Origin: Bosea sp. 124
GTDB taxonomy: Bacteria; Pseudomonadota; Alphaproteobacteria; Rhizobiales; Beijerinckiaceae
Direction: 5' to 3'
DNA length: 64,000 nucleotides
Assembly (NCBI RefSeq): GCF_003046175.1
Contig: NZ_PZZM01000001.1
Coordinates: 3,241,001-3,305,000 of the forward strand
The notes beneath the pieces were generated by a model. That model was given only the letters and a program-made list of their open reading frames with translations, was not told the origin of the DNA and did not search any database. Positions 1-64,000 of this stretch are shown here, in pieces. A program made the position numbers and the translations under genes. Positions within the stretch are counted from its first letter, which is position 1. Each line of letters starts with the position of its first letter.

Positions 1-235
1 GTGGTCGATGCCGACCAGTATGGGCGTATCCTCGGCCATCTGCTCCACCAGCCATTCGGCGATGCCCTTGCGGGTCCAGTATTTGCGCGTGCTTGGCGGC
101 GGCGGCACCTACCGGATGCCCGTCGCCCTCGGCAAGATAGACACGCAGGCCCTTGAGGCTGGCGGTCGGCGTTTCCGCGCCGGAATAATCGATGCCTATG
201 AAGCGCGAGAACGCGGACAAAACTTTATTTCCCAT
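1..235 (-). pseudogene. Conserved hypothetical protein, partial and frameshifted (tentatively DUF429-like)
   Basis: The reading frame begins with MGNKVLSAFSRFIGIDYSG; its ATG shares a base with the TAA stop of the preceding transporter gene (TAATG), implying translational coupling. After about 40 codons the frame is lost near 108-112, and the continuation VPPPPSTRKYWTRKGIAEW is found in another frame. The two pieces resemble one conserved alphaproteobacterial protein whose FIGIDYSG start recalls the RNase H-like DUF429 group; that link is from memory. About two bases appear to be missing, from mutation or sequencing error. The 3' end lies outside the window. Confidence 0.45.
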
Positions 236-1491
236 TACAGGACAAACATGCCCAGCGCCGCCGCCGCCATCACCGCCGTGGCCAGCCAGCCCATGAACTT
301 GAGGCCGCGCGACGCGACGAAGCGGCCGAGATATGTGCGGCTCGACACGACGATCATGGTCGCCACCATCAGCGGTAAGGCGATAACCCCGTTGAGCACG
401 GCACTCCAGAACAGCGCTTTGATCGGGTCGATTGGCAGGAACAGCATGAGCAGGCCGAGCGCCATCGCAAGCGCGATGACGCCGTAAAAGGCTTTGGCGT
501 TCTCCGGTTTTTCTTCGAGCCCGATGCGCCAACCGCGCAATTCGCCGATCGCATAGGCGGCGGAGCCCGCCAGCACCGACAAGGCAAGCAGCCCGGTGCC
601 GATGATGCCGAGGCTGAACAGCAGAAAGGCGAACTCGCCGGCGATCGGCCGCAGCGCTTCGGCCGCCTGCGCGGATGTCGCGATGTCGGTGATCCCCGCC
701 TTGTGCAGCGTCATGGCCGTGGTGAGGATGATGAAGAAGGCGATCAGGTTCGAGAACGCCATGCCGACATAGGTGTCGATACCGATGCGGCGCAATTCAC
801 CGGGCGCCTCGTCGGGATGATCGAGCAGCGAACCGGCGCCCGCCAATCTCTCGTCCTCGACCTCCTCGGCGGCTTGCCAAAAGAAAAGATAGGGACTGAT
901 GGTCGTGCCGAAGACCGCGACCACGATCGTGAATGCCTCCTGCGTCCAGGCGATCTGCGGCCAGACCGTGCCGAGCGCCACCGCGCGCCAGTCGATCTGC
1001 ACGGCGAACAGCACGCCGACATAGGCGAACAGCGCCAGCGTCAGCCATTTCAGCACATGCACATAACGGTGATAGGGCACGAAGACCTGCAATAGCAGAG
1101 AGCCGGCCGCGAATAGGATGGCGAACAGGGTTTCGCCCCAGCCGAGCACCAGGCGCGCCGCCGCGCCCATGGCGACGATGTCGGCGCCGATGTTCACGAC
1201 GTTGGCGATGAACAGCAGGAAGACGATGATATGGACGAGCGAGCGCGGCATGGCGCGCGCCATGTTGGCGGCGAGGCCCTCGCCGGTGACGCGCCCGATC
1301 CGCGCGCAGATGCCCTGGATCGACACCATCAGCGGGTAGGTGAGCGCCACCGTCCACAGCATGTTGACGCCGAACTGCGCGCCCGCCTGCGAATAGGTGG
1401 CGATGCCGCTCGGATCGTCGTCCGCCGCGCCGGTGATGAGGCCGGGGCCAAGCCGCCGAAACCAGGAGAGGCGCGGCTTCAGGTCGCTCAT
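235..1491 (-). CDS. NRAMP-related divalent metal transporter
   Basis: A 418-aa integral membrane protein with about eleven hydrophobic segments and the LeuT-like pattern of NRAMP transporters. The TM1 metal-site motif is ADDDPSGIATYSQ rather than the classical DPGN. The TM6 region reads TISPYLFFWQA and lacks the Met-Pro-His signature that gives classical NRAMPs their transition-metal preference. This places it in the divergent NRAMP-related branch, some members of which move Mg2+ or Mn2+; the substrate here is inferred. It probably imports a divalent cation with the proton or membrane gradient across the inner membrane. It is coupled to the next gene through a TAATG overlap. Confidence 0.9.
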   Translation of the reverse strand: MSDLKPRLSWFRRLGPGLITGAADDDPSGIATYSQAGAQFGVNMLWTVALTYPLMVSIQGICARIGRVTGEGLAANMARAMPRSLVHIIVFLLFIANVVNIGADIVAMGAAARLVLGWGETLFAILFAAGSLLLQVFVPYHRYVHVLKWLTLALFAYVGVLFAVQIDWRAVALGTVWPQIAWTQEAFTIVVAVFGTTISPYLFFWQAAEEVEDERLAGAGSLLDHPDEAPGELRRIGIDTYVGMAFSNLIAFFIILTTAMTLHKAGITDIATSAQAAEALRPIAGEFAFLLFSLGIIGTGLLALSVLAGSAAYAIGELRGWRIGLEEKPENAKAFYGVIALAMALGLLMLFLPIDPIKALFWSAVLNGVIALPLMVATMIVVSSRTYLGRFVASRGLKFMGWLATAVMAAAALGMFVL

Positions 1492-1516
1492 TTCGCGGCG
1501 CCGATCTTCTCACGCA

Positions 1517-1836
1517 TCAGTTCAGCTTCCAGATCGAGCCGTTGAGCAGCGAGGCGAAGGCCACCCAGGCGGCATACGGCACGAACAGCCACGCCGCCAT
1601 GGGTCCCGCCGCCACGCGGTGGCGATGAAGGCGAGAATGGCGGCGAGCATCAGCAGGATGACGACGAATGCAAGTCCGGTCTGGCGAGCGGCGAAGAACA
1701 CTGGAGTCCACAGGAAGTTCAGGGCGAGTTGCGCCCACCACAGCCTCATCGGCCAGACGGAGCGGTCGCGCTGCCAGACACGCCAGCCGGCGACGGCCGG
1801 CGCTAGCGCCTCGGCGAGCAGCATCCCAGCCGGCAC
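1517..1836 (-). pseudogene. tspO: TspO/MBR family protein remnant, 5'-truncated and frameshifted
   Basis: TspO proteins are five-helix membrane proteins of about 155 aa that bind porphyrins and influence tetrapyrrole and stress responses. Here one frame carries the central part (AGWRVWQRDRSV, LWWAQLALNFLWTPVFF). Another carries the C-terminus (AAWLFVPYAAWVAFASLLN, then GSIWKLN). The shift lies near 1605-1612. The first 50-60 residues are absent and replaced by unrelated sequence resembling a restriction enzyme start. It lies just upstream of the NRAMP-related gene on the same strand. Non-functional unless the shift is a sequencing error, and even then truncated. Confidence 0.75.
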
Positions 1837-1900
1837 GCCTGACCGCCGGTAGAATGAACTTCGTGCAGATATCCCGTTCGGTCAGGCTGCGCTTATCCAT
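1837..1900 (-). pseudogene. hsdR: Type I restriction enzyme HsdR N-terminal remnant
   Basis: About 21 codons, from an ATG at 1900, read MDKRSLTERDIC followed by TKFILPAVRRAGWD. This closely resembles the conserved start of EcoEI-type HsdR subunits (DICTKFI...ALxxAGWD). The similarity stops abruptly where the tspO remnant begins, so this is a deletion junction between two unrelated genes. No hsdS or hsdM is seen nearby. Assignment rests on recognising this short motif only. Confidence 0.5.
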
Positions 1901-2370
1901 CGTGGCGGGCCAATCCTTCAGTCAAGATGCCAATTTGAAGGATTGGCATGGAACGAAGCGATTTGCATCACGGCGGACGATTTCAGTCAGGTTGAGTGGC
2001 CCAATGATCTGACCGCGAGTTGCTCGAAAATTAGCATCGCGGTAGCGCGACGATGGCACTTGTTCTCCCCCGTTTCGATGAGGGGATATCGTAAACCGCT
2101 TCCAGAGACATCTCGACGCCGATGGAGGGTTCGATCTGCTGGTGCTTGGACCCAAGGCTACCGGCACAGGGCTGACACTACAGGATTGGCAAATTCGTTT
2201 GGGTCGTGGGGTTTGAGCCCGGTGCCTCGATCGCGGTTTGAGCGCTGATCGGTCAACGTCCGCACGGTTGCTGCGCCGCCAGCTGCTGGAACGTGTGGCC
2301 ATAGCCGGGCGTTCTCCTGGGGAACGCCGTCGCAGAGGCCGGGGGTCACGAGCAACAGGATGATGATCAT
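1901..2370. other. Gene-poor remnant region
   Basis: No intact gene is convincing in these 470 bases. On the minus strand 2158-2400 there is a short frame with a hydrophobic N-terminus that I cannot assign. On the plus strand a helicase-like scrap (2085-2189) is listed separately. The stretch looks like decayed coding sequence rather than a regulatory region. Confidence 0.4.
2085..2189 (+). pseudogene. Possible SNF2-family helicase C-terminal fragment
   Basis: In one frame the sequence reads DIVNRFQRHLDADGGFDLLV then LGPKATGTGLTL. This resembles the helicase motif V region of SNF2 ATPases, where a segment like (V/I)xRFQ...DGxFDVxxLSPKAxGxGLTL precedes the WWNP motif. The frame is interrupted on both sides by stops and nothing else of the helicase is recognisable. 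Short match, low certainty. Confidence 0.3.
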
Positions 2371-2664
2371 TTGGATTATGAAGAGCTGGGCCGCACGCAC
2401 GGCGAGAAATACGCGGATCGCGCGTTGGCCATCTGCAATCTCGATGCTGCAAAGCGACTGAAATGGGAAGAAAGTTACCGGCTCGACGTTCTCGCCCAGA
2501 AGACCAACTTGGTAGATGAGGGTGCTTCCGCAGTGGATGCCCTGCTCTTCATCGCGGCAAGTATGACGAGATTCGTAGAACTGACTGAGGCATCTCGCTG
2601 GCCCGGCACCGCCCCTATCGACGACGCAATCAACCCGCAGGCGCCCCCAATTTCATCTCGATGA
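2371..2664 (+). CDS. Hypothetical protein
   Basis: A 97-aa frame starting at TTG with an acidic, helical composition and no membrane segment. A stretch such as EGASAVDALLFIAASMTRF looks protein-like rather than random. No family recognised. It may be an independent small gene or the tail of a decayed one. The TTG start and the surrounding debris lower confidence. Confidence 0.3.
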   Translation: MDYEELGRTHGEKYADRALAICNLDAAKRLKWEESYRLDVLAQKTNLVDEGASAVDALLFIAASMTRFVELTEASRWPGTAPIDDAINPQAPPISSR

Positions 2665-3090
2665 CAGTGAAATGGTGGCGAGAGCCGGTCGTGACCATGG
2701 ATTAGATGGAGGAGGGAGTGCGCGGAAAATGGAAAATTTTCGAGCTTCCTTCCACGCCTCGCTCATTGGAGGCAGTGGCTAAGGCATTTGCCTGGGATTT
2801 GCTACCCCCATTTTGCACTGTAGCGATCTCGCTCGCCAGCAACTCGGTGCTGCTTTCAGTGCGCTTCTGAGCAAGCCTTTCAGTGCGCTTCTGAGCAAGC
2901 CGCCGCTTCAATTGATTTCGCCGCACAGTGAGGGCAAAATTCTTCAGCTTTCTGACCATAAGACTACGCTACGGTATTGCGATCTTGAACGAATTGATCT
3001 GTCTCAATTCGGAATGTGCTCACCGCATTTTGCACTGCTGTCCAACGCTCCGCTGTCCCGTATGCCACCGTCACGACGACGACGAGCCTC
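2665..3090. other. Intergenic stretch with a short tandem duplication
   Basis: About 425 bases without a convincing gene. It contains an exact two-copy 24-bp tandem repeat (listed separately). A minus-strand frame at 2702-2959 owes its lysine/arginine-rich repeat to that duplication and is not called as a gene. Confidence 0.4.
2853..2900. repeat. 24-bp direct tandem repeat, two exact copies
   Basis: The unit beginning CTTTCAGTGCGCTTCTGAGC occurs at 2853-2876 and again directly after at 2877-2900 without a mismatch. Two units only, so it looks like a recent slippage duplication rather than an iteron array or CRISPR. Confidence 0.9.
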
Positions 3091-3438
3091 ATGCTCAGCG
3101 ACGATGAGGTCGAGGTTGCTTCCCGCCCCCCCAATGACATGCTGATAAGCGTTGCCCTCGAGCAGGCAGGTCAAGGAGCGTCGATCGAGGAGGCTGCCAA
3201 GTTCTTGGCGGCGGCGAACCGGCTGTTTTTCGAGGTCATGGAGGAAATCGTGGTCGGGCTGCGCGAGGCGGCTGCCCAGCCGGCGCCGCTTCCGCCTGCT
3301 GCGCCACTCCGGTCAACCGTCGCGCTAGCCGGACTGCCAAGGCCAGGAGGCTGCATTAGTCGCGCGCAATTTGAGCGAGTTTCTTTGCCGTTCCGTTCGG
3401 ACGATGTGCCAGCGTTTCCCGCGGACCGGAGGGGGTAG
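3091..3438 (+). CDS. Hypothetical small acidic protein
   Basis: Reading from ATG 3091 gives a 115-aa protein beginning MLSDDEVEVASRPPNDM, with helical segments such as GASIEEAAKFLAAANRLFFE and a low-complexity AQPAPLPPAAPLR linker. It ends two bases before the thermonuclease start and could be co-transcribed with it. No family recognised; an upstream start at 3016 is possible but gives an unlikely N-terminus. Confidence 0.35.
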   Translation: MLSDDEVEVASRPPNDMLISVALEQAGQGASIEEAAKFLAAANRLFFEVMEEIVVGLREAAAQPAPLPPAAPLRSTVALAGLPRPGGCISRAQFERVSLPFRSDDVPAFPADRRG

Positions 3439-3440
3439 GC

Positions 3441-4001
3441 TTGGCTCTGACCAGCGCAAAGATCTGGCGACCGAAATGGTATCGCCGCACCGGGTGGCAC
3501 CTCATTGCCTGCGGGCTTGCCGGCGTCGCGCTGGGGACCGCGGCAACCATGCCGGACTGGACGAACCGTCTCGGTATCGCGGATTCGATAAAGACCGCGC
3601 CCGTGACCGTCGTCAGGCCGAACGGGATTGCGCCGGCTGCGGTCTCTCGTCCGACGCCGTGGTTTGGCAGATGCGGCTCCGCCGCCGCATCCGACTGTGT
3701 GGTCGACGGCGACACCTTTCGCTATCGGGGAGACAGGATCCGCATCGCCGATATCGACGCGCCGGAGACAAGGGACGCCAAGTGCGAAAGCGAGGCTCAG
3801 CTTGGGGGACGCGCTACGGTCAGGCTCGCTCATCTCTTGAGCCAAGGCGATTTCGACCTTGTCCGATATGAAAGCCGGGATCGTGATCAGTACGGCCGGC
3901 TTCTGCGGGTGGTGACGCGAAATGGTGCGTCGATCGGCCAGATTCTTGTTTCAGAAGGCTTGGCGCGGCGCTGGGAAGGCCGAAGGCGACCATGGTGCTG
4001 A
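3441..4001 (+). CDS. Thermonuclease (staphylococcal nuclease-like) family protein
   Basis: A 186-aa protein. A membrane-spanning or signal-anchor stretch (HLIACGLAGVALGTAATM) at residues 19-36 is followed by an SNase domain. Motifs are CVVDGDTFRYRG, RIRIADIDAPET and DQYGRLLRVV, which supply the calcium-binding aspartates, the catalytic glutamate and the two arginines of the family. These enzymes are Ca2+-dependent phosphodiesterases cutting DNA and RNA; the anchor suggests action in the periplasm. The TTG start at 3441 is chosen because a strong GGAGGGGG ribosome site precedes it and no in-frame ATG fits. The domain is complete. Confidence 0.85.
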   Translation: MALTSAKIWRPKWYRRTGWHLIACGLAGVALGTAATMPDWTNRLGIADSIKTAPVTVVRPNGIAPAAVSRPTPWFGRCGSAAASDCVVDGDTFRYRGDRIRIADIDAPETRDAKCESEAQLGGRATVRLAHLLSQGDFDLVRYESRDRDQYGRLLRVVTRNGASIGQILVSEGLARRWEGRRRPWC

Positions 4002-4135
4002 GACCGATCCCGTGTCGTGTGCTCCGCCACCTCCGGTGAACCGTCGCTCTCGCAGGGCGGCCAAGGCCGGCCGACGCAGCACTAGCTCGGCGGACGCGTC
4101 CGGGCACTTCGCCCGCTGACATGTCTGATACGGGT

Positions 4136-5709
4136 CGAGGCTGTGTGAAAACCGTGCTGGTTCGGGTAGACTCCTGACGTTGCAGTCGGGAGGTCGGATT
4201 TGAGCCGCTTCGTTGAGGGTTGCGACCGCCGGCAGCCGACGCTGCTTCCCGATTGCCTGGACGACTATGTGGCGGATGAGAACCCGGTGCGGGTGGTCGA
4301 CGTGTTCGTCGATGACCTGGATCTGGAGGTCCTGGGTTTTGAGGGCGTGACGCCGGCAGCGACAGGACGCCCGGCCTACCACCCGGCCACGCTGCTCAAG
4401 CTCTACATCTACGGCTACCTGAACAAGGTGCAGTCCAGCCGCCGGCTGGAACGCGAGGCGGGGCGCAATGTCGAGTTGATGTGGCTGACGGGGAGGCTTG
4501 CGCCCGACCACAAGACCATCGCCGACTTCCGGAAGGAGAATGGGCCCGCGATCCAGGGCGCCTGCGCTCAGTTCGTGGTGCTGTGCCGTCAGATCGGCCT
4601 GTTCGGGAGCACCCTGGTCGCCATCGACGGCAGCAAGTTCAAAGCAGTGAACAGCCGCGACAAGAACTTCACGGCCCACAAGCTCACGAGGCGCCTGCAG
4701 CAGGTGGCTGAACACATCGCGGGCTATCTGCGTGACCTCGACACGGCCGATCGTCAGGAAGACGAGGCCGCCGAGGCGCGCTCGGGACGGCTGCAGGAGA
4801 AGGTCGAGCGGCTGCGCGAGCAGATGAAGATGCTCAAGGCCATGGAGGCGCAAGTCGCTGCCTCACCTGAAGGCCAGATCTCGCTGACCGATCCGGACGC
4901 TCGCTCGATGGCCACCAGCGGACGCGGCAGTGGGATTGTCGGCTACAACGTCCAGTCCGCTGTCGAGGCCAAGCATCACCTGATCGTCGCCCACGACGTG
5001 GTCATGACCGGCAGCGACCGCGAGCAGCTCGCAGCCATGGCCGCCAAGGCAAAGAACGCCATGGGCGCGGAAAAGCTCGATGCGCTGGCCGACCGCGGCT
5101 ACTTCTCCGGCGAGGAGATCCGCTCCTGCGAGGCCCTGGGCGTGACGCCCTATCTGCCCAAGCCGCTGACCTCGGGCGCCAAGGCCGAGGGCCGGTTCGG
5201 CAAGCAGGACTTCGTCTACCTGCCCGAGCAGGATGTCTATCGCTGCCCATCCGGCGCGCTGCTGCCGCGCCATATGACCACGGTCGAGCGGGGAATGACG
5301 CTCCACCGCTACTGGGATCGCGCTAGTTGCCAGGCCTGCGCCCTCAAGGCTCAGTGCACGCCCAGCGTCGAACGGCGGGTCACCCGCTGGGAACACGAGG
5401 CGATCATCGACGCCCTTCAACGGCGGATGGATCTGACGCCTGGCGCCATGCGCCAACGAAGGCGGCTCGTCGAACACCCCTTCGGCACGATCAAGGCCTG
5501 GATGGGGGCGACGCACTTCCTGACGAGGCGCCTGCCCAACGTGAAGACCGAAATCGGCCTCCACATCCTCGCCTATAACCTCAAGCGCGTCATCGCCATC
5601 ATCGGCGCCAAGCCGCTGATGGAAGCGATCCGGGCCTGACACTGCCCCTCATCGCGGGCTCGCCGCCCCAGTTGATCAAAGGCAGGCAGCGCGTTTTTAC
5701 ACAGCCTCG
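4136..5709 (+). mobile_element. IS1182-type insertion sequence, complete
   Basis: About 1.57 kb bounded by imperfect inverted repeats, CGAGGCTGTGTGAAAAC at 4136 and the inverse of CGAGGCTGTGTAAAAAC ending at 5709, enclosing one transposase. No target duplication is seen. Left of it is sequence unrelated to the autotransporter signal region found immediately to the right, so the insertion was accompanied or followed by an adjacent deletion. Confidence 0.85.
4200..5639 (+). CDS. IS1182 family transposase
   Basis: 479-aa DDE transposase, full length for the family. The N-terminal domain has the typical NPVRVVDVFVDDLDL and RPAYHPATLLKLYIYGYLN segments. The catalytic core shows AIDGSKFKAVNS, ADRGYFSGEEI and LVEHPFGTIKAWMG carrying the D, D and E residues. 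A coiled coil lies near residues 190-220. A cysteine-rich stretch (CQACALKAQC) is typical of the family. The TTG start at 4200 is preceded by GGGAGG. The frame is intact, so the element could be active. Confidence 0.92.
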   Translation: MSRFVEGCDRRQPTLLPDCLDDYVADENPVRVVDVFVDDLDLEVLGFEGVTPAATGRPAYHPATLLKLYIYGYLNKVQSSRRLEREAGRNVELMWLTGRLAPDHKTIADFRKENGPAIQGACAQFVVLCRQIGLFGSTLVAIDGSKFKAVNSRDKNFTAHKLTRRLQQVAEHIAGYLRDLDTADRQEDEAAEARSGRLQEKVERLREQMKMLKAMEAQVAASPEGQISLTDPDARSMATSGRGSGIVGYNVQSAVEAKHHLIVAHDVVMTGSDREQLAAMAAKAKNAMGAEKLDALADRGYFSGEEIRSCEALGVTPYLPKPLTSGAKAEGRFGKQDFVYLPEQDVYRCPSGALLPRHMTTVERGMTLHRYWDRASCQACALKAQCTPSVERRVTRWEHEAIIDALQRRMDLTPGAMRQRRRLVEHPFGTIKAWMGATHFLTRRLPNVKTEIGLHILAYNLKRVIAIIGAKPLMEAIRA

Positions 5710-7114
5710 GCCTTATGCTTCCGCTCTGGCAGCGGTTTCGTCCCTGGCCCTGATACTCGCAGCCGGGCCCGCCTTGGCAGATGGTGGTGCGGGCGGAACG
5801 CCGGTGGTAGGAACGCCTGGCGTGTCTCTGGCACCCTGAACTTCTATTCAGGCTCGACCTATGCCGTCGAGGTCTCCCCAACCAACTCTGATAGGGTGGA
5901 GGTCACCGGCACCGCCCTGATCAACAACGAGGCCAGGGTCGCCACGAGCTTCGCAGCGGGCACCTATGTCGCGCGGCAATACACCATCCTCAATGCGACC
6001 GGCGGCATCGGCGGCAGATTCGGCAGCAAGGTCGACAGCAACCTGCCGTCCGGCTTCAAGTCGGCCCTGAGCTATGACGCCAACAATGCCTTTCTCGACC
6101 TGACGCTGGACTATACGCCTCCGACACCCGGGGGCTCCGACTCGCCCGCGGTCCCGCCCGCCGCCTCGCCCATTCCCAACAGCGGCCTGAACCCGAACCA
6201 GAGCGGCGTCGCCAATGCGCTGACGAACTTGTTCAACAGCAATGGCGGCATCCCGATGGCCTTCGGCGCGCTGACGCCGGCCGGGCTCTCGCAGGCTTCG
6301 GGCGAGCCCGCGACCGGCGCCCAGACCGCCAGCAACGACGCCATGACCCAGTTCATGGGCACGCTGGCCGATCCCTCGCCCGAGGGCCGCGGCATCTCGC
6401 TCGGCGCCGCACCGACCGGCTTCGCCTCCTATTCCTCCGCTTCCGGCAAAGACGCCGACCTGCCGACGCGCAAGGTCGCGCTGACCGCCGATCCGGACCT
6501 CTGGCGCTGGAGCGTCTGGGGCAGCGGCTTCGGCGGCGCGCAGTTCACCGGCGCCGATGCAAGCGCCGGTACCGCCGCCAACACCAACCGCGTCTATGGC
6601 GCCGCCGTCGGGGCCGACTACAGGCTGACGCCCTCGACCATCGCCGGCTTCGCCTTCGGGCCATCGCTTCGCGCTCGGCCCGGCAGCGCTGACGCCCTAC
6701 GCCGCCGCGCAGTTCACTGCGATCGCGCTGCCGAACTATGCCAAGACGGCGCTGGCCGGCACCAGCCTCTTCGCGCTGTCCTACGCCTCGCACCGACGTC
6801 ACCACGACGCGCAGCGAGCTCGGCCTGCGCGCCGATGCCAGCTTCAGCCTCGCCGGCCTGCCGCTCGCGCTGCGGGGCGTGGCCTGGGTCCACAACTTCG
6901 ACACCGCCACCAGCGCCGTCGCGAGCTTCCAGTCGCTGCCGGGCGCGACCTTCCTGGTCAGCGGCGCGGCGCTCGATCGCAATGCGCTACGCACCACGGC
7001 CACCGCCGAGCTCGACCTGAAGAATGGCCTCTCGCTCGCCGCAACCTTCGACGGCGAGTTCGCGAGAACAGCCGCAGCCTCGGCGGCAAGGGCGCACTTC
7101 GCTACAGGTGGTGA
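5710..7114 (+). pseudogene. Autotransporter remnant (decayed paralogue of the gene at 40459)
   Basis: Directly after the IS1182 end the sequence encodes a signal peptide (AAVSSLALILAAGPALADGG). Most of the passenger is missing, and the frame shifts near 5838 to NFYSGSTYAVEVSP, close to the passenger end of the intact paralogue. The barrel follows (DLWRWSVWGSGFGGAQF). It is broken near 6660 by a deletion plus shift, near 6800, and near 7070 just before the terminal ALRYRW. Type V secretion barrels end with an aromatic residue, present here in the broken frame. Clearly non-functional: at least four lesions and a lost start. Confidence 0.88.
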
Positions 7115-7306
7115 GCTCTACGACGGCCGGCATCGAAGGATCGCCGCCACCCATTTCAGAATATCGAGGATCTGACGGTTCAGGCCACCGCGGTTTCGGG
7201 TGCTAGCGCAGAGGAATGCATCTCGGCGCGACTTGCAGAGCAGCAGGAGCGTTTGACCGACTTGCTCCGGCAGCAACAGGGCCTCGAGCGCAGACGCCAA
7301 GCCTAA
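7115..7306 (+). other. Possible gene tail, coiled-coil fragment
   Basis: One frame ending at TAA 7306 reads EDLTVQATAVSGASAEECIS followed by a glutamine- and arginine-rich helix (LLRQQQGLERRRQA). It has no start and no recognised family. It may be the tail of a gene lost in the rearrangements around the autotransporter remnant. Confidence 0.25.
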
Positions 7307-7329
7307 GTTGTGGAGGGGCAGGTTCGAGC

Positions 7330-7566
7330 ATGGATATCATCGTTACGCCAACCGCTCTGGGCGCTTGGAATTTGGTCGACTTGCTGGGCCGGCATGTCGC
7401 AGTCGTCGAGCAGGTCGAGCCCGGCCAATATCGCATTTTCCCGGGCGAGCGCGTTGCCGCCTCGATGCGGGCGATGAAGCATGGGCCATTTAAGACACTG
7501 GACGCCGCACTCGAGCAAATCGAAACGTTCACGCGATCAACGTGCAGGCTCGCGCCCACTGATTGA
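7330..7566 (+). CDS. Small conserved-looking hypothetical protein
   Basis: 78 aa from ATG 7330 (MDIIVTPTALGAWNLVDLLG). The pattern of short hydrophobic strands (HVAVVEQVEPGQYRIFP) and a final helix suggests a compact soluble alpha/beta protein of the kind often found singly in Hyphomicrobiales genomes. No function can be assigned. An upstream start at 7216 would add an arginine-rich segment and is less likely. Confidence 0.5.
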   Translation: MDIIVTPTALGAWNLVDLLGRHVAVVEQVEPGQYRIFPGERVAASMRAMKHGPFKTLDAALEQIETFTRSTCRLAPTD

Positions 7567-8180
7567 CGAATGGGCGATGAACCCGCGATCGGGAAACCAG
7601 CGGAGGCGGGGACGCCGGTCCGTACAGCTGGGGGGCAACGGAGCGGTCCGGCGTCCTGCGCCGCGGTAACAAGCGCAGTTCAGGTTAGCCCCGATTGGTT
7701 AAACGAGTGCTAAGGCTGGCTGCTGATTGTCCGGCGGCGTCGGCCCCGCCGGCTCGGCCAGATCCGGGCGCACTCGGCGCGCCGCCCAAGCCAAGGCTGG
7801 GATTGATTGATGGCCTCCTCGCGGCCCTACGCGATCCAGCCGAGGTCGGCGATTTCCCGGGGAACGGCGGAGTCCGCGAATCGCTGCAGGCCTGGCGCCG
7901 CCCGCTCTGCTCGAACCCACGTGGTCGCTCGCATGAGGAGCGGCCTTTGCTGTGCGCTTCTCGCCAGTCGCACCACGAGAAGTTGGGCAGCCGCGGTATG
8001 ATTGACGGACGATAGGTGCGCCCCATCGCGAGAGCCAGTAGCGGTTGAGGCGCATGCCCCGTGCATGTGTCGCGTCGGGCCTCATGAAGCACCCATCTCC
8101 GTGACCATCAGCTAGCAGTTGCGATACGGCTGATTAACCACTTCAAGATATCGCTTCGTCATCCGTTTCGGAGAGGAACA
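7567..8180. other. Long intergenic region without a supported gene
   Basis: About 610 bases. Several overlapping frames exist on both strands, but none has a plausible start, a protein-like composition or a recognised family. The last part contains the GGAGAGG ribosome site of the next gene. I see no tRNA, repeat or strong terminator here. Confidence 0.4.
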
Positions 8181-8483
8181 GTGACCAAACTGAGCCAATG
8201 GCTGCCTGGCTTTTCGATTCTGGCAGTTTCGACGGCTGTGTTGCCACTTCTATCGGAAAATCTGTCCGATCCACGCGTCGGTGCCGGTGTCTTTCCACCT
8301 TGGTGGTCTTCTCACGACGTAATCGCTGCAGCCGCAGCTGCCGGATCGATCGTTCGTCTCGGCAGCTTTCCCTTCATCGTCGTGGTCCGATCAGACGGCA
8401 GCAATATTGCGGCAAACCTGAGAGCTTCAGGCTCGCTATTCAATCTCGACCCCGTCGGCATCGCCGGCTGTTTCACCAGGTGA
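8181..8483 (+). CDS. Hypothetical protein preceding chemotaxis receptor
   Basis: 100 aa from a GTG start preceded by GGAGAGG. It has a hydrophobic N-terminus ([15 protein letters not shown]) and segments [20 protein letters not shown] and [11 protein letters not shown]. Such proteins with a PPWW signature and small soluble domain are common hypothetical genes in methylobacteria and relatives. The stop is four bases before the start of the receptor gene, so the two are probably co-transcribed and may act together in signalling; function unknown. Confidence 0.6.
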
Positions 8484-8487
8484 CCAC

Positions 8488-10263
8488 ATGACCATTACAA
8501 TCGCCGCCATCCGAAGCCTCGGCACCAGACTGGTCGTTGGCGCGATCTGGTTGCTTGTTCCGCTGGTGAGCGGCGGGGCCATGGCCAACGGCAACAACAT
8601 GTTCGGTTTGTTGGGGGCTGCCCTATCGCTGGCAGTCGTTGCGACCATCTGTTGGCGTCTGAGCCCAGACTCGGCCTCGACGCATACGACCTTGGGCGTA
8701 TGCCTAATGGTGGGCATTTCTCTGGTCGTAGCTGCGCTGGGCGGCAATACGCTTCAGATCGACATGCACATGGCATATTTCGCCGCACTCGCAATGCTGA
8801 TCATTTTTTGCGACTGGCGCGTCATTGCCGCCGCAGCGGTAGTGGTTGCAGTTCACCATGTCGTGCTGTCTTTTCTCCTGCCTGCGGCCGTTTTCCCAGG
8901 AAACGCAAACCCCGGCCGCGTCGCCCTTCACGCTGCAATATTGCTCGTCGAGGCCGTCACTCTGGCTTGGGCTGCGCAGTTGATTTCCCGGACGCTGGCG
9001 GCCTCGGCAATTGCGCTGAGCCAAGCCGAGGATGCACTCCAGGAAGCGGCCAGAGCCCAGAATGAAGCGGAGAGTGCGCTTCAGCAGGCAGACGGGGCTC
9101 GTGACGCTCAAGCCCGCTCGGTCCGCGAGAACGAAACACTACAGAAAAAGGTCGATAGTGAGCGGGAAGCGGTCGTTGTCGGATTGGCGGAAGGCTTGGA
9201 AGAGCTATCCAAAGGTAATCTGACGCATCGGATCAATGCTGCATTTCCGGCAGACTATGAAAAACTCCGCGACGATTTCAACCGTTCCGTCTCACAGCTA
9301 GACACGACCGTTTCAGGAATTGCTGCTGCAACCGAATTCATCCGCGGCTCCGCGATTGAAATCAACAGCGGCGCCGATGATCTGTCGAAGCGCACGGAAG
9401 AGCAGGCCTCATCGCTGGAGGAGACCGCAGCGACGACCGAACAGCTCGCGGCTTCGGTGAAAGCGACCGCCCACGCCTCGCGTCAGGCGGCGAATGTCGC
9501 CGACGAGGCGATGAAGGCGGCACAGACTGGCGGGGCCATCGCCGGGGAGGCTGTCGACGCCATGGCGCGCATCGAGGACGCCTCGACCAAGATCTCCGAC
9601 ATAATCCGGGTGATCGACGAGATCGCCTTCCAGACCAATCTGCTGGCGCTGAATGCGGCAGTGGAAGCGGCGCGCGCCGGCGATGCCGGCAAGGGCTTTG
9701 CGGTCGTCGCCTCGGAGGTGCGCACGCTGGCGCAGCGTTCGAGCGAGGCAGCCAAGGACATCTCGGCCCTGATCTCGTCGTCAAACACCGAAGTCGGCGA
9801 GGGCGTGAAGCTGGTGCGTAGAGCTGGCGAGCAGCTCAGCCAGATCCTAAGCGCGTCAGAGAAGGTCGCGGCCACCATCGCGGAGATTTCGGCGGCGTCG
9901 GGCGAGCAGGCGAGCGGCATCGACGAGATGAGCCAGGCGGTCGCCCATCTCGACGAGATGACTCAGCAGAACGCAGCGCTTTCCGAGCAAAGTGCAGCCT
10001 CCGCCGGCTCGCTCTCGGGCAAGATCGCCCAGCTCAACGACCTCGTCGCCGCCTTCAAGACCAGGCCGAACTACGGCCGTTCCGCAGCTGCGCCGGCCCA
10101 TGCCGGCGAGCCTGCCCACCTACGCCAGCTCGCGGAAGCCGCCTTCGCGCAGACCCGGGCACCGGCTCCGCGCGCCGCATCTGCCACAGGAAGCTCCTCA
10201 GCGGCGCCGGTCAAGAAGGTCGCCAACAGCCGCACTGGCAGTTCTGGTTGGGAAGCTTTCTAA
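8488..10263 (+). CDS. Methyl-accepting chemotaxis protein
   Basis: 591-aa receptor. Residues 1-170 hold about six hydrophobic helices, so the sensor is membrane-embedded rather than periplasmic. A coiled-coil linker (170-230) leads to a HAMP-like segment ([19 protein letters not shown]). The long signalling hairpin follows, with the conserved tip [20 protein letters not shown] then [15 protein letters not shown], which binds CheA and CheW. Glutamate-rich methylation helices flank it. The C-terminus ends SSGWEAF, resembling the pentapeptide that docks CheR and CheB. The ligand is unknown. A hairpin 58 bases after the stop probably ends transcription. Confidence 0.93.
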
Positions 10264-10320
10264 GAACCGAGCCAGCCGTGGATTGCGAGTGAGCCCATTT
10301 CGCCTGAACCTTTGCGAGTG

Positions 10321-10347
10321 GCCGATCAGTGACGCTCACTGATCGGC
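10321..10347 (+). terminator. Hairpin terminator after chemotaxis receptor gene
   Basis: A perfect 12-bp stem GCCGATCAGTGA / TCACTGATCGGC with a 3-base loop (CGC) lies 58 bases after the receptor stop. No T-run follows, so termination may depend on other factors, but the symmetry is exact. Confidence 0.7.
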
Positions 10348-10737
10348 ATGGCGACCGTGAAAACCCGAACGTGACCGAAACAATCGGCAAAGCTACCGCC
10401 GCAACTGGTGGGCTTTCGCGGAGCCCCGCTCTGAGCTGCGCCCGGCGCTCGACGACACAGAAAACCCTCAGACGGTCTCAAGGGCGACGCCGGACAGAGC
10501 CGTCGGCAAGGTGCCGCACGATGGCGAGCCCGCCGCTGGAGTTGGCAGTCAAATCGCTACGCGCTTAAAGTGAGCAATGCGTGACGCGCGGCAGTTCGAC
10601 GTGAGTCCGTGTTGGTCTTCATACCGTAAATCGCATTCGAGATGCTTTGACCGCTTGCGCGGCAGTAGATCGGAAAGCCAATCGTCTCGTCGCGCGCGGA
10701 GGCCTTACGGCATGCCGCGCGGCCGCCTCCTTGATTC
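10348..10737. other. Intergenic region without a supported gene
   Basis: About 390 bases between two converging transcription units. Short frames on both strands have no recognisable features. I see no RNA gene or repeat. Confidence 0.4.
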
Positions 10738-11593
10738 TCAGGCGAAATAGCGCGCCCAGACCATGAAGGCGCCGAACGCCGCGAAGGCGAAGCCCAACGG
10801 TAGCCCGGCCTTGGCGCCCAGCTCCTGCGTCTCGACGATCTCCTTCGGGTGCCTGGTTGAAACGATGAAGGGCGGACCGGACAATCTGGCGAAGGAGGCG
10901 CTGAATTCCGGCAGCAGGTAGCTCGGGAGCCGGCGGCTGCCATCCGCGCGCGCCGCCCCCCGCGCCAGCCATCGCGCCGGAGTGCCGCGCTTTCGGGAAG
11001 CGCTTGCATCCTCGGCGAACTCGCCCAGTACGAAGATCGGCGCGTCATGCCAGATATATTGCTCGACATAGCGGAAAAGGGGCCCGAACGTGCCCTGCAG
11101 ATCATGCCGGATGCCGAGCCCGGGCGTGCCTTCGGTGACCAGCTCGGGTTCCTCGCCTGTCGGCGTTTCGCGGTCGCCGCGCCAGTCGCTCCAGGCCGAA
11201 GGCATCAGCGTGGCGCCGTATACGTCCACGCCGCATTCCGCCTTTCCGTCGAAAATTCGCAGGGGCTTCTGCGACTGCTCGTTGCGCACCCGCGACCACA
11301 CATAGCCATCTTGCCGTCGGGCTGCTTCTCGCGTCGCGATTCCCAGACCTCGACCTGCCACCACGCGCAGGGCCTTCCGGTCAGTGGCGCTTTCAGCTTC
11401 GGCGCGGAAACCCGGCCCCAGACCAGATGCCCCCCTCGGCCAGCTCGGACATTGCGGTCGGCGGCAGATCGCGGATCGCGCGGGCGCTGCGCCTCGCCCA
11501 CAGGGCCGCGACGATCATGACGCCGCCGAGCAGCGCTACCATCATCAACGCGAACAGGAAGACGCCGAGCGGAGCCTCGCGCAGGAAGGTCAT
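10738..11593 (-). pseudogene. GIDE-domain (E3 ubiquitin ligase-like) membrane protein, frameshifted
   Basis: Three consecutive frames make one protein of about 285 aa. It starts with a membrane helix (GVFLFALMMVALLGGVMIV). A GIDE-like domain follows (VSAPKLKAPLTGRPCAWWQV; DGYVWSRVRNEQSQKPLRIF). It continues through LGIRHDLQGTFGPLFRYVEQ to a C-terminal helix (GFAFAAFGAFMVWARYFA). GIDE-like domains occur in the mitochondrial ligase MULAN and in bacterial membrane proteins without a RING; their bacterial role is unclear. Shifts lie at a C run 11430-11435 (one G short on the coding strand) and near 11310. It is the last gene of the operon starting at 15984. Pseudogene or sequence error. Confidence 0.65.
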
Positions 11594-11776
11594 GGTTCAC
11601 GCTCCAGCAGTGCAGACGCGGACCATTATCGTGGAACGCGGATCGGCGATCATGCGATGGGGCTCCTATGGTTGCTTGAAAAAGCATCGGTGGAGAAGGT
11701 AAAATCACGTATCATACCAGTATATCATGTAATGTCAGCTCGATTTCGAAAAAATTAAACTCTATTGGCGGGCCAT

Positions 11777-12226
11777 TTATCCTTTCAACTGCAGCCGGAC
11801 TAGGGCAGCTCCGATAGCGGCCGCCAAGATGTTTTCGATGAGCGCGCCCGGACCCCAATCTATTACCGACAGACTAGGCGCAAAGGGTGCGTGGCGGATG
11901 GTCACGGGGCTGCCGACACCCAGACGGCCAGGAGAGAAGTAGTCTCCGATCCGCTGGGTTGTCCCGGTCCGAAGAGCGCCGTCGGGAAGGCGGAATTCGT
12001 AGGTGATGGCGAAGGCGTAACGATTCGGGATGAGTTCATTACGGTCACCCAGTTGGCGGCGGACATGCGTGATCCGGCCTAGCGTCTCGGTGCCAGTGAG
12101 CGCCACGAGCGGCGCGCCTATGCCCCAGATCATCAAGAGGATACCGAGCGCGCTCAGCAAGGCGTGAGCGGCTCGCCCGAAGCCCGGCTTTCGCTGCCTC
12201 CTGTCCCTCTTGGCTGGCGCGCCCAT
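11777..12226 (-). CDS. DUF3592-like membrane protein
   Basis: 149 aa. A basic N-terminus and first hydrophobic helix (HALLSALGILLMIWGIGAP) precede a beta-rich extracytoplasmic domain (GRITHVRRQ, YAFAITYEFRLPDG, VGSPVTIRHAPFAPSLS). A second hydrophobic segment (ALIENILAAAIGAALV) follows. This layout, two helices around a domain with a Y-P-like 'V.Y.P..P' ending, is that of DUF3592 proteins, whose function is unknown. It lies 10 bases downstream of the exported protein gene in the same operon. Confidence 0.65.
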   Translation of the reverse strand: MGAPAKRDRRQRKPGFGRAAHALLSALGILLMIWGIGAPLVALTGTETLGRITHVRRQLGDRNELIPNRYAFAITYEFRLPDGALRTGTTQRIGDYFSPGRLGVGSPVTIRHAPFAPSLSVIDWGPGALIENILAAAIGAALVRLQLKG

Positions 12227-12236
12227 GGTTAGCGCT

Positions 12237-13793
12237 CTAGCGGCGAGGATTTGTCACGGTCGTGGTGATCTCTTTGATCTTCGGTATTGCCTTCCCGACT
12301 CCCTCTGACACCTTTCTGGCCCAGTCGATCATCCATTTATCATTGAGAATTTTGTCGTATGCGGCTCGTTTGGGATCGGCGCAGATTGCCAATGAGCGCT
12401 GCAATGTCTTGCGGGCGGAGGTGAAATTGCCCCCTCTCTCAAGCGCCAGAACCTCGCGCCACAGCCGGTCGGCCTCGTTGCGATTTGGCGAACCGGCCGC
12501 ACAACTGGTATCGCGCCCCTGTTTGACGCCTGCCGATGCGCCGGCGTCTTTGGCCGATGCGGAAACGGGAGCGATGTCGCCCCGCAGCGTGCGACGATAC
12601 TCCTCGAAATCCGATAGCTGCCGGCGATATTCCTCGGAATTGGCGCCATGCACGAGCCGCGTTGAAAGCAGACGTGACATCGCGGCGATGTGGCGTGGGT
12701 TGTCAGGATCGAGAACGCCGTCATTGCGCATCCGCTCCCGGATCGTTTGCATGAAACGGTCGAGATCGTAGACGCGGGTCTGCGGCCAGTCCTTGCCCCA
12801 GCGGTCCCGCGCCGTCGAGTCGAGCGCTTCGAGCATGGCGGTCGCTTCCGCCGCCGCCTTGGCGCTCGCTGCCCCGCGAATGGCGATAACGCGCTCGCGC
12901 TCGGCGCGCGCGTCGAAATTGCGGAGGATGTCGTCGATCACATCCGCCTCCTTGGCCTCCAGCAGGCGTTCGCGCAGGCGGTCGGAGAGTCCTGCGGTGG
13001 CGAGCCGGATGGCTTCTTCCTTCTCCGCTGCCAGCTCCATGCGGCGATCGCGGACGATGTAGGAATATACGCGATCGGACTCGAGCTTGCGCCGAATCTG
13101 CTCGCGCTCGTCGGCGTCCCCTTCGTTATAACGGCGATAAAGATCTTCAAGGCTATCGTCGGTGAATTTCTCGTTGGCGTATTTCATGACGCCGACCGCC
13201 GTCTCCCCGGCGGTAAAGATAGCCGCCGCAGGTGTCGCCGCGATGATCGCGCGCCCGGCAAATTCCATGGCCGCCCTGGTGTCGCCGCCGGCCGCCTGGC
13301 CGACGACGTCGGCGATCTCGTTGACCTTCTCGACACTGCCGAGCAACTCGCCCATCTGCCCGCGCAACTGTGGATCGGACAGCCCCGCGACCAGCTTCTG
13401 ACCGAGCGCCAGCGCCACCTGCTGCCCGACGCCCTTCACCCCTTCGCGGTCGCCGAGGACGGTGGCTTTTGCCATGTTGTCGGCGAAGGTGTCGATCTCT
13501 TCAGCGGAAAGCGCGACCGTACCGAGCGCCCGCAACATGCGTTTGTCTGCGCCGGACCGATAGAGCTTCTTGTAGGCGGCAACGATGGCCCGCTTGCTTT
13601 GCGCCTTGATCACCTCCTCGCTCTTCTCGGCGACATAACGCTTGGTGGCGGCGATCATGTCCTGTGCGATGGTCGTCGACTGGGCGAATGCGCTGACGCA
13701 GGAGGCCAGCGCAGCCGCTCCCAGCAAGCCAAGCACCAAGGCGCGGGACGGGAGCGATCGTCGTGCGGAATGATCCATCATCGGCCTCCTCAT
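12237..13793 (-). CDS. Exported hypothetical protein, helical
   Basis: 518 aa with an N-terminal signal peptide (residues 15-38, ending ASCVSAFAQS) and otherwise soluble, alanine-, arginine- and glutamate-rich helices with several coiled-coil-like stretches (residues 215-330). One or two small domains follow near the C-terminus (EADRLWREVLALERGGNFTS resembles a single TPR-like helix pair). The ATG overlaps the TGA of the upstream gene (ATGA), showing operon coupling. No family recognised; likely periplasmic. Confidence 0.7.
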   Translation of the reverse strand: MRRPMMDHSARRSLPSRALVLGLLGAAALASCVSAFAQSTTIAQDMIAATKRYVAEKSEEVIKAQSKRAIVAAYKKLYRSGADKRMLRALGTVALSAEEIDTFADNMAKATVLGDREGVKGVGQQVALALGQKLVAGLSDPQLRGQMGELLGSVEKVNEIADVVGQAAGGDTRAAMEFAGRAIIAATPAAAIFTAGETAVGVMKYANEKFTDDSLEDLYRRYNEGDADEREQIRRKLESDRVYSYIVRDRRMELAAEKEEAIRLATAGLSDRLRERLLEAKEADVIDDILRNFDARAERERVIAIRGAASAKAAAEATAMLEALDSTARDRWGKDWPQTRVYDLDRFMQTIRERMRNDGVLDPDNPRHIAAMSRLLSTRLVHGANSEEYRRQLSDFEEYRRTLRGDIAPVSASAKDAGASAGVKQGRDTSCAAGSPNRNEADRLWREVLALERGGNFTSARKTLQRSLAICADPKRAAYDKILNDKWMIDWARKVSEGVGKAIPKIKEITTTVTNPRR

Positions 13794-15238
13794 CGGGTCT
13801 TTTCAAAAGGACGCACATCAAGGCCCTCGTATGGATCGCGGCTCCGGGCCTGCAGCGGTCCGACCGGCGACCAGCCTCCCGGAGGCGAGTCATTGAGGGT
13901 CAGGTCCGCCAGAAAAAGCTCAAGGATCGGCGCTCCGTCCTCGATCGGCTCGCCTGAAGCCCGATACGAAACCGAGATGCGGGAGCCGTCGGGATAGCCA
14001 TCCTCAAAGAAAATGTGCTCGATCTGGCTGTTCGCGATCCTCTGCCGATACCGAACGGCAGGCGTATCCGCCACCACCACATGTTCGAGCTGCTTCACGC
14101 CCTCGCTCGGCATGGGCCGCGCTTCAGGCCACAGGAGAACCATGATCTCAGCCTTGTTGTCCGGGCGGATGAAGCCGATGGCGGCCTGGTCGGGATCGGC
14201 CCGAATTTCCCATTCCGCCGGCGCGCTGAAGGAGGCGCGGCCGAGAAACAGCCGCACATCACTTTGTTCCCGCACCGGCGGACCAGACCTTTTCTCCGTG
14301 GGATTGGCAGCGGACGGGGCCGCCTTGCCATCCCCTGGGTTTTCGGCGCGCGGCAGTTGCGGAACGTCCCTGAAGTTGACATCGATCTGGTCCTTACCCA
14401 CCAACGCGACGTCGATGATCAGCTTGTCCCGTAAGGAAACGAAGGAAAACGCCGCGCCGCCGCCGGCTTTCAGCACGTCGTCATAAAGCGGCATGAAGAA
14501 ATCGTTGGTGCGACCCTGCGGATCGTAGTCGAAGGTCATCGCAAACACCGGATGGCTCTGGTTGCGGCAGAGCATCGCCCATTCGATGCGCGCCTGCTTG
14601 CGCTTGCGGATGGCAGCGAGCGCCGGATGTGACCAGGAGGCGAGTGCAACGGCCTCACAGTCCTGTCCGAAATGTGCCGCGATCGCCTGCATCTGCGGCG
14701 AAAGCGGTGTCCGTTCGCGTTGCCGGGGCGCGACGGCCGCCGTACTTGGCGGTGCAGTCACCGCGCCGCTTTGGCCTGCCGCTCCCCCGAAGCGAACCCG
14801 AGCCAGGACGTCGTCGAAAAGGCGGATCGCAGCGGTCGCGTCGCGGCCGGGAGCTTCCAGCGAGATCAGGAGCTGGCGCCCGTCCTTCCGCTTTTCGTCA
14901 AGGACGACCGTAACAGTCTGCCCGTTCGGAAAGGAGGAATGCTTCCACGTCGCCCGCTTGCCGCCAACCGTGATTCGCTTGTGGGAGACGATGTCGTCGT
15001 AGCCGAGGATCGGTTCGTCCTGCACCCACCACTCGACACGCAATTCGCGCCCGGCGGAATCGGCCAGGATGATTGCGCGGTCGCGCGTGCTCGTTGCGCG
15101 CCAGTCTGCCGGGGCTTCGAACGTCACCTCTGCGAGTCGGTGGCCCGTCCAGGTCTGGGCACGGGCCGGCGTGGCCAGCGCCAAAAGCGCCCCGAGAGCT
15201 GCGAGCCCCGCAACGATGTTTGTCAAGAATGCCTTCAT
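13790..15238 (-). CDS. Exported hypothetical protein, beta-rich
   Basis: 482 aa with a clear signal peptide (LAALGALLALATPARAQT). Two similar beta-rich halves follow: VTFEAPADWRATSTRDRAII near residue 40 and ASFSAPAEWEIRADPDQAAI near residue 330. This suggests an internal duplication of a PsbP/DUF1795-like fold, an inference from the 'F.AP..W....D.....' pattern. A proline-rich linker lies near residues 160-175. Overlaps both neighbours by four bases (ATGA). Probably a periplasmic protein acting with the rest of the operon; function unknown. Confidence 0.7.
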   Translation of the reverse strand: MKAFLTNIVAGLAALGALLALATPARAQTWTGHRLAEVTFEAPADWRATSTRDRAIILADSAGRELRVEWWVQDEPILGYDDIVSHKRITVGGKRATWKHSSFPNGQTVTVVLDEKRKDGRQLLISLEAPGRDATAAIRLFDDVLARVRFGGAAGQSGAVTAPPSTAAVAPRQRERTPLSPQMQAIAAHFGQDCEAVALASWSHPALAAIRKRKQARIEWAMLCRNQSHPVFAMTFDYDPQGRTNDFFMPLYDDVLKAGGGAAFSFVSLRDKLIIDVALVGKDQIDVNFRDVPQLPRAENPGDGKAAPSAANPTEKRSGPPVREQSDVRLFLGRASFSAPAEWEIRADPDQAAIGFIRPDNKAEIMVLLWPEARPMPSEGVKQLEHVVVADTPAVRYRQRIANSQIEHIFFEDGYPDGSRISVSYRASGEPIEDGAPILELFLADLTLNDSPPGGWSPVGPLQARSRDPYEGLDVRPFEKTR

Positions 15239-15984
15239 GTTTGCTCCCCCTCGGCCGCCATCGGCACGCCCTTCTTCTTCAGGACATGCAGGTGACGCTG
15301 CAACGGCTTCTCGAACGCTTCACGCTGGATGACAATGCTTCGCCCATCGGCGAGCTTCAGACCGACGCCCGTCGAATCACGCGCAAGCATCAATCCGCCT
15401 GCCGCCGTCAGGTGTCCGCTTGCCGCCAGCAATGGCGCAAGCACACGCAGCACGCGCGGCAGACCGCGGCGCCAAGGTTCGATCCATGCGATATCGGCGT
15501 AGCGGATAAGCTGGCGTCGCCAGGCGGTCGCGACCTCCAGCGCATCGTCTTCGATCCGCACCAAGCGGCTCGTATTTTCGGCTGCAACGGCGACCAGCAC
15601 GAGGCCGCCAAGCGCCATGGGCCAGGTGATGATCGCCATGACATTGATGCCGGAGCGCGAAAAGCCGGCGTCCCCGCCTGCCCAGAACGGTAGAGCAATG
15701 ACGAAGCCGGTCAGCAAATGGCAGAGGAGATCCGGCCCGATCACTGCCGGCAGACGATGCGGCGCGAGCGCGTCCTGCGGACGAGGCTTTGTCGGCAGAA
15801 ACCAGATGATGATGAGGGCAACCGTCACCAAGACCGGCCCTAACAAGCCGCTCCTGATATGCACAAGACCGGTCACGAACAGTGTGAGACTGACAGCCCG
15901 CCCGAGATACGGAATCAACCCCTGATTGGTCACTATTGAACGCTTTCGCCATCCTGCCTTTGATGAGTATCGCCAGTTGCGCAA
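15235..15984 (-). CDS. Membrane protein with PH-like domain, first gene of operon
   Basis: 249 aa: hydrophobic helices at about residues 30-65 and 85-135, then a C-terminal domain (SRLVRIEDDALEVATAWRRQ, VGLKLADGRSIVIQREAFEK) typical of bacterial PH-like membrane proteins. The exact start is uncertain: ATG 15984, or a GTG about 50 bases further in. It heads a tightly overlapping five-gene operon running to 10738. An IS5-type fragment lies immediately upstream, so the native promoter may have been altered. Confidence 0.65.
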   Translation of the reverse strand: MRNWRYSSKAGWRKRSIVTNQGLIPYLGRAVSLTLFVTGLVHIRSGLLGPVLVTVALIIIWFLPTKPRPQDALAPHRLPAVIGPDLLCHLLTGFVIALPFWAGGDAGFSRSGINVMAIITWPMALGGLVLVAVAAENTSRLVRIEDDALEVATAWRRQLIRYADIAWIEPWRRGLPRVLRVLAPLLAASGHLTAAGGLMLARDSTGVGLKLADGRSIVIQREAFEKPLQRHLHVLKKKGVPMAAEGEQT

Positions 15985-16013
15985 GGAATAATTTGTTAAA
16001 GATCAATCCCGTT

Positions 16014-16262
16014 GGAGCCTGACGAAAATCTAGGCGATGGACGGATTTGACCAAGACGGAGGCTGCTGCGAGGGCGACGATGGCTGTGAAGTTTAGCTTG
16101 ATCTTCTCGCGTCGTAGGGCGACCCGCTTGAAGCGCTTGAGCTTGCCGACGGCCTGCTCGATGCGGGCACGCCCGCGATGGAGGGCTTTCGCGACGAAGC
16201 CGGGCTTGTCCTTCTCATTCGTCTTGTGCGGAATGACCGGGATGATGCCGCGTGTGGGCGGC
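16014..16262 (-). mobile_element. IS5-family transposase C-terminal fragment
   Basis: One frame reads RGIIPVIPHKTNEKDKPGF then HRGRARIEQAVGKLKRFKRV then AASVLVKSVHRLDF, the conserved C-terminal end of IS5-type transposases with the YREK-like E in ARIEQAVGKLK. The front two thirds are missing. The fragment cuts into an exonuclease I gene at its upstream edge. Confidence 0.8.
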
Positions 16263-16331
16263 CTGAAGCTGCACCGTCCAGGCCGGACTGAGTCCGCTGG
16301 TCTCGAGATCGTACACGATCAAGGAGGTCAT
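16263..16331 (-). pseudogene. sbcB: Exodeoxyribonuclease I N-terminal stump
   Basis: 23 codons from ATG 16331 read MTSLIVYDLETSGLSPAW, matching the DEDDh exonuclease motif I (YDLETSGLSP) at the very start of exonuclease I. The IS5-type fragment then replaces the rest, so the gene is inactivated. A good GGAGG-like site is not visible; it follows a hypothetical gene by 10 bases. Confidence 0.5.
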
Positions 16332-16341
16332 TGCGGCGATC

Positions 16342-16794
16342 CTACTGCACGCTCTCGGAGCCGGTCGCGACCGGCGCCTTGCTCAGCTCGATGCCGAGAT
16401 CGACGGAATCGAGATGCATGGCCAGCTCGACGAGCCAGGCTGTGCGCGAGCACTCGATGTCGCCCGGCAGGAAGCTCATCGTCTCGTAGATCTCGATCTT
16501 CTGCCCGAGCTCCTGCTCGTTACGGGCCGGAGCCTCGCCGATCAGCAGCGCGAAGATCCGCGCCATCGAGCGCGCGCCTTCCGCAAGCTGGCGGCTGTTC
16601 AGGCCCCCTGGTCCACATGGAGCCGGTCGCCGTCATGGTCGAGCAGCAGCGCATGCGCCAGCGCCGCCTGCCACATCGGGAACATTCCGGCATGTTCAGT
16701 GCTCAGTCTGTGCTCGCGCATACCGCGCAAGATCCCCGGCGGTTGGTCGCGCCTCATCCTCGGCTACCTTTGCGCCATCGTTCAGAGTCGTCAT
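16342..16794 (-). pseudogene. Hypothetical protein(s), probably one frameshifted gene
   Basis: Three pieces in successive frames: MTTLNDGAKVAEDEARPTAG from 16794, then HAGMFPMWQAALAHALLLDH, then NSRQLAEGARSMARIFALLI ending at TAG 16342. All look protein-like and together would form a soluble helical protein of about 150 aa preceding the exonuclease I start. Not recognised. It sits between two IS remnants. Confidence 0.4.
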
Positions 16795-16946
16795 CGGAAT
16801 TCCGTTTCGGTGCGAGAGCCCGGAATAGCTTCATCTGCTCATCCCCGGGGGGGCCCGTAAGCGGGTTCCGACAAGCCTTCTCTATCGTGCAGTACGGAAA
16901 CGGACCCGGATGCATTGTCTTGCTCTTCGACGGAACGGACGAGTAT

Positions 16947-18476
16947 GGCCGATTGTGTTGAAGAAGTCGGTGTCGGCGCCATTCGTGAGGAGCACGGGAG
17001 GGGTTGTGAGAGGGCCTTCTCCCTCATGCCGCCAGAGGCGACACTCCCGACGGCATCAACTTCGCCATTCTTCTGAGGTTCTAGGCGGTGGCTGCGAGGA
17101 GGAACTCGTCGCGGGCACCGCATGGTCCTCGCAGTCTCAGGCGGTCGAGTTTAAGGATGCGTTTCAGATGCGCGAACAGCATCTCGACCTTCTTCCGTTC
17201 GCGTCGCGAGGTGACGTAGGCATCGGTGGCAGCAATGTCGCGCGCCATGTCGCGGGCGCCCTCGCGGATGGAGCGCAGAAGCTTGCGGGCAGGTTCCTTC
17301 GGACAGCAGCGCGGCTTCAGGGAGCAGGCATCGCAGTCGCGCTTCCTCGCCCTGTAGCGCATGAGGCCTTCACGATCGATGCCATCGCGCGGCACCGCGA
17401 AGCAGCGGCGGAACTGCCGAAGCTCCTGGCCGCCCGGGCAGATGTAGAGATCGCGATCATGATCATAGGCGAAGTCGGACCGGCTGAAGGTGCCGTCCCG
17501 GCGCTGGGATTTGTCGAACACAGGGATATGCGGCTCGATCCCGCGCTCGTGCACCAGCCAGGCGAGATTCTCGGCCGAGCCATAGGCTGCGTCCGCGACC
17601 AGCTTCTCGGGCCAGGTGCCGAACCTGTCCTGGGTGCGCCCGATCATGGTTCGCGCGGCGCCGACCTCGGCCTGCCGCACGGCCGTAGTCGCCTCCACGT
17701 CCATAATGACGGCATGCTTGAGGTCGATCAGATAGTTCGTCGCATAGGCGTAGAAGGCCTGCCCGCCATGGGCCGCCGTCCAGCGTGCGGCCGGGTCCGC
17801 CGGCGAGATGAACTTCGGCACGACCGGCGTCGCCGCGCCGAAGGCGGCATCGTCCAGCACGGCCAGATACTCGCGCACCGCATGGTTGGCGGCCTCAGGC
17901 GCCAACCCATCCTTGCCGGGCGCCCCGTTCTGCAGATTGGCATCGGCCTTGATCAGGCTGGCATCGACCGCAAAGCCCTCGCCACCGACCAGCCCATCCG
18001 CCATGCTCGTCGAACCGTCGTCTCGAAGACCTCGCGCAGCAGATCGCTGTCGCGGAAGAGGCCGTGCCGGTTCTTCGAGAAGGTGGAATGGTCGGGCACA
18101 TCGCCCTCGAGCCAGAGCCGGCAGAACCAGCGGTAGGCGAGGTTCAGATGGGCCTCGTCGCAAAGCCTGCGCTCGGAGCGGATGCCGAAGCAGTGGCCGA
18201 CGATCAACATCCGGATCATCAGTTCGGGATCGATCGAGGGCCGGCCGGTGTCGCTGTAGTAGGGGCGTAGATGCGCACGAATGCCGGACAGATCAACGAA
18301 GCGGTCGATGGAGCGCCGCAGGTGGCCAGCCGGGACATGCCGCTCAAGCTGAACTCGTAGAACAGTGCCTCCTGTGCAACCGTCCGCTCGCCCATCATAG
18401 CGCCGCCCTCCACAAGGACGACTGAATCAGAACCTCAAGCTCGCAGCAACACCGACTTCTTCAACAAAATCGGCCC
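16947..18476 (-). mobile_element. IS1182-type insertion sequence with degenerate transposase
   Basis: About 1.53 kb bounded by inverted ends, GGCCGATTGTGTTGAAGAAG at 16947 and its mirrored counterpart ending at 18476. The transposase (coding 18398 to 17034) belongs to a different IS1182 branch from that at 4200: MIRMLIVGHCFGIRSERRLC, GGEGFAVDASLIKADANLQN, EMLFAHLKRILKLDRLRLRG. It has frameshifts near 18347 and 18010. A TAG near 17081 replaces the CAG seen in a sister fragment at 29230. It is therefore inactive unless complemented. Confidence 0.85.
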
Positions 18477-18518
18477 TTAGCAGACGATTGGAACGTCTGC
18501 TCCCAGGTAAGGTTGAAG

Positions 18519-18930
18519 CTACCGGTTGCCGACATCCGAGAGGTCCGATTCCGGGGGAAGCCTGGAACACCGCGCATCGTCCTGGCAATCTTTCAGCCGT
18601 CGTTGTTCGACCGCTCGATCCCGGTCGACCGGATCGTAGTCGGGGTAGCGCTGGTTGCCGAACGCGAGACTTTTGCGGGCGCCGGCAATGCGGATTAGCT
18701 TGATGCGGCGCTCACCGTTCACTGCAACGATAACGGCACCATCGCCGGCGACTACGCTTCGGTCGACCGTGATCGAGCTGCCGTCAAGGACGCCGACATC
18801 GGTGGCGCGGGCGCCGGCTACTGTCATGACGAAGGAGCGTTCTGGATCAGCGCGCGCGACAGCTCGACGGGGCATTCGGGTAGTCGTCCGCCCGCGAGGG
18901 AACCCCCGCGCATATGGCCTTCAGTTAGAA
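18519..18930 (-). pseudogene. UmuD-like (LexA/S24 peptidase) remnant
   Basis: The core reads SFVMTVAGARATDVGVLDGS then SITVDRSVVAGDGAVIVAVN then GERRIKLIRIAG, which lines up with the UmuD self-cleavage domain. The nucleophile motif G-D-S-M is G-A-R-A here, so the catalytic serine is absent, while the lysine (IKLI) remains. Upstream, the expected PADDY..ELSRALIQNA segment is split over two frames, and the C-terminus runs out of frame after RYPDYDP. No umuC is present. Looks like a decayed SOS mutagenesis gene. Confidence 0.6.
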
Positions 18931-19133
18931 GGGCAGCAACAGCGGCGGGCCGTCTCACCCGAGGCAGGGCCGCCGGCGCAGCCCTCGCCGATATCCCGGA
19001 CGCAATGAACCGCACGATTGTGGCGGATCCGGCTAATATCGTGAGATTTATACAACAGGGTAGAGTCGCCATGTTTCCGGCTCATTTTTCCACACATCCG
19101 CCTCAGAGCATCTTGATACCTCGATCCAGCAAA

Positions 19134-19306
19134 GCGGGAGAGCGTCGCAAGACCGCCGAAGGAGCAACCGCCCCGGAAACTCTCAGGCACCCGAACCGCT
19201 TGCTAAGAAGACTCTGAAAAGCGGAGCGACGCTCCCGCCCACGGTGTAAGTCGGTGTCGAGTGGTTCGGCCCGATGAAACTCTCAGGCCAATGACAGAGG
19301 GGGCTC
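19134..19306 (+). promoter_or_regulatory. Tandem glycine riboswitch
   Basis: The first aptamer (about 19134-19200) contains the family core CGCCGAAGGAGCAACC and CCCCGGAAACTCTCAGGCA, with the 5' strand GGGAGAG pairing to CTCTC. The second (about 19205-19306) has an outer stem ACTCTG...CAGAGGGGG, a second GAAACTCTCAGG core and a diverged GGTGTAAGTCGG segment. Tandem glycine aptamers normally precede gcvT or transport genes. Here the next gene, 31 bases on, is a lipoprotein L,D-transpeptidase, so glycine level should control cell-wall crosslinking enzyme synthesis. Confidence 0.9.
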
Positions 19307-19334
19307 GCGCATGTCATGCGCGGAAGGAGTTCCG
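19307..19334 (+). promoter_or_regulatory. Candidate riboswitch expression platform around the ribosome site
   Basis: Immediately after the second aptamer are two small perfect hairpins. The first is GCGCAT-GTC-ATGCGC (19307-19321). The second is CGGAA-GGAG-TTCCG (19321-19334), whose loop is the Shine-Dalgarno core itself. They share base 19321. The start codon follows at 19337. This arrangement suggests control at translation initiation rather than termination. Confidence 0.5.
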
Positions 19335-19336
19335 TC

Positions 19337-20080
19337 ATGTCTTCTACCGTCCCCCCGAGCGGCCGCGAACGTCTGCTCAGAAACCTCAAGTTCGTCGGCC
19401 TTCTGGCTGCTGCTCTGTCTAGCGCAGGATGTTCGCTGACACAGAGCGCGACCGCGCCAAGCCCGCCGGCGCTCGATCCGCAATACGTCGCGCTGTACGG
19501 TGAGATCGTCGGCGACAAGCATGTCATTGCGGCGACCGACATCTCGGTCGTGGACGACCAGTTCCTGCGCCGCGAAGTCGCTTACGATACCCGAGAGCAG
19601 CCGGGCACGGTCATCATCGATACTGAGGATCGCTTCCTGTACCTGGTGCGCGAAAACGGCAGAGCGATCCGATACGGGATTGGGGTCGGCGCGGACGGGA
19701 TGAACCTGTCGGGCCGAACGACCGTGGGACGCAAGGCGGTCTGGCCCAGTTGGACGCCGACGCTCAGCATGATCAAGCGCGATCCGATCCGTAACGCGAA
19801 ATGGGCGAAGGGAATGGCCGGGGGCGTCAACAATCCGCTCGGCCCCCGCGCGCTGTATCTCTACATAGATGGCCGCGACACCCTGTATCGCATCCACGGC
19901 ACGACCGAGCCTCACACCATCGGCGATGCGGTCTCCAGCGGTTGCATCCGGCTGCTCAATCAGGACATCATGGACCTGTTCAACCGCGTTCCCGTGGGCG
20001 CCACGGTGGTCATCGCACCGAGGAGTTCGACACGATCGGCGAACGATTCAATTGGCAGCACGGCCCTCACAACGCTCTGA
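19337..20080 (+). CDS. L,D-transpeptidase (YkuD domain) lipoprotein
   Basis: 247 aa from ATG 19337, chosen for its AAGGAG site. A lipobox (LSSAGC) near residue 30 predicts lipid anchoring in the envelope. The YkuD domain spans about 95-230 (GTVIIDTEDRFLYLVRENGR) and ends with HGTTEPHTIGDAVSSGCIRL, giving the catalytic histidine and cysteine. These enzymes make 3-3 crosslinks in peptidoglycan or exchange terminal D-amino acids, including glycine. A glycine riboswitch lies directly upstream and a strong terminator follows, so it is a single-gene transcription unit. Confidence 0.92.
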   Translation: MSSTVPPSGRERLLRNLKFVGLLAAALSSAGCSLTQSATAPSPPALDPQYVALYGEIVGDKHVIAATDISVVDDQFLRREVAYDTREQPGTVIIDTEDRFLYLVRENGRAIRYGIGVGADGMNLSGRTTVGRKAVWPSWTPTLSMIKRDPIRNAKWAKGMAGGVNNPLGPRALYLYIDGRDTLYRIHGTTEPHTIGDAVSSGCIRLLNQDIMDLFNRVPVGATVVIAPRSSTRSANDSIGSTALTTL

Positions 20081-20094
20081 TGCCGCGATAAGGA

Positions 20095-20120
20095 GCCCGC
20101 GCAAATTCATCTGCGCGGGC
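20095..20120 (+). terminator. Hairpin terminator after L,D-transpeptidase
   Basis: An exact 8-bp GC-rich stem GCCCGCGC / GCGCGGGC encloses a 10-base loop, 14 bases after the stop codon. No long T-run, but it also faces the converging lipocalin gene and may serve both. Confidence 0.7.
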
Positions 20121-20163
20121 CTCGGCAGGGGTGGATGGCTCGGTGATCTCGACGGGAAGACGA

Positions 20164-20709
20164 CTACTGCTGCGTCCGTCGAAGCAACTGCTTGTCGTAG
20201 CCCATCGCGCGCGCGCGGTTGGTCAACGCTTCGTATTGCCGTGTGTCAATTTTTTGGGCGCGCGTGAGTATCCAAAGGAATTTTCCCGAAGGCTCGCCGA
20301 CCATGGACCAGGAGTAATCGTCCGCGCGGTCGAGGACCCAATAGTCGCTTTCGATCGGCCAGAAGAACGTTACCTTTAACTTTGAGCCATTTGATCCATC
20401 GACGACGCGCGCCGAAGCCTCAGCCGTCTTGAGCGGACCGTTCAAGCCGCCCTGACGGCAAGAGTTGACCACCGATAATGAGCCGTCCGGCTTTGTGGCG
20501 TAGTCGGCAGTGACACCCTCGCAGCCCTTCTGGAAGCTCGCCTCATAGCGGCCCTGCTCGTACCATTTGCCGACGTACCGGCTAAGTTTGACGGACTTGG
20601 CCGGCTGCGGGACGCTTGAGTTACCTACCGGCTGCGTCTCCAATGGATTGCAGGCGGTCAGCGTCAAGCCGGAAACCACGGCCAGCGTCATTAGGGCGAT
20701 TCGATTCAT
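20164..20709 (-). CDS. blc: Lipocalin family outer-membrane lipoprotein (Blc-like)
   Basis: 181 aa. The signal peptide ends in a lipobox (VSGLTLTAC, Cys near residue 20). The lipocalin signature GKWYEQGRYEASFQKGC follows, then strands KVTFFWPIESDYWVLDRADD and FLWILTRAQKID, and a final helix. Bacterial lipocalins are lipid-anchored barrels that bind fatty acids or lysophospholipids and are linked to envelope stress. Length and motifs are normal. It converges on the L,D-transpeptidase unit. Confidence 0.9.
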   Translation of the reverse strand: MNRIALMTLAVVSGLTLTACNPLETQPVGNSSVPQPAKSVKLSRYVGKWYEQGRYEASFQKGCEGVTADYATKPDGSLSVVNSCRQGGLNGPLKTAEASARVVDGSNGSKLKVTFFWPIESDYWVLDRADDYSWSMVGEPSGKFLWILTRAQKIDTRQYEALTNRARAMGYDKQLLRRTQQ

Positions 20710-20871
20710 TGCTAACCTCTCCAGCGACCGCTTGAGAAGGCCCTTGACTAACTACGGTTCCGGGGCGGGCCTCTATCAAATCCCTTCAATCACGACATCG
20801 GCATGTTCGACGCCTCGGGTTTTTCTAACGGATACCGGCCATCCTCGGATAGTCGCGTCCGCTCATGGGCT

Positions 20872-23274
20872 TCAGGCCGCCAAGCGCCCCGTATCGTTTT
20901 CAATCTGAAAATCGGTCCAGCCGTTCGTTGCATGGTAGCGCCAGGCCAGACGGCCCGCATCGTCCATCGTGAACAGCGTCAGCCAGCCGTGGTCGAATAG
21001 CGCCTGGAGATCCGGATGCTTCGCGAGGACGGCGAGAATCGCCTCGCGCGGGGCGGCGATGACGACCGAGAGGCGCAGCGGTTTATGGACAAGTGCTTCA
21101 CCGTCATGGACCGACTGCCAGGGCAGCCCGCCGCGCAACAGGCCGCCATTGCCCTCGAAGACGCCGATCCCGCCGACGACGTTGTGCAGCAGCTTGTTGC
21201 CAGCGCCGAAGGCCAGCGGTGCGACGGCGGAGCCGTAATACTGCAGGCTGATCCAGCTTGCGACGACAACGGGCGCCGTCAGGATCAGCTCGAGCACCTT
21301 GAACTCGCTGTCGGCGCGCCAGTCATAGCTGTGCAGGAAGGCACGCCCCGCCAGGGAGGCCCCTGCCGTGTACCGGCGCGGCGCGGCGACGAAGGTCTTG
21401 CAGCCAGCCAGCCCCCATTCCGGCCGGACCTGAGCCCAGTCCCGGCCACGCCGGGCGACGTCGCCTTCGCCGGTCGCGCCGGGCAGGTGCAGCGCTCGCT
21501 CGGTCCGGGCGAGGCGTCCGGCGGACGCCAGCAGCGAGTCCAGCCGGGTAAGATCGGCGGCATGCGACGCCGGCAGCAACTCGGGGTCGAACAACGTGAT
21601 CTCGTCGCTGACCGTGTCGTGCAGACCCGCGACGAAACGTGTATCGGCCGGTACGTCGATCCCCTGCGCCGGGAGCCCGACGCGGACCTCGTCATCGTTC
21701 AGGAGGCAGGCCAGCAGGCGGGCGTTGACGTCGCCGGGGAAACCACCACAGGCGCCGCATTGCAGGGCGCTGGCATGGGCGTTGTTGACGAGCCGGGCGC
21801 CATGGCCTGCCAGCAGCACCAGCCGGGCGAAGCGCGAGGTCAGCGACATTGCCCGCAGTATCGTCGCCGCCATCTCGATGCGCTGCCTCGCCGTGAGCGA
21901 AGCGTCGAGCTGCGGCGCAGCCCAGTCGCCGTTCGGGCGGTGATCGGCCGTGACGGAATCGTGGAAGAGCTTCCAGAGATAGAGCGGCCCGCTAGCCTCG
22001 ACGAAGGCGAATGACGAAACTGCCGCGCGCCTGAAGCGACCCCAGGCGCGCCGGGCGCGGGCGCCGATGCGCTGCCGATCCTCGGCGGCCTCGCCGGGGG
22101 CGTCGCAGGTGAAGGAGCCGAGCCCCGGCTTCAAGAGGACCGGCAACCGCGCCTCGCCACCGACGGAGCCGAGCCTGCGATGCGAGACGCCGATGCCGAA
22201 GAACCCGGCGAAGCCCAGAGTCTCCACGCCGGGATCGAGCGATTCCAGTGCGCGGCGGATGATCTCGGAGCGGACGTCGATGCAGAAGGCGGCCTGCACC
22301 GAGGGGCGCGCCGGCGGCTCCTTCTTAGTGACGGCTGGCCGCCAGGCCGTGAAGAACCGGCGCTGCGCGGCGCGATCATAGGCTTCCTGCAGTAGCGCGT
22401 CGATGATCTGGTCGCTGCCGGGTTCGAACGGTTCGGCATGGGCTTCGATCGCCTCACGCCAAGGATCGGCGATCTGCCGCCCGAACTGCGCCTGCAGAGC
22501 CGCCTCGAAAGCGAGTGCGATCGCTAGTAGGTCGGTGATGGTCGGGTCGGTGCCGCCGTCGCGCTCCGCCTGCCAGTGCAGGTGGCGGGCATATTGCGCC
22601 CAGCCCCCGAGCCCGGTCAGGAGTGCGGTGAAATAGCACTCGGCGGCAGCTTGCGGCAGGCCGAGCGCAAGGCTTGCGCGCCTGATCGCTGCCGGGGCAG
22701 CGAGCGGTTCCCGCGAGATGCGCAGGCAGAAGCCCTTCAGCCCCGCGATCTCGGGCGAGAGATCCTGGGTGGCAAAGGCGCGCCAGGATTCATAGGCGCC
22801 GGTCGCCGCGGTCTTTGGCCAGATCGCCTGGCCGAGATCGAAATGGCCCGACGCCCATGCGCCGATCCGGTCCGCGATAAAGCCGGGCCAGTCGATGCCG
22901 GTGGCGTCGGCGCAGAGCGCGGCGACGGTCGGGATCGGGGCTACGGGCGCCGGGTCCTCGGCGAGCGCCGCCTCGACCGCAGCGAGACCGGGCGCGCCCG
23001 GACGGTCGACGATGGCAGCGGCAAGATCGGCCGGCGTGATCTCACCCGCCCACCAGCGCTCCCGGTAGAAGCTGCGCGGCATGGTGACGGGGATGCCGCC
23101 GGCCCGGCCGAGGCGCGCCGCCGCGCCGGGCAGCGTCTCCCCTGCGAGGCCGAGGAATGGGTTGACAGCGACAGAGGCCGAGAGCGGCCAGAGTGGCGGG
23201 ATGATGCGGGCGGCGCGATCGGCCTGCGTCAACAGGGTAGCCTGCAGGGCGTCATGTCCGGGCTGCGCGTTCAT
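20872..23274 (-). CDS. dabA: DabA, inorganic carbon accumulation protein (DUF2309)
   Basis: 800 aa from ATG 23274 (MNAQPGHDALQ), which overlaps the dabB stop as ATGA. A longer in-frame start would read through dabB and is rejected. The zinc-site segments of the carbonic anhydrase-like domain are present: AFCIDVRSEIIRRALE (Cys and Asp) and HGARLVNNAHASALQCGACG (His and Cys). With the membrane partner DabB it forms a complex that hydrates CO2 and traps bicarbonate in the cytoplasm using the ion gradient. A complete gene in a two-gene operon. Confidence 0.93.
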   Translation of the reverse strand: MNAQPGHDALQATLLTQADRAARIIPPLWPLSASVAVNPFLGLAGETLPGAAARLGRAGGIPVTMPRSFYRERWWAGEITPADLAAAIVDRPGAPGLAAVEAALAEDPAPVAPIPTVAALCADATGIDWPGFIADRIGAWASGHFDLGQAIWPKTAATGAYESWRAFATQDLSPEIAGLKGFCLRISREPLAAPAAIRRASLALGLPQAAAECYFTALLTGLGGWAQYARHLHWQAERDGGTDPTITDLLAIALAFEAALQAQFGRQIADPWREAIEAHAEPFEPGSDQIIDALLQEAYDRAAQRRFFTAWRPAVTKKEPPARPSVQAAFCIDVRSEIIRRALESLDPGVETLGFAGFFGIGVSHRRLGSVGGEARLPVLLKPGLGSFTCDAPGEAAEDRQRIGARARRAWGRFRRAAVSSFAFVEASGPLYLWKLFHDSVTADHRPNGDWAAPQLDASLTARQRIEMAATILRAMSLTSRFARLVLLAGHGARLVNNAHASALQCGACGGFPGDVNARLLACLLNDDEVRVGLPAQGIDVPADTRFVAGLHDTVSDEITLFDPELLPASHAADLTRLDSLLASAGRLARTERALHLPGATGEGDVARRGRDWAQVRPEWGLAGCKTFVAAPRRYTAGASLAGRAFLHSYDWRADSEFKVLELILTAPVVVASWISLQYYGSAVAPLAFGAGNKLLHNVVGGIGVFEGNGGLLRGGLPWQSVHDGEALVHKPLRLSVVIAAPREAILAVLAKHPDLQALFDHGWLTLFTMDDAGRLAWRYHATNGWTDFQIENDTGRLAA

Positions 23275-24905
23275 GACGGGCTCCTTTCGCTGGTCGGGAG
23301 CGAAGGTTTGGGCCGCGCCCAGCCGCCGGTGAAGCGGTCGAAGATGGCGTTGCCGTAGAAGCCGTTGGCGAGATGGACGCGCAGCCCGGCCAGGGCCGGG
23401 TGGCCCGCCCAGTGCGGAAACAGCGCCTGGGCGAAGGCGACGCCGCCGAAGGAGAGCAGCGTCAGCACGATGAGCGCCCATTCCAGCGCCGTCGGCGGCG
23501 GGATCGGCGGCAGCGTCGCCGAGGTCAGCCACTGCGCGAAGCGCTGGAGCAGGAAGTAGGAGAGCGAGGCGGCGATGGCCGCCGCCGATGTCCGCAGGGT
23601 GAGTGCGCGTGGCGCGGAGTCGGCCAGGCCCTGTGCGATCAGATAAGCGACGCCGAAGACGAGGATGGCGCCGAGCGCGATCGCCTGCGGCGACTTCTCA
23701 GCGAAGCCGAAGCCCAGCCCGAGCAGGCCGTAGAGCGCCAGCGCAAAGGCGAAGGACTGCGCGACGACGCGAATGCCGGCCACCGCGACCGGCCCCGGGC
23801 GGCGCGTGGCCGCGACCTGCTCCACTGCCCAGCCCGAGGACAGGAAGGCATGGGCCTTGTAGAGGGAGTGGGCGACGATGTGCAGCAGCGCCAGCGGGAA
23901 GAGCGCCAGCCCGCATTGCAGCACCATGAAGCCCATCTGCGCCACCGTGGACCAGGCCAGCGAGGTCTTGATCGCGGACTGGGTCAGCATCACCAGACTA
24001 CCGAGCAGGGCGGTGAACCCGCCGATCAGCACCAGCGCCGCCAGCGCGCGCGGCGTCGTTAGCAGCAAATCGGCGAATCGGATCAGCAGGAAGCCACCGG
24101 CATTGATGATGCCGGCATGCAGCAGGGCCGAGACCGGCGTCGGCGCCTCCATCACCTCCACCAGCCAGCCATGGGCCGGGAACTGCGCCGATTTCAGCAG
24201 CGCCGCCGTCACCAGCAGCGCGACCGCCCAGCCCGTCCCGACTGGCACCGGGCCGCTAAGGGCCTGCGCCAGCATCGCGCCGATGTCGCCTGTGCCGTAG
24301 CCCGCGAACAGGACGAGGCAGGCCAGCAGCAGCGCCGCATCCGCCAGCCGAGCGACGACGAATTTCTTGCGGGTCGCCCGCTGCGCCGCCGGCCGCGATG
24401 GATAAAACAGCAGCAGCCGGCGCAGGCAGATGCTGGTCGCGATCCAGGCCCCGAGAAGCTGGAGCAGGTTGCCGGCGCAAACGAGCAGGAGCGCGGCGGC
24501 GAGCGTGGCGCAGATCCAGCCGGTGAAGCGCGTCTGCCCCGGTTCGCCGGCGAGATAGCTGCGGCTGAAGCGCAGGACGACCCAGCCGACGAAGCCGATT
24601 AGCAACAGCATGGTGACGCTGACGATGTCGAGGCGCACGGATAGGCCGAGGCCGCGGGGGGCGAGCAGCGTCAGCGTCGCGGGTCCCGACAGAGCGAGCT
24701 GGACGGCCGCCCCGAGGGCCACGACCAGCGCCAGCGCCGCGGCGATCTCCGCCAGCGGCCCCTGCCCCTTCGCCGGCGACGCCTCGCGGTGCAGCAGGAA
24801 CAGAGCCTTCGCAGCAAAAATTGCCGGGGCGAGAAGCGGGAGCGCGAGATGGGGCACGGCGAGGCTCACGGGCTGGCTGATCTCGCACCGCAATAACACC
24901 GACAC
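23271..24905 (-). CDS. dabB: DabB, NuoL/MrpA-like membrane subunit for carbon uptake
   Basis: 544-aa polytopic protein of the proton-conducting NuoL/MrpA family with 13-14 helices. The conserved channel segment LLKSAQFPAHGWLVEVMEAP then TPVSALLHAGIINAGG carries the lysine and histidine used for proton conduction. It is directly coupled to dabA (ATGA overlap), which identifies it as DabB rather than a complex I subunit. The start is uncertain (GTG 24905 or an internal GTG). The divergent LysR gene begins 52 bases away. Confidence 0.9.
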   Translation of the reverse strand: MSVLLRCEISQPVSLAVPHLALPLLAPAIFAAKALFLLHREASPAKGQGPLAEIAAALALVVALGAAVQLALSGPATLTLLAPRGLGLSVRLDIVSVTMLLLIGFVGWVVLRFSRSYLAGEPGQTRFTGWICATLAAALLLVCAGNLLQLLGAWIATSICLRRLLLFYPSRPAAQRATRKKFVVARLADAALLLACLVLFAGYGTGDIGAMLAQALSGPVPVGTGWAVALLVTAALLKSAQFPAHGWLVEVMEAPTPVSALLHAGIINAGGFLLIRFADLLLTTPRALAALVLIGGFTALLGSLVMLTQSAIKTSLAWSTVAQMGFMVLQCGLALFPLALLHIVAHSLYKAHAFLSSGWAVEQVAATRRPGPVAVAGIRVVAQSFAFALALYGLLGLGFGFAEKSPQAIALGAILVFGVAYLIAQGLADSAPRALTLRTSAAAIAASLSYFLLQRFAQWLTSATLPPIPPPTALEWALIVLTLLSFGGVAFAQALFPHWAGHPALAGLRVHLANGFYGNAIFDRFTGGWARPKPSLPTSERSPS

Positions 24906-24939
24906 TGACGCGCTAAAAATTCATTGTTTGCGCTATTCC

Positions 24940-24956
24940 GTTCGCTATGATCGAAC
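24940..24956. promoter_or_regulatory. Putative LysR operator in the dabB-regulator intergenic region
   Basis: A perfect inverted repeat GTTCG-CTATGAT-CGAAC contains the T-N11-A pattern typical of LysR sites (T24942, A24954). It touches the start codon of the regulator, so binding could repress the regulator and act on dabB. Confidence 0.5.
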
Positions 24957-24957
24957 G

Positions 24958-25836
24958 ATGTCTGGGCTGAACTACAATCATCTGCGCTATTTCTGGATGG
25001 TCGCGCGGGAGGGGCATCTCGGGCGCGCTGCCCAGCGCCTCAACCTGACGCAGTCGGCCCTATCCGTGCAGATCAAGCGGCTCGAGGGGCAACTCGGCCA
25101 CCGGCTGTTCGAGCGCGCTGGGCGCGGCCTGCTCCTAACCGAGGCCGGACGGATCGCCCGCGACCATGCCGACATCATCTTCGCCACGGGGAATGATCTA
25201 CTCGGCACATTGCGCGAGAGCGGCCTGTCGCGGCATGTGCTACGCGTCGGCGCGCAGGCGACACTGTCGCGCAATTTCCAGCTCGCCTTCCTGCGCCCGA
25301 TCCTGGGTCGGCCGGATGTCGAGGTCGTTTTGAAATCAGGCGCGACCCCGGAGCTCCTGCGCGCGCTCGGCGCCCATCAGCTCGATGCGGTGCTGACCAA
25401 CCAGCCGCCGGCCGCCGACCCCGAGCGCGCCTTCCTCACCCACAAGCTGGCGGAGCAGCCGGTCAGCTTGGTCGGCCGTCACGATCTGGTGGCGGAGGCC
25501 GGAGGCTTCGAAAACCTTCTTGCGCGCCAGACGGTAATCCTGCCGCCGCTCCACAGCGGTCTGCGCGACGACATCGACGCGCTGGTCAACCGGACCGGTA
25601 TCAGGCTGCGGATCGCCGCCGAGGTCGACGACATGGCGATGATGCGCCTTCTGGTGCGTGAAGGCATTGGCCTCGGCGTGCTCCCGCCCATCGTGATCCA
25701 GGACGAGCTTTCGCAGGGGCTTCTCGCAATCGGAGCGGCGCTGCCTGGAATTGTCGAGCGCTTCTATGCCGTAACAATCGCTCGCAGATTCCCAAACAAT
25801 CTGCTGAAAGATCTTCTGTTCAGGCAGATGCAATAG
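24958..25836 (+). CDS. LysR-family regulator, likely of dabAB
   Basis: 292 aa from ATG 24958. The N-terminal winged helix-turn-helix (LNYNHLRYFWMVAREGHLGR, AAQRLNLTQSALSVQIKRLE) is of the NhaR-like LysR subgroup. The C-terminal two-lobed effector domain (ATLSRNFQLAFLRPILGRPD; IGLGVLPPIVIQDELSQGLL) is complete. A longer frame upstream to 24610 would run inside dabB antisense and is rejected. Divergent placement next to dabB is the standard regulator-target arrangement. The effector is unknown; a carbon-status or pH signal is plausible by context. Confidence 0.88.
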   Translation: MSGLNYNHLRYFWMVAREGHLGRAAQRLNLTQSALSVQIKRLEGQLGHRLFERAGRGLLLTEAGRIARDHADIIFATGNDLLGTLRESGLSRHVLRVGAQATLSRNFQLAFLRPILGRPDVEVVLKSGATPELLRALGAHQLDAVLTNQPPAADPERAFLTHKLAEQPVSLVGRHDLVAEAGGFENLLARQTVILPPLHSGLRDDIDALVNRTGIRLRIAAEVDDMAMMRLLVREGIGLGVLPPIVIQDELSQGLLAIGAALPGIVERFYAVTIARRFPNNLLKDLLFRQMQ

Positions 25837-25918
25837 AGCAGTCCGTGTCGCATATGAAATTCTGTCTCCCTTCAAATCCAGCACCTTTCGTGACGATTAA
25901 GAAGATGTGTAGTGTGCG

Positions 25919-25975
25919 GATGCCTTCCTTCCGGCACAGCTCGGCGATGCTTTCCTCGGCGCGCAGGCGTTGAGC
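25919..25975 (-). mobile_element. IS3-family OrfA fragment
   Basis: About 19 codons reading AQRLRAEESIAELCRKEGIR, matching the OrfA helix-turn-helix segment GEESIAELCRREGI of the neighbouring element but in the opposite orientation. A scrap of an older insertion. Confidence 0.55.
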
Positions 25976-25995
25976 ATGTCCGCCGTCAGCGCCCT

Positions 25996-27297
25996 TGAGA
26001 CAGTTTAGGGGTTTTCGGGAAGGGAGGATTTCTGGATCATCGCAGCCATTCAGGAGCGCAGATGAGACAGAAATCGGGGCCGGAGAAAGCACCGGCAGAG
26101 CAGGTCGTGATGGACATTCGCCGAGCGACGCGTCGGCAGTTCACGGCCGAAGAGAAGATCCGCATCGTGCTGGAAGGGGTGCGCGGCGAAGAGAGTATCG
26201 CCGAACTGTGCCGGCGCGAGGGGATCGCCTCATCGATGTATTACGGCTGGTCGAAGGAGTTCCTCGACGCTGGCAAGCGCCGTCTCGCCGGCGACACGGC
26301 GCGTGCGGCGACCTCCGACGAGGTGACTGCGTCGGGTGGCGCAGGCGCTGAAGGAGGCCGTGGCCGACCTGACCCTGGAAAACCGCCTGCTTAAAAAAAG
26401 CATGCTCGCGGATGGGGAAGACGACACATGAGATACCCCGCATCCGAGAAGGCCGAGATCATCCGCCTGGTCGAAGCCTCGCATCTGCCGGCGCGACGCA
26501 CGGAGAACAAGCTCGGCATTCCCCGCGCCACGTTCTATCGCTGATACGATCGCTATCGCACCGGCGAGATCGAGGCACGCGCCGATCATCGCTCGCGGCC
26601 CGACCGTGTTTGGAACCGGATCCCTGAGCCGGTTCGGGACGAGATCGCTGAACTGGCGCTGCGCGAAACAGATCTCAGCCCGCGAGAGCTGGCAGTGCGC
26701 TTCACCGACGAGAAGAGTTACTTCGTCTCGGAAGCATCGGTGTATCGGCTGCTGAAGGCGCATGATCTGATCACCAGCCCGGCCCACATCGTCCTCAAGG
26801 CGGCGTCCGAGTTCAAGGACAAGACGACGGGCTCGACCAGATCACGGTCGCTCATCCACCCAGGCTGTTGAGCGACAACGGCAGTTCCTACATCTCTGCC
26901 GACCTCGCCACCTGGCTCGACGGCAAGGGCATGAAACACGTTCGTGGCGCGCCTTATCATCCCCAGACGCAAGGCAAGATTGAGCGCTGGCACCAGACCC
27001 TGAAGAACCGCATCCTGCTCGAGAATTACTATCTGCCGGACGATTTTGAACGGCAGGTCGCCGGCTTCGTCGAGCACTACAACCATGCCCGCTACCACGA
27101 GAGCCTCGGCAACCTCACGCCCGCCGATGTCTACTTCGGCCGCGGGCAGGCCATCCTCACCGAACGCGAAAGGATCAAACGACAGACCATCCACCAAAGA
27201 CGCTTGCAGCATCAGCTGCAGCCCGCATAGCCTTAAACCCAGATGAGCCAGAACCTCCGTTCCTGAGAACAAAAACGGTCTCAAATTATCTGACGAC
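25996..27297 (+). mobile_element. Degenerate IS3-family element (orfA and orfB both broken)
   Basis: orfA starts at 26062 (RRATRRQFTAEEKIRIVLEG). It shifts frame near 26340 before AQALKEAVADLTLENRLLKK and ends at 26431. orfB starts at 26428 (ATGA overlap), has an in-frame TGA at 26542 where FYRWYDRY would be expected, and an internal deletion near 26830 that removes the first catalytic aspartate. It then continues LLSDNGSSYISADLATWLDG and GKIERWHQTLKNRILL to 27230. The right end lies near CAAATTATCTGACGACGGAC. Inactive. Confidence 0.8.
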
Positions 27298-27444
27298 GGA
27301 CACCTTGATGCGATCGCGCAGCTGCTGTTGCTGCACGTCGGTCCATCACTTAAGCACTTCCGAACATTAATTCCGTCCCGCACTGGCCGCGCAGGCGTGT
27401 TACTGGTCGTCGGCGTAGCTCCGGAAGCGCGACAGGCACAATCC

Positions 27445-27480
27445 CGAAGGGCCCGCCGCGTGATCGGCGGGCCCCTTCTT
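27445..27480 (-). terminator. Hairpin terminator downstream of the DUF3597 gene
   Basis: CGAAGGGCCCGCCG and CGGCGGGCCCCTTC form a long GC-rich stem with one bulge and a short CGTGAT loop, about 30 bases beyond the stop codon on the minus strand. Confidence 0.75.
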
Positions 27481-27509
27481 AAACACCCGGAGATGGCCCC
27501 ATAGTTTGG

Positions 27510-27932
27510 TCAGTCGAGCAAGTCGGCCGGCACCTTTCCACCGTTCTCGGACAACTTTTTGATGACAGCTTTGTGAAGCCAAATGTTCATGGTCGCGCTG
27601 TCGTTCGTATCGCCCGTGTAGCCAAGTTCATGCGCGAGCTCTTTGCGTGCAGTCAGACTGCTGTCGATCTTGAGCGCCTTTAGCAGGTCGACGATAGAGG
27701 TCTTCCAGTTCAGCTGCTGTCCGCTGTTCGCGACGGCCTTGTCGAGAATAGGAGCGACGTCGACGCTGGCCGTCGGTGCCCTGTTGGCGGTACCGGCCGG
27801 TGTCGAGCTCGAGGAGGAGGAGGAAGAAGGCGAAACCACGGCACCCGGCACAGGAGCGGCTCCGGGCGCCGCCACCGTGTCAGCCTTGGCCTCGCCGAAA
27901 ATCGCCTTCTTAATGCTGTCGAATATGCCCAT
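27510..27932 (-). CDS. DUF3597 domain-containing protein
   Basis: 140 aa. The start MGIFDSIKKAIFGEAKA is followed by a Ser/Pro/Ala-rich flexible linker (residues 20-50) with a run of eight serines. The conserved C-terminal domain reads APILDKAVANSGQQLNWKTS then IVDLLKALKIDSSLTARKEL then GYTGDTNDSATMNIWLHKAV. This is the classical DUF3597 layout, a cytoplasmic or periplasmic helical domain resembling LysM-associated proteins; function unknown. Complete, with its own terminator. Confidence 0.9.
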   Translation of the reverse strand: MGIFDSIKKAIFGEAKADTVAAPGAAPVPGAVVSPSSSSSSSSTPAGTANRAPTASVDVAPILDKAVANSGQQLNWKTSIVDLLKALKIDSSLTARKELAHELGYTGDTNDSATMNIWLHKAVIKKLSENGGKVPADLLD

Positions 27933-28146
27933 TTAAAATCTCCTGTCTGAATAGGACGGTTGGAGAACGGCGCGGCAGCAAGGGAGTTCCTCCATCGGAT
28001 GCGCGAAAGAAAATAGAAGATAGGCCGATCTTGTGTAAAAGACACCAGCATCCGCCCGCGACAGAGGTCTGCCTTGCCCTCTACCCACTGGACATCCGAC
28101 AGGGTGCGCCGCGCCTCCACGCCGCAGGTGTAACTCTTTAGTCATG

Positions 28147-28290
28147 CAACGTCGAGGCCGACACGTTCGTCATGGACGAGCAGGGCTTCGTGATGTGGGC
28201 GGTAGAACATGCCGGCGACCTCAAGTTCGAGGACCTGTCTGCCCGCATTCACCCCGCTGATCGCGACCGGGTCCGTGCGGCCTTCGCCAC
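28147..28290 (+). pseudogene. PAS-domain (sensor kinase) fragment
   Basis: One frame reads VEADTFVMDEQGFVMWAVEH then LKFEDLSARIHPADRDRVRA. The IHPADRDRVRAAF segment is typical of the end of a PAS fold in HWE/PAS_3-type histidine kinases. No start or kinase domain is present, and an IS3-type end follows immediately. First piece of the mosaic running to 29372. Confidence 0.45.
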
Positions 28291-28301
28291 CCAGGGAATC
28301 C

Positions 28302-28424
28302 TGCGTCACCTGGCGCTTGAACTCGATACTGTGGGTGCTGTGTCGGGCCATGGGCTTTCATCCTTCGGAAGCCCGGCTCCCCCGGTAAATTCCCTGCTGT
28401 CACGCTGTCCGCCTTAAGGGGCGC
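28302..28424 (-). mobile_element. IS3-family terminal fragment (same type as the element at 43398)
   Basis: The sequence is nearly the same as the OrfA-proximal end of the IS3 element at 43398-44646: MARHSTHSIEFKRQVTQD on the minus strand (from 28351) and the terminal CTGTCCGCCTTAAGGGGCGC. The IS tip is fused to the start of the mrp duplication at 28425. Confidence 0.8.
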
Positions 28425-28854
28425 GCTTGGGAAGGAGCTGCCAGCGCCTCAGCCGGGGCTTGGATGGCTGAAGCGCCGCCATCGCGTGGGAAGCTCCGAT
28501 CGCGATCGCGGCACCGACGAGGAACTGCCCGGTCGAGAAGGAGGTGAGCAACAGCCACATCAGCAGCAGCGCCGCGGTCAGGAGCGGATAGGGCAGCGCG
28601 CGGCTCATCGGGACACGCCCGGCAAGTAGCCCGCCCCCAGTACGCTCTGGATATAGGTCGATGGGGAATGCAGCGCATGCGCCGCAGCCTCTGTATAGCT
28701 GAGCATCGCGCCGCCCTGGACCGCAAGGAACATGCAGAGCGCCAGCAGCACGACGATCGGCGCGACCTCGACCACGAGCACGCGCGGAACGATGACCTCG
28801 AGCGGCGCCCAGAAGATCCGGATGCCGCTGCGCATCATGGCAACCAGCGCCGCG
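28425..28854 (-). repeat. 430-bp duplicate of the mrpE-mrpD junction
   Basis: This block repeats 31187-31616 in the same orientation, 2762 bp away, with a single mismatch that I can find (28444 G against 31206 A). It holds the first 60 or so codons of mrpE (from ATG 28608) and the last 83 codons of mrpD. Neither piece is a working gene. The near-identity shows a recent copying event. Confidence 0.93.
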
Positions 28855-29120
28855 TCGTCGGTCTTCGATCTCATGCGCGATTACATGGACGGCACGACGT
28901 CTTCCTCGCTCTACGAGGTGAAGCTCGGCCGCGAAAAAGTTTGGCGGCGAGACGCACGCCTACAGCGTCGCCTTCAGCAATCACGAGATCGACGACGTCG
29001 TGGCATGCCGACAAGATCATCTTCAACTCGATCGGTCAGCTCGAGCGCTTCGCCGAGGGCTGCAGGGCTGGAGCGTGGCCTGCGGCTCAACCCTCAGGTC
29101 AGTTCATCCGGCTTCGATCT
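28855..29120 (+). pseudogene. nspC: Carboxynorspermidine decarboxylase remnant
   Basis: Pieces in three frames read SSVFDLMRDYMDGTTSSSLY then FGGETHAYSVAFSNHEIDD then HADKIIFNSIGQLERFAEG then GLERGLRLNPQVSSSGFDLA. This is the N-terminal third of the PLP-dependent enzyme NspC, which makes norspermidine or spermidine. The lysine-bearing start and the C-terminus are missing. One frame loss is a single extra A in GAAAAAG near 28940. Not functional. Confidence 0.6.
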
Positions 29121-29372
29121 CGCCTGCCGGAAGTGCGGGATCAGCGATGCGAGGCTTTACAATTGGCGCAATCGCTATGGCGGACCATGCGGTGCCCGCG
29201 ACGAGTTCCTCCTCCCAGCCACCGCCCAGAACCTCAGAAAAATGGCGAAGTTGATGCCGTCGGGAGTGTCGCCTCCGGCGGCATGAGGGAGAAGGCCCTC
29301 TCACAACTCCTCCCGGGCTGCTCACGAATGGCGCCGACACCGACTTCTTCAACACCATCGGCCCGTAGCTTA
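29121..29372 (+). mobile_element. Chimeric IS scrap: IS3 OrfA piece fused to IS1182 transposase tail and end
   Basis: CRKCGISDARLYNWRNRYGG is an IS3-type OrfA segment. It runs in frame into PCGARDEFLLPATAQNLRKM and AKLMPSGVSPPAA, the C-terminus of the IS1182-type transposase found at 16947, ending at TGA 29286. The IS1182 terminal repeat (CACCGACTTCTTCAACACCA) follows at 29338. This copy keeps the glutamine codon that is TAG in the other one. Confidence 0.75.
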
Positions 29373-29600
29373 CTTCTCGAGAGTCCGCTTCGGGGCGATG
29401 CGACGAAGTCGGCAGCTGAGCCGCAGGAGCTGGCCAATTTCTTACGGTCGGGGTCAGTTTGCGACCAGTCCAACTCGGCTGGTCGAAGTCGACGGAATGA
29501 CCGTTTCGATGACCGCGCCGTCCTCCGCTGAGACGGTCATTGCTCTTAGATCGCAGTCGGCGATGTGTGCACAATCTCTCTAATGAATGGGGAGGAGATA

Positions 29601-29924
29601 ATGCTTGCCAAAATCAAGATGACGGGGCGATTGGTTAAGGTGGCCCGCTCTTTAGCGGGGATCAGTACCGAGGACTTCGCCAAGGCAGCCGGGCTAACTG
29701 TTCAATGGTTGGGCCTGATCGAAGCCAACGGCGGTGCCTGGGTAAGCTCGGAACGTGACGCCGCGGCACTACACGGTGCGTGTGAGCACTTCGTGGTTGT
29801 CGTCCTGGACGAGCGCGACGGCATGGGAGCAGGCGTCCGGCTAAAGTTCTCCCGTCAGGATGTAAAACAATTACTTCAGCTTGAAGATGAAGGCGGCATC
29901 AGCAGTCTGGACGACAATCCTTAA
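29601..29924 (+). CDS. Small XRE-like helix-turn-helix protein
   Basis: 107 aa from ATG 29601, chosen for the GGAGGAG site. The first half is a helix-turn-helix of the XRE type (VARSLAGISTEDFAKAAGLT, VQWLGLIEANGGAWVSS). The second half (VRLKFSRQDVKQLLQLEDEG) is a small acidic tail. Probably a transcription regulator; its neighbours are the IS debris and a 31-aa peptide frame, so the target is unclear. Confidence 0.65.
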   Translation: MLAKIKMTGRLVKVARSLAGISTEDFAKAAGLTVQWLGLIEANGGAWVSSERDAAALHGACEHFVVVVLDERDGMGAGVRLKFSRQDVKQLLQLEDEGGISSLDDNP

Positions 29925-30062
29925 AGGAATTTATTAATGCCGCGTCGCCTCATTATGAGGTAAATGACAGCCGTTTTCATTTGTAATGACTTTTAGTTTA
30001 GCAGAAATATGATAGATATAAATTTATTATGATTTAGTGTCTTCCTCTCAGGTGGGCTGAAG

Positions 30063-30158
30063 ATGAAACGTGATCTGAATATACGAATTATTGGATACGT
30101 CGTTCTTGTAATAATGCTCTTCGCGTTTTCATACTTATTGGCTCTGTTTTTTGAATAG
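30063..30158 (+). CDS. Candidate 31-aa single-span membrane peptide
   Basis: ATG 30063 to TAG 30158 encodes a basic N-terminus (MKRDLNIRI) followed by one hydrophobic helix (IGYVVLVIMLFAFSYLLALF). It lies in an AT-rich island (29930-30160) unlike the GC-rich surroundings, converging on mrpG. The ribosome site is weak. The positive-inside topology and clean hydrophobic stretch are what support it; too short for family assignment. Confidence 0.4.
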   Translation: MKRDLNIRIIGYVVLVIMLFAFSYLLALFFE

Positions 30159-30178
30159 CTTGCTCGCGGGCGCAAATT

Positions 30179-30610
30179 CTAGGCCTCGGGCCCTATTGAG
30201 TCGGGTCGCGTCGCCATCATATCTCCGAGCGCGGGTTCTTCAACTCCCGCGCTCCGACGCCGCAACAGCGCTCGCGGAGGCACGTCCACATTTCCTTCAA
30301 CCCGATCTCGATAGAGGGCCGCACGAGCGAGCAGCATGAGCGTGACCGGTGTCGTGACGGTGATGAACGCACCGATCATGAACTCATGCAGGATCGGTCG
30401 CGATCCCAGCGCCGAGAAGCAGACAATCGACGCAAGCAAGATCGCGCCGGTCCCCCAGCTCGTGCCGAGCGTCGGTGCATGGACCCGCTCGAAGAATCTG
30501 CGGAAACGCAATGTTCCGATCGCTCCCAGCAGCGTCAGCCCGGCGCCGAGGAGGACCAGGAAGGCGGTCAGCAGCGCCGCCCAGGCGGAGAGGTTCGCGG
30601 CGTGGGTCAT
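30179..30610 (-). CDS. mrpG: Na+/H+ antiporter subunit MrpG (PhaG)
   Basis: 143 aa from ATG 30610, overlapping the mrpF stop as ATGA. Three helices with the family segments LGAIGTLRFRRFFERVHAPT and FMIGAFITVTTPVTLMLLAR. MrpG is the small accessory subunit of the multi-subunit cation/proton antiporter. A C-terminal hydrophilic arginine-rich tail of about 40 aa is slightly long for the family. Last gene of the operon. Confidence 0.9.
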   Translation of the reverse strand: MTHAANLSAWAALLTAFLVLLGAGLTLLGAIGTLRFRRFFERVHAPTLGTSWGTGAILLASIVCFSALGSRPILHEFMIGAFITVTTPVTLMLLARAALYRDRVEGNVDVPPRALLRRRSAGVEEPALGDMMATRPDSIGPEA

Positions 30611-30888
30611 TCGATCACCTCGCCGCGCATGAGAAATTTGGCGAGGGCGACGCTCGAGACGAAACCGAGCACGCTGATGATCAAGGCCGCCTCGAAATAG
30701 ATCGCACTTCCGGTGCGAATACCGATCGTCAGCACCAGAAGCATCGCACTGACGTACATGGCGTCCAGGCAAAGTACCCGATCCTGCGCGCGGGATCCCC
30801 GCATGAGCCTGTAGGCGCTGCACCCCATGGCAGCGACGAGCATCGCCTGAGCGGCCATCACCGACCACAGGAGGATTGCGGCCGTCAT
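30607..30888 (-). CDS. mrpF: Na+/H+ antiporter subunit MrpF (PhaF)
   Basis: 93 aa, three helices, with the typical central YRLMRGSRAQDRVLCLDAMY stretch joining helices 1 and 2. Overlaps mrpE by four bases and mrpG by four bases, so translation is coupled. Needed for assembly and activity of the whole antiporter complex in the inner membrane. Confidence 0.92.
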   Translation of the reverse strand: MTAAILLWSVMAAQAMLVAAMGCSAYRLMRGSRAQDRVLCLDAMYVSAMLLVLTIGIRTGSAIYFEAALIISVLGFVSSVALAKFLMRGEVIE

Positions 30889-31370
30889 TCGAATATCCCC
30901 ATAAGCAGCGCCTCATAGCGGTTCTTGATCAGGGAGACCCAGTCAGCCTCGTCGACGAGGTCGAGCACATGGATCAGAAGGACACCAGAATCAGGGGCGT
31001 ACTCGACCCAGGCCGTCCCGGGCGTGCTGGTGACGATGCACGACAGCAGGGCCAGGCCCGTCTTGTCGCGCAGGTCGAGCGGTATGGCGACGAAGCCCGC
31101 GACCCGATCACGACGATCTCCCTGGATGATGATCCTGGCAACGGCAATGTTCGACTGGAGGATGTCCAGCATGACGATGCCCAGAAGCTTGGGAAGGAGC
31201 TGCCAACGCCTCAGCCGGGGCTTGGATGGCTGAAGCGCCGCCATCGCGTGGGAAGCTCCGATCGCGATCGCGGCACCGACGAGGAACTGCCCGGTCGAGA
31301 AGGAGGTGAGCAACAGCCACATCAGCAGCAGCGCCGCGGTCAGGAGCGGATAGGGCAGCGCGCGGCTCAT
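30885..31370 (-). CDS. mrpE: Na+/H+ antiporter subunit MrpE (PhaE)
   Basis: 161 aa from ATG 31370 (MSRALPYPLLTAALLLMWLL), overlapping mrpD by four bases. Family features: two N-terminal helices, then MLDILQSNIAVARIIIQGDR and LSCIVTSTPGTAWVEYAPDS. The first third is duplicated at 28425-28608. Function: assembly and activity of the Mrp antiporter. Confidence 0.92.
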   Translation of the reverse strand: MSRALPYPLLTAALLLMWLLLTSFSTGQFLVGAAIAIGASHAMAALQPSKPRLRRWQLLPKLLGIVMLDILQSNIAVARIIIQGDRRDRVAGFVAIPLDLRDKTGLALLSCIVTSTPGTAWVEYAPDSGVLLIHVLDLVDEADWVSLIKNRYEALLMGIFE

Positions 31371-33001
31371 CGGGACACGCCCGGCAAGTAGCCCGCCCCC
31401 AGTACGCTCTGGATATAGGTCGATGGGGAATGCAGCGCATGCGCCGCAGCCTCTGTATAGCTGAGCATCGCGCCGCCCTGGACCGCAAGGAACATGCAGA
31501 GCGCCAGCAGCACGACGATCGGCGCGACCTCGACCACGAGCACGCGCGGAACGATGACCTCGAGCGGCGCCCAGAAGATCCGGATGCCGCTGCGCATCAT
31601 GGCAACCAGCGCCGCGAGACCGGACAGGATGACCAGCGCGACCAACAGCCAGATGCGACCCGGGATCGTCGCTGGTGAGCCGAGCCCGTCCGGGTTCAGC
31701 ATCCCCGTCAACATGGCGAACTTGGCGATGAACCCCGACAGCGGCGGCAGGCCCGCAAGCAGGAGCGCGACGCATCCGAACGAGACGCCGAGTACGGCGA
31801 GCGCCCCCGGCATGGCCACGCCGACCTCCTCGTCCTCATGTTCCTCACTCTCGTCGGTCTCGTCGCCATACGCCTCCATGGTGACGGCCAGCAGGTCCGC
31901 GGCTGGTTCGCGTGCCCGCTCCACCAACTCGATCAGCATGAAGAAGGCCGCGACGCTGAGGGTCGAACTGACGAGGTAGAACAAGGCACCGGACACGACC
32001 GTCGCGTTGCCAATCCCGACGGCCGCGAGCAAGGTCCCCGAGGAGATGAGCACGCTGTAGCCGGCGAGCCTGCCCATCGCCTGGGACGCGAGCACCCCGA
32101 ATGTCGCAAAGGCGATCGTCCCCATGCCGCCCCACAGCAGGACCATACCGCCGAAGCCCGCCGCATCACCCGTCTCGGGGCCGAAGAGCAGGAGCGTGAG
32201 CCGCAGCAGCACGTAGGTGCCAACCTTGGTCAGCACGACGAAGATCGCGGCAACCGGGGCCGCCGCCGCCATATAGGCGGAAGGAAGCCAGAAGCAGAGC
32301 GGCCACATCCCGGCCTTGACCAGGAAGGCGGTGCCGAGGATCGCGACGCCGGCGCGAAGCAGCGCCTGGTCCTCGGCGGGCACTGCCGGCAGACGGACGG
32401 CGAGGTCGGCCATGTTCAGCGTTCCGGCGGTTCCATAGATCAGGCTGACGCCGATGAGGAAGAGCAGCGATGCGGCCAGGTTGATCGCGATATAGTGGAG
32501 CCCGGCGCGAACCCGGAACGCGCCGGAACCATGCAGCAGCAGGCCATAGGACGCTGCCAGCGTGACCTCGAAGAAGACGAAGAGATTGAACAGATCCCCC
32601 GTCAGGAACGCGCCTCCGAGCCCCATGAGCATGCACTGGAAGAGCGTGTGGAAATGCGGCCCGGCCCGGTGCCAGCGCGCGGTCGAGAACACGAGCGACG
32701 TGACTGCCAGCACGGCAGTGAGTGCAAGCATCAGTGCCGACAGTCGATCGAGCACGAGCACGATGGCGAACGGCGCGGGCCAGTTGGCGACGGCATAGGA
32801 TGAGGACAGGGCCGCGCCTGCGCCAGGAGCCCCGTCCGCCAAACGCACCAGAGCGATCGCCGTCATAAGGAGCAGCAAGGTTGACGCAACGCTGAGCAGC
32901 GCCTTCAGCGTGTGGCGCAACTCGTCGATCAACAGGAGAGCGGCCCCTGTGATCAGCGGGAGCAGGACCGGAACGATGAGAAGGTGTCTCGTCCACTCCA
33001 T
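31367..33001 (-). CDS. mrpD: Na+/H+ antiporter subunit MrpD (PhaD)
   Basis: 544-aa polytopic NuoM/N-like subunit with about 14 helices. The channel segment VKAGMWPLCFWLPSAYMAAA carries the conserved lysine, and FVFFEVTLAASYGLLLHG the conserved glutamate. Its ATG shares a base with the mrpC TAA (TAATG). An acidic cytoplasmic insert (DETDESEEHEDEEVG) near residue 385 is unusual. Its last 83 codons are copied at 28604-28854. Confidence 0.93.
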   Translation of the reverse strand: MEWTRHLLIVPVLLPLITGAALLLIDELRHTLKALLSVASTLLLLMTAIALVRLADGAPGAGAALSSSYAVANWPAPFAIVLVLDRLSALMLALTAVLAVTSLVFSTARWHRAGPHFHTLFQCMLMGLGGAFLTGDLFNLFVFFEVTLAASYGLLLHGSGAFRVRAGLHYIAINLAASLLFLIGVSLIYGTAGTLNMADLAVRLPAVPAEDQALLRAGVAILGTAFLVKAGMWPLCFWLPSAYMAAAAPVAAIFVVLTKVGTYVLLRLTLLLFGPETGDAAGFGGMVLLWGGMGTIAFATFGVLASQAMGRLAGYSVLISSGTLLAAVGIGNATVVSGALFYLVSSTLSVAAFFMLIELVERAREPAADLLAVTMEAYGDETDESEEHEDEEVGVAMPGALAVLGVSFGCVALLLAGLPPLSGFIAKFAMLTGMLNPDGLGSPATIPGRIWLLVALVILSGLAALVAMMRSGIRIFWAPLEVIVPRVLVVEVAPIVVLLALCMFLAVQGGAMLSYTEAAAHALHSPSTYIQSVLGAGYLPGVSR

Positions 33002-33342
33002 TAGCTCGACTCTCTCCCGTCGACATGATCGTTCCGCGTCAGCCCGCGGGCGACGAGCAGCACGACCAGGAGGAGGGCGGTCGTGGCGAAACCGATCACG
33101 ATCGCCGTGAGCACGAGCGCCTGCGGAATCGGGTCGGCATAATCCGCCGGGTTCCCCGCGCCGCCGGGTTCCAGCACGGGGGCTGCGCCGACGCGTAGCC
33201 GACCCATGCTGAAGATGAAGAGGTTCACCGCATAGGAGAGCAGCGACAGGCCGATGACGAGCTGATAGGTGCGCGGACGCAGGACCAGCCAGACACCCGA
33301 TCCGGTGAGAACGCCGATGGCGATTGCAAGCGTCAATTCCAT
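33001..33342 (-). CDS. mrpC: Na+/H+ antiporter subunit MrpC (PhaC)
   Basis: 113 aa, NuoK-like, three helices (AIAIGVLTGSGVWLVLR; LVIGLSLLSYAVNLFIFSMG; ALVLTAIVIGFATTALLLVV) with the DPIPQALVLTAIVIG signature. Overlaps the mrpA stop by ten bases. Part of the proton path next to MrpA and MrpD. Confidence 0.93.
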   Translation of the reverse strand: MELTLAIAIGVLTGSGVWLVLRPRTYQLVIGLSLLSYAVNLFIFSMGRLRVGAAPVLEPGGAGNPADYADPIPQALVLTAIVIGFATTALLLVVLLVARGLTRNDHVDGRESS

Positions 33343-36242
33343 CGCCGGCGCTCCTCCTCGAGGCGGGCCGCGCGCAGGCGGCGGACGGATTGGTGGGCGA
33401 TGGCGATCAGCATTAGCACCGTGGCCCCCACCACGAGGCTGAATACGCCGAGGTCGAACAGGGTCGCGCTCGCCATAGGGATCTTCCCGACGAGCGGCAG
33501 CTCTACGTACCGGAAATACGAGGTGAGGAAGGAATCTCCCAGGAGCATCGAGGCAGCACCGGTGAACGCCGCCAGCAGCAGGCCGCCACCGATCCAGGCA
33601 ACCGGACGGATGCGCAACCTGTCCTCGACCCAGACCGTGCCCGCCGCCATGTATTGGAGGATGAAGCCCGCCGCCATCGCGACGCCGGCCGCAAAGCCCC
33701 CTCCCGGAGCGTCATGTCCACGCAGGAAGAGATAGGCCGCCAGGACGATGACGACCGGGAACATCCACTGCATGATCACGGACGGCACGTAGAGGTATTC
33801 CGCCTTCGTCGCTCCTGCCTCCATCTCCGGCTCGGCCTCGTCATTGGACCGCTGGATGAGCTGCTGCTCGGGCCGCTCGATGCTGTCCGGCGCGGGGCGG
33901 AAACGCCGCAGCAGCGCGAAGACGGTCAGCGCCACGATGCCGAGCACCGTGATTTCGCCGAGCGTATCGAAACCGCGGAAGTCGACGAGAATGACGTTGA
34001 CGATGTTGCGGCCGCCACCTTCGCTGTAGGCCTTCTCGACGAAGAATTTCGCGATCGTGTCGGGTGGCGTGCGCGTCATCACCGCGTAGGAGATCGCCGT
34101 CATTCCCATACCCGCAACGACGGCGATGGCGAGGTCCCGGAAGCGGCGCAGCCGCGGGAGCCAGCCGCTCGGTTCCGGCACGTCCTCAGAGCGCTTGGGC
34201 AGCCACCGCAGGCCGAGCAGGATGAGCACGGTCGTCACGATCTCGACGACGAGCTGGGTTGCCGCAAGGTCCGGCGCGGAGAGCCAGACGAAGGTCACGC
34301 AGGTCACGAGCCCCGTCCCCCCAAGCAGGACGAGTGCCGCAAGGCGGTGGAACTTGGCCTGATAGGCGGCGGCGACCGCGCAGGTCATGCCGACGCACCA
34401 AAGGCCCGTGAAAGCGAAATCCGTCGCTCCATTGCCGAAGGCACCGAAGGAGAGGCCTGAAGCGATCAGCGGGACGGCACCTGCGGCGACTGCGGCCGCC
34501 ACCAGCAGGCGCATCTGAGGCTGAAGACGCCTGGTGCCGAAGACGTCCTCGACCAGATGCGCCCATCGCCACGAAATCGCGACCATGAACCGCTCAAAGA
34601 TGCGCTGGCCCTTGATCCGGCCAAGAAGCGGCGGACGCTCGGAGCGTTCGAGGTAATCGCCGGCGACGAGATACAGAAGCGCGCCAGCGGCCAGCGCGAC
34701 CACGCTCATCGCCAGGGGAACGTTGAAGCCGTGCCAGACCGCCAGGCTGTATGGCGGCGTGGCAGCGCCGAGCACGGACGTAACCGCGACGTGAAGGAAC
34801 GGACCGATGGTCAGGGCGGGTACTATCCCGACGACGAGGCAGGCGATGACCAGGAACATGACCGGGAACCGCATCCAGAACGGCGGCTCGTGGGGCTCGC
34901 GGGGAAAGCTCTCGGGCGGCGCTCCCAGGAAGATCGAATGGATCAGCCGCAGCGAATAGGTGACGGCGAGGGCGCTACCGAGCACGGCCGCGTAGGGTGC
35001 GGCGGTGTCCAGCCAGGAATCGGCGTGGGTCTCCACGGCTTCCGCGAAGAACATCTCCTTCGACAGGAAGCCGTTCAGCAGCGGAATGCCCGCCATGGCG
35101 GCGCTTGCCACCATGGCGAGTGTGCCCGTGATCGGCATGTAGCGGAACAGGCCTGAGAGCCGCCGCAGGTCGCGCGTGCCCGTCTCGTGGTCGATGATCC
35201 CGGCCGCCATGAACAGCGATGCCTTGAAGGTTGCATGATTGAGCATGTGGAAAATGGCCGCCACGGCCGCGAGCGGGCTCCCGAGGCTGAGCAGTAGCGT
35301 GATCAGACCCAGATGGCTGATCGTCGAGTAGGCAAGGAGCCCCTTCAGGTCATGCTGGAACATGGCGAGGTACGCGCCGAGCACGAACGACGCCATTCCC
35401 GCAATGCCCAGGATCATGAACCATTCGGGCGTACCGGAGAGCACCGGCCAAAGCCGCGCCATGAGGAACACGCCAGCCTTCACCATGGTGGCCGAATGCA
35501 GGAACGCCGACACGGGCGTTGGCGCCGCCATGGCGTTGGGTAGCCAGAAATGAAAGGGAAACTGCGCGCTTTTCGTGAGCGTGCCGAGGAGTATCAGCAC
35601 AAGCGCCGGGACGTATAGCTCATGCGAACGGATAAGGTTGCCTGACCGGAGGACGTCGTCGAGGTCGTAGCTTCCAACGATATGACCGACGATCAGCACT
35701 CCGCCTAGCAGAGCGAGGCCTCCCATGCCCGTTATGGTCATGGCCATGCGGGCGCCGTCGCGCGCTGGTTGAGTATGGTGCCAATAACCGATTAGCAGGA
35801 ATGAGAAAATGCTGGTCAGTTCCCAAAACACGACCAGAAGGATCAGATTGCCCGAGAGGACCACCCCCAGCATCGATCCGGTGAATGCCAGGAAGAACAG
35901 ATAGAAACGGCGGACTGGATCTTCGGCGGAGATGTAGTATCTGGCGTAGATGACAACCAGGAGTCCGATACCGCTGACGAGGACCGCGAAGATCCAGGCG
36001 AAACCGTCCATCCTCAGGGTGAAATTAAGTCCGAGAGCAGGTATCCAGTCGATCCGGAACTGGACGGCATCGCCGCTGCTCACCGCTGGATAGAGCGAAA
36101 CCGCCAGGACCAGGCAGGCCAGCATGGTGACCCCGGTGATCCAGGTCGCTGGTTCGCGGGAGCCCCCCGGGAATAGGACCACGGCCAGGCTGCTAACGAA
36201 GGGAAGGACGAGGATCAGCAGTACCGGGGAAGGCTCCATCAT
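33333..36242 (-). CDS. mrpA: Fused Na+/H+ antiporter subunit MrpA-MrpB (PhaAB)
   Basis: 969 aa. Residues 1-500 form the NuoL-like antiporter module, with VVFWELTSIFSFLLIG and GTLTKSAQFPFHFWLPNAMA carrying the glutamate and lysine. The MrpA-specific C-terminal segment follows (VNVILVDFRGFDTLGEITVL, about 750-770). From about residue 820 there is an MrpB-type domain (MQWMFPVVIVLAAYLFLRGH, PGGGFAAGVAMAAGFILQYM). The fusion is typical of the rhizobial Pha type. The complex exchanges Na+ or K+ for protons and supports growth at high pH or salt. Overlaps the upstream gene as ATGA. Confidence 0.94.
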   Translation of the reverse strand: MMEPSPVLLILVLPFVSSLAVVLFPGGSREPATWITGVTMLACLVLAVSLYPAVSSGDAVQFRIDWIPALGLNFTLRMDGFAWIFAVLVSGIGLLVVIYARYYISAEDPVRRFYLFFLAFTGSMLGVVLSGNLILLVVFWELTSIFSFLLIGYWHHTQPARDGARMAMTITGMGGLALLGGVLIVGHIVGSYDLDDVLRSGNLIRSHELYVPALVLILLGTLTKSAQFPFHFWLPNAMAAPTPVSAFLHSATMVKAGVFLMARLWPVLSGTPEWFMILGIAGMASFVLGAYLAMFQHDLKGLLAYSTISHLGLITLLLSLGSPLAAVAAIFHMLNHATFKASLFMAAGIIDHETGTRDLRRLSGLFRYMPITGTLAMVASAAMAGIPLLNGFLSKEMFFAEAVETHADSWLDTAAPYAAVLGSALAVTYSLRLIHSIFLGAPPESFPREPHEPPFWMRFPVMFLVIACLVVGIVPALTIGPFLHVAVTSVLGAATPPYSLAVWHGFNVPLAMSVVALAAGALLYLVAGDYLERSERPPLLGRIKGQRIFERFMVAISWRWAHLVEDVFGTRRLQPQMRLLVAAAVAAGAVPLIASGLSFGAFGNGATDFAFTGLWCVGMTCAVAAAYQAKFHRLAALVLLGGTGLVTCVTFVWLSAPDLAATQLVVEIVTTVLILLGLRWLPKRSEDVPEPSGWLPRLRRFRDLAIAVVAGMGMTAISYAVMTRTPPDTIAKFFVEKAYSEGGGRNIVNVILVDFRGFDTLGEITVLGIVALTVFALLRRFRPAPDSIERPEQQLIQRSNDEAEPEMEAGATKAEYLYVPSVIMQWMFPVVIVLAAYLFLRGHDAPGGGFAAGVAMAAGFILQYMAAGTVWVEDRLRIRPVAWIGGGLLLAAFTGAASMLLGDSFLTSYFRYVELPLVGKIPMASATLFDLGVFSLVVGATVLMLIAIAHQSVRRLRAARLEEERRRWN

Positions 36243-36754
36243 TCTCCTTTGGCTGCGAGGCGTCGCCCGTTCTTAGGCCATCGATGGTGATCCGCCAACA
36301 GCGAGCGGTTGGTCATCCCGTTTGATGGAGCCCGCCATCGGGCGATCCCGCGCGTCGCCATAGGACCGACCGCCACGATTTCGGCCCAGGGCGGCTCGCG
36401 AACGTCGGCTCCGATCATGGGCGACCGATCGCCCACGGACAGCCCGAGCACCGTGATGCCGAGAGGTGTGATCACGGATAGTTCCGTGGGCGGCCACATT
36501 CCATCGGCCGGATCGATCAAGAGCCGCCGCTCCGGCTGCCCTGAACCCTCGATCCGGTAAGTGACGAACCGGTCCAGCAAGACCGTGTGTTCCGGAACAT
36601 CTTCCGGTTCGCGCCACTCCGAGCGGCTCAGTTTGCGGGAAAGCGAGGACGCGAGCGGATGCATCTGCTCGAAGAGCAACTGCGCCAGGGCTTGCAGGCG
36701 CTCGTAATGGTCTACGGGAAGCACGGCGACTGGCAGGTCCAGCATGCTAGACAT
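36239..36754 (-). CDS. Rnk/GreA C-terminal-domain protein at the head of the Mrp operon
   Basis: 171 aa. A helical N-terminal part (LPVDHYERLQALAQLLFEQM) precedes a GreA/GreB C-terminal-type domain (VLLDRFVTYRIEGSGQPERR; PTELSVITPLGITVLGLSVG), as in Rnk. An additional C-terminal extension of about 45 basic residues (ARWRAPSNGMTNRSLLADHH) is unusual. Rnk-like proteins lack the long coiled coil of GreA and bind RNA polymerase. It is translationally coupled to mrpA (ATGA), so it is the first gene of the operon and may tune its transcription or a linked stress response. Confidence 0.7.
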   Translation of the reverse strand: MSSMLDLPVAVLPVDHYERLQALAQLLFEQMHPLASSLSRKLSRSEWREPEDVPEHTVLLDRFVTYRIEGSGQPERRLLIDPADGMWPPTELSVITPLGITVLGLSVGDRSPMIGADVREPPWAEIVAVGPMATRGIARWRAPSNGMTNRSLLADHHRWPKNGRRLAAKGE

Positions 36755-37228
36755 GACTATCCTCCACTAATTGCCAGAAGGACCGCGATCTATTGATGGC
36801 TGTTGGGTGCGATCTGCACTCGCTGGTCCGCGCCGTTAATTCTCGTCCGCGACCGAGCCGTACACCGCTGGGCCGCGGTTAGTTGCCCGTCATGGGGCCG
36901 ACCATCCGATGGGGAGAGTGCAACGTTTCATATTTTGAAGTTGGATCAACCTTCGCAGGAAGTCAAGGTCGCTCGAAAAAGCAATGAGGGGCTAACGAGG
37001 ACGCTATATAGATGGGTACATTTTCCCTATCTCGGGAAATAATAAATCTTTCCTTTCTTGGGGCCACTTGTTGTTCTTTGATTTTTACCTATCTTTCCGG
37101 CAAGACTTAGTTTGTGGCGTCGAGCGTCGTTCATCGACCGGTGATCCAGTCGGGGGGCGAGTTGGCTTCCAGGGGGCTTGTTGCCTTCGACGCCTCAACG
37201 GTGACACAAGTGGACGCTCGAGGTTCCG
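36755..37228. other. Divergent intergenic region between the Mrp operon and uspA
   Basis: About 470 bases with a relatively AT-rich core (37005-37110). It should hold the Mrp operon promoter leftward and the uspA promoter rightward. I could not find a convincing FNR/FixK palindrome or sigma-factor box, nor a gene. Confidence 0.5.
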
Positions 37229-37440
37229 ATGACGCTTGCGGTTGAGAACGGTGAATCCCTAAGGCGCATCCTGGTTGCAACCGATGTTTCGACAAGATCG
37301 GACCGAGCGCTTCTGCGCGCCACGCTCGTCGCCAAACGGTTGGGCTCGTCCTTATCGCTCGTGACGTGGAGGATGGCGATATCCCTTATCGGATAATCGA
37401 GGCGCACCAATCGGCAGCTATTTCAACGATGGAAGATACG

Positions 37441-37448
37441 GTTCGGAC
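37441..37448 (+). repeat. IS66 target-site duplication, left copy
   Basis: GTTCGGAC lies directly before the IS66 left end and is repeated at 39968-39975. Eight bases is the standard duplication for this family, proving transposition into uspA. Confidence 0.95.
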
Positions 37449-37549
37449 GTAAGCGCCACGCCGGTCCCCTCGTGTGGGGCGGGAGGTGAATGTGCCAAGA
37501 GTCCTCTGATCGCGAGAGACGGAGGGCTTGGGTGGGAGCGGACGGCAAA

Positions 37550-37963
37550 ATGGACGTCCATTTGGACGTCTCGACACCTGGCTACGTAGGCCGACTTGAG
37601 GTTGTTGAGGGTCCGACGGGTCGGCGGGTTCGCTCGGCGTCGGAGAAGGCGCGGATCGCGGCGGAGAGCCTGATGCCGGGGTCGCAGGTGACGGCGGTTG
37701 CCCGCAAGCATGGCGCGACGCGCTGGCAGGTTTATGATTGGCGGCGTCGCCTTCGTCAGGGACAGTTGGCCCTTCCGGAGAGCCGGGAGCCGCTGTTCGC
37801 GCCGCTGCTGGTGGAAGAAGCGCCGTCGCCCCGACCGCCGACGAAGCCGCCGAAATCGACGCTGGCGAAGGTTGAGATCGTGATCGACGGCATGGTGATC
37901 CGCACGACGGTCGAGGTCGAGCGGTTGGCGCAGGTGATCCGTGCGGTGCGGGCCTCGCGATGA
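37550..37963 (+). CDS. tnpA: IS66 TnpA (OrfA)
   Basis: 137 aa from ATG 37550 (MDVHLDVSTPGYVGRLEVVE); a start at 37490 is also open. Contains the helix-turn-helix typical of OrfA proteins (SEKARIAAESLMPGSQVTAV; ARKHGATRWQVYDWRRRLRQ). DNA-binding accessory protein for transposition. Its stop overlaps the tnpB ATG (ATGA). Confidence 0.88.
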   Translation: MDVHLDVSTPGYVGRLEVVEGPTGRRVRSASEKARIAAESLMPGSQVTAVARKHGATRWQVYDWRRRLRQGQLALPESREPLFAPLLVEEAPSPRPPTKPPKSTLAKVEIVIDGMVIRTTVEVERLAQVIRAVRASR

Positions 37964-38313
37964 TTGCGCCGGGCGCCGATCTGAAGATCTACATGGCGAC
38001 GCGACCTGTCGACTTCCGGCGCGGCCTCGACGGGCTGGCCGCGGCGGCGCAGGAGGTCCTCGGCCTTGATCCCTATAGTGGCGCGGCCTTCGTCTTCCGC
38101 GCCAAAAGGGCCGACCGGATCAAGATTTTAGTCTGGGATCGCACCGGGCTGGTGCTGGTGCACAAGCGCCTGGAGGGCTCGAAGTTCGTGTGGCCGCAGG
38201 TTCGCGACGGCGTGATGAGACTGTCACCGGCGATGTTTGCGGCGTTGTTCGAGGGGCTGGATTGGCGCTTGGTTCGGCCTGAGAGAGTTCGGCGTCCGCA
38301 GCTCGCCGGGTGA
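37960..38313 (+). CDS. tnpB: IS66 TnpB (OrfB)
   Basis: 117 aa with the family hallmarks IYMATRPVDFRRGLDGLAA and ILVWDRTGLVLVHKRLEGS. Essential for IS66 movement, with unknown biochemical role. The frame is complete. Confidence 0.94.
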   Translation: MIAPGADLKIYMATRPVDFRRGLDGLAAAAQEVLGLDPYSGAAFVFRAKRADRIKILVWDRTGLVLVHKRLEGSKFVWPQVRDGVMRLSPAMFAALFEGLDWRLVRPERVRRPQLAG

Positions 38314-38381
38314 GTGCGGCAGACTGACTCAGGTCCGTGCCAGGCATGGCGCAGACGGCGGATCCGTGCTCGAAATAGTGG

Positions 38382-39947
38382 ATGAACGTCGCAGTTCTCC
38401 ATGGTGAGGTCGAGCGTCTGAAGGCCGAGCTGGCGCAGACGCAAGAGGCCCTGGCTCAGTCCGAGGAAGCGCGGCGGCGGCTGGAGAGCATCGTCAGCGA
38501 CCTCCAGCGCGAGAAGTTCGGCTCCCGATCCGAGAAGCTCTCCGGCGAGCAATACCATCTACCGCTGGAGGACGTCGAAATCGCCCAGGGCGTGCTCGAT
38601 GCCGCCCATGAGAAGGCGCAGCGGATCATCGAGGGCCGCCCGGACGGCGCCTGTGCTTCTCACCGGCGCAACCGCGGTCACCTGCCGGCCCATCTGCCGC
38701 GGGTGGAGCGGATCATCGAGCCGCAGAGCAGGCTGTGTCCGTGCGGCTGCGGCGAGATGTCCAGGATCGGCGAGGACGTCAGCGAGCGGCTGGACGTGGT
38801 GCCGGCGCAGTTGCGCGTGCTGGTCACCCGCCGCCCGAAATATGCTTGCCGCCGCTGCTCGGGCGCGGTCGTGCAGGCCCATGCTCCCGAGCATGTGGTG
38901 CCGGGCGGCCTGCCGACCGAGGCGCTGATCGCCCAGGTCATCGTCGCCAAGTTCGGCGATCACCTGCCGTTCTATCGGCAGGCCGAGATCTATGCGCGCC
39001 AGGGCATCCGGCTCGATCGCGCGACACTGGGCAACTGGGCCGGCCGGGCCTGCTTCCATCTCAAGCCCATCGCCGAGCGCATGCGCTGGCATCTGGCCGC
39101 GGCGGGTCGTCTGTTCATGGACGAGACCACCGCACCGGTGCTCGATCCCGGACGCGGCAAGGTCAGGAAGGGCTTCTTCTGGGCGATCGCTTCCGATGAC
39201 CGCGGCCATGGCGGCCAGGGCCCGCCCATCGTGCTGTTCCACTATGCGCCGGGACGCAGTGGCGAGCATGCCGAACGCTTCCTTCAGGGCTTCCGCGGGC
39301 AGTTCCTGCAGGTCGACGCCTATGAGGGCTACGATCGGCTGACGCGCCTGGAGAGGCCGCAGGGGCCATGGAGGCTCGTCCATTGCTGGGCTCATCTGCG
39401 CCGACGCTTCGTCAAGCTGGCGCGCAACACCAAATCGCCGATCGCCGAGGCGGCGATACGCCAGATCGCGGCGCTCTATGCCATCGAGGCAACGGTTCGC
39501 GGTGTCTCGCCGCAACTGCGGCTTGCCGCCCGGCGGGAGCATTCCACGCCGATCATCACCGCCCTGAAACCGTGGTTCGAGAAGCAACTGTCGCTGATCT
39601 CCTCCGGCTCCAGGCTGGCCGAAGACATCCGCTACGGGCTCGCCCACTGGGAGGGGCTCACCCGCTTCCTTGACGATGGCCGCCTCGAGCTCGACACCAA
39701 CCCGGTTGAAAACGCGATCAGGCCCGTCTGCCTGACCCGAAAAAATGCTCTGTTCGCCGGCCACGAGGTCGGCGCCGAAAACTGGGCACTGCTCTCGTCC
39801 CTCGTCGCCACATGCAAGCTCAACGACGTCAATCCCGTCGCCTATCTCGCTGAAACCCTCGACGCCGTCATCAACGGCCACCCACAAAGCGCCGTCGAAG
39901 ATCTCATGCCATGGCGCTTCCGGAAAACCTCAACCCCAAATCCGTAG
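38382..39947 (+). CDS. tnpC: IS66 TnpC transposase
   Basis: 521 aa. An N-terminal leucine-zipper-like coiled coil (LHGEVERLKAELAQTQEALA) is followed by a zinc-finger-like region (RLCPCGCGEM, PKYACRRCSGAVV). The DDE core shows LFMDETTAPVLDPGR, FLQVDAYEGYDRL and LDTNPVENAIRPV. Full length. A long antisense frame over it is a shadow. Confidence 0.95.
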   Translation: MNVAVLHGEVERLKAELAQTQEALAQSEEARRRLESIVSDLQREKFGSRSEKLSGEQYHLPLEDVEIAQGVLDAAHEKAQRIIEGRPDGACASHRRNRGHLPAHLPRVERIIEPQSRLCPCGCGEMSRIGEDVSERLDVVPAQLRVLVTRRPKYACRRCSGAVVQAHAPEHVVPGGLPTEALIAQVIVAKFGDHLPFYRQAEIYARQGIRLDRATLGNWAGRACFHLKPIAERMRWHLAAAGRLFMDETTAPVLDPGRGKVRKGFFWAIASDDRGHGGQGPPIVLFHYAPGRSGEHAERFLQGFRGQFLQVDAYEGYDRLTRLERPQGPWRLVHCWAHLRRRFVKLARNTKSPIAEAAIRQIAALYAIEATVRGVSPQLRLAARREHSTPIITALKPWFEKQLSLISSGSRLAEDIRYGLAHWEGLTRFLDDGRLELDTNPVENAIRPVCLTRKNALFAGHEVGAENWALLSSLVATCKLNDVNPVAYLAETLDAVINGHPQSAVEDLMPWRFRKTSTPNP

Positions 39948-39967
39948 GGCCCCGGCAGGGCGCTTAC

Positions 39968-39975
39968 GTTCGGAC
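39968..39975 (+). repeat. IS66 target-site duplication, right copy
   Basis: GTTCGGAC, identical to 37441-37448. Joining the two flanks at one copy restores the uspA frame across the site (DTVRTTRDADG). Confidence 0.95.
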
Positions 39976-40173
39976 AACGCGAGACGCCGACGGTGTGCCG
40001 GCCACTTTTAGCGTTGTCGTGGACGATGTGTTCAATGGGATTTTGACCGCTGCACACGAGTTCGAAGCCGATCTGGTCGTCCTGGGGCCGCACCGCAGTC
40101 GCTTTCGGGACGTGTTCGCGGGGACGACCGCAGAGCGTGTGGTCCGCCGTAGCCGCTTCCCTATACTCGTGTC

Positions 40174-40300
40174 GACTACATTGAGCGGTTCTACAAGACG
40201 ATCCGCAGGCACTCGACCATCGGCTATCTCAGCCCGGCCGAGTTCGAAAAGAAGGTGGGATTAGCTTAACACACCGTCCACAGAACCGGCAGCAGGCCAA
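40174..40300 (+). mobile_element. IS3-family OrfB C-terminal scrap with IS end
   Basis: DYIERFYKTIRRHSTIGYLS then PAEFEKKVGLA, stop 40269, is the conserved C-terminus of IS3-type OrfB. It is followed by the element end (ACCGTCCACAGAACCGGCAG). It truncates the last codons of uspA. Confidence 0.8.
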
Positions 40301-40458
40301 GGTTCGGCCCCTAAACAGATCTCACACCTGAGCGTAGGAATAAGCGAGTAAGCGCAGGACGGTTGTTACGGCTGCAGCCAGCACCGCCCCCATGCGTCAT
40401 GGTGCCCCCCGCCCAGCGCATTTGCTTGCCCGATCAAAAGACGTCAGACAAGGGCATC

Positions 40459-43215
40459 ATGCCTAAACACCGCACAGATTTGGCCGATCGTCTCCCTCAC
40501 GTTTCGCGCAAACGGCGCCAGATCAGCATGCGCGTGTCGCCATGTCTGCGTATGGCGCTCCTGCTGTTTGCGGCTCAGTTGTCCGAGCCTGCCCTCGCCG
40601 ATGGCGGCCGGGGCGGCCGCACCTCGGGTGGCGTGGGCGGGGTCGACAGCGCGACCGTGGTCGGCGGGACCGGAAATGCGAGTACCTTCAACGGCGGCGG
40701 TGGCGGGGGCGCGGGAGCAACGGGCGGCGCTGGCGGTGCAGGCATAGTTGCCGGCGGGGCGGGCGGTGCGGACGCGGTTGGCGGAATTGGCGGCAATGGC
40801 GCTGGCGTCGCCAGTACCTCCGCAGCCGGCGGCGGCGGCGGCGGCGGCGGTGGCGCGCACGGTTTCGTCGGAGCAGGATCCCCGACGCTGGCGACAACAG
40901 GCGGCAACGGCGGCAATGGCGGCGCGGCCACCGCCGTCAATCGTGGCGGCGGCGGCGGCGGCGCCGGCGGTTACGGCACCGTTGTGACCGGAGGCAGCGG
41001 CACGATCGACTTCGCGGCCACCGGTGGTAATGGCGGCAATGGCGGCGCCAACACCAGCAACCTCCTGGCCCGCGGCGGCAACGGCGGCAGCGGTGGTCAT
41101 GGCGCTCTCTTCGCGGGAGTCGGGTCGTTCAGCGTCGATGCGGCTGTGAGCGGCGGCGCGGGCGGCGTGCGCGGCGCAGGCTTAAACCAGAGTTCTAGCG
41201 GGTACTATGGCGCAGGCGGCGTCGGCATCGTGGCGAACGACAGCGTCGCTCTCACCCTCGGCAGCGGCGCGGTCGTCACCGGCGGATTGTCCGGAGACGG
41301 CGTGACACGCGCCAGCGCGATTACGCTGGGCGGGGCGGTCAACCGGCTGGAGTTGCGCGCCGGTGCCAACGTCGTCGGCTATGTCTTCGCCAGCGGCATG
41401 AGCGCCCTGGCGCTAGGCGGGACGGCGGACGGCACGTTCGATGTGTCCACGTTGGGGTCGGCGGGCCAGTATCGCGGCTTTACCGGCTTTTCGAAAGACG
41501 GCGCCTCGATCTGGACGCTGACCGGGACCAGCAGCTTCACGGGAGTGGGCGTCGTCGATGCCGGCACGCTCGCGGTCGATGGCGATGTCTCGAGCTTCAG
41601 TACCCTCACGGTCAATGCCGGCGGCGTGCTCGGCGGCTCGGGCACGGTGGGTGCAACGACGATCAGCGGCGGGACGCTGGCTCCAGGCAACTCGATCGGC
41701 ACGCTAAGCGTTGCCGGAAACCTCGCCTTCACTGCGGCTGCGACCTATGCCGTCGAGGTTTCTCCCGCGACCGCCGACCGCGTCACCGTCACCGGCACGG
41801 CGGTGCTCGGCGGCGCGACCGTGCAGGCGACCTTCGCCAATGGCAGCTATGTCGCACGGCAATACACCATCCTGACCGCGACCGGCGGCGTCAGCGGCAC
41901 GTTCGGCACGCTGACCAACGTCAACCTGCCGGCGGCCTTCAAGACAGGCCTCAGTTATGATCCCAACAACGCCTATCTCGATCTGACGCTGGATTTCACG
42001 CCCGCGCCGACTTCAACCCCCTCTGCTCCGACCCCCGTTTCGCCGCCGGCGTCCGAGGCTGTTCCCAACCGCAACCTGAACCCCAACCAGACCAGCGCTG
42101 CCAACGCTCTGACGGCCTATTTCAACGCGAACGGCTCCATTCCACTCGCCTATGGAACGCTGACGCCGCAGACGCTGTCTGAGGCGGCCGGCGAGCCTGC
42201 GGCCACGACGCAGCAGAACAGTTTCGATGCGATGAGCCAGTTCACCGGCGCCATCATGCCGACGTCGATGTATGGGCGTGGCACGCCGATCGCATCCGCC
42301 CCCGCCAGCTACGCCGCCTATAGTTCATCGGGCGGCAAGGCGGTCGCGCTGCCGCGGCTCGCCGCCGATCCCGATGCCTGGCGCTGGAGCGTCTGGGGCA
42401 GCGGCTTCGGCGGGCGCCAGAGCCATTCCGGCCAGGCAAGCCAGGGTGTGGCCGCGTCCTCCAACAGCGTATATGGCCTGGCCGCAGGTGCCGATTACCG
42501 CGTCTCGCCCTCCACCGTCGCCGGTTTTGCGCTGGCTGGCGGGGCAACGGACTTCAGCACCCGGGGCCTTGGCACTGGACACTCTGACCTTGCCCAACTC
42601 GGCGTCTTCATTCGCCACCATATCGGCCAGGCCTATGCCGCGGCGGCCGCAGCCTATGGCTGGCAGGGCATCACGCAGGACCGCAGCGTCGCGGGCGTCG
42701 ACCGGCTGCGATCGAAGTTCGACGTTCACAGCCTGTCGGGGCGCATCGAGAGCGGCTATCGCTTCGGAGCGCCGTCACTGGGTTTGACGCCCTTCGCCGC
42801 GGCGCAGTTCGTCGTCTCGGCCCTGCCGGGCTATGCCGAGCGGGTGATGTCGGGGCCGGGGCTTTTTGCGTTGAGCTATGCAGGGCGCGATGCAGTCGAC
42901 CGGCGCGGCGAGATCGGCCTGCGCGCAGACACCACATTCGCCGTGGCCGGTTTCGCGATCACGCTCACGGGCGGCCTCGCCTGGGCTCGCAATTTCGAAA
43001 CCGGCCGCGCGACTGCGACCGCGAGCTTCCAGGCTTTGCCGGGAGCGAGCTTCCTAGTCAGCGGCGCAAACCGGGATCGGAACGGCCTACGCAGCAGCGC
43101 TGGCGCCGAGCTGAAATGGAAAAATGGCCTCGCTCTGGCCGCGGCTTTCGAGGGCGAGTTCACGCAGCGCAGCCGCAGCTATGGCGGCAAGGCCGTGCTC
43201 CGCTACACTTGGTGA
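40459..43215 (+). CDS. Autotransporter with glycine-rich passenger
   Basis: 918 aa from ATG 40459 (MPKHRTDLADRL). A long positively charged signal peptide ends ...SEPALADGG. Residues 55-230 are extremely glycine-rich repeats of the GGNGGNGGA type. A parallel beta-helix segment follows with an autotransporter-repeat motif (LTVNAGGVLGGSGTVGATTI; SGGTLAPGNSIGTLSVAGNL). A proline/serine linker near 520-540 leads to the C-terminal barrel (WRWSVWGSGFGGRQ) ending LRYTW. Type V secretion places the passenger outside; adhesion is the usual role. It is intact, unlike the paralogue at 5710. Confidence 0.9.
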   Translation: MPKHRTDLADRLPHVSRKRRQISMRVSPCLRMALLLFAAQLSEPALADGGRGGRTSGGVGGVDSATVVGGTGNASTFNGGGGGGAGATGGAGGAGIVAGGAGGADAVGGIGGNGAGVASTSAAGGGGGGGGGAHGFVGAGSPTLATTGGNGGNGGAATAVNRGGGGGGAGGYGTVVTGGSGTIDFAATGGNGGNGGANTSNLLARGGNGGSGGHGALFAGVGSFSVDAAVSGGAGGVRGAGLNQSSSGYYGAGGVGIVANDSVALTLGSGAVVTGGLSGDGVTRASAITLGGAVNRLELRAGANVVGYVFASGMSALALGGTADGTFDVSTLGSAGQYRGFTGFSKDGASIWTLTGTSSFTGVGVVDAGTLAVDGDVSSFSTLTVNAGGVLGGSGTVGATTISGGTLAPGNSIGTLSVAGNLAFTAAATYAVEVSPATADRVTVTGTAVLGGATVQATFANGSYVARQYTILTATGGVSGTFGTLTNVNLPAAFKTGLSYDPNNAYLDLTLDFTPAPTSTPSAPTPVSPPASEAVPNRNLNPNQTSAANALTAYFNANGSIPLAYGTLTPQTLSEAAGEPAATTQQNSFDAMSQFTGAIMPTSMYGRGTPIASAPASYAAYSSSGGKAVALPRLAADPDAWRWSVWGSGFGGRQSHSGQASQGVAASSNSVYGLAAGADYRVSPSTVAGFALAGGATDFSTRGLGTGHSDLAQLGVFIRHHIGQAYAAAAAAYGWQGITQDRSVAGVDRLRSKFDVHSLSGRIESGYRFGAPSLGLTPFAAAQFVVSALPGYAERVMSGPGLFALSYAGRDAVDRRGEIGLRADTTFAVAGFAITLTGGLAWARNFETGRATATASFQALPGASFLVSGANRDRNGLRSSAGAELKWKNGLALAAAFEGEFTQRSRSYGGKAVLRYTW

Positions 43216-43397
43216 GCCAGCCGCGCTGAACCCCGGATGGCGCAAGGGCTAGCCAGCCAACTTCAGGCGTCGAGTGGACGCAAAGATAGCGATGTCTGGA
43301 GATGTCGCGTTTGGGACCCGTGCAGCAATCCATCAGGCGGTCACTGCCGTCGTTTGTGTTTCGGCGTGCAAGTTTGACCCCGTGGGGCGGGGGATCT

Positions 43398-44646
43398 GGA
43401 GTGCGCCCCTGCGGGTAGACAGGATCAGGCTGCGGTTTTGACCGTGAGCCGGCCGTGTTGATCCTCGAACTGCTGCGGACTGAGATAGCCGAGCGCGGAG
43501 TGCAGTCGGCTGGCGTTGTAGACCTGATCGATGAAGCGCGGAAGGTCGGCAGCGACATCGTCGAACGTCTCATAGGCCATCGGATAGACGGCCTCGACCT
43601 TGAGCGTTTTCATGACGCTCTCGGCCTTGGCGTTATCATAGGGATTGCCGCGGCGCCCCATCGATCCGACCAGGCCATGTTCGGCTAGGGCCTGCCGGTA
43701 GCGCCCGGCCGCGTATTGCGAGCCGCGGTCCGTGCGGTGGATGCAGCCGGGCGGCGGCCCTCGCTTTTCGATGGCTGTGCGCAGGGGGCCAGTGTCAGCC
43801 TGACGTCGATCGATCGGCCGATAGCGTAGCCGACGACCTTGCGCGACCAGGCATCGAGGATGACGGCGACGTAGACGAAGCCGGCGGCGATCGCGACATA
43901 GGTGATGTCGGCCACCCAGAGCTGGTTCGGCCCGCCCGGGACCATATCCCTCGCCAGGTTCGGGAAGATCGGCAACTCGTGATCGCCATCGCTGGTGGCG
44001 ATGTAGCGCCGACGCCGTCGAGGCTGGAGGCTGTGCTCGCGCATCAATCGCCTGATCTTCGTGTGATTGACGATCAGGCCGCGATGCCGCAGCGCGGCCT
44101 GCATCCGGCGATAGCCATAGGCCTCGAAGCTCTCGGAGATCGCTGCCATCGTCTCGACGAGCTCGGTGTCGTCGATGCTGATGGCCGGCTTATCGTAGTA
44201 GGTCGAGCGCGCGATCCCCATCAGCCGGCATCCTTTTGCGACAGAGATGCCGCGGGGCCGGTGACGACAGATGTAGTCGCGCCTCTCGGCCGCTGTCCGT
44301 GCTTCAGAGCCCCCTTTAGAAACTCGATCTCCAGGGCCTGCCTGCCGACGAGCCGCTCCAGCGCGGCGATGCGCCTCGTAGGCTTCGATCGTATCGACGG
44401 CGGCGGCCTCGTCGTCAAAGGCGCCGCCCTCGAATTTTTGAATCCAGATGCGGATCAGGTTGCGCGACAGGTCGTGTCGATGGGCAAGGCTGTGGAGCGT
44501 CTCGCCAGCCAGGTAATCCTGCGCCACCTGGCGCTTGAACTCGATGCTGTGGGTGCGGTGTTGGGCCATGGGCTTTCATCCTTCGAAAGCCCGGCTCCCC
44601 GGTCAATTCCCTGTCGTCACACTGTCCGCCTCAAGGGGCGCACTCC
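43398..44646 (-). mobile_element. IS3-family element, frameshifted
   Basis: 1249 bp between inverted ends GGAGTGCGCCCCT (43398 and the inverse at 44646). orfA starts at 44569 (MAQHRTHSIEFKRQVAQDYL). Its frame changes near 44400 before RIAALERLVGRQALEIEFLK. orfB carries [20 protein letters not shown] and [20 protein letters not shown]; it shifts near 43790 and resumes at [20 protein letters not shown] to 43425. IS3 elements use one programmed shift; the other breaks indicate decay. No clear target duplication. Confidence 0.88.
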
Positions 44647-44884
44647 AATCGCTATTGGCGCGATGCCAACAGGTGCGATGGTTCGGTCCTCGAGAGAGCT
44701 ATGCCGAACCCCAGTCGCGGCGCGGAAATATGGGATGAATAACCATGCTAGCCCAATTCGAAGGAAACTGGCGGCAGGCAGTCGCGAATCTCCATGGCGG
44801 CAGGTATTGTCTGATTGAGCCTGTCGGGAGGGCGTCCTTTATCGGAGAAAAACCTTTGTCATATTCGGCTCCAGGAGACGCATA
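44647..44884. other. Upstream region of the cco operon
   Basis: About 240 bases between the IS3 end and ccoN. It contains the AGGAGACG ribosome site of ccoN. I see no clear TTGAT-N4-ATCAA FNR/FixK box, which is notable for a cbb3 operon; the IS insertion may have displaced the native control region. Confidence 0.45.
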
Positions 44885-46522
44885 ATGCTAGGGAACTTCA
44901 CCTCCCCGGAGAAGCAGGGCGCTTTCGCCATTGCAGTTGCAGTTGCCGTTTTGGGCTTGATCATGGCACTGGCGGGCGGGCAAGACGTCCTCGGGGTCCA
45001 CGGCGTGATCGTGATGCTGTTCTCAGGCGGCGTGGCCTGGCTGGTGGCGTCGTCGGCCTTCGGACCGGAGCCGAGCGAGAACCGAGAGGCGTCCTATTAC
45101 GACGATCCGATCAAAGCGGGCATCGTACTGGCGATGGGCTGGGCGGTGTTTGGCATGTTCATGGGAGTCTGGGTGGCAGCGCAGCTGGCTTGGCCCGACC
45201 TTGCCTTTGACGCTCCCTGGTCCAGTTTCGGTCGATTGCGACCCACGCATACGACGGGGGTCATTTTTGGCTTTGGCGGCAATGCACTGATCGCGACCTC
45301 GTTCCACGTGGTTCAGCGGACCTCGCGTGCACGGCTGGCTGGCCAAATCAGTCCATGGTTCGTGTTGTTGGGCTTCAACCTGTTCTGCCTGCTTGCCGTT
45401 TCCGGGTACCTGCTCGGGGTGACGCAGTCGAAGGAGTACGCGGAGGCGGAGTGGTACGCAGATCTCTGGCTAGTAATCGTCTGGGTGACCTATTTTATAC
45501 TTTTTATAGCGACAATTGCGCGGCGGAAGGAGCCGCATATATACGTTGCCAATTGGTATTTTATGGCATTCATTCTTGTTGTTGCAATTTTGCATATTGT
45601 AAACAATCTGGCGCTTCCAGTATCGTGGGGCAGTTCTAAGAGCTACACGGTTTGGCCGGGCGTGCAGGACGCAATGGTCCAATGGTGGTATGGCCACAAC
45701 GCGGTCGCCTTCTTCTTGACCGCTGGCTTCCTAGGGATGCTGTACTATTATCTGCCAGTGAGGGCGGGGCGGCCGATTTTTTCTTATCGACTTTCGATCC
45801 TGAGCTTCTGGGGAATAACATTCTTTTACATGTGGGCCGGGTCTCACCACCTGCATTATACGGCACTTCCATATTGGGTTCAGACACTCGGCATGACCTT
45901 CTCCGTCATGCTGCTCGTCCCCTCCTGGGCATCGGCCGGCAATGCACTGCTCACACTCAATGGCGCGTGGCACCGCGTGCGTGACGACGCGACGCTGCGC
46001 TTCATGATGGCCGCGACCGTCTTCTATGGGCTTTCCACGTTCGAAGGGTCGTTTATGGCGATCCGAGCCGTCAATTCGCTTTCCCACTACACTGACTGGA
46101 CTGTCGGGCACGTACATGCCGGAGCCTTGGGATGGGTGGCGCTCATAACGTTTGGCTCTTTGTATACTCTCGTCCCGAGTCTTTGGCGGCGGGAGGGAAT
46201 GTATTCAGCACGCCTTGTCGAAGTTCATTTCTGGCTCGCGATCGCTGGAACGCTGATTTATGTCTTCGCTATGTGGAATTCCGGCATCATCCAGGGCCTG
46301 ATGTGGCGGACCTATAGCGAGGACGGTGCTCTCGCTTACTCGTTTGTCGACTCTTTGGTCGAGATGTATCCGTATTATATTGCGCGTGCTTTCGGCGGAT
46401 TGCTCTTCCTCATCGGCGCTGTGATCGGCTGTTACAATATGTGGATGACGGTTCGTTCAGTGCCGCTGCTCAGTCGGGAAACAGACGTCCCCGTTCTGGC
46501 CGCCGTCGTGCCGGGGGAATGA
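44885..46522 (+). CDS. ccoN: cbb3-type cytochrome c oxidase subunit I (CcoN/FixN)
   Basis: 545 aa, 12 or more helices. Haem and copper ligands are visible: HTTGVIFGFGGNALIATSFH, WWYGHNAVAFFLTAGFLGML, WAGSHHLHYTALPYWVQ and VGHVHAGALGWVA. It reduces oxygen to water with high affinity and pumps protons. First gene of the operon, preceded by AGGAG. Codon use near 45490-45610 is more AT-rich than the rest of the gene. Confidence 0.96.
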   Translation: MLGNFTSPEKQGAFAIAVAVAVLGLIMALAGGQDVLGVHGVIVMLFSGGVAWLVASSAFGPEPSENREASYYDDPIKAGIVLAMGWAVFGMFMGVWVAAQLAWPDLAFDAPWSSFGRLRPTHTTGVIFGFGGNALIATSFHVVQRTSRARLAGQISPWFVLLGFNLFCLLAVSGYLLGVTQSKEYAEAEWYADLWLVIVWVTYFILFIATIARRKEPHIYVANWYFMAFILVVAILHIVNNLALPVSWGSSKSYTVWPGVQDAMVQWWYGHNAVAFFLTAGFLGMLYYYLPVRAGRPIFSYRLSILSFWGITFFYMWAGSHHLHYTALPYWVQTLGMTFSVMLLVPSWASAGNALLTLNGAWHRVRDDATLRFMMAATVFYGLSTFEGSFMAIRAVNSLSHYTDWTVGHVHAGALGWVALITFGSLYTLVPSLWRREGMYSARLVEVHFWLAIAGTLIYVFAMWNSGIIQGLMWRTYSEDGALAYSFVDSLVEMYPYYIARAFGGLLFLIGAVIGCYNMWMTVRSVPLLSRETDVPVLAAVVPGE

Positions 46523-46525
46523 CGA

Positions 46526-47278
46526 ATGCCTGAAATGTTCCACCGCAAGATCGAACGGTCCGCCATCGGCTTCGTCATCGCAATCATCGCGGCCGCGAGC
46601 GTTGGCGGAATCGTCGAAATCGCACCCCTCTTCACGATCGACGAGACCGTGGAGAAAGCACCCGACATGAGGGTCTATACGCCCTTGGAACTGGCGGGCC
46701 GAAACATCTACGTCCGCGAAGGGTGCTACGCGTGTCACAGCCAGATGATCCGTACACTTCGGGACGAGGTAGAGCGATATGGCCCTTATTCGCTTGCCGT
46801 TGAATCCAAGTATGACCGACCCATGCTTTGGGGATCGAAACGCACGGGCCCGGACCTGGCCCGCATAGGTGGCAAGTACTCTGATCTCTGGCACGTCGCG
46901 CACCTGACTAACCCTCGCGCTGTCGTTCCTGAATCGAATATGCCTGCCTATCGATGGTTAGCCCGCACCGAATTGAGAACTGATGACCTGGGAGCGCATC
47001 TGGCTGTGCAGCGCCGACTTGGAGTGCCCTATACTGAGGAAATGGTCAAAAACGCTGCTCAAGATGCCTATGGCCAGGCGACGCCCGATTCAAGTTTCGC
47101 CGCGGGTGTGACCCAGCGATATGGCGAAAAGACCCAATTGAGCGCCTTTGACGGCGTCACCACGAACGTCACTGAAATGGACGCGCTGGTGGCGTATTTG
47201 CAAGTGCTGGGGCGTTTGACGGACGCTGCTTTCCGCAACACTGCTGCTCCCCAGCAGCCGCCCGATCCTAAAGATTGA
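46526..47278 (+). CDS. ccoO: cbb3 oxidase monohaem subunit CcoO/FixO
   Basis: 250 aa with one N-terminal membrane anchor (AIGFVIAIIAAASVGGIVEI) and a periplasmic cytochrome c domain with a single haem motif (EGCYACHSQMIRTL). A distal methionine is likely in VPESNMPAYRWL. Passes electrons from CcoP to CcoN. Three bases after ccoN. Confidence 0.95.
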   Translation: MPEMFHRKIERSAIGFVIAIIAAASVGGIVEIAPLFTIDETVEKAPDMRVYTPLELAGRNIYVREGCYACHSQMIRTLRDEVERYGPYSLAVESKYDRPMLWGSKRTGPDLARIGGKYSDLWHVAHLTNPRAVVPESNMPAYRWLARTELRTDDLGAHLAVQRRLGVPYTEEMVKNAAQDAYGQATPDSSFAAGVTQRYGEKTQLSAFDGVTTNVTEMDALVAYLQVLGRLTDAAFRNTAAPQQPPDPKD

Positions 47279-47288
47279 GGAGGACGTG

Positions 47289-47462
47289 ATGCACCTTGAT
47301 CACGACACGCTTGTGGCCTTCTCGAAAAGCTGGGGGCTGCTCTATCTCATGGTCTTTTTCATCTGCGTTGTGGCTTACGCTTTTTGGCCCAAAAACAGAA
47401 AGCGGTTTGATCGCGCCAAGCACAGCATCCTCGAACAGGACGATAGGCCATGGCAGAAGTAG
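47289..47462 (+). CDS. ccoQ: cbb3 oxidase small subunit CcoQ/FixQ
   Basis: 57 aa, one membrane helix (WGLLYLMVFFICVVAYAFW) followed by KNRKRFDRAKHSILEQDDRP, the classical CcoQ tail. Overlaps ccoP by 13 bases. Stabilises the complex. Confidence 0.93.
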   Translation: MHLDHDTLVAFSKSWGLLYLMVFFICVVAYAFWPKNRKRFDRAKHSILEQDDRPWQK

Positions 47463-48331
47463 AGCGCGATCCCGTCAGCGGCCGGGAGACGACCGGCCAT
47501 GAGTGGAACGGCATCAAGGAATTGGACACGCCCGTGCCACGCGGCGTGCTCATGTTCATCATTGTCACGCATCTCTGGGCCATTGCCGTCTGGTTCCTCT
47601 TACCAGCTTGGCCGTTGGGTACGACATACACGAAGGGGCTTCTCGGTCTAAGTCAGCGCACGGCGGGCGAGCAACGTATTGTGGAAGGTCAGAACGAGCG
47701 CGCCGTGTGGAAGGCGAAACTCGAAACTGAGCCTTACGACACCATTCTCGCCGATGAGGTCCTAATGCAGAGAGTCCGCCGCACGGGACGTCAGCTGTTT
47801 GGGGACAATTGCGCCGCGTGCCACGGACGTGACGCCAAGGGAGGCATCAACTACCCGGATTTGACCGATGACGATTGGCTATGGGGTGGCGGGCCCGAGC
47901 TGATTGAGCAGACCATGCGCGTCGGCATTAACACCACACATTCGAAATCCCGAGTAGGCCAGATGCCGGCCTTCGGTCGCGATGCGATGCTCGACCGTGA
48001 GCAAGTCCGCAGCGTGGCAGCCTATGTCTATTCGCTGACAAATCCAGCTTACTCGACGCCACAGAACATTGACCGGATCACCGCTGGGCAAAAGGTCTTT
48101 GCGGCGAGCTGCGCTGCTTGCCATGGGGAGAACGCCCAGGGAAACCGGGATCTCGGAGCCCCTAATTTGACCGACGCCTATTGGATCTACGGCGGCACCA
48201 TGGAGACGATCATAGCCTCCGTGCATGGCGGTCGGCAGGGGCACATGCCCACCTGGGATGAGCGCCTGACAACGGCCGACATCCGGACGCTCGCGCTGTA
48301 CGTCCACGATCTAGGGATAAGGCGGCCGTGA
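47450..48331 (+). CDS. ccoP: cbb3 oxidase dihaem subunit CcoP/FixP
   Basis: 293 aa. An N-terminal GHEWNGIKELDTPVPR signature and one helix (VLMFIIVTHLWAIAVWFLLP) precede two cytochrome c domains, each with CAACH (NCAACHGRDAKGG; SCAACHGENAQGN). Distal methionines lie in GQMPAFGRD and GHMPTWDE. Entry point for electrons from soluble cytochrome c. Confidence 0.96.
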   Translation: MAEVERDPVSGRETTGHEWNGIKELDTPVPRGVLMFIIVTHLWAIAVWFLLPAWPLGTTYTKGLLGLSQRTAGEQRIVEGQNERAVWKAKLETEPYDTILADEVLMQRVRRTGRQLFGDNCAACHGRDAKGGINYPDLTDDDWLWGGGPELIEQTMRVGINTTHSKSRVGQMPAFGRDAMLDREQVRSVAAYVYSLTNPAYSTPQNIDRITAGQKVFAASCAACHGENAQGNRDLGAPNLTDAYWIYGGTMETIIASVHGGRQGHMPTWDERLTTADIRTLALYVHDLGIRRP

Positions 48332-48516
48332 TCGAACGACTGCGCCTTTCCCGCCGCTGGTTACCCTGGCTACTGGTCACGGTTGGCCTGTTAGTGTTTG
48401 CCGGCGCAAACGCGCATCTCGTCTACGTCGCATTCCATTCGCAGTCCGGTTGCGTGGCGCATGTCAAGGAGACCGGCAGCAGCGGCAGCTATCGCGCCGC
48501 CAAGCCTGCTTGTTGA
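48328..48516 (+). CDS. Small membrane protein of the cco operon
   Basis: 62 aa from a GTG overlapping the ccoP stop (GTGA). One helix (LPWLLVTVGLLVFAGANAHL) followed by a periplasmic tail with two cysteines. Position suggests a role in oxidase assembly, where CcoH or CcoG-like genes are normally found, but the sequence is far shorter. Unknown family. Confidence 0.7.
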   Translation: MIERLRLSRRWLPWLLVTVGLLVFAGANAHLVYVAFHSQSGCVAHVKETGSSGSYRAAKPAC

Positions 48517-48526
48517 GGAGAAGAAC

Positions 48527-49351
48527 ATGGGCGAAACCGACAAGTCGTACTGGTTGCTGAGCGAAACGTCCGGCGTCGGTGAAACCCACGACCCCCGATT
48601 GCAGCGCAATCTTCCGATATTCGAGGGGATGCGTTGGCTGAAAGCTGGGTGGCGGGATCTCTGGATTCATCCCTCCTCCAGCATCGCCTACGGCATCGGC
48701 GTCTTCGTGCTCTCGGTTGCCTTCATCTGGACGCTTGTCCAATTTGGACGCGACTACATTCTTTTTCCGGCCCTGGCCGGTTTTATGATCGTCGCCCCGT
48801 TCCTCGCAATCGGCCTTTATGAAAAGAGCAAAGCGCTTGAGGAAGGGCGGGAGGTCGGATTTGGCTCCATGCTACGTGTCCGGCCCAAGGCAGGCGCACA
48901 GGTGTTTTTTACGGGCCTGCTGCTGTGCCTGCTGATGCTTCTCTGGAACAGGGCCGCGGTGCTGTTATGGGCGCTTTTCTTTGGCGTCACCGGCTTTCCG
49001 GGCATCGAGAACGTCGTCTGGATTCTCCTCGGTTCTCCGTACGGCTGGGCCATGTTGCTTGTCGGGACGGTTGTCGGGGGGCTTTTTGCCTCCTTTGCGT
49101 TCGCCATCAGCGTTTTCGCCGTACCCATGCTGCTTGACCGTCGGGTCGATGCGCTAACGGCGATGGGCGAGAGCATGAAGCTGGTCTGGAACAACCTGCG
49201 GCCTATGATCGCCTGGGGAGCCATTGTCCTGGCTTCTTTTGCCGTTTGCGTTTTGACTGGCCTCATCGGGATGATCGTTATCTTCCCGATGTTGGGTCAC
49301 GCGACGTGGCACGCCTATAAGGCCGTAGCGGGTCCAGGGCTCGATCCGTGA
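48527..49351 (+). CDS. DUF2189 membrane protein
   Basis: 274 aa with six hydrophobic segments. The conserved DUF2189 features are a soluble N-terminus followed by [20 protein letters not shown], and later [20 protein letters not shown]. Known only as a membrane protein often beside cytochrome oxidase genes; its placement between ccoP and ccoI supports a link to oxidase biogenesis. Start chosen for GAGGAGAAG. Its stop overlaps the ccoI start (GTGA). Confidence 0.85.
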
Positions 49352-51603
49352 GCTGCTGCGCTCCTGGGGCTGAATCGGCCCTTATGCTGGGACCGGCTCG
49401 CGAGATCTCCGGGCAGGAGATCGTGCTCGCGAGCCGAGATCTCGGCGACGGCACGTTTCAGACCGATGTTTCCGTTCCTCAGGCTCACTGCGCCGGCTGC
49501 ATCGCTGCCATTGAATGCACGCTCGGTCGGATTGAAGGCGTTCTTTCGGCGCGGGTGAATCTCACGGCCAAGCGAGTCGTTGTAAAATGGCGGCAGGGCG
49601 GCAACCCGCCGGCGATTATCGAGACCTTGCGAAGGGTAGGTTACGAGGCAACGTTCGCAGCAGCCGACAGTGGACGCGATGATCCGGAGTTGTCCGGCCT
49701 GCTGCGGGCGACCGCAGTCGCCGGCTTCGCGTCCATGAACATCATGGCGCTATCGGTATCGATCTGGTCGGGATCAGACGCTGAGACGCGCCATGTGTTT
49801 CATCTAATTTCAGGGGCGGTCGCTCTGCCAACGCTTCTATATTCCGGACGCGTCTTTTTTGTTTCCGCCTGGCGAGCCCTTCGTACAGGTCGGACAAACA
49901 TGGACGTTCCGATCAGCGTCGGCGTGTTGCTCGCATTCGCCCTCAGCACATACGACACTTTGAAGGGCGGGCCGCACGCCTATTTCGACGCGGTCACGTC
50001 ACTGTTGTTCTTCCTTCTTGCCGGCCGTGCGGCGGACCACGCAATGCGCGGCCGGGCTCGCAACGCGGTGAGGTCGCTGGCGCGGCTGATGCCGCGGGGC
50101 GCAACCGTTTTGAAGGCCAATGGCAGCCGAGAATACCGGGAAGCCTCCTCGATCACAAAAGGTGAGACCGTCCTGGTTCTTGCGGGCGAACGAGTTCCGG
50201 CGGATGGAACCGTGGTGTCGGGCACCGCTTCGCTGGACTTGTCGCTGGTAACCGGGGAATCCGTTCCGGAACGGGTGGATCACGGCGCGCATGTATTGTC
50301 GGGATCGCTAAATCTCGATGGCCCACTGACGTTGCGCGTGGAGTGCCCGCAAACGAGCTCATTCCTGGCGGATATGACAAGGCTGATGGAGGCCGCCGAG
50401 GGCGGCCGAGCTCGCTACCGCCGCATAGCCGACCGGGCGGCTGCGCTGTATTCCCCCGTGGTTCATCTGCTCGCCTTCGCGACGTTTGTTGGATGGATGG
50501 CAGTAGCAGGCGACCTGCACGGTTCGCTTACGGTGGCGATCTCGGTGCTCATCATTACCTGTCCCTGTGCGCTAGGCCTCGCAGTTCCCATGGTGCAGGC
50601 CGTGGCAGCGCGCCGGCTCTTCACATTCGGCGTGACGTTGAAGGACGGCGCGGCCCTGGAAAGGCTCGCCGAGGTGGATCACGTCGCGCTGGATAAGACG
50701 GGCGTTCTGACATCCGGTCTGCCTCAGGTTACGTCGTTCACCGTGCCGATGGACGAGGTCGAAAAGGCCTCCTCGCTCGCGGCTCTATCCTGGCATCCCT
50801 ATTCGCGCGCGGTGGCTGCGCTGCGGCCCGCCGCGAGCCTGACTTTCGAGCATATTCGGGAGGAGCCGGGATGTGGCGTCGAAGGGGTGATCGATGATCG
50901 TACCTACAGGCTCGGCCGCCGCTCTTGGGCCGAAGGATGTTCCGATACGGCCTCAGCGTCTTCGGGCGTGTGTCTGTCCGTCGACGGGCGCGTTCTCGGC
51001 ACGTTCGAGATTTCGGACAGCCTGCGCCCGGGAGCAGCCCCAGCCGTCCGTCGCCTGGTGGATCTAGGCATAGACATCGAGATCATGTCCGGAGATACGC
51101 AAGCGGGGGTGAGAAAGGCCGCGAACGCAGTCGGCGTGGATGCTGCTACGGCGGGGATGCTGCCTCGTGACAAGGTCGACCGCCTCGAGGCACTTCGTAT
51201 AGACGGTCGCAAGACCCTGATGGTCGGCGATGGGTTGAATGACGCGCCGGCCCTTGGCGCAGCGTTTGTCTCAATGGCTCCATCAACGGCCGCTGATGTG
51301 GGGCGCAACGCGGCGGATCTTGTCTTTCTCGGTACCAGCCTGGAGTCCGTCCCAGAGGCGATCGTTATCGCCCGCAAGGCTCGGTTGCTGATAAGGCAGA
51401 ACATAGCGCTCTCGATCGCTTACAATGCTTTTGCTCTTCCGCTCGCTATTGCCGGGCATGTCACGCCGCTTGTCGCGGCGGTTGCCATGTCCACATCGTC
51501 GATTTTGGTGGTTGCCAACGCGTTGCGCCTTTCCGGCGCGGGAACGGTGCCGAAACCGACTCGCGCGGGTAACGCTGACGGCCGCCTGGTGAGGGTTGCA
51601 TGA
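49348..51603 (+). CDS. ccoI: Copper-exporting P-type ATPase CcoI/FixI
   Basis: 751 aa. A heavy-metal-associated domain ([20 protein letters not shown]) is followed by a P1B ATPase. Motifs: LVTGESVPE, the metal-site helix [11 protein letters not shown], the phosphorylation site [11 protein letters not shown], and the hinge [10 protein letters not shown]. The N-terminus also starts SCCAPG, a possible extra metal site. FixI-type pumps load copper for the binuclear centre of cbb3 oxidase. Complete, coupled to neighbours. Confidence 0.95.
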
Positions 51604-51791
51604 GCCTGCTGACATGGCTCGTGCTGGTCGCGCTCGGCATGGGATTGACCGGGCTCCTCGCGTTCCTCTGGTCTATGAAAAGCGGCCAGCTTGAGGATCT
51701 GGACGGCGCGGCGGAACGGGTACTCCTTCACAAGGCAAACGACACACCGCTTACGGAAACGGAATGTTCGCGAGACAAGAGTCGTGAATGA
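51600..51791 (+). CDS. ccoS: cbb3 oxidase maturation protein CcoS/FixS
   Basis: 63 aa; one helix ([20 protein letters not shown]) followed by [16 protein letters not shown], the CcoS signature. ATGA overlap with ccoI. Needed for metal insertion into the oxidase. Confidence 0.94.
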
Positions 51792-51804
51792 GAAAGGGAA
51801 TGTG

Positions 51805-51936
51805 ATGCGCTATTCGTCCGACAGAGAATTCGATTGGGTTGCGGCCCTGTCCGTGGCATTCGGAATTTTAGTCATTATCCCGAGCCTCGCCGCGCTCACT
51901 GTGTCGGTGATAGCTGTTGTCGCGGCATTTTTCTGA
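51805..51936 (+). CDS. 43-aa membrane peptide at the end of the cco operon
   Basis: ATG 51805 with GAAAGGGA ahead of it encodes MRYSSDREFDWVAALSVAFG followed by a long hydrophobic stretch (ILVIIPSLAALTVSVIAVVA). It follows ccoS by 13 bases and is probably co-translated with it. Small single-span peptides commonly stabilise haem-copper oxidases, but this one is not recognised. Confidence 0.6.
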   Translation: MRYSSDREFDWVAALSVAFGILVIIPSLAALTVSVIAVVAAFF

Positions 51937-51944
51937 CGCTGACC

Positions 51945-52170
51945 TCTGGTCTGTCCCCAATGGAGTGGCCCGGTTTTAATCTAATGTTTGGTCGGTTTCG
52001 GAGTCGTGTCTGGCGTTGGTGTTGGTTGGGGCAAAATGACGGCGGCACGGGGGCCGGTATCCGCGCGATGAGTGGGGTCGCGCTCTCAATTTCCATTGAC
52101 GGGTTTGGCATCGGCGAGGCTGTAGAAGATTTCGCTCTTGAGGAGCTTGTCGCGAAGCCTGTATTACCGC
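51945..52170 (-). mobile_element. IS3-family OrfB C-terminal remnant
   Basis: The minus strand reads RDKLLKSEIFYSLADAKPVN then, in another frame, RARPHSSRGYRPPCRRHFA, matching the OrfB ending 'E.FYSL.DA......RPHSSLGYRPPAP'. It has stops and shifts and is not functional. Confidence 0.65.
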
Positions 52171-52430
52171 CAGACCGAACGATGCTAGAGATGGTCGCAT
52201 GGCGGCGGGGTCCATCACGTAAACAAGCTGCGCGCGTGAAAATTGATCAGGATGGGGTTACCTCCCGCGCGGGGTCGTGGATTCCTAAGTAGGTCCGGCC
52301 TAGCCCCAAGCCCAAACGCCGAAAAGTTGCGCGATCTTGGGCGCATCGCCGAGGGCGTCGCCGTGATCCATGGCACGGCCGAAGACGAGACTGGCGAGGT
52401 CAGCGCGCTCGCCGTGCTGGTGCGGCATGC
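52171..52430. other. Unassigned stretch between IS remnant and truncated gene
   Basis: A frame around 52313-52434 (GRIAEGVAVIHGTAEDETGE) may be the beginning of the next protein in another frame; otherwise nothing recognisable. Confidence 0.3.
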
Positions 52431-52853
52431 CTGATCCCCGAGGAATTCGAGGAGGAGATCAGGGCGCTGTGCCGCTGGTTCTGCGCCGGCAGGATTCGGC
52501 TATTATCCCGGAATGGGACCGGGACAGGCTGGTGCGTCTTCCATGAGAGCGTCGGCGTCGGGACTATCGTGGCCGGCCAGGGCCGGTCGGACGAACCTGG
52601 GCGCTGGGAGTGGACCATCCATCTTCATGCCGGCCGGCATGGGAACGGCTTGCCCGCCGTCGCCGCCCTTGCGGGCCTGGGGGCGACGCGCGAGGCTGCG
52701 ATGCGCGCCTTTCGATCGGCCTTCGAGACCTGCCTGTCCTTCATCGGCGCTGAGGGCTGGGCCGCGCATGCCGGGCACATGGCCTGGTCCGCTGCGCAGG
52801 CCGAACGCTGGCGCCGGCAGCGCGAGGGAACCGAGCCTCGGGGGTATGGTTGA
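52431..52853 (+). pseudogene. Plasmid-type hypothetical protein, 5'-truncated
   Basis: 140 codons without a start: IPEEFEEEIRALCRWFCAGR, then GRWEWTIHLHAGRHGNGLPA and AALAGLGATREAAMRAFRSA, ending with a helical basic tail. The (P)GRWEW pattern followed by a tip about fraction or identity is typical of small plasmid proteins of unknown role in rhizobia and methylobacteria. A frameshift near 52430 seems to have separated it from its N-terminus. Confidence 0.45.
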
Positions 52854-52977
52854 TCGAGTCGGAGGACCGCGCCCAGACGATCATAACGGAAGCCGAATAC
52901 GAAGCCGCGCTCTCCGGCTGCCTCGAGAACACGCCGGAGGAGCGCGAGCTGCTCGCGCTGCCTCGCAGCCGAGGTCT
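52850..52977 (+). pseudogene. Truncated hypothetical protein
   Basis: The frame from TTG 52850 reads IESEDRAQTIITEAEYEAAL and EERELLALPRSRG before running into the IS5-type element. The ITEAEYEAAL start is reminiscent of the first helix of HigA-like antitoxins, but the match is too short to assign. Confidence 0.35.
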
Positions 52978-53771
52978 GAGAGTCCGTTTGAGAATGCTCA
53001 TGGATGGACGAGGCGCCGCAGCAAGAGGCTTCCGAGGGCGACGTGGATCATGGCCTCTGAGGCGTCGAGGCGCTGTTCATAGTCTCGGACGAGGCGCTTC
53101 CAACGGGACATCCAGCCGAAGGTTCGCTCGACGGCCCACCGCCTTGGCAACACCTTGAAGCCGGGCTCCTTGTTGGTGCGGCGGACGATCTCGATGACGA
53201 AGTCGCGATAGGCGGCGGCATCCATGAGGCGGGTGCGATCAAAGGCACCGTCGACGAACAAATGCTTGAGCCAGGGCCAGCGCTTGCGAATGGCTGCGAC
53301 GATGGATTGGGCGCCGGCGCTGTCGGAGATATCGGCGGTGGTGAGATTGACCATGAGCAGCCTGCCATCAGTATCGACGGCGATATGACGCTTGTGGCCG
53401 ACCAACTTCTTGCCGGCGTCGAACCCGCGCTTATCCGCCGCCGGCGCCTTGATCGACTGGCTGTCGACCACGGCGGCGGTCGGTGACGGCTCCCGACTTT
53501 CGCGCTCGCGATCCAGCATCAGCGCGACGTCATGGATCGTATTGAACAGCAGGCGACGAACGAAGCGCCGGAACCACCAGTAGACCGTCTGCCAGGGTGG
53601 AAAATCGTTCGGCAGCATCCGCCAGCCGCCACCGGTCCGCGGGAGATAGCGCAGCGCGTCGAGCACCTCGCGAAGGTCGGTCGTCGACTTACGACCGCGC
53701 CTCGGCACCGGCGGCAGAAACGGCGCGATGAAGCGCCATTCCTCATCCGTCAAATTCGTCGGATACGCGCG
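52978..53771 (-). mobile_element. IS5-family element, 5' end truncated
   Basis: The left edge (GAGAGTCCGTTTGAGAATGC) looks like the element terminus, but its inverse is not found beyond the transposase start, so the other end is missing. The frame of the transposase continues upstream into unrelated codons. Confidence 0.7.
52998..53753 (-). CDS. IS5-family transposase
   Basis: 251 aa: [20 protein letters not shown] at the start, then [20 protein letters not shown]. The DDE residues lie in [23 protein letters not shown] and [16 protein letters not shown]. Nearly full length; the native start a few codons upstream ([10 protein letters not shown]) has been lost, leaving TTG as a possible initiator. 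Confidence 0.9.
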
Positions 53772-54087
53772 TGCCGAAGGCCGCGGGCTTCGGCCTGAAG
53801 ACGATCGCTGATCATGGCCTTGATGCGAACTCCTCGGCGCGAGCCTTGCCGGCCCTCGCCCCCGCCTCCTCGGCGACGGCGTCGATCTCGCGGATCGATT
53901 GACCAGAGTAGAGGTGTAGCGGCCAGCGCTACACCTCCTACATCCTTACATCGCGTGGGTGTGTCGTTAACCCCTTCCGCATGATCGGCTCTTCCATGCC
54001 CGCGAATTCTGTCGGGTCGGATTGCGATCAAATTCGAGGTATGCTTCATTAGACAGTGTATCGACGTTACTTTCATGAGGAACCCAG
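53772..54087. other. Intergenic region upstream of kfrA
   Basis: About 315 bases. On the minus strand near 53820-53905 a frame reads SIREIDAVAEEAGARAGKAR and could be a gene remnant. The rest holds a strong palindrome (listed) and the ATGAGGAAC ribosome site of kfrA. Confidence 0.4.
53911..53937. promoter_or_regulatory. 11-bp palindrome upstream of kfrA
   Basis: GAGGTGTAGCG-GCCAG-CGCTACACCTC, a perfect inverted repeat 151 bases before kfrA. It could be an operator or centromere-like site for KfrA, or a terminator. KfrA proteins are known to autoregulate through operators near their own promoter. Confidence 0.5.
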
Positions 54088-54759
54088 ATGGCTGACAAGC
54101 GCAAACAGACCAAACTCGACGACAATCTACCTGCCGAGAGCGTCGATCAAAACCCCGTAGCGACCGGTAGCGCCGCGCCGGAGGTGAAGGTGTCCTGGGT
54201 TGAGCCGTTCGCTACGGACAGGTTGCAGGAGGCACGCATCCATGCGGCGTGCGATGCTGTGAACAAGCGCGGCGAGAAGCCGACCTACAAGGCGGTGCGG
54301 GAAGAACTCGGCAGTGGATCCTACTCAACAATCTCTCGATTCATTGGATCGTGGCGTCCCGCCGAAAGCGTGATCGCCCTGGATATGCCCGATGATCTGT
54401 CCCATCTGGGGCATTCTCTCGTTGCCTCCGTATGGATGGAGGCAACCAAGGCCGCCGCGATCGAACTCGAAGGCGAGCGCGCCTCATCCAAGATGCGTAT
54501 CGACGAGCTGCTTCTCGCGATCACGCATCTGGAGGCCGATCTGGAGATGGCAAACGAGAACACTCATCGCGTGCAAACGGAGACATCGCAGCTCTCCGCC
54601 CGTTGCGACGAGACCGCAAAGCAGCTTTTTGTATTGCGCCAGCAGTTGGCGGCGCGCGAGGGCGAGATCCTGGCACATGCCAAGTTCGTCGATGCGCTGC
54701 GCCACGGTCCCAGCGCGGATATCGAAACCTTGCTCCAGTCGCTCGCCAAATCGTCATGA
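54088..54759 (+). CDS. kfrA: KfrA-type DNA-binding plasmid protein
   Basis: 223 aa. The N-terminal KfrA_N-type domain (RIHAACDAVNKRGEKPTYKA, VREELGSGSYSTISRFIGSW) is a helix-turn-helix. It is followed by a long alpha-helical, coiled-coil region (residues 115-215, ELEGERASSKMRIDELLLAI). KfrA proteins bind plasmid DNA and support stable partition. The stop overlaps the parA start (ATGA), giving a two-gene operon. Confidence 0.85.
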   Translation: MADKRKQTKLDDNLPAESVDQNPVATGSAAPEVKVSWVEPFATDRLQEARIHAACDAVNKRGEKPTYKAVREELGSGSYSTISRFIGSWRPAESVIALDMPDDLSHLGHSLVASVWMEATKAAAIELEGERASSKMRIDELLLAITHLEADLEMANENTHRVQTETSQLSARCDETAKQLFVLRQQLAAREGEILAHAKFVDALRHGPSADIETLLQSLAKSS

Positions 54760-55430
54760 AGTCGCTTGCTCTGGCCAATATGAAAGGAGGAGCCGGGAAG
54801 AGCACGGTCGGCGCTCAGTTGATTCCCTTCCAGCTTGGCGAAGGGCCCGTGGTTGTCATTGACGCTGATCGGCTGGGACTACTCAGCACCTGGGTGCAGG
54901 AGAGGCGGCAAGATGGCGACTTGACCGCCGTCACAGCGCTTACGCCTGCGGCATTGGTACAGGCCTTCAAAACTGCAAGAGACCGGCTTGGGCCGAATCG
55001 TGGCTGGATCGTGATCGATACGCCCGCCAACGCCGTTGAGCTGACCGAGCTCGCCATCCGCATCGCCGATCTGACGCTGATACCGACGCGCTCAGCAACG
55101 ACCGATCTCCGCGCGGCCATTTTTACGATCGAAATCGCCCAGCGGTTCCAGCGGCGTCACGGTATTGTACTGACTGGAGCGGCGCCGCGCCGCGGCGGGA
55201 CGGATGCGCCGGACCTTCGAGAAGCGCGGGAAATTCTAAAACCTGCCGGCGGCCGGGTATGGCGTGGTCAGCTCACCCATCGGCTCGCCTTCTCGAGAGC
55301 GTTTGACCAGGGGCGCAGCGTCGTGGAATTTGCTCCCGGCGGGGGCGGAGCCGCCGAAGTCGGCAGCCTTTGGGAGGCGGTCCAAACGGAATTTCAGCGG
55401 CTCGCTCCGGGCGACGGCGGATCCAACTGA
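54756..55430 (+). CDS. parA: ParA-family partition ATPase
   Basis: 224 aa with the deviant Walker A motif MKGGAGKSTVGAQL at residue 8, the A' aspartate region VVVIDADRLGLLSTW and Walker B-like WIVIDTPANAV. ParA family of plasmid-type, but no parB follows. The C-terminal 14 codons lie within the direct repeat 55387-56152. The gene itself is intact. Confidence 0.88.
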   Translation: MKSLALANMKGGAGKSTVGAQLIPFQLGEGPVVVIDADRLGLLSTWVQERRQDGDLTAVTALTPAALVQAFKTARDRLGPNRGWIVIDTPANAVELTELAIRIADLTLIPTRSATTDLRAAIFTIEIAQRFQRRHGIVLTGAAPRRGGTDAPDLREAREILKPAGGRVWRGQLTHRLAFSRAFDQGRSVVEFAPGGGGAAEVGSLWEAVQTEFQRLAPGDGGSN

Positions 55431-56152
55431 CGATCCAGAAATGTCTCCGCCAACAATCCCCTTTGCGCCTGCCGTGCGCAATTGGTGAGCATGTTCTTTC
55501 AAGCGAGAAAAGCGCGCCTGGCGTTCTGCGGTCAGCTGTCGGGGCTGGCGCTTGCTGAAAGTGCCGAGGAGGCCACCGCCCCCCTTGCGCCCATGCTCGG
55601 CGCGGCCATAGCGCGATTGCGATTTGACGCTGATGTGACCGGCGCCCGCAGCGACCGCCTCGCCTGATCCGAGGGTTGATTTCGCGTCGGCGATCCACTG
55701 AGCTCGGAAGCAGTATGGAGTCACGCCCTTCAGGCTCGCGCTCGCTGCTGCCCGTCCGACGGCCTTTCGCAGCGCATCTGCTCCATCCGCCATCACCTCG
55801 ATCGATCCACCCGTCTCGTCGCACAGATTCGCCAGATGCCGAGCAGGGGCTCCGCCTTGAGCGATCGACACCTCAACACCGGCGAGTTCAGTCCCGTATT
55901 GTCCACCATGCGACTTGAGTGGCACGGTATAGATCAGCAGTTGATCTCCGCGTCTCAGAACCTGAACCCCGGGCGCATACTGTTCATCCCGGATGCCGAA
56001 GACATATTCGCCGGGGCGTGCGGGGCAAAGGCACATCGTCGCGATGACCGTGCGATAGCGACTGGTTTCCGGGAGGGCGAGCCAGAGTTTTTCGCGCCAG
56101 CCCGGGGGCAGCGAAGGCAGGATGAATTTCTTCGATCCTGCTCCGCGCCGCG
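55236..56152 (-). pseudogene. Tyrosine recombinase, left copy (N-terminus lost at IS21)
   Basis: The C-terminal two thirds of the recombinase described at 58657, cut at 56152 by the IS21 end. This copy retains the native C-terminus, which overlaps the antisense of parA by 195 bases and ends at 55236. Joined to the N-terminus at 59511-59910 through the repeats it would give an uninterrupted 438-aa protein. Confidence 0.8.
55387..56152. repeat. 766-bp direct repeat, left copy
   Basis: Matches 58745-59510 at an offset of 3358 with no difference seen on reading. It contains the parA tail and most of the recombinase catalytic domain. It directly abuts the left IS21 end. Confidence 0.93.
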
Positions 56153-56219
56153 TGTCAACGGCGGTCGGATTCCAGGCCATCGTGGCGGAGTAAAAGCAGG
56201 CCACTGGCGTTGGGGAGCG

Positions 56220-56263
56220 GCGGATATGGCGAGGGCCCCGATCGGGGCCCTCGCCATATCCGC
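56220..56263. terminator. Perfect 44-base palindrome between IS21 end and istB
   Basis: Two exact 20-base arms starting GCGGATATGGCG around a central GATC (the whole is self-complementary). Placed 13 bases after the istB stop, it probably forms a strong hairpin that stops transcription leaving or entering the element. Confidence 0.75.
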
Positions 56264-56275
56264 TGTCGGGATTGA

Positions 56276-57139
56276 TCAGGGGATGATCTCGCCGGTTTCT
56301 GGATCGGCGTTGTCTGGGGTGGCCTGGTTTTGCTCCGCCGCGGCGGTGGCGCGCCGGCGGCCAGCGGATTGCCTGAGGCGGTAGCTGTCGCCGTTCATGG
56401 CCAGGATGCTGACGTGGTGGGTGAGCCGGTCAAGCAGCGCGCCAGTCAGCCGCTCCGATCCCAGGACCGAGGTCCAGTCCTCGAAGGGCAGGTTCGAGGT
56501 GACGATGGTCGAGCCGCGCTCGTAGCGCTGCGAGAAGACCTCGAACAGGAGCTCGGCGCCGGTCGGTGACAGCGGCACATAACCAAGCTCGTCGACGATC
56601 AGCAGCTTGACCGCCTGCAACTCGCGCTGGAGCCGGAGCAGGCGCTTCTCGTCGCGGGCCTCGAGGAGCTGATTTACCAGGGAAGCCGCCGTCGCGAAGG
56701 CGACAGAGAAGCCCTTCTGGCAAGCGGCCAGCCCGAGCGCGAGAGCGACATGGGTCTTGCCCGTGCCGCTGTTGCCGAGCGCGATGATGTTCTCCCGGCG
56801 CAGGATGTAGCCGCAGCGCGCCAGCTCCAGCACGAGCATCTTGTTGAGGCTCGGGATCGCGGTGAAGTCGAAGGTGTCGAAGCTCTTCACCGCCGGGAAG
56901 CGCGCCGCCCGGATCCGCCGCTCGACCATGCGCCGTTCCCGGTCGATCAGTTCGAGTTCGACCAGCCGCAGCAGATAGCGGGGATGATCGACGCCGTCCC
57001 GGGCGCATTCCCGCGCCACCTTGTCGTATTCGCGCAGCACGGTCGGCAGCTTCAGATGCTTGAGGTGGTGCGCCAGCAGGATCTGCGGCGTTCCCGCGGT
57101 GGTCCCCGCCGGCATCGACTCCTTCGCCGCGCCCGTCAT
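56276..57139 (-). CDS. istB: IS21 helper ATPase IstB
   Basis: 287 aa from ATG 57139, overlapping istA (ATGA). AAA+ motifs: Walker A ALGNSGTGKTHVALALG, Walker B LLIVDELGYVPLS, and the arginine-finger region LLDRLTHHVSILAMNGDSYR. It assembles on target DNA and activates the transposase. A longer in-frame start lies in istA and is rejected. Confidence 0.94.
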   Translation of the reverse strand: MTGAAKESMPAGTTAGTPQILLAHHLKHLKLPTVLREYDKVARECARDGVDHPRYLLRLVELELIDRERRMVERRIRAARFPAVKSFDTFDFTAIPSLNKMLVLELARCGYILRRENIIALGNSGTGKTHVALALGLAACQKGFSVAFATAASLVNQLLEARDEKRLLRLQRELQAVKLLIVDELGYVPLSPTGAELLFEVFSQRYERGSTIVTSNLPFEDWTSVLGSERLTGALLDRLTHHVSILAMNGDSYRLRQSAGRRRATAAAEQNQATPDNADPETGEIIP

Positions 57140-58644
57140 GCTGCCGCTCCTGGCAGGAGCACGGCATAATCGGCGGCCGAGGTCGTCTTCACCGACGTCT
57201 TCGGCAAGTGCGGATAGGCCGCCAGGTCGAGGCGGGCCGGGCGCCGTTCCAGACGCGCCAGCGCGATCAGCTTCACCGCGTCGAAGCCGATCGCACCGAG
57301 CCGGATTGCCTCGCCGACGGCCAAGCTCACGACCTCGCGCGGAAGGGCTTCCATCAGCCGCAGCACCTGGATGAACTCGCGCTTGCCGCGATTGCCCATT
57401 CGCGCCTCCAGCAGATGGCGAAGGTGCTGGAAGGTCTCGGGCAGGTCCCAGCCCTGCAACGCCGCCGCCTGGTCGAGCGCGTTCGGCTTGACCTCGATCA
57501 GCGCCAGATAGTGCAGCGGATCGGCGACGAACACGCCGGTCCCGTAGCTGCGCGGATGCCGGGCGATCTCCTCGCCCCTGCACAGGACCACGACCTCCTC
57601 GACGAAGCCCTTCACCATCACGTCCTGGAAGCCATAGGCCGTCGGCACCGAGTAGTCGTTGGAGCGATAACGGACCAGCGCCGTCGATGAGACCCGCCCG
57701 CCACGCTTCTCGCACGGCTCCAGCGGCACCGCCGGCAAGGGGCGCAGGGCCTCACAATCGGCAGCGAGACGGTCGCCGATCATCTGCGCGTGACGACCGG
57801 CGCGCTCGTCCTGCCGCCGGCGGCAACGCTCGGCCAACATCGCGTTCAGCTCGGCCAAGCTCGCCGCCACCGGGATCGGCGTCATGAAGTTCGAGCGGGC
57901 ATACTTCACCAGCCCCTCGACCTTGCCCTTGTCGTTGCCCTTGCCCGGGCGGCCGAACCGATCCCGGAACAGATAGTGGCTTACCAGCTCGGTGAACGCC
58001 CGTGTCCGCTCGCGCCGGCCATCGCCGCAGATCTTCGCCACCGCGATGCGCGTGTTGTCATAGAGCACCGACAGCGGGACGCCGCCAAAGAAGCCGAAGG
58101 CCGAGACGTGCCCGTCCAGGAACGCCTCCGTCGTCTCGCGCGGATAGGCCTTCACGAAGCAGGCGTCCGACTGCGGCAGGTCCAGGCAGAAGAAGTGAAT
58201 CTTCTGCCGCACCCCGCCGATCACCGCGATCGCCTCGCCGAAGTCCACCTGAGCGTGACCAGGCGGATGCGCCAGCGGCACGAAGGTCTCCCGGCCCCGC
58301 GCCCGGCAGAGCCGCACATGGTCCTTCACCACCGTGTAGCCGCCGGCAAAGCCGTGCTCGTCACGAAGGCGCTCGAAGATCCGCTTCGCCGTATGACGCT
58401 GCTTCACCGGTGACGTCCGATCCGCCTCCAGGATCGCATCGATCACCGGCAGAAGCGGACCCAGCTTCGGCTTCTCGACCGGCTTCGTGCGCGTGTAGCC
58501 CGGCGGCAGCGAGAACCGGCACATCTTCGCAACCGTCTCGCGGCTCAGCCCGAACACGCGAGCCGCTTCCCGCCGGCTCTTCTCCTGGTTGAAAACGAAA
58601 TCGCGAACCGCCGCGTAAATCTCCACAGCGAACATCCCCGCCAA
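57136..58644 (-). CDS. istA: IS21 transposase IstA
   Basis: 502 aa. An N-terminal helix-turn-helix (SRREAARVFGLSRETVAKMC) precedes a DDE integrase core (HAQVDFGEAIAVI, VLYDNTRIAV, KGKVEGLVKYARSNF). A C-terminal beta domain (VRYRSNDYSVPTAYGFQDVM) follows. Frame intact; the first methionine may be MFAVEIYAAVRD, four codons in. Confidence 0.94.
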   Translation of the reverse strand: MAGMFAVEIYAAVRDFVFNQEKSRREAARVFGLSRETVAKMCRFSLPPGYTRTKPVEKPKLGPLLPVIDAILEADRTSPVKQRHTAKRIFERLRDEHGFAGGYTVVKDHVRLCRARGRETFVPLAHPPGHAQVDFGEAIAVIGGVRQKIHFFCLDLPQSDACFVKAYPRETTEAFLDGHVSAFGFFGGVPLSVLYDNTRIAVAKICGDGRRERTRAFTELVSHYLFRDRFGRPGKGNDKGKVEGLVKYARSNFMTPIPVAASLAELNAMLAERCRRRQDERAGRHAQMIGDRLAADCEALRPLPAVPLEPCEKRGGRVSSTALVRYRSNDYSVPTAYGFQDVMVKGFVEEVVVLCRGEEIARHPRSYGTGVFVADPLHYLALIEVKPNALDQAAALQGWDLPETFQHLRHLLEARMGNRGKREFIQVLRLMEALPREVVSLAVGEAIRLGAIGFDAVKLIALARLERRPARLDLAAYPHLPKTSVKTTSAADYAVLLPGAAA

Positions 58645-58656
58645 CCCCGAAAGGGG

Positions 58657-59910
58657 TCAGCCTATCCAATGGCCGACTTTTACGCCGCCCGCGCCGGCAC
58701 AAACGCAGGCGCTCCACTGGATGGTTTTCTCACCGCCGTGCACACGGAATTTCAGCGGCTCGCTCCGGGCGACGGCGGATCCAACTGACGATCCAGAAAT
58801 GTCTCCGCCAACAATCCCCTTTGCGCCTGCCGTGCGCAATTGGTGAGCATGTTCTTTCAAGCGAGAAAAGCGCGCCTGGCGTTCTGCGGTCAGCTGTCGG
58901 GGCTGGCGCTTGCTGAAAGTGCCGAGGAGGCCACCGCCCCCCTTGCGCCCATGCTCGGCGCGGCCATAGCGCGATTGCGATTTGACGCTGATGTGACCGG
59001 CGCCCGCAGCGACCGCCTCGCCTGATCCGAGGGTTGATTTCGCGTCGGCGATCCACTGAGCTCGGAAGCAGTATGGAGTCACGCCCTTCAGGCTCGCGCT
59101 CGCTGCTGCCCGTCCGACGGCCTTTCGCAGCGCATCTGCTCCATCCGCCATCACCTCGATCGATCCACCCGTCTCGTCGCACAGATTCGCCAGATGCCGA
59201 GCAGGGGCTCCGCCTTGAGCGATCGACACCTCAACACCGGCGAGTTCAGTCCCGTATTGTCCACCATGCGACTTGAGTGGCACGGTATAGATCAGCAGTT
59301 GATCTCCGCGTCTCAGAACCTGAACCCCGGGCGCATACTGTTCATCCCGGATGCCGAAGACATATTCGCCGGGGCGTGCGGGGCAAAGGCACATCGTCGC
59401 GATGACCGTGCGATAGCGACTGGTTTCCGGGAGGGCGAGCCAGAGTTTTTCGCGCCAGCCCGGGGGCAGCGAAGGCAGGATGAATTTCTTCGATCCTGCT
59501 CCGCGCCGCGGCTTCTCAGCCTTGTCCTGCCATGGTGAGCGGGTGGAGAAGTCGACTTCTGCCTCAGGCGGGTGACGCTGCAATGGAACTGCTACGAGTT
59601 CGGTATACGTGTGAAGCGCACCTGCCGCCGCCTGGATCTTCTCGACATCGCGGCTCGTGCTGGCACGCTCAAGCTCATTTACGAGGCCTCGAAGCGTTAC
59701 CGAGGCTCCATAGTGCAGTGCCGCGCGGCGGACGCCGTACGTGTCCCGGGTTCGCGCCCCGTTCATGGGATCCATGCAGCCGCTGACCCGCATGCGGTCG
59801 TGGGTCTTCTGGTACGATGCGGCCGTCTTTCCCGGCAGGCCGCGATCGGGCAGGCCTGCGAGGATTTCTTGACCTCGCTCCAAGATTTCGAGCACTTTCA
59901 TCGCCGGCAT
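58657..59910 (-). CDS. Tyrosine recombinase/integrase, right copy with IS21-derived C-terminus
   Basis: 417 aa. An N-terminal SAM-like core-binding part (ASYQKTHDRMRVSGCMDPMN) is followed by a catalytic domain with Arg I (CPARPGEYVFG), Lys (YTVPLKSHGGQYG), Arg II (TPYCFRAQW), His (AGHISVKSQSRYG) and the tyrosine in SRYG. The order R-K-(H/Y)xxR-H-Y is that of tyrosine recombinases, though the motifs are diverged. The last 28 residues are read from the IS21 end and replace the native tail. Likely a plasmid resolvase or integrase; still possibly active. Confidence 0.7.
   Translation of the reverse strand: MPAMKVLEILERGQEILAGLPDRGLPGKTAASYQKTHDRMRVSGCMDPMNGARTRDTYGVRRAALHYGASVTLRGLVNELERASTSRDVEKIQAAAGALHTYTELVAVPLQRHPPEAEVDFSTRSPWQDKAEKPRRGAGSKKFILPSLPPGWREKLWLALPETSRYRTVIATMCLCPARPGEYVFGIRDEQYAPGVQVLRRGDQLLIYTVPLKSHGGQYGTELAGVEVSIAQGGAPARHLANLCDETGGSIEVMADGADALRKAVGRAAASASLKGVTPYCFRAQWIADAKSTLGSGEAVAAGAGHISVKSQSRYGRAEHGRKGGGGLLGTFSKRQPRQLTAERQARFSRLKEHAHQLRTAGAKGIVGGDISGSSVGSAVARSEPLKFRVHGGEKTIQWSACVCAGAGGVKVGHWIG
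58745..59510. repeat. 766-bp direct repeat, right copy
   Basis: Same sequence and orientation as 55387-56152. The left edge joins the right IS21 end; the right edge continues into the recombinase N-terminal coding region, so this is the copy contiguous with the native upstream part. Confidence 0.93.
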
Positions 59911-60020
59911 CCAGCATCCGATCGGCGGCCCCTGATCGGGCGGCCCTCTATTATCGGACTGGCTGCAGCATGATCCCCGCGCGAGAAAGTCACAAACACG
60001 GGACCTGGATGATTGCGAGC

Positions 60021-60800
60021 CTATCGTGCGAGATAGCCAGTGGCCTCCTCCAGGTCGGCACCTGAAATCTCACCGCTTAAGGAGACGATGCAGTCGACCC
60101 TCGCACTGTGCGTCGACAGGAAGCCACGATAATGCGCCTCGAAGCCTGCATCCGGTAGCACCATTAGCACTCGGCCAGCAATTCGCGCCAACCAGCATGC
60201 CCTCAAACACCAATCGATCCGACGCGACGAATACCGCGTCGGGTCGCTGTACGGGCCCACAATCAAGACGATCACATCCAGGCGGCCCTGGGTTTGCCAC
60301 ATGAAATCGAAGGGAACCTCGTCGATCTTATATGATGTCCGGAACGGTTCGATCGTCCCCCCGATCGCGCGCAGGCTCTTGCTCAGGCGATCGCGATAGG
60401 CAGCCTCGCGACTGCGCCCGCGCTCGCCACCACCCTGGCCCTGGTCGCGCGCAGCCCGTTCGGCATGCTGGAGGCTGCGAACGCTGTGAGCACCTGCCGC
60501 GAGTTTCTCTGCCGCCTCGATCGCTCCAACCACATCATGGCGATACCAGCGCATCAGATGCTCGACAGCGGCCATGGGAGCAGCCTGCAGCTGGTTGCCG
60601 AGCTCACGATGGGTCTTGGTTAGAGACCCGAGAAATCGCGCCGTGGCCGCTTCGCGTCTGAGCGTCTGCGGAGAAATGCCTCGCGAACTCGCCAAACTCA
60701 CGAACATGAGTTCGCGATCGCCCTGCTCGACGTTCGCCAACGCGTCAATCGCAGCCTCGCCGCGGAGATACCAACTCGTCGTCATCACTTCAGAACGCAA
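60021..60800 (-). CDS. Plasmid-type hypothetical protein
   Basis: 259 aa, soluble. The first half is helical and basic (REAATARFLGSLTKTHRELG; LMRWYRHDVVGAIEAAEKLA). The second half is alpha/beta (FDFMWQTQGRLDVIVLIVGP; IAGRVLMVLPDAGFEAHYRG). A central RDQGQGGGERGRSREAAYRD linker joins them. Unknown family. The domain from about 130 on might be nuclease-like or a DNA-associated fold, but no catalytic motif is clear. Confidence 0.6.
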   Translation of the reverse strand: MRSEVMTTSWYLRGEAAIDALANVEQGDRELMFVSLASSRGISPQTLRREAATARFLGSLTKTHRELGNQLQAAPMAAVEHLMRWYRHDVVGAIEAAEKLAAGAHSVRSLQHAERAARDQGQGGGERGRSREAAYRDRLSKSLRAIGGTIEPFRTSYKIDEVPFDFMWQTQGRLDVIVLIVGPYSDPTRYSSRRIDWCLRACWLARIAGRVLMVLPDAGFEAHYRGFLSTHSARVDCIVSLSGEISGADLEEATGYLAR

Positions 60801-60998
60801 GAAAAAAATGTCACGTCAGCAAAGGCCGGCAGGTTAGGCTCCACTTTGCCGCGCGACGAGACGGCAATGAAAAGTCTGGCGGAGCAGATCCAGAACGCCT
60901 TCCAGAAGCACCTGTTCGACGAGCAGATGTGCGACCGCCGCCGCACAAGCGTGCTGATCTGTTGCGCACATTCCCAGCTATAATCTTCCCCAACGCGG
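60801..60998. other. Intergenic region with a possible 38-aa plus-strand frame
   Basis: About 200 bases between the hypothetical protein and the XRE gene. A plus-strand frame 60868-60984 (MKSLAEQIQNAFQKHLFDEQ) has protein-like composition but a weak ribosome site; it may be a remnant. Confidence 0.3.
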
Positions 60999-61256
60999 CT
61001 ACTTTCTGAGATCCATCCAATCCGGAGAGTGCACTCGGAGGCCGATGCCCCGGCCATTCTCAAAAACGAACTCTACACCCCGGCTTTCGAGCGCCTGCTG
61101 AATGTCACGCAGGGTCCGATCATGAGGAATCCTGTCGCCTGTTTCGAGATGTGCGATGGTCCGTTTGGCCACCCCCGAGAGGTCGGCGAGCTCTTGTTGA
61201 GAAATGCCCAGCCAACCTCGCGCTGCACATACTTGGAATCGATTAACCATGTTCAT
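60999..61256 (-). CDS. XRE-family transcription regulator
   Basis: 85 aa with a canonical helix-turn-helix (WLGISQQELADLSGVAKRTI, AHLETGDRIPHDRTLRDIQQ) and a short beta tail (VEFVFENGRGIGLRVHS) seen in many single-domain plasmid regulators. Divergent from the 61335 gene, with palindromic sites in between, so it probably controls itself and that gene. Confidence 0.88.
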   Translation of the reverse strand: MNMVNRFQVCAARGWLGISQQELADLSGVAKRTIAHLETGDRIPHDRTLRDIQQALESRGVEFVFENGRGIGLRVHSPDWMDLRK

Positions 61257-61334
61257 GCATTAATAGTGCGCTTGTGCATCAAAGATGCATAATAGCTTCT
61301 GTGGACAGCAGGTCCACAACAGGAGCTCATCACC
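61257..61334. promoter_or_regulatory. Divergent control region with two palindromes
   Basis: TGCATC-AAA-GATGCA at 61275-61289, with an additional ATGCAT at 61255-61260, is a likely XRE operator. TGTGGAC-AGCAG-GTCCACA at 61300-61318 can form a hairpin just before the AGGAG ribosome site of the rightward gene. Confidence 0.55.
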
Positions 61335-62219
61335 ATGGCCAAGGCCAACGACCACCTTCACATCCTCACCACTTCCACGTCTTCGCCGGTGCCGATGCCC
61401 GCCTCGCTGATCGCCAGCATCGAGCGGGCGGCGACGGGGGCCTTGCAGGCGGATTTCGTTGCCGATCCGCTGCTCGGTCCGGGCCTCAGCCTTTGTAACT
61501 CGTATCTCTCGTCCGTCGTCAAGCGGCACGGCGGCCTGCTCGACGCCGCGGTCTGCGAGGGGCTGGAGCGCAGCGGCGAGTATCTGGTGCTGCGTCAGGT
61601 CGAGATGCCGATCACGGACGCGGCCGAGTCGATTGTGGCAACCAATACGCCGGAGTCCCTTGTCGGTTTGACGGCCTCGGCGCATGGGCCGTATCGGCGG
61701 GTTGCGATTTTCGACCTGATCGCGATCCATCTGACGACGGGCGCGGCGAAGATCATCGAGATCAAGCGCGGTGGCGGTGAGACGGAGGTCCGAAAGCGTC
61801 GCCTGATCGAGCGCGATCTGCGCTGCGCCAGGCTGCAGCTGCCGTCGTTCCTGCGGCCGCGCTTCGATTGCGAGCCGCGCAGCTACGAGAGCTGGCTGCT
61901 CGACTACTACGGGCGCAGCGGGTTCTCGGACGGCCTCACCGTGACCCGGGAGGGCATCGACACGATGTTCGGCGTTCCGGTCAGGCAGCTCGTCGACGCG
62001 GTCACCGACCGGCTTCGGGTCGAGGTTTTTCGCGAGGTACCCCGCCTCCTGACCATCGCCCAGAATATCCTGCTGGCGGCGGATGATGGCAGCTTGCAGG
62101 CGCACCCCTTCGCCAATCCCGTCAAGCCGAAGCCCGCCGGTCGGCAGGGTGTGAACGACAACGCTGTTGCGCCGCGAGCGAAAGCCCGGGGCAAGGCCTC
62201 GCGGCCGACGGTCCAGTAG
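61335..62219 (+). CDS. Hypothetical protein, possible PD-(D/E)XK nuclease-like core
   Basis: 294 aa from ATG 61335 with AGGAG. Unknown family. The central segment VAIFDLIAIHLTTGAAKIIE then IKRGGGETEVRKRRLIERDL resembles the beta-hairpin D...E-I-K arrangement of PD-(D/E)XK enzymes, followed by a basic helix. The C-terminal 40 residues are basic and disordered (PKARGKASRP-like). It is followed by further plasmid-type genes, probably in one operon. The nuclease idea is inference from motif spacing only. Confidence 0.6.
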   Translation: MAKANDHLHILTTSTSSPVPMPASLIASIERAATGALQADFVADPLLGPGLSLCNSYLSSVVKRHGGLLDAAVCEGLERSGEYLVLRQVEMPITDAAESIVATNTPESLVGLTASAHGPYRRVAIFDLIAIHLTTGAAKIIEIKRGGGETEVRKRRLIERDLRCARLQLPSFLRPRFDCEPRSYESWLLDYYGRSGFSDGLTVTREGIDTMFGVPVRQLVDAVTDRLRVEVFREVPRLLTIAQNILLAADDGSLQAHPFANPVKPKPAGRQGVNDNAVAPRAKARGKASRPTVQ

Positions 62220-62321
62220 CCGACGCGGGAGCGGTGTAAGTCCCCGCAACGCTCCCTTTCCAATTCCATCCTTGCACACCCGCCGCGCGGAACTCGTCCG
62301 CGCGCATGGAGACGCTTTGCC

Positions 62322-62720
62322 ATGACCAACGATCCCGCCGGTCAGTCGACCCCGACGCTGGAGCCCTCTGCTCCCGCCCTGTTGCGACTGTGGACCGTTG
62401 CCGCTCTGCCCCTGCAAGCTGATGTCGCGATCCGTCTTCGTAGCTTGCTGGCACATGTCGCGATCCTGGGCACGCCTGGGCTCCCCGAGGCCGCCCAGGG
62501 CGATGCGGCGATGGCGTCCAAGCTTGCGCTTCACGTCATGCATGATGACGACGGCACGAGACGCGATCTGGTGATGACGGCATTGCTCCTCCGCGGCGAT
62601 GAGAACAAGGCCTGCCGTCTGATCCTCGAGCATGTGCGTTTCCATGAGCGCCAGCGTCGGATCGTGCGTGCCGTCGAGCAGGCCTTGTTGCCGTCGCACT
62701 TCTCCGGGAGGTCGACATGA
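62322..62720 (+). CDS. Hypothetical helical protein
   Basis: 132 aa, mostly helical (LQADVAIRLRSLLAHVAILG; NKACRLILEHVRFHERQRRI). Its stop overlaps the start of the metallophosphoesterase (ATGA), so the two are translated together. No family recognised. Confidence 0.6.
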   Translation: MTNDPAGQSTPTLEPSAPALLRLWTVAALPLQADVAIRLRSLLAHVAILGTPGLPEAAQGDAAMASKLALHVMHDDDGTRRDLVMTALLLRGDENKACRLILEHVRFHERQRRIVRAVEQALLPSHFSGRST

Positions 62721-63520
62721 CCCGTCCTGCGCGCTTTCAGATCCTTTCCGATCTCCACCTCGACCCGGCGCGATCGTCGACCCTTCTCGCGCTCCGCTCC
62801 GATATCGACGCGGTCATCATCGCCGGCGATACCGTCGACGGACCGGCGCTCGCATTCCCCGCCTTGCGGGCCCTGCTTCTCGCACCGCTGCCGATCGTCG
62901 CAGTGCTGGGCAACCGTGAGTTCTGGGACGGCGTCCATGCCGAGCGGTTGGCCCAGGCCCGTGCCTCGGCCCGCGATCATGGCGTCACGCTGCTGCAGAA
63001 CGAGGTGACCGTCCTCGCCGGGGTCCGCATTCTCGGCACCACGCTTTGGACCGACTATGCGCTGCATGGCGCTCGGCTGCGCTTCGCAGCGATGGAGGCC
63101 GCCGGCACCGCTGTGCATGATCACAGGCGCATCACGTGGACGGGCGAGCCAAGGCTTCTCTTCAGACCGGAGGAAGCGGCGCTCCTAAGTGCCGCAGCGC
63201 GCCGTTTCCTGGCGGACGCCTTGGCCGCGCGTTTCGCCGGTCCGACCATCGTGATTACGCATTATGCTCCCCATCCGGCGTGCTGCGATCCGCGTTTTGC
63301 AGGCGCGCTGCTCGATGCGGCCGATGCTTCGGATCTGTCCGATCTGATCGCGGAAGGCCGGCCCGAGCTCTGTGTCCATGGACATGTGCATCGCTCTGTG
63401 GATTTGCGCATTGGCTCAACACGCATCCTGGCCAATCCGCGCGGACAGCGGGGCGAGAACCCCGGCTTCGATCCGGGTCTCGTGGTCGAGGTCGGCGCAA
63501 CCGGCCCGCCGGGTGCGTGA
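62717..63520 (+). CDS. Calcineurin-like metallophosphoesterase
   Basis: 267 aa with all the metal-site blocks: ILSDLHLDPAR, IIAGDTVDGPA, VLGNREFWDG, ITHYAPHPA and VHGHVHRSVD. The third block reads GNRE where GNHE is usual, so the histidine that stabilises the transition state is an arginine. The family hydrolyses phosphomonoesters, diesters or nucleic acids with two metal ions. Coupled to the upstream hypothetical gene. Substrate unknown. Confidence 0.9.
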   Translation: MTRPARFQILSDLHLDPARSSTLLALRSDIDAVIIAGDTVDGPALAFPALRALLLAPLPIVAVLGNREFWDGVHAERLAQARASARDHGVTLLQNEVTVLAGVRILGTTLWTDYALHGARLRFAAMEAAGTAVHDHRRITWTGEPRLLFRPEEAALLSAAARRFLADALAARFAGPTIVITHYAPHPACCDPRFAGALLDAADASDLSDLIAEGRPELCVHGHVHRSVDLRIGSTRILANPRGQRGENPGFDPGLVVEVGATGPPGA

Positions 63521-63523
63521 CGA

Positions 63524-64000
63524 ATGACCGGCAACTCTTCGTTCTGCTCCTATCAGGCAACCAACATGATTCTCGACGATACCCAGCCGAACTCCGAACC
63601 CGCCAATCCGCCCCGCGGCGGTGTCCTCGCTCGCCTCGCGCAGAGCCAGCGCGTGCGCGCGGCTGGCGATCAGCAGACTGCGGCCGATGCCAGAGCTGAC
63701 GACGATACGGTGTGGAGTCTCGGGACCGACCATCCCGAAGCGGAGGATGAAGGGCCTGACCAGAACGAGAGCAGCCGCAGCTCCGGCAGTCCTGCGAGCG
63801 GCGCCGCAGCCGGCCGCGCCGTCCAGTCCATCTACAATCCGATCGACCTGATCGTCGAGCTGGCCTATGAGGAGCAGGCCCGCGCTGCCCGGCTCGATCT
63901 GCGCAAGATGCCGTCCGGCAAGACGCTCGTGATGGTTGTGCGCGTTCCAACGGAGGCCTGGGAATACCCGCTTAGCAAGTTGATGGAGAGCTTCGACCAG
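63524..64000 (+). CDS. Hypothetical plasmid protein, continues past the window
   Basis: Open from ATG 63524 (or ATG 63566, MILDDTQPNSEP) to the end. The first 90 residues are low-complexity and acidic; from about residue 105 the sequence becomes ordered (IYNPIDLIVELAYEEQARAA; LDLRKMPSGKTLVMVVRVPT). PSGKT resembles part of a P-loop but without the full G-x4-GK(S/T) pattern. It is the next gene of the operon running from 61335. Confidence 0.6.
   Translation, partial: MTGNSSFCSYQATNMILDDTQPNSEPANPPRGGVLARLAQSQRVRAAGDQQTAADARADDDTVWSLGTDHPEAEDEGPDQNESSRSSGSPASGAAAGRAVQSIYNPIDLIVELAYEEQARAARLDLRKMPSGKTLVMVVRVPTEAWEYPLSKLMESFDQ

Follow-up and report, generated by a model that had tools for sequence, protein, structure and literature searches.

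A tandem glycine riboswitch probably driving an L,D-transpeptidase gene in Bosea sp. 124, and its patchy recurrence in Hyphomicrobiales

Within a 64,000-nucleotide stretch of the Bosea sp. 124 genome (hereafter the window), we found a tandem glycine riboswitch that probably drives a gene for a YkuD L,D-transpeptidase (LDT), most likely as a glycine ON switch, and that would belong to a patchily distributed set of glycine-regulon units in Hyphomicrobiales that serve the cell envelope. The riboswitch and the gene and leader that accompany it are as follows, in window coordinates:

19125..19208, plus strand: glycine riboswitch aptamer 1 (Infernal, RF00504, 58.3 bits, gathering score 32, E 1.8e-9)
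19212..19299, plus strand: glycine riboswitch aptamer 2, a weak match (Infernal search of 601 bases, RF00504, 31.9 bits, E 1.6e-4)
19300..19336, plus strand: leader and presumed expression platform, the hairpin CGCGCATGTCATGCGCG followed by GGAAGGAG (from sequence and folding)
19337..20080, plus strand: YkuD L,D-transpeptidase, perhaps a lipoprotein, 247 aa (PF03734, 4.3e-21)
20164..20709, strand opposite to the LDT: lipocalin (PF08212)

Aptamer 1 was the sole Rfam match above gathering in the 64-kb window, and aptamer 2 scored 0.1 bit under the gathering score of RF00504. The two glycine aptamer cores claimed by the initial annotation were borne out by these scores, obtained through the RF00504 search of the aptamer region that it had itself proposed as a check; its extent of 19134-19306 does hold the tandem, with boundaries that move to approximately 19125-19299, and its spacing of about 31 bases between aptamers and gene was right. 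Both aptamers share one leader, 5' of the same-strand open reading frame that begins at 19337. Aptamer 1 could be aligned to the core conserved in 14 relatives, and the aptamer 2 core GAAAAG...GGTGTAAG...CTCTCAGGCCAATGACAGAG resembles, in an alignment judged by eye, those of other LDT, PBP1A and dadA riboswitches. A chance match was rejected on the RF00504 scores of both aptamers and their recurrence in other genomes. Only one other RF00504 pair was found in this genome, a single 5.47 Mb contig, and it lies before gcvT (G000:C1:502645-502856(-)). Upstream of the window riboswitch no sigma-70-like promoter was found, and the one terminator-like site detected was at chance level.

The designation of the downstream gene as a YkuD protein was upheld by its PF03734 match (76.5 bits, cut-off 23.4), and its description as a single-gene unit fits the opposite orientation of the lipocalin gene that follows. 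The longest reading frame spans 19316-20080; by eye, the most likely start is ATG 19337, because GGAAGGAG directly precedes it and ATG 19316 falls inside the leader hairpin in folds. The stretch IHGTTEPHTIGDAVSSGCIRLLNQD, read by eye as the catalytic Cys/His stretch in the translation, aligns to 6v45, the best sequence match in the PDB, and holds what we take to be the catalytic Cys/His motif of YkuD enzymes; SSGCIRLLNQD is presumably the active-site stretch, and the N-terminal LSSAGC may be a lipobox, if we assign these motifs correctly. LdtE-like NCBIfam models matched far under their cut-offs. The closest proteins were from metagenomes (79-89% identity, one a fragment), followed by Microvirga LDTs. 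Upstream of the riboswitch lie an IS1182-like transposase remnant (17081-18163, under the NCBIfam cut-off, approximately 1 kb away) and, just upstream, a weak UmuD/S24-like match (18519-18875), as would fit a stretch that is mobile or has been rearranged. Elsewhere in the window, at 20872-25836, the minus strand encodes DabA (PF10070) and a proton-antiporter subunit (PF00361) and the plus strand a LysR regulator, an arrangement that resembles a DAB inorganic-carbon uptake set.

The usual explanation of glycine riboswitches lies in the catabolism and transport of glycine. RF00504 matches were present in 58 of the 61 genomes surveyed (the window's own and 60 relatives), and the 30 best riboswitch loci by score in this survey all preceded gcvT. 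The RF00504 model was run on these 61 genomes and on four more reached through named loci; wider scans used DNA similarity or a single signature, which find near relatives of the query, so that the locus counts from such scans are lower bounds. Extra tandems in Bosea lay before a DadA-like D-amino-acid dehydrogenase (G007, G017 and G026) or a related oxidoreductase (G028), and a DadA-like gene followed the riboswitch in all 10 further Bosea loci examined, the names being assigned by eye or by tblastn, with the G026 protein above the NF009074 cut-off. By eye, the window riboswitch resembles this Bosea dadA sub-type. A leftover dadA switch captured in this genome alone was considered unlikely, since other genomes also have the LDT unit, with LDTs from the window's clade.

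Among 30 loci drawn from 297 family genomes, chosen for likeness to the Microvirga LDT riboswitch and including some of the Bosea loci already counted, 19 preceded dadA, eight LDT, two gcvT and one none of the reference genes. An order-wide scan with one 24-base stretch of this sub-type (up to two mismatches) returned at least 28 sites in 26 of 397 genomes, followed by gcvT (n = 11), dadA (n = 10), LDT (n = 4; the window, G519, G596 and G688), a class A penicillin-binding protein (PBP; n = 1) and, by eye, a gcvP-like gene (n = 1) and an AgcS-like symporter (n = 1). Loci of the dadA type in this sub-type (L066, L068, L070, L156-L165, L234-L251 and L253) occur in many Hyphomicrobiales, and genes named by eye as an SdaA-like serine dehydratase (G046, L074) and an AgcS-like symporter (G641, L321) were also observed behind a riboswitch. 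A full-text search, with few subscription journals, found no paper joining 'glycine riboswitch' with 'D-amino acid dehydrogenase'.

Riboswitch and LDT occur together in seven lineages, and the LDTs concerned fall into three clades. Microvirga carries a riboswitch followed by LDT in at least 10 of 48 genomes (11 loci), genome G392 has the riboswitch directly before LDT as in the window, and Methylobacterium-type loci (n = 3) occur in two genomes, G384 (two loci) and G372 (Leaf118), one of the G384 LDTs being 93% identical to that of Methylobacterium nigriterrae. Three other families are represented by G519, G596 and G688, each with riboswitch and LDT; the G519 LDT is identical to that of Lutibaculum baratangense, the G688 LDT is identical to that of Agaricicola taiwanensis, and G596 is an Amorphaceae-like genome. 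Further signature sites were sought with the one signature in the families of Lutibaculum (8 genomes), G596 (10 genomes) and Agaricicola (18 genomes), and none was found. In Methylobacterium and Microvirga the gap between riboswitch and LDT holds a short reading frame or a long spacer. The intervening frame has 29 codons in five Microvirga loci (L106 4818-4907, L207, L210, L211 and L215), another length elsewhere in Microvirga and, by eye, four codons in the three Methylobacterium-type loci. In G384, a second RF00504 match (L256 10461-10550, 50.7 bits) lies 3 kb upstream of the riboswitch-LDT unit, with no clear gene behind it.

Most LDT genes lack the switch. Among 50 LDT loci of the homologue set, only that of Microvirga guangxiensis, the best named LDT locus (60% identity), had a riboswitch, an RF00504 match just upstream, and an Rfam run on nine of these loci agreed; in the other set of 30 LDT loci only the window's had one. 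The placement of a glycine sensor to serve a wall crosslinker, as first proposed from the window, gains comparative support from the pair in seven lineages, from sister switches before PBP1A and Pal-PBP1A and from the 93% conservation described below, and is weakened by the 49 of 50 and 29 of 30 LDT loci without a switch.

Tree rows were BLAST segments from hand-chosen loci that spanned 140 or more residues of the query, with identical rows removed. In the first tree (84 rows, including L058, which is labelled Bosea and belongs to another family), the clade of the window LDT had a support of 95, and the riboswitch-LDTs needed two changes. For the second tree (62 rows), the Bosea rows were thinned to one in three and the Microvirga rows to one in two, L118, L126 and L131 were removed because of their long branches, and three riboswitch-LDTs were included together with nine database proteins not assigned either way as to a riboswitch. 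Here, the window, G392 and 11 Microvirga riboswitch-LDTs formed one clade (100/97), with the window beside G392 (99/86), and the Methylobacterium LDTs and the Lutibaculum, Agaricicola and G596 LDTs lay elsewhere, giving three places for riboswitch-LDTs and three required changes. The three clades may represent separate captures or one old origin with losses, the tree fitting both. We infer that the window copy was acquired horizontally, the donor being a Microvirga-like lineage.

Across the 11 Microvirga loci the riboswitch is the best conserved part, with a mean pairwise identity of 0.93 and 149 of 191 columns invariant, compared to 0.86 for the 39 bases after it, 0.64 for the spacer, 0.52 upstream and 0.83 for the LDT part (521 columns). 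An arrangement that arose by rearrangement in the window only was rejected in view of the Microvirga and G392 units. That the riboswitch is instead a non-functional relic, stranded beside the LDT by rearrangement in this one genome, is very improbable: its restriction to one of 67 Bosea genomes (the window's own) among the matches listed, the nearby transposase remnant, itself below its NCBIfam cut-off, and an aptamer 2 just under its cut-off would fit such an origin, against which stand the same pair with same-clade LDT in Microvirga and G392 and the alignment of the window riboswitch with the conserved core of its 14 relatives. G110 offers a contrast. Its riboswitch (L217 6575-6765) has PBP1A fragments and a transporter homologue beside it and no LDT behind, and by eye its core is altered at several conserved places; this is a hint only, because aptamer 1 of G110 retains a score of 46.2 bits, not far from the 48.9 bits of G392.

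Sister riboswitches also precede a second class of wall enzyme. In Microvirga, a class A PBP (PBP1A) follows the riboswitch in at least 13 of 48 genomes (G091, G096, G099, G107, G111, G112, G119, G126, G130, G131, G132, G134 and G140), called by match to the M. guangxiensis protein, with the G132 protein above the TIGR02074 cut-off, the G099 match covering the first 64 residues only and the G140 match split over frames. A Pal-like lipoprotein stands between riboswitch and PBP1A in G131 (above the TIGR02802 cut-off) and G111 (76% match), so that two Microvirga genomes hold the following row:

L218 7411-10951, and L222: riboswitch, Pal-like lipoprotein and PBP1A

The riboswitch is present with PBP1A remnant or absent in G101 and G116, PBP1A occurs without a detected riboswitch in G108, and G632, from another family, carries a class A PBP gene behind a riboswitch. 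Seven Microvirga loci (L218-L224) have an LDT from another clade immediately upstream of riboswitch-PBP1A, and in G134 two riboswitch-like matches separated by a run of N precede PBP1A (L213 6404-6786).

Homologues of the Pfam 'Glycine transporter' (PF03458) form a further neighbour. In loci of 3 to 19 kb, tblastn detected one in 10 of 19 riboswitch-LDT loci, with the family checked on the G596 protein, and 10 of the 14 loci classed as riboswitch-PBP have one on the same strand; of these 14, L217, L259 and L261 (G110, G116 and G101) hold at most PBP1A remnants and those of G099 and G140 are broken. The homologue lies behind the LDT in five riboswitch-LDT loci and, in five others from Microvirga, ahead of the riboswitch. 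The LDT could thus be a passenger, caught between a transporter gene and the riboswitch that first controlled it, with the window having since lost the transporter and kept the other two. The order riboswitch-LDT-transporter in both G384 loci, G372, G596 and G519, and the transporter homologue close upstream of the unit in the five Microvirga loci, speak for this reading, which we nevertheless consider unlikely: tblastn of the 11 kb around the window LDT and the 14 kb around that of G392 gave no transporter homologue, the riboswitch is 93% identical before the Microvirga LDT although the transporter, where found, lies on the far side of the riboswitch, and PBP1A genes too have sister riboswitches ahead of them. 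The alternatives weighed here overlap, and the probabilities attached to them need not sum to one.

Under the preferred reading, in which the riboswitch drives the LDT, an ON response is expected because aptamer 1 is the one that scores in LDT loci (12 of 12 riboswitch-LDT loci, compared to 1 of 12 for aptamer 2) and because the accessible sections of PMC6944388 tie a better-conserved aptamer 1 to gcv switches. These gcv glycine switches are ON switches in the accessible sections of PMC11477304. The weakness of aptamer 2 is not special to LDT, because the same survey also missed it in one of two gcvT, two of three dadA and three of three PBP loci; most gcvT tandems of the 61-genome survey score in both aptamers. 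The aptamer 1 bias, a feature of the sequences, therefore points only weakly to an ON switch.

Folding of the leader bears on the same question. When P1 of aptamer 2 is forced in the window fold, the start codon becomes free, two of its three bases going from approximately 0.1 to 0.7-0.9 unpaired, and our guess from this model is that the start codon would be masked without glycine. The competing leader helix in the window was no better than in shuffled controls, 131 of 300 shuffles being as strong. Corresponding counts of 300 were 33 for G392, 65 for Agaricicola, 38 for G596, 108 and 14 for the two G384 loci (G384a and G384b), 209 for M. guangxiensis, 123 for the PBP1A leader, 107 for dadA of G301, 3 for Lutibaculum, 7 for Leaf118 and 2 for Bosea dadA. 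The shuffle control thus backs a predicted competing helix in Lutibaculum, Leaf118, G384b and Bosea dadA, and not in the other eight leaders. Class means of Shine-Dalgarno accessibility were nearly constant except for a drop in five gcvT leaders, in a class-wide folding that used a wrong start codon for the window, whereas the window fold and the shuffle test used 19337.

The reverse direction, with the LDT repressed at high glycine as in glycine symporter genes, appears improbable, more so than the passenger origin. Glycine riboswitches of AGCS transporters are OFF switches in the accessible sections of PMC11477304, and transporter homologues lie in the same neighbourhood as the LDT units. 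Set against this, aptamer 1 rather than aptamer 2 scores, unlike the transporter switches in the portions of PMC6944388 available, and in the fold the window start codon is released once P1 of aptamer 2 is forced, though shuffled leaders compete as well.

How such an ON switch could serve the cell may be sketched as follows. LDTs join or edit peptidoglycan stems through the third residue. A rise in free glycine would most likely switch on the LDT, as a single-gene unit driven by a riboswitch of the kind otherwise found before gcvT and dadA. Glycine would replace alanine in the stems and leave poor substrates for the usual enzymes, and an LDT that crosslinks or edits at the third residue could prevent the wall from losing its links, and a larger supply of PBP1A could help in the same way. 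Consistent with this, the accessible sections of PMC5666159 and PMC11477304 describe excess glycine as misincorporated into cell walls and the modified precursors as poor substrates. Other putative members of the branch would be the class A PBP (PBP1A), the Pal-like lipoprotein and the 'glycine transporter' homologues. We infer for the window RNA a response to glycine, its ON direction and a role in protection against glycine damage. The wider proposal, which we hold at even chances, is of a glycine-sensing envelope regulon in Hyphomicrobiales in which one riboswitch sub-type turns on LDT, class A PBP, Pal-like lipoprotein, glycine transporter and probably D-amino-acid dehydrogenase, as a coordinated peptidoglycan defence against misincorporated glycine, passed from genus to genus in the form of riboswitch-gene units.

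The circuit had been put forward as one not known to be described, and we likewise found no paper describing a glycine riboswitch-LDT pairing. A full-text search, with few subscription journals, returned none that joins 'glycine riboswitch' with 'transpeptidase'; no link of a glycine riboswitch to peptidoglycan genes was found in the accessible sections of PMC6944388, PMC5666159, PMC11477304 and PMC11109978, nor, among the papers listed, one to penicillin-binding protein genes or one between a riboswitch and a D-transpeptidase, PMC9239193 not joining the two in its accessible sections. In a regulon study of 255 genomes, 15 of them Rhizobiales, the genes behind glycine riboswitches belong to glycine metabolism, glycine transport and serine metabolism, and the sole cell-wall mention concerns ydaO-yuaA, as far as the accessible sections go (PMC3766115). 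The ydaO-yuaA riboswitch likewise stands ahead of wall enzymes, in the form of cell-wall remodelling genes, but is another RNA, for which its authors suggest osmoregulation (accessible sections of PMC3766115). Compared to RF00504 riboswitches before gcvT and AGCS transporter genes, the window unit is alike in RNA family, tandem layout and 5' position, whereas the target there is glycine catabolism or transport and here a peptidoglycan enzyme. That ydaO-yuaA RNA binds c-di-AMP. The window LDT shares its catalytic domain, above the Pfam cut-off, with YkuD L,D-transpeptidases (PF03734) and differs from them in standing behind a glycine riboswitch, the enzyme, with any 3-3 crosslinking activity, being predicted from sequence. 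The RNA is therefore known, and its target class appears to be new.

Damage to the cell wall is the usual reason given for glycine removal. If the proposed circuit is true, with glycine switches acting directly on two different crosslinking enzymes, some bacteria would in addition mend the wall itself or build it by another route, and the survival of cells with glycine in their peptidoglycan, a long-standing question, would become testable on one leader.
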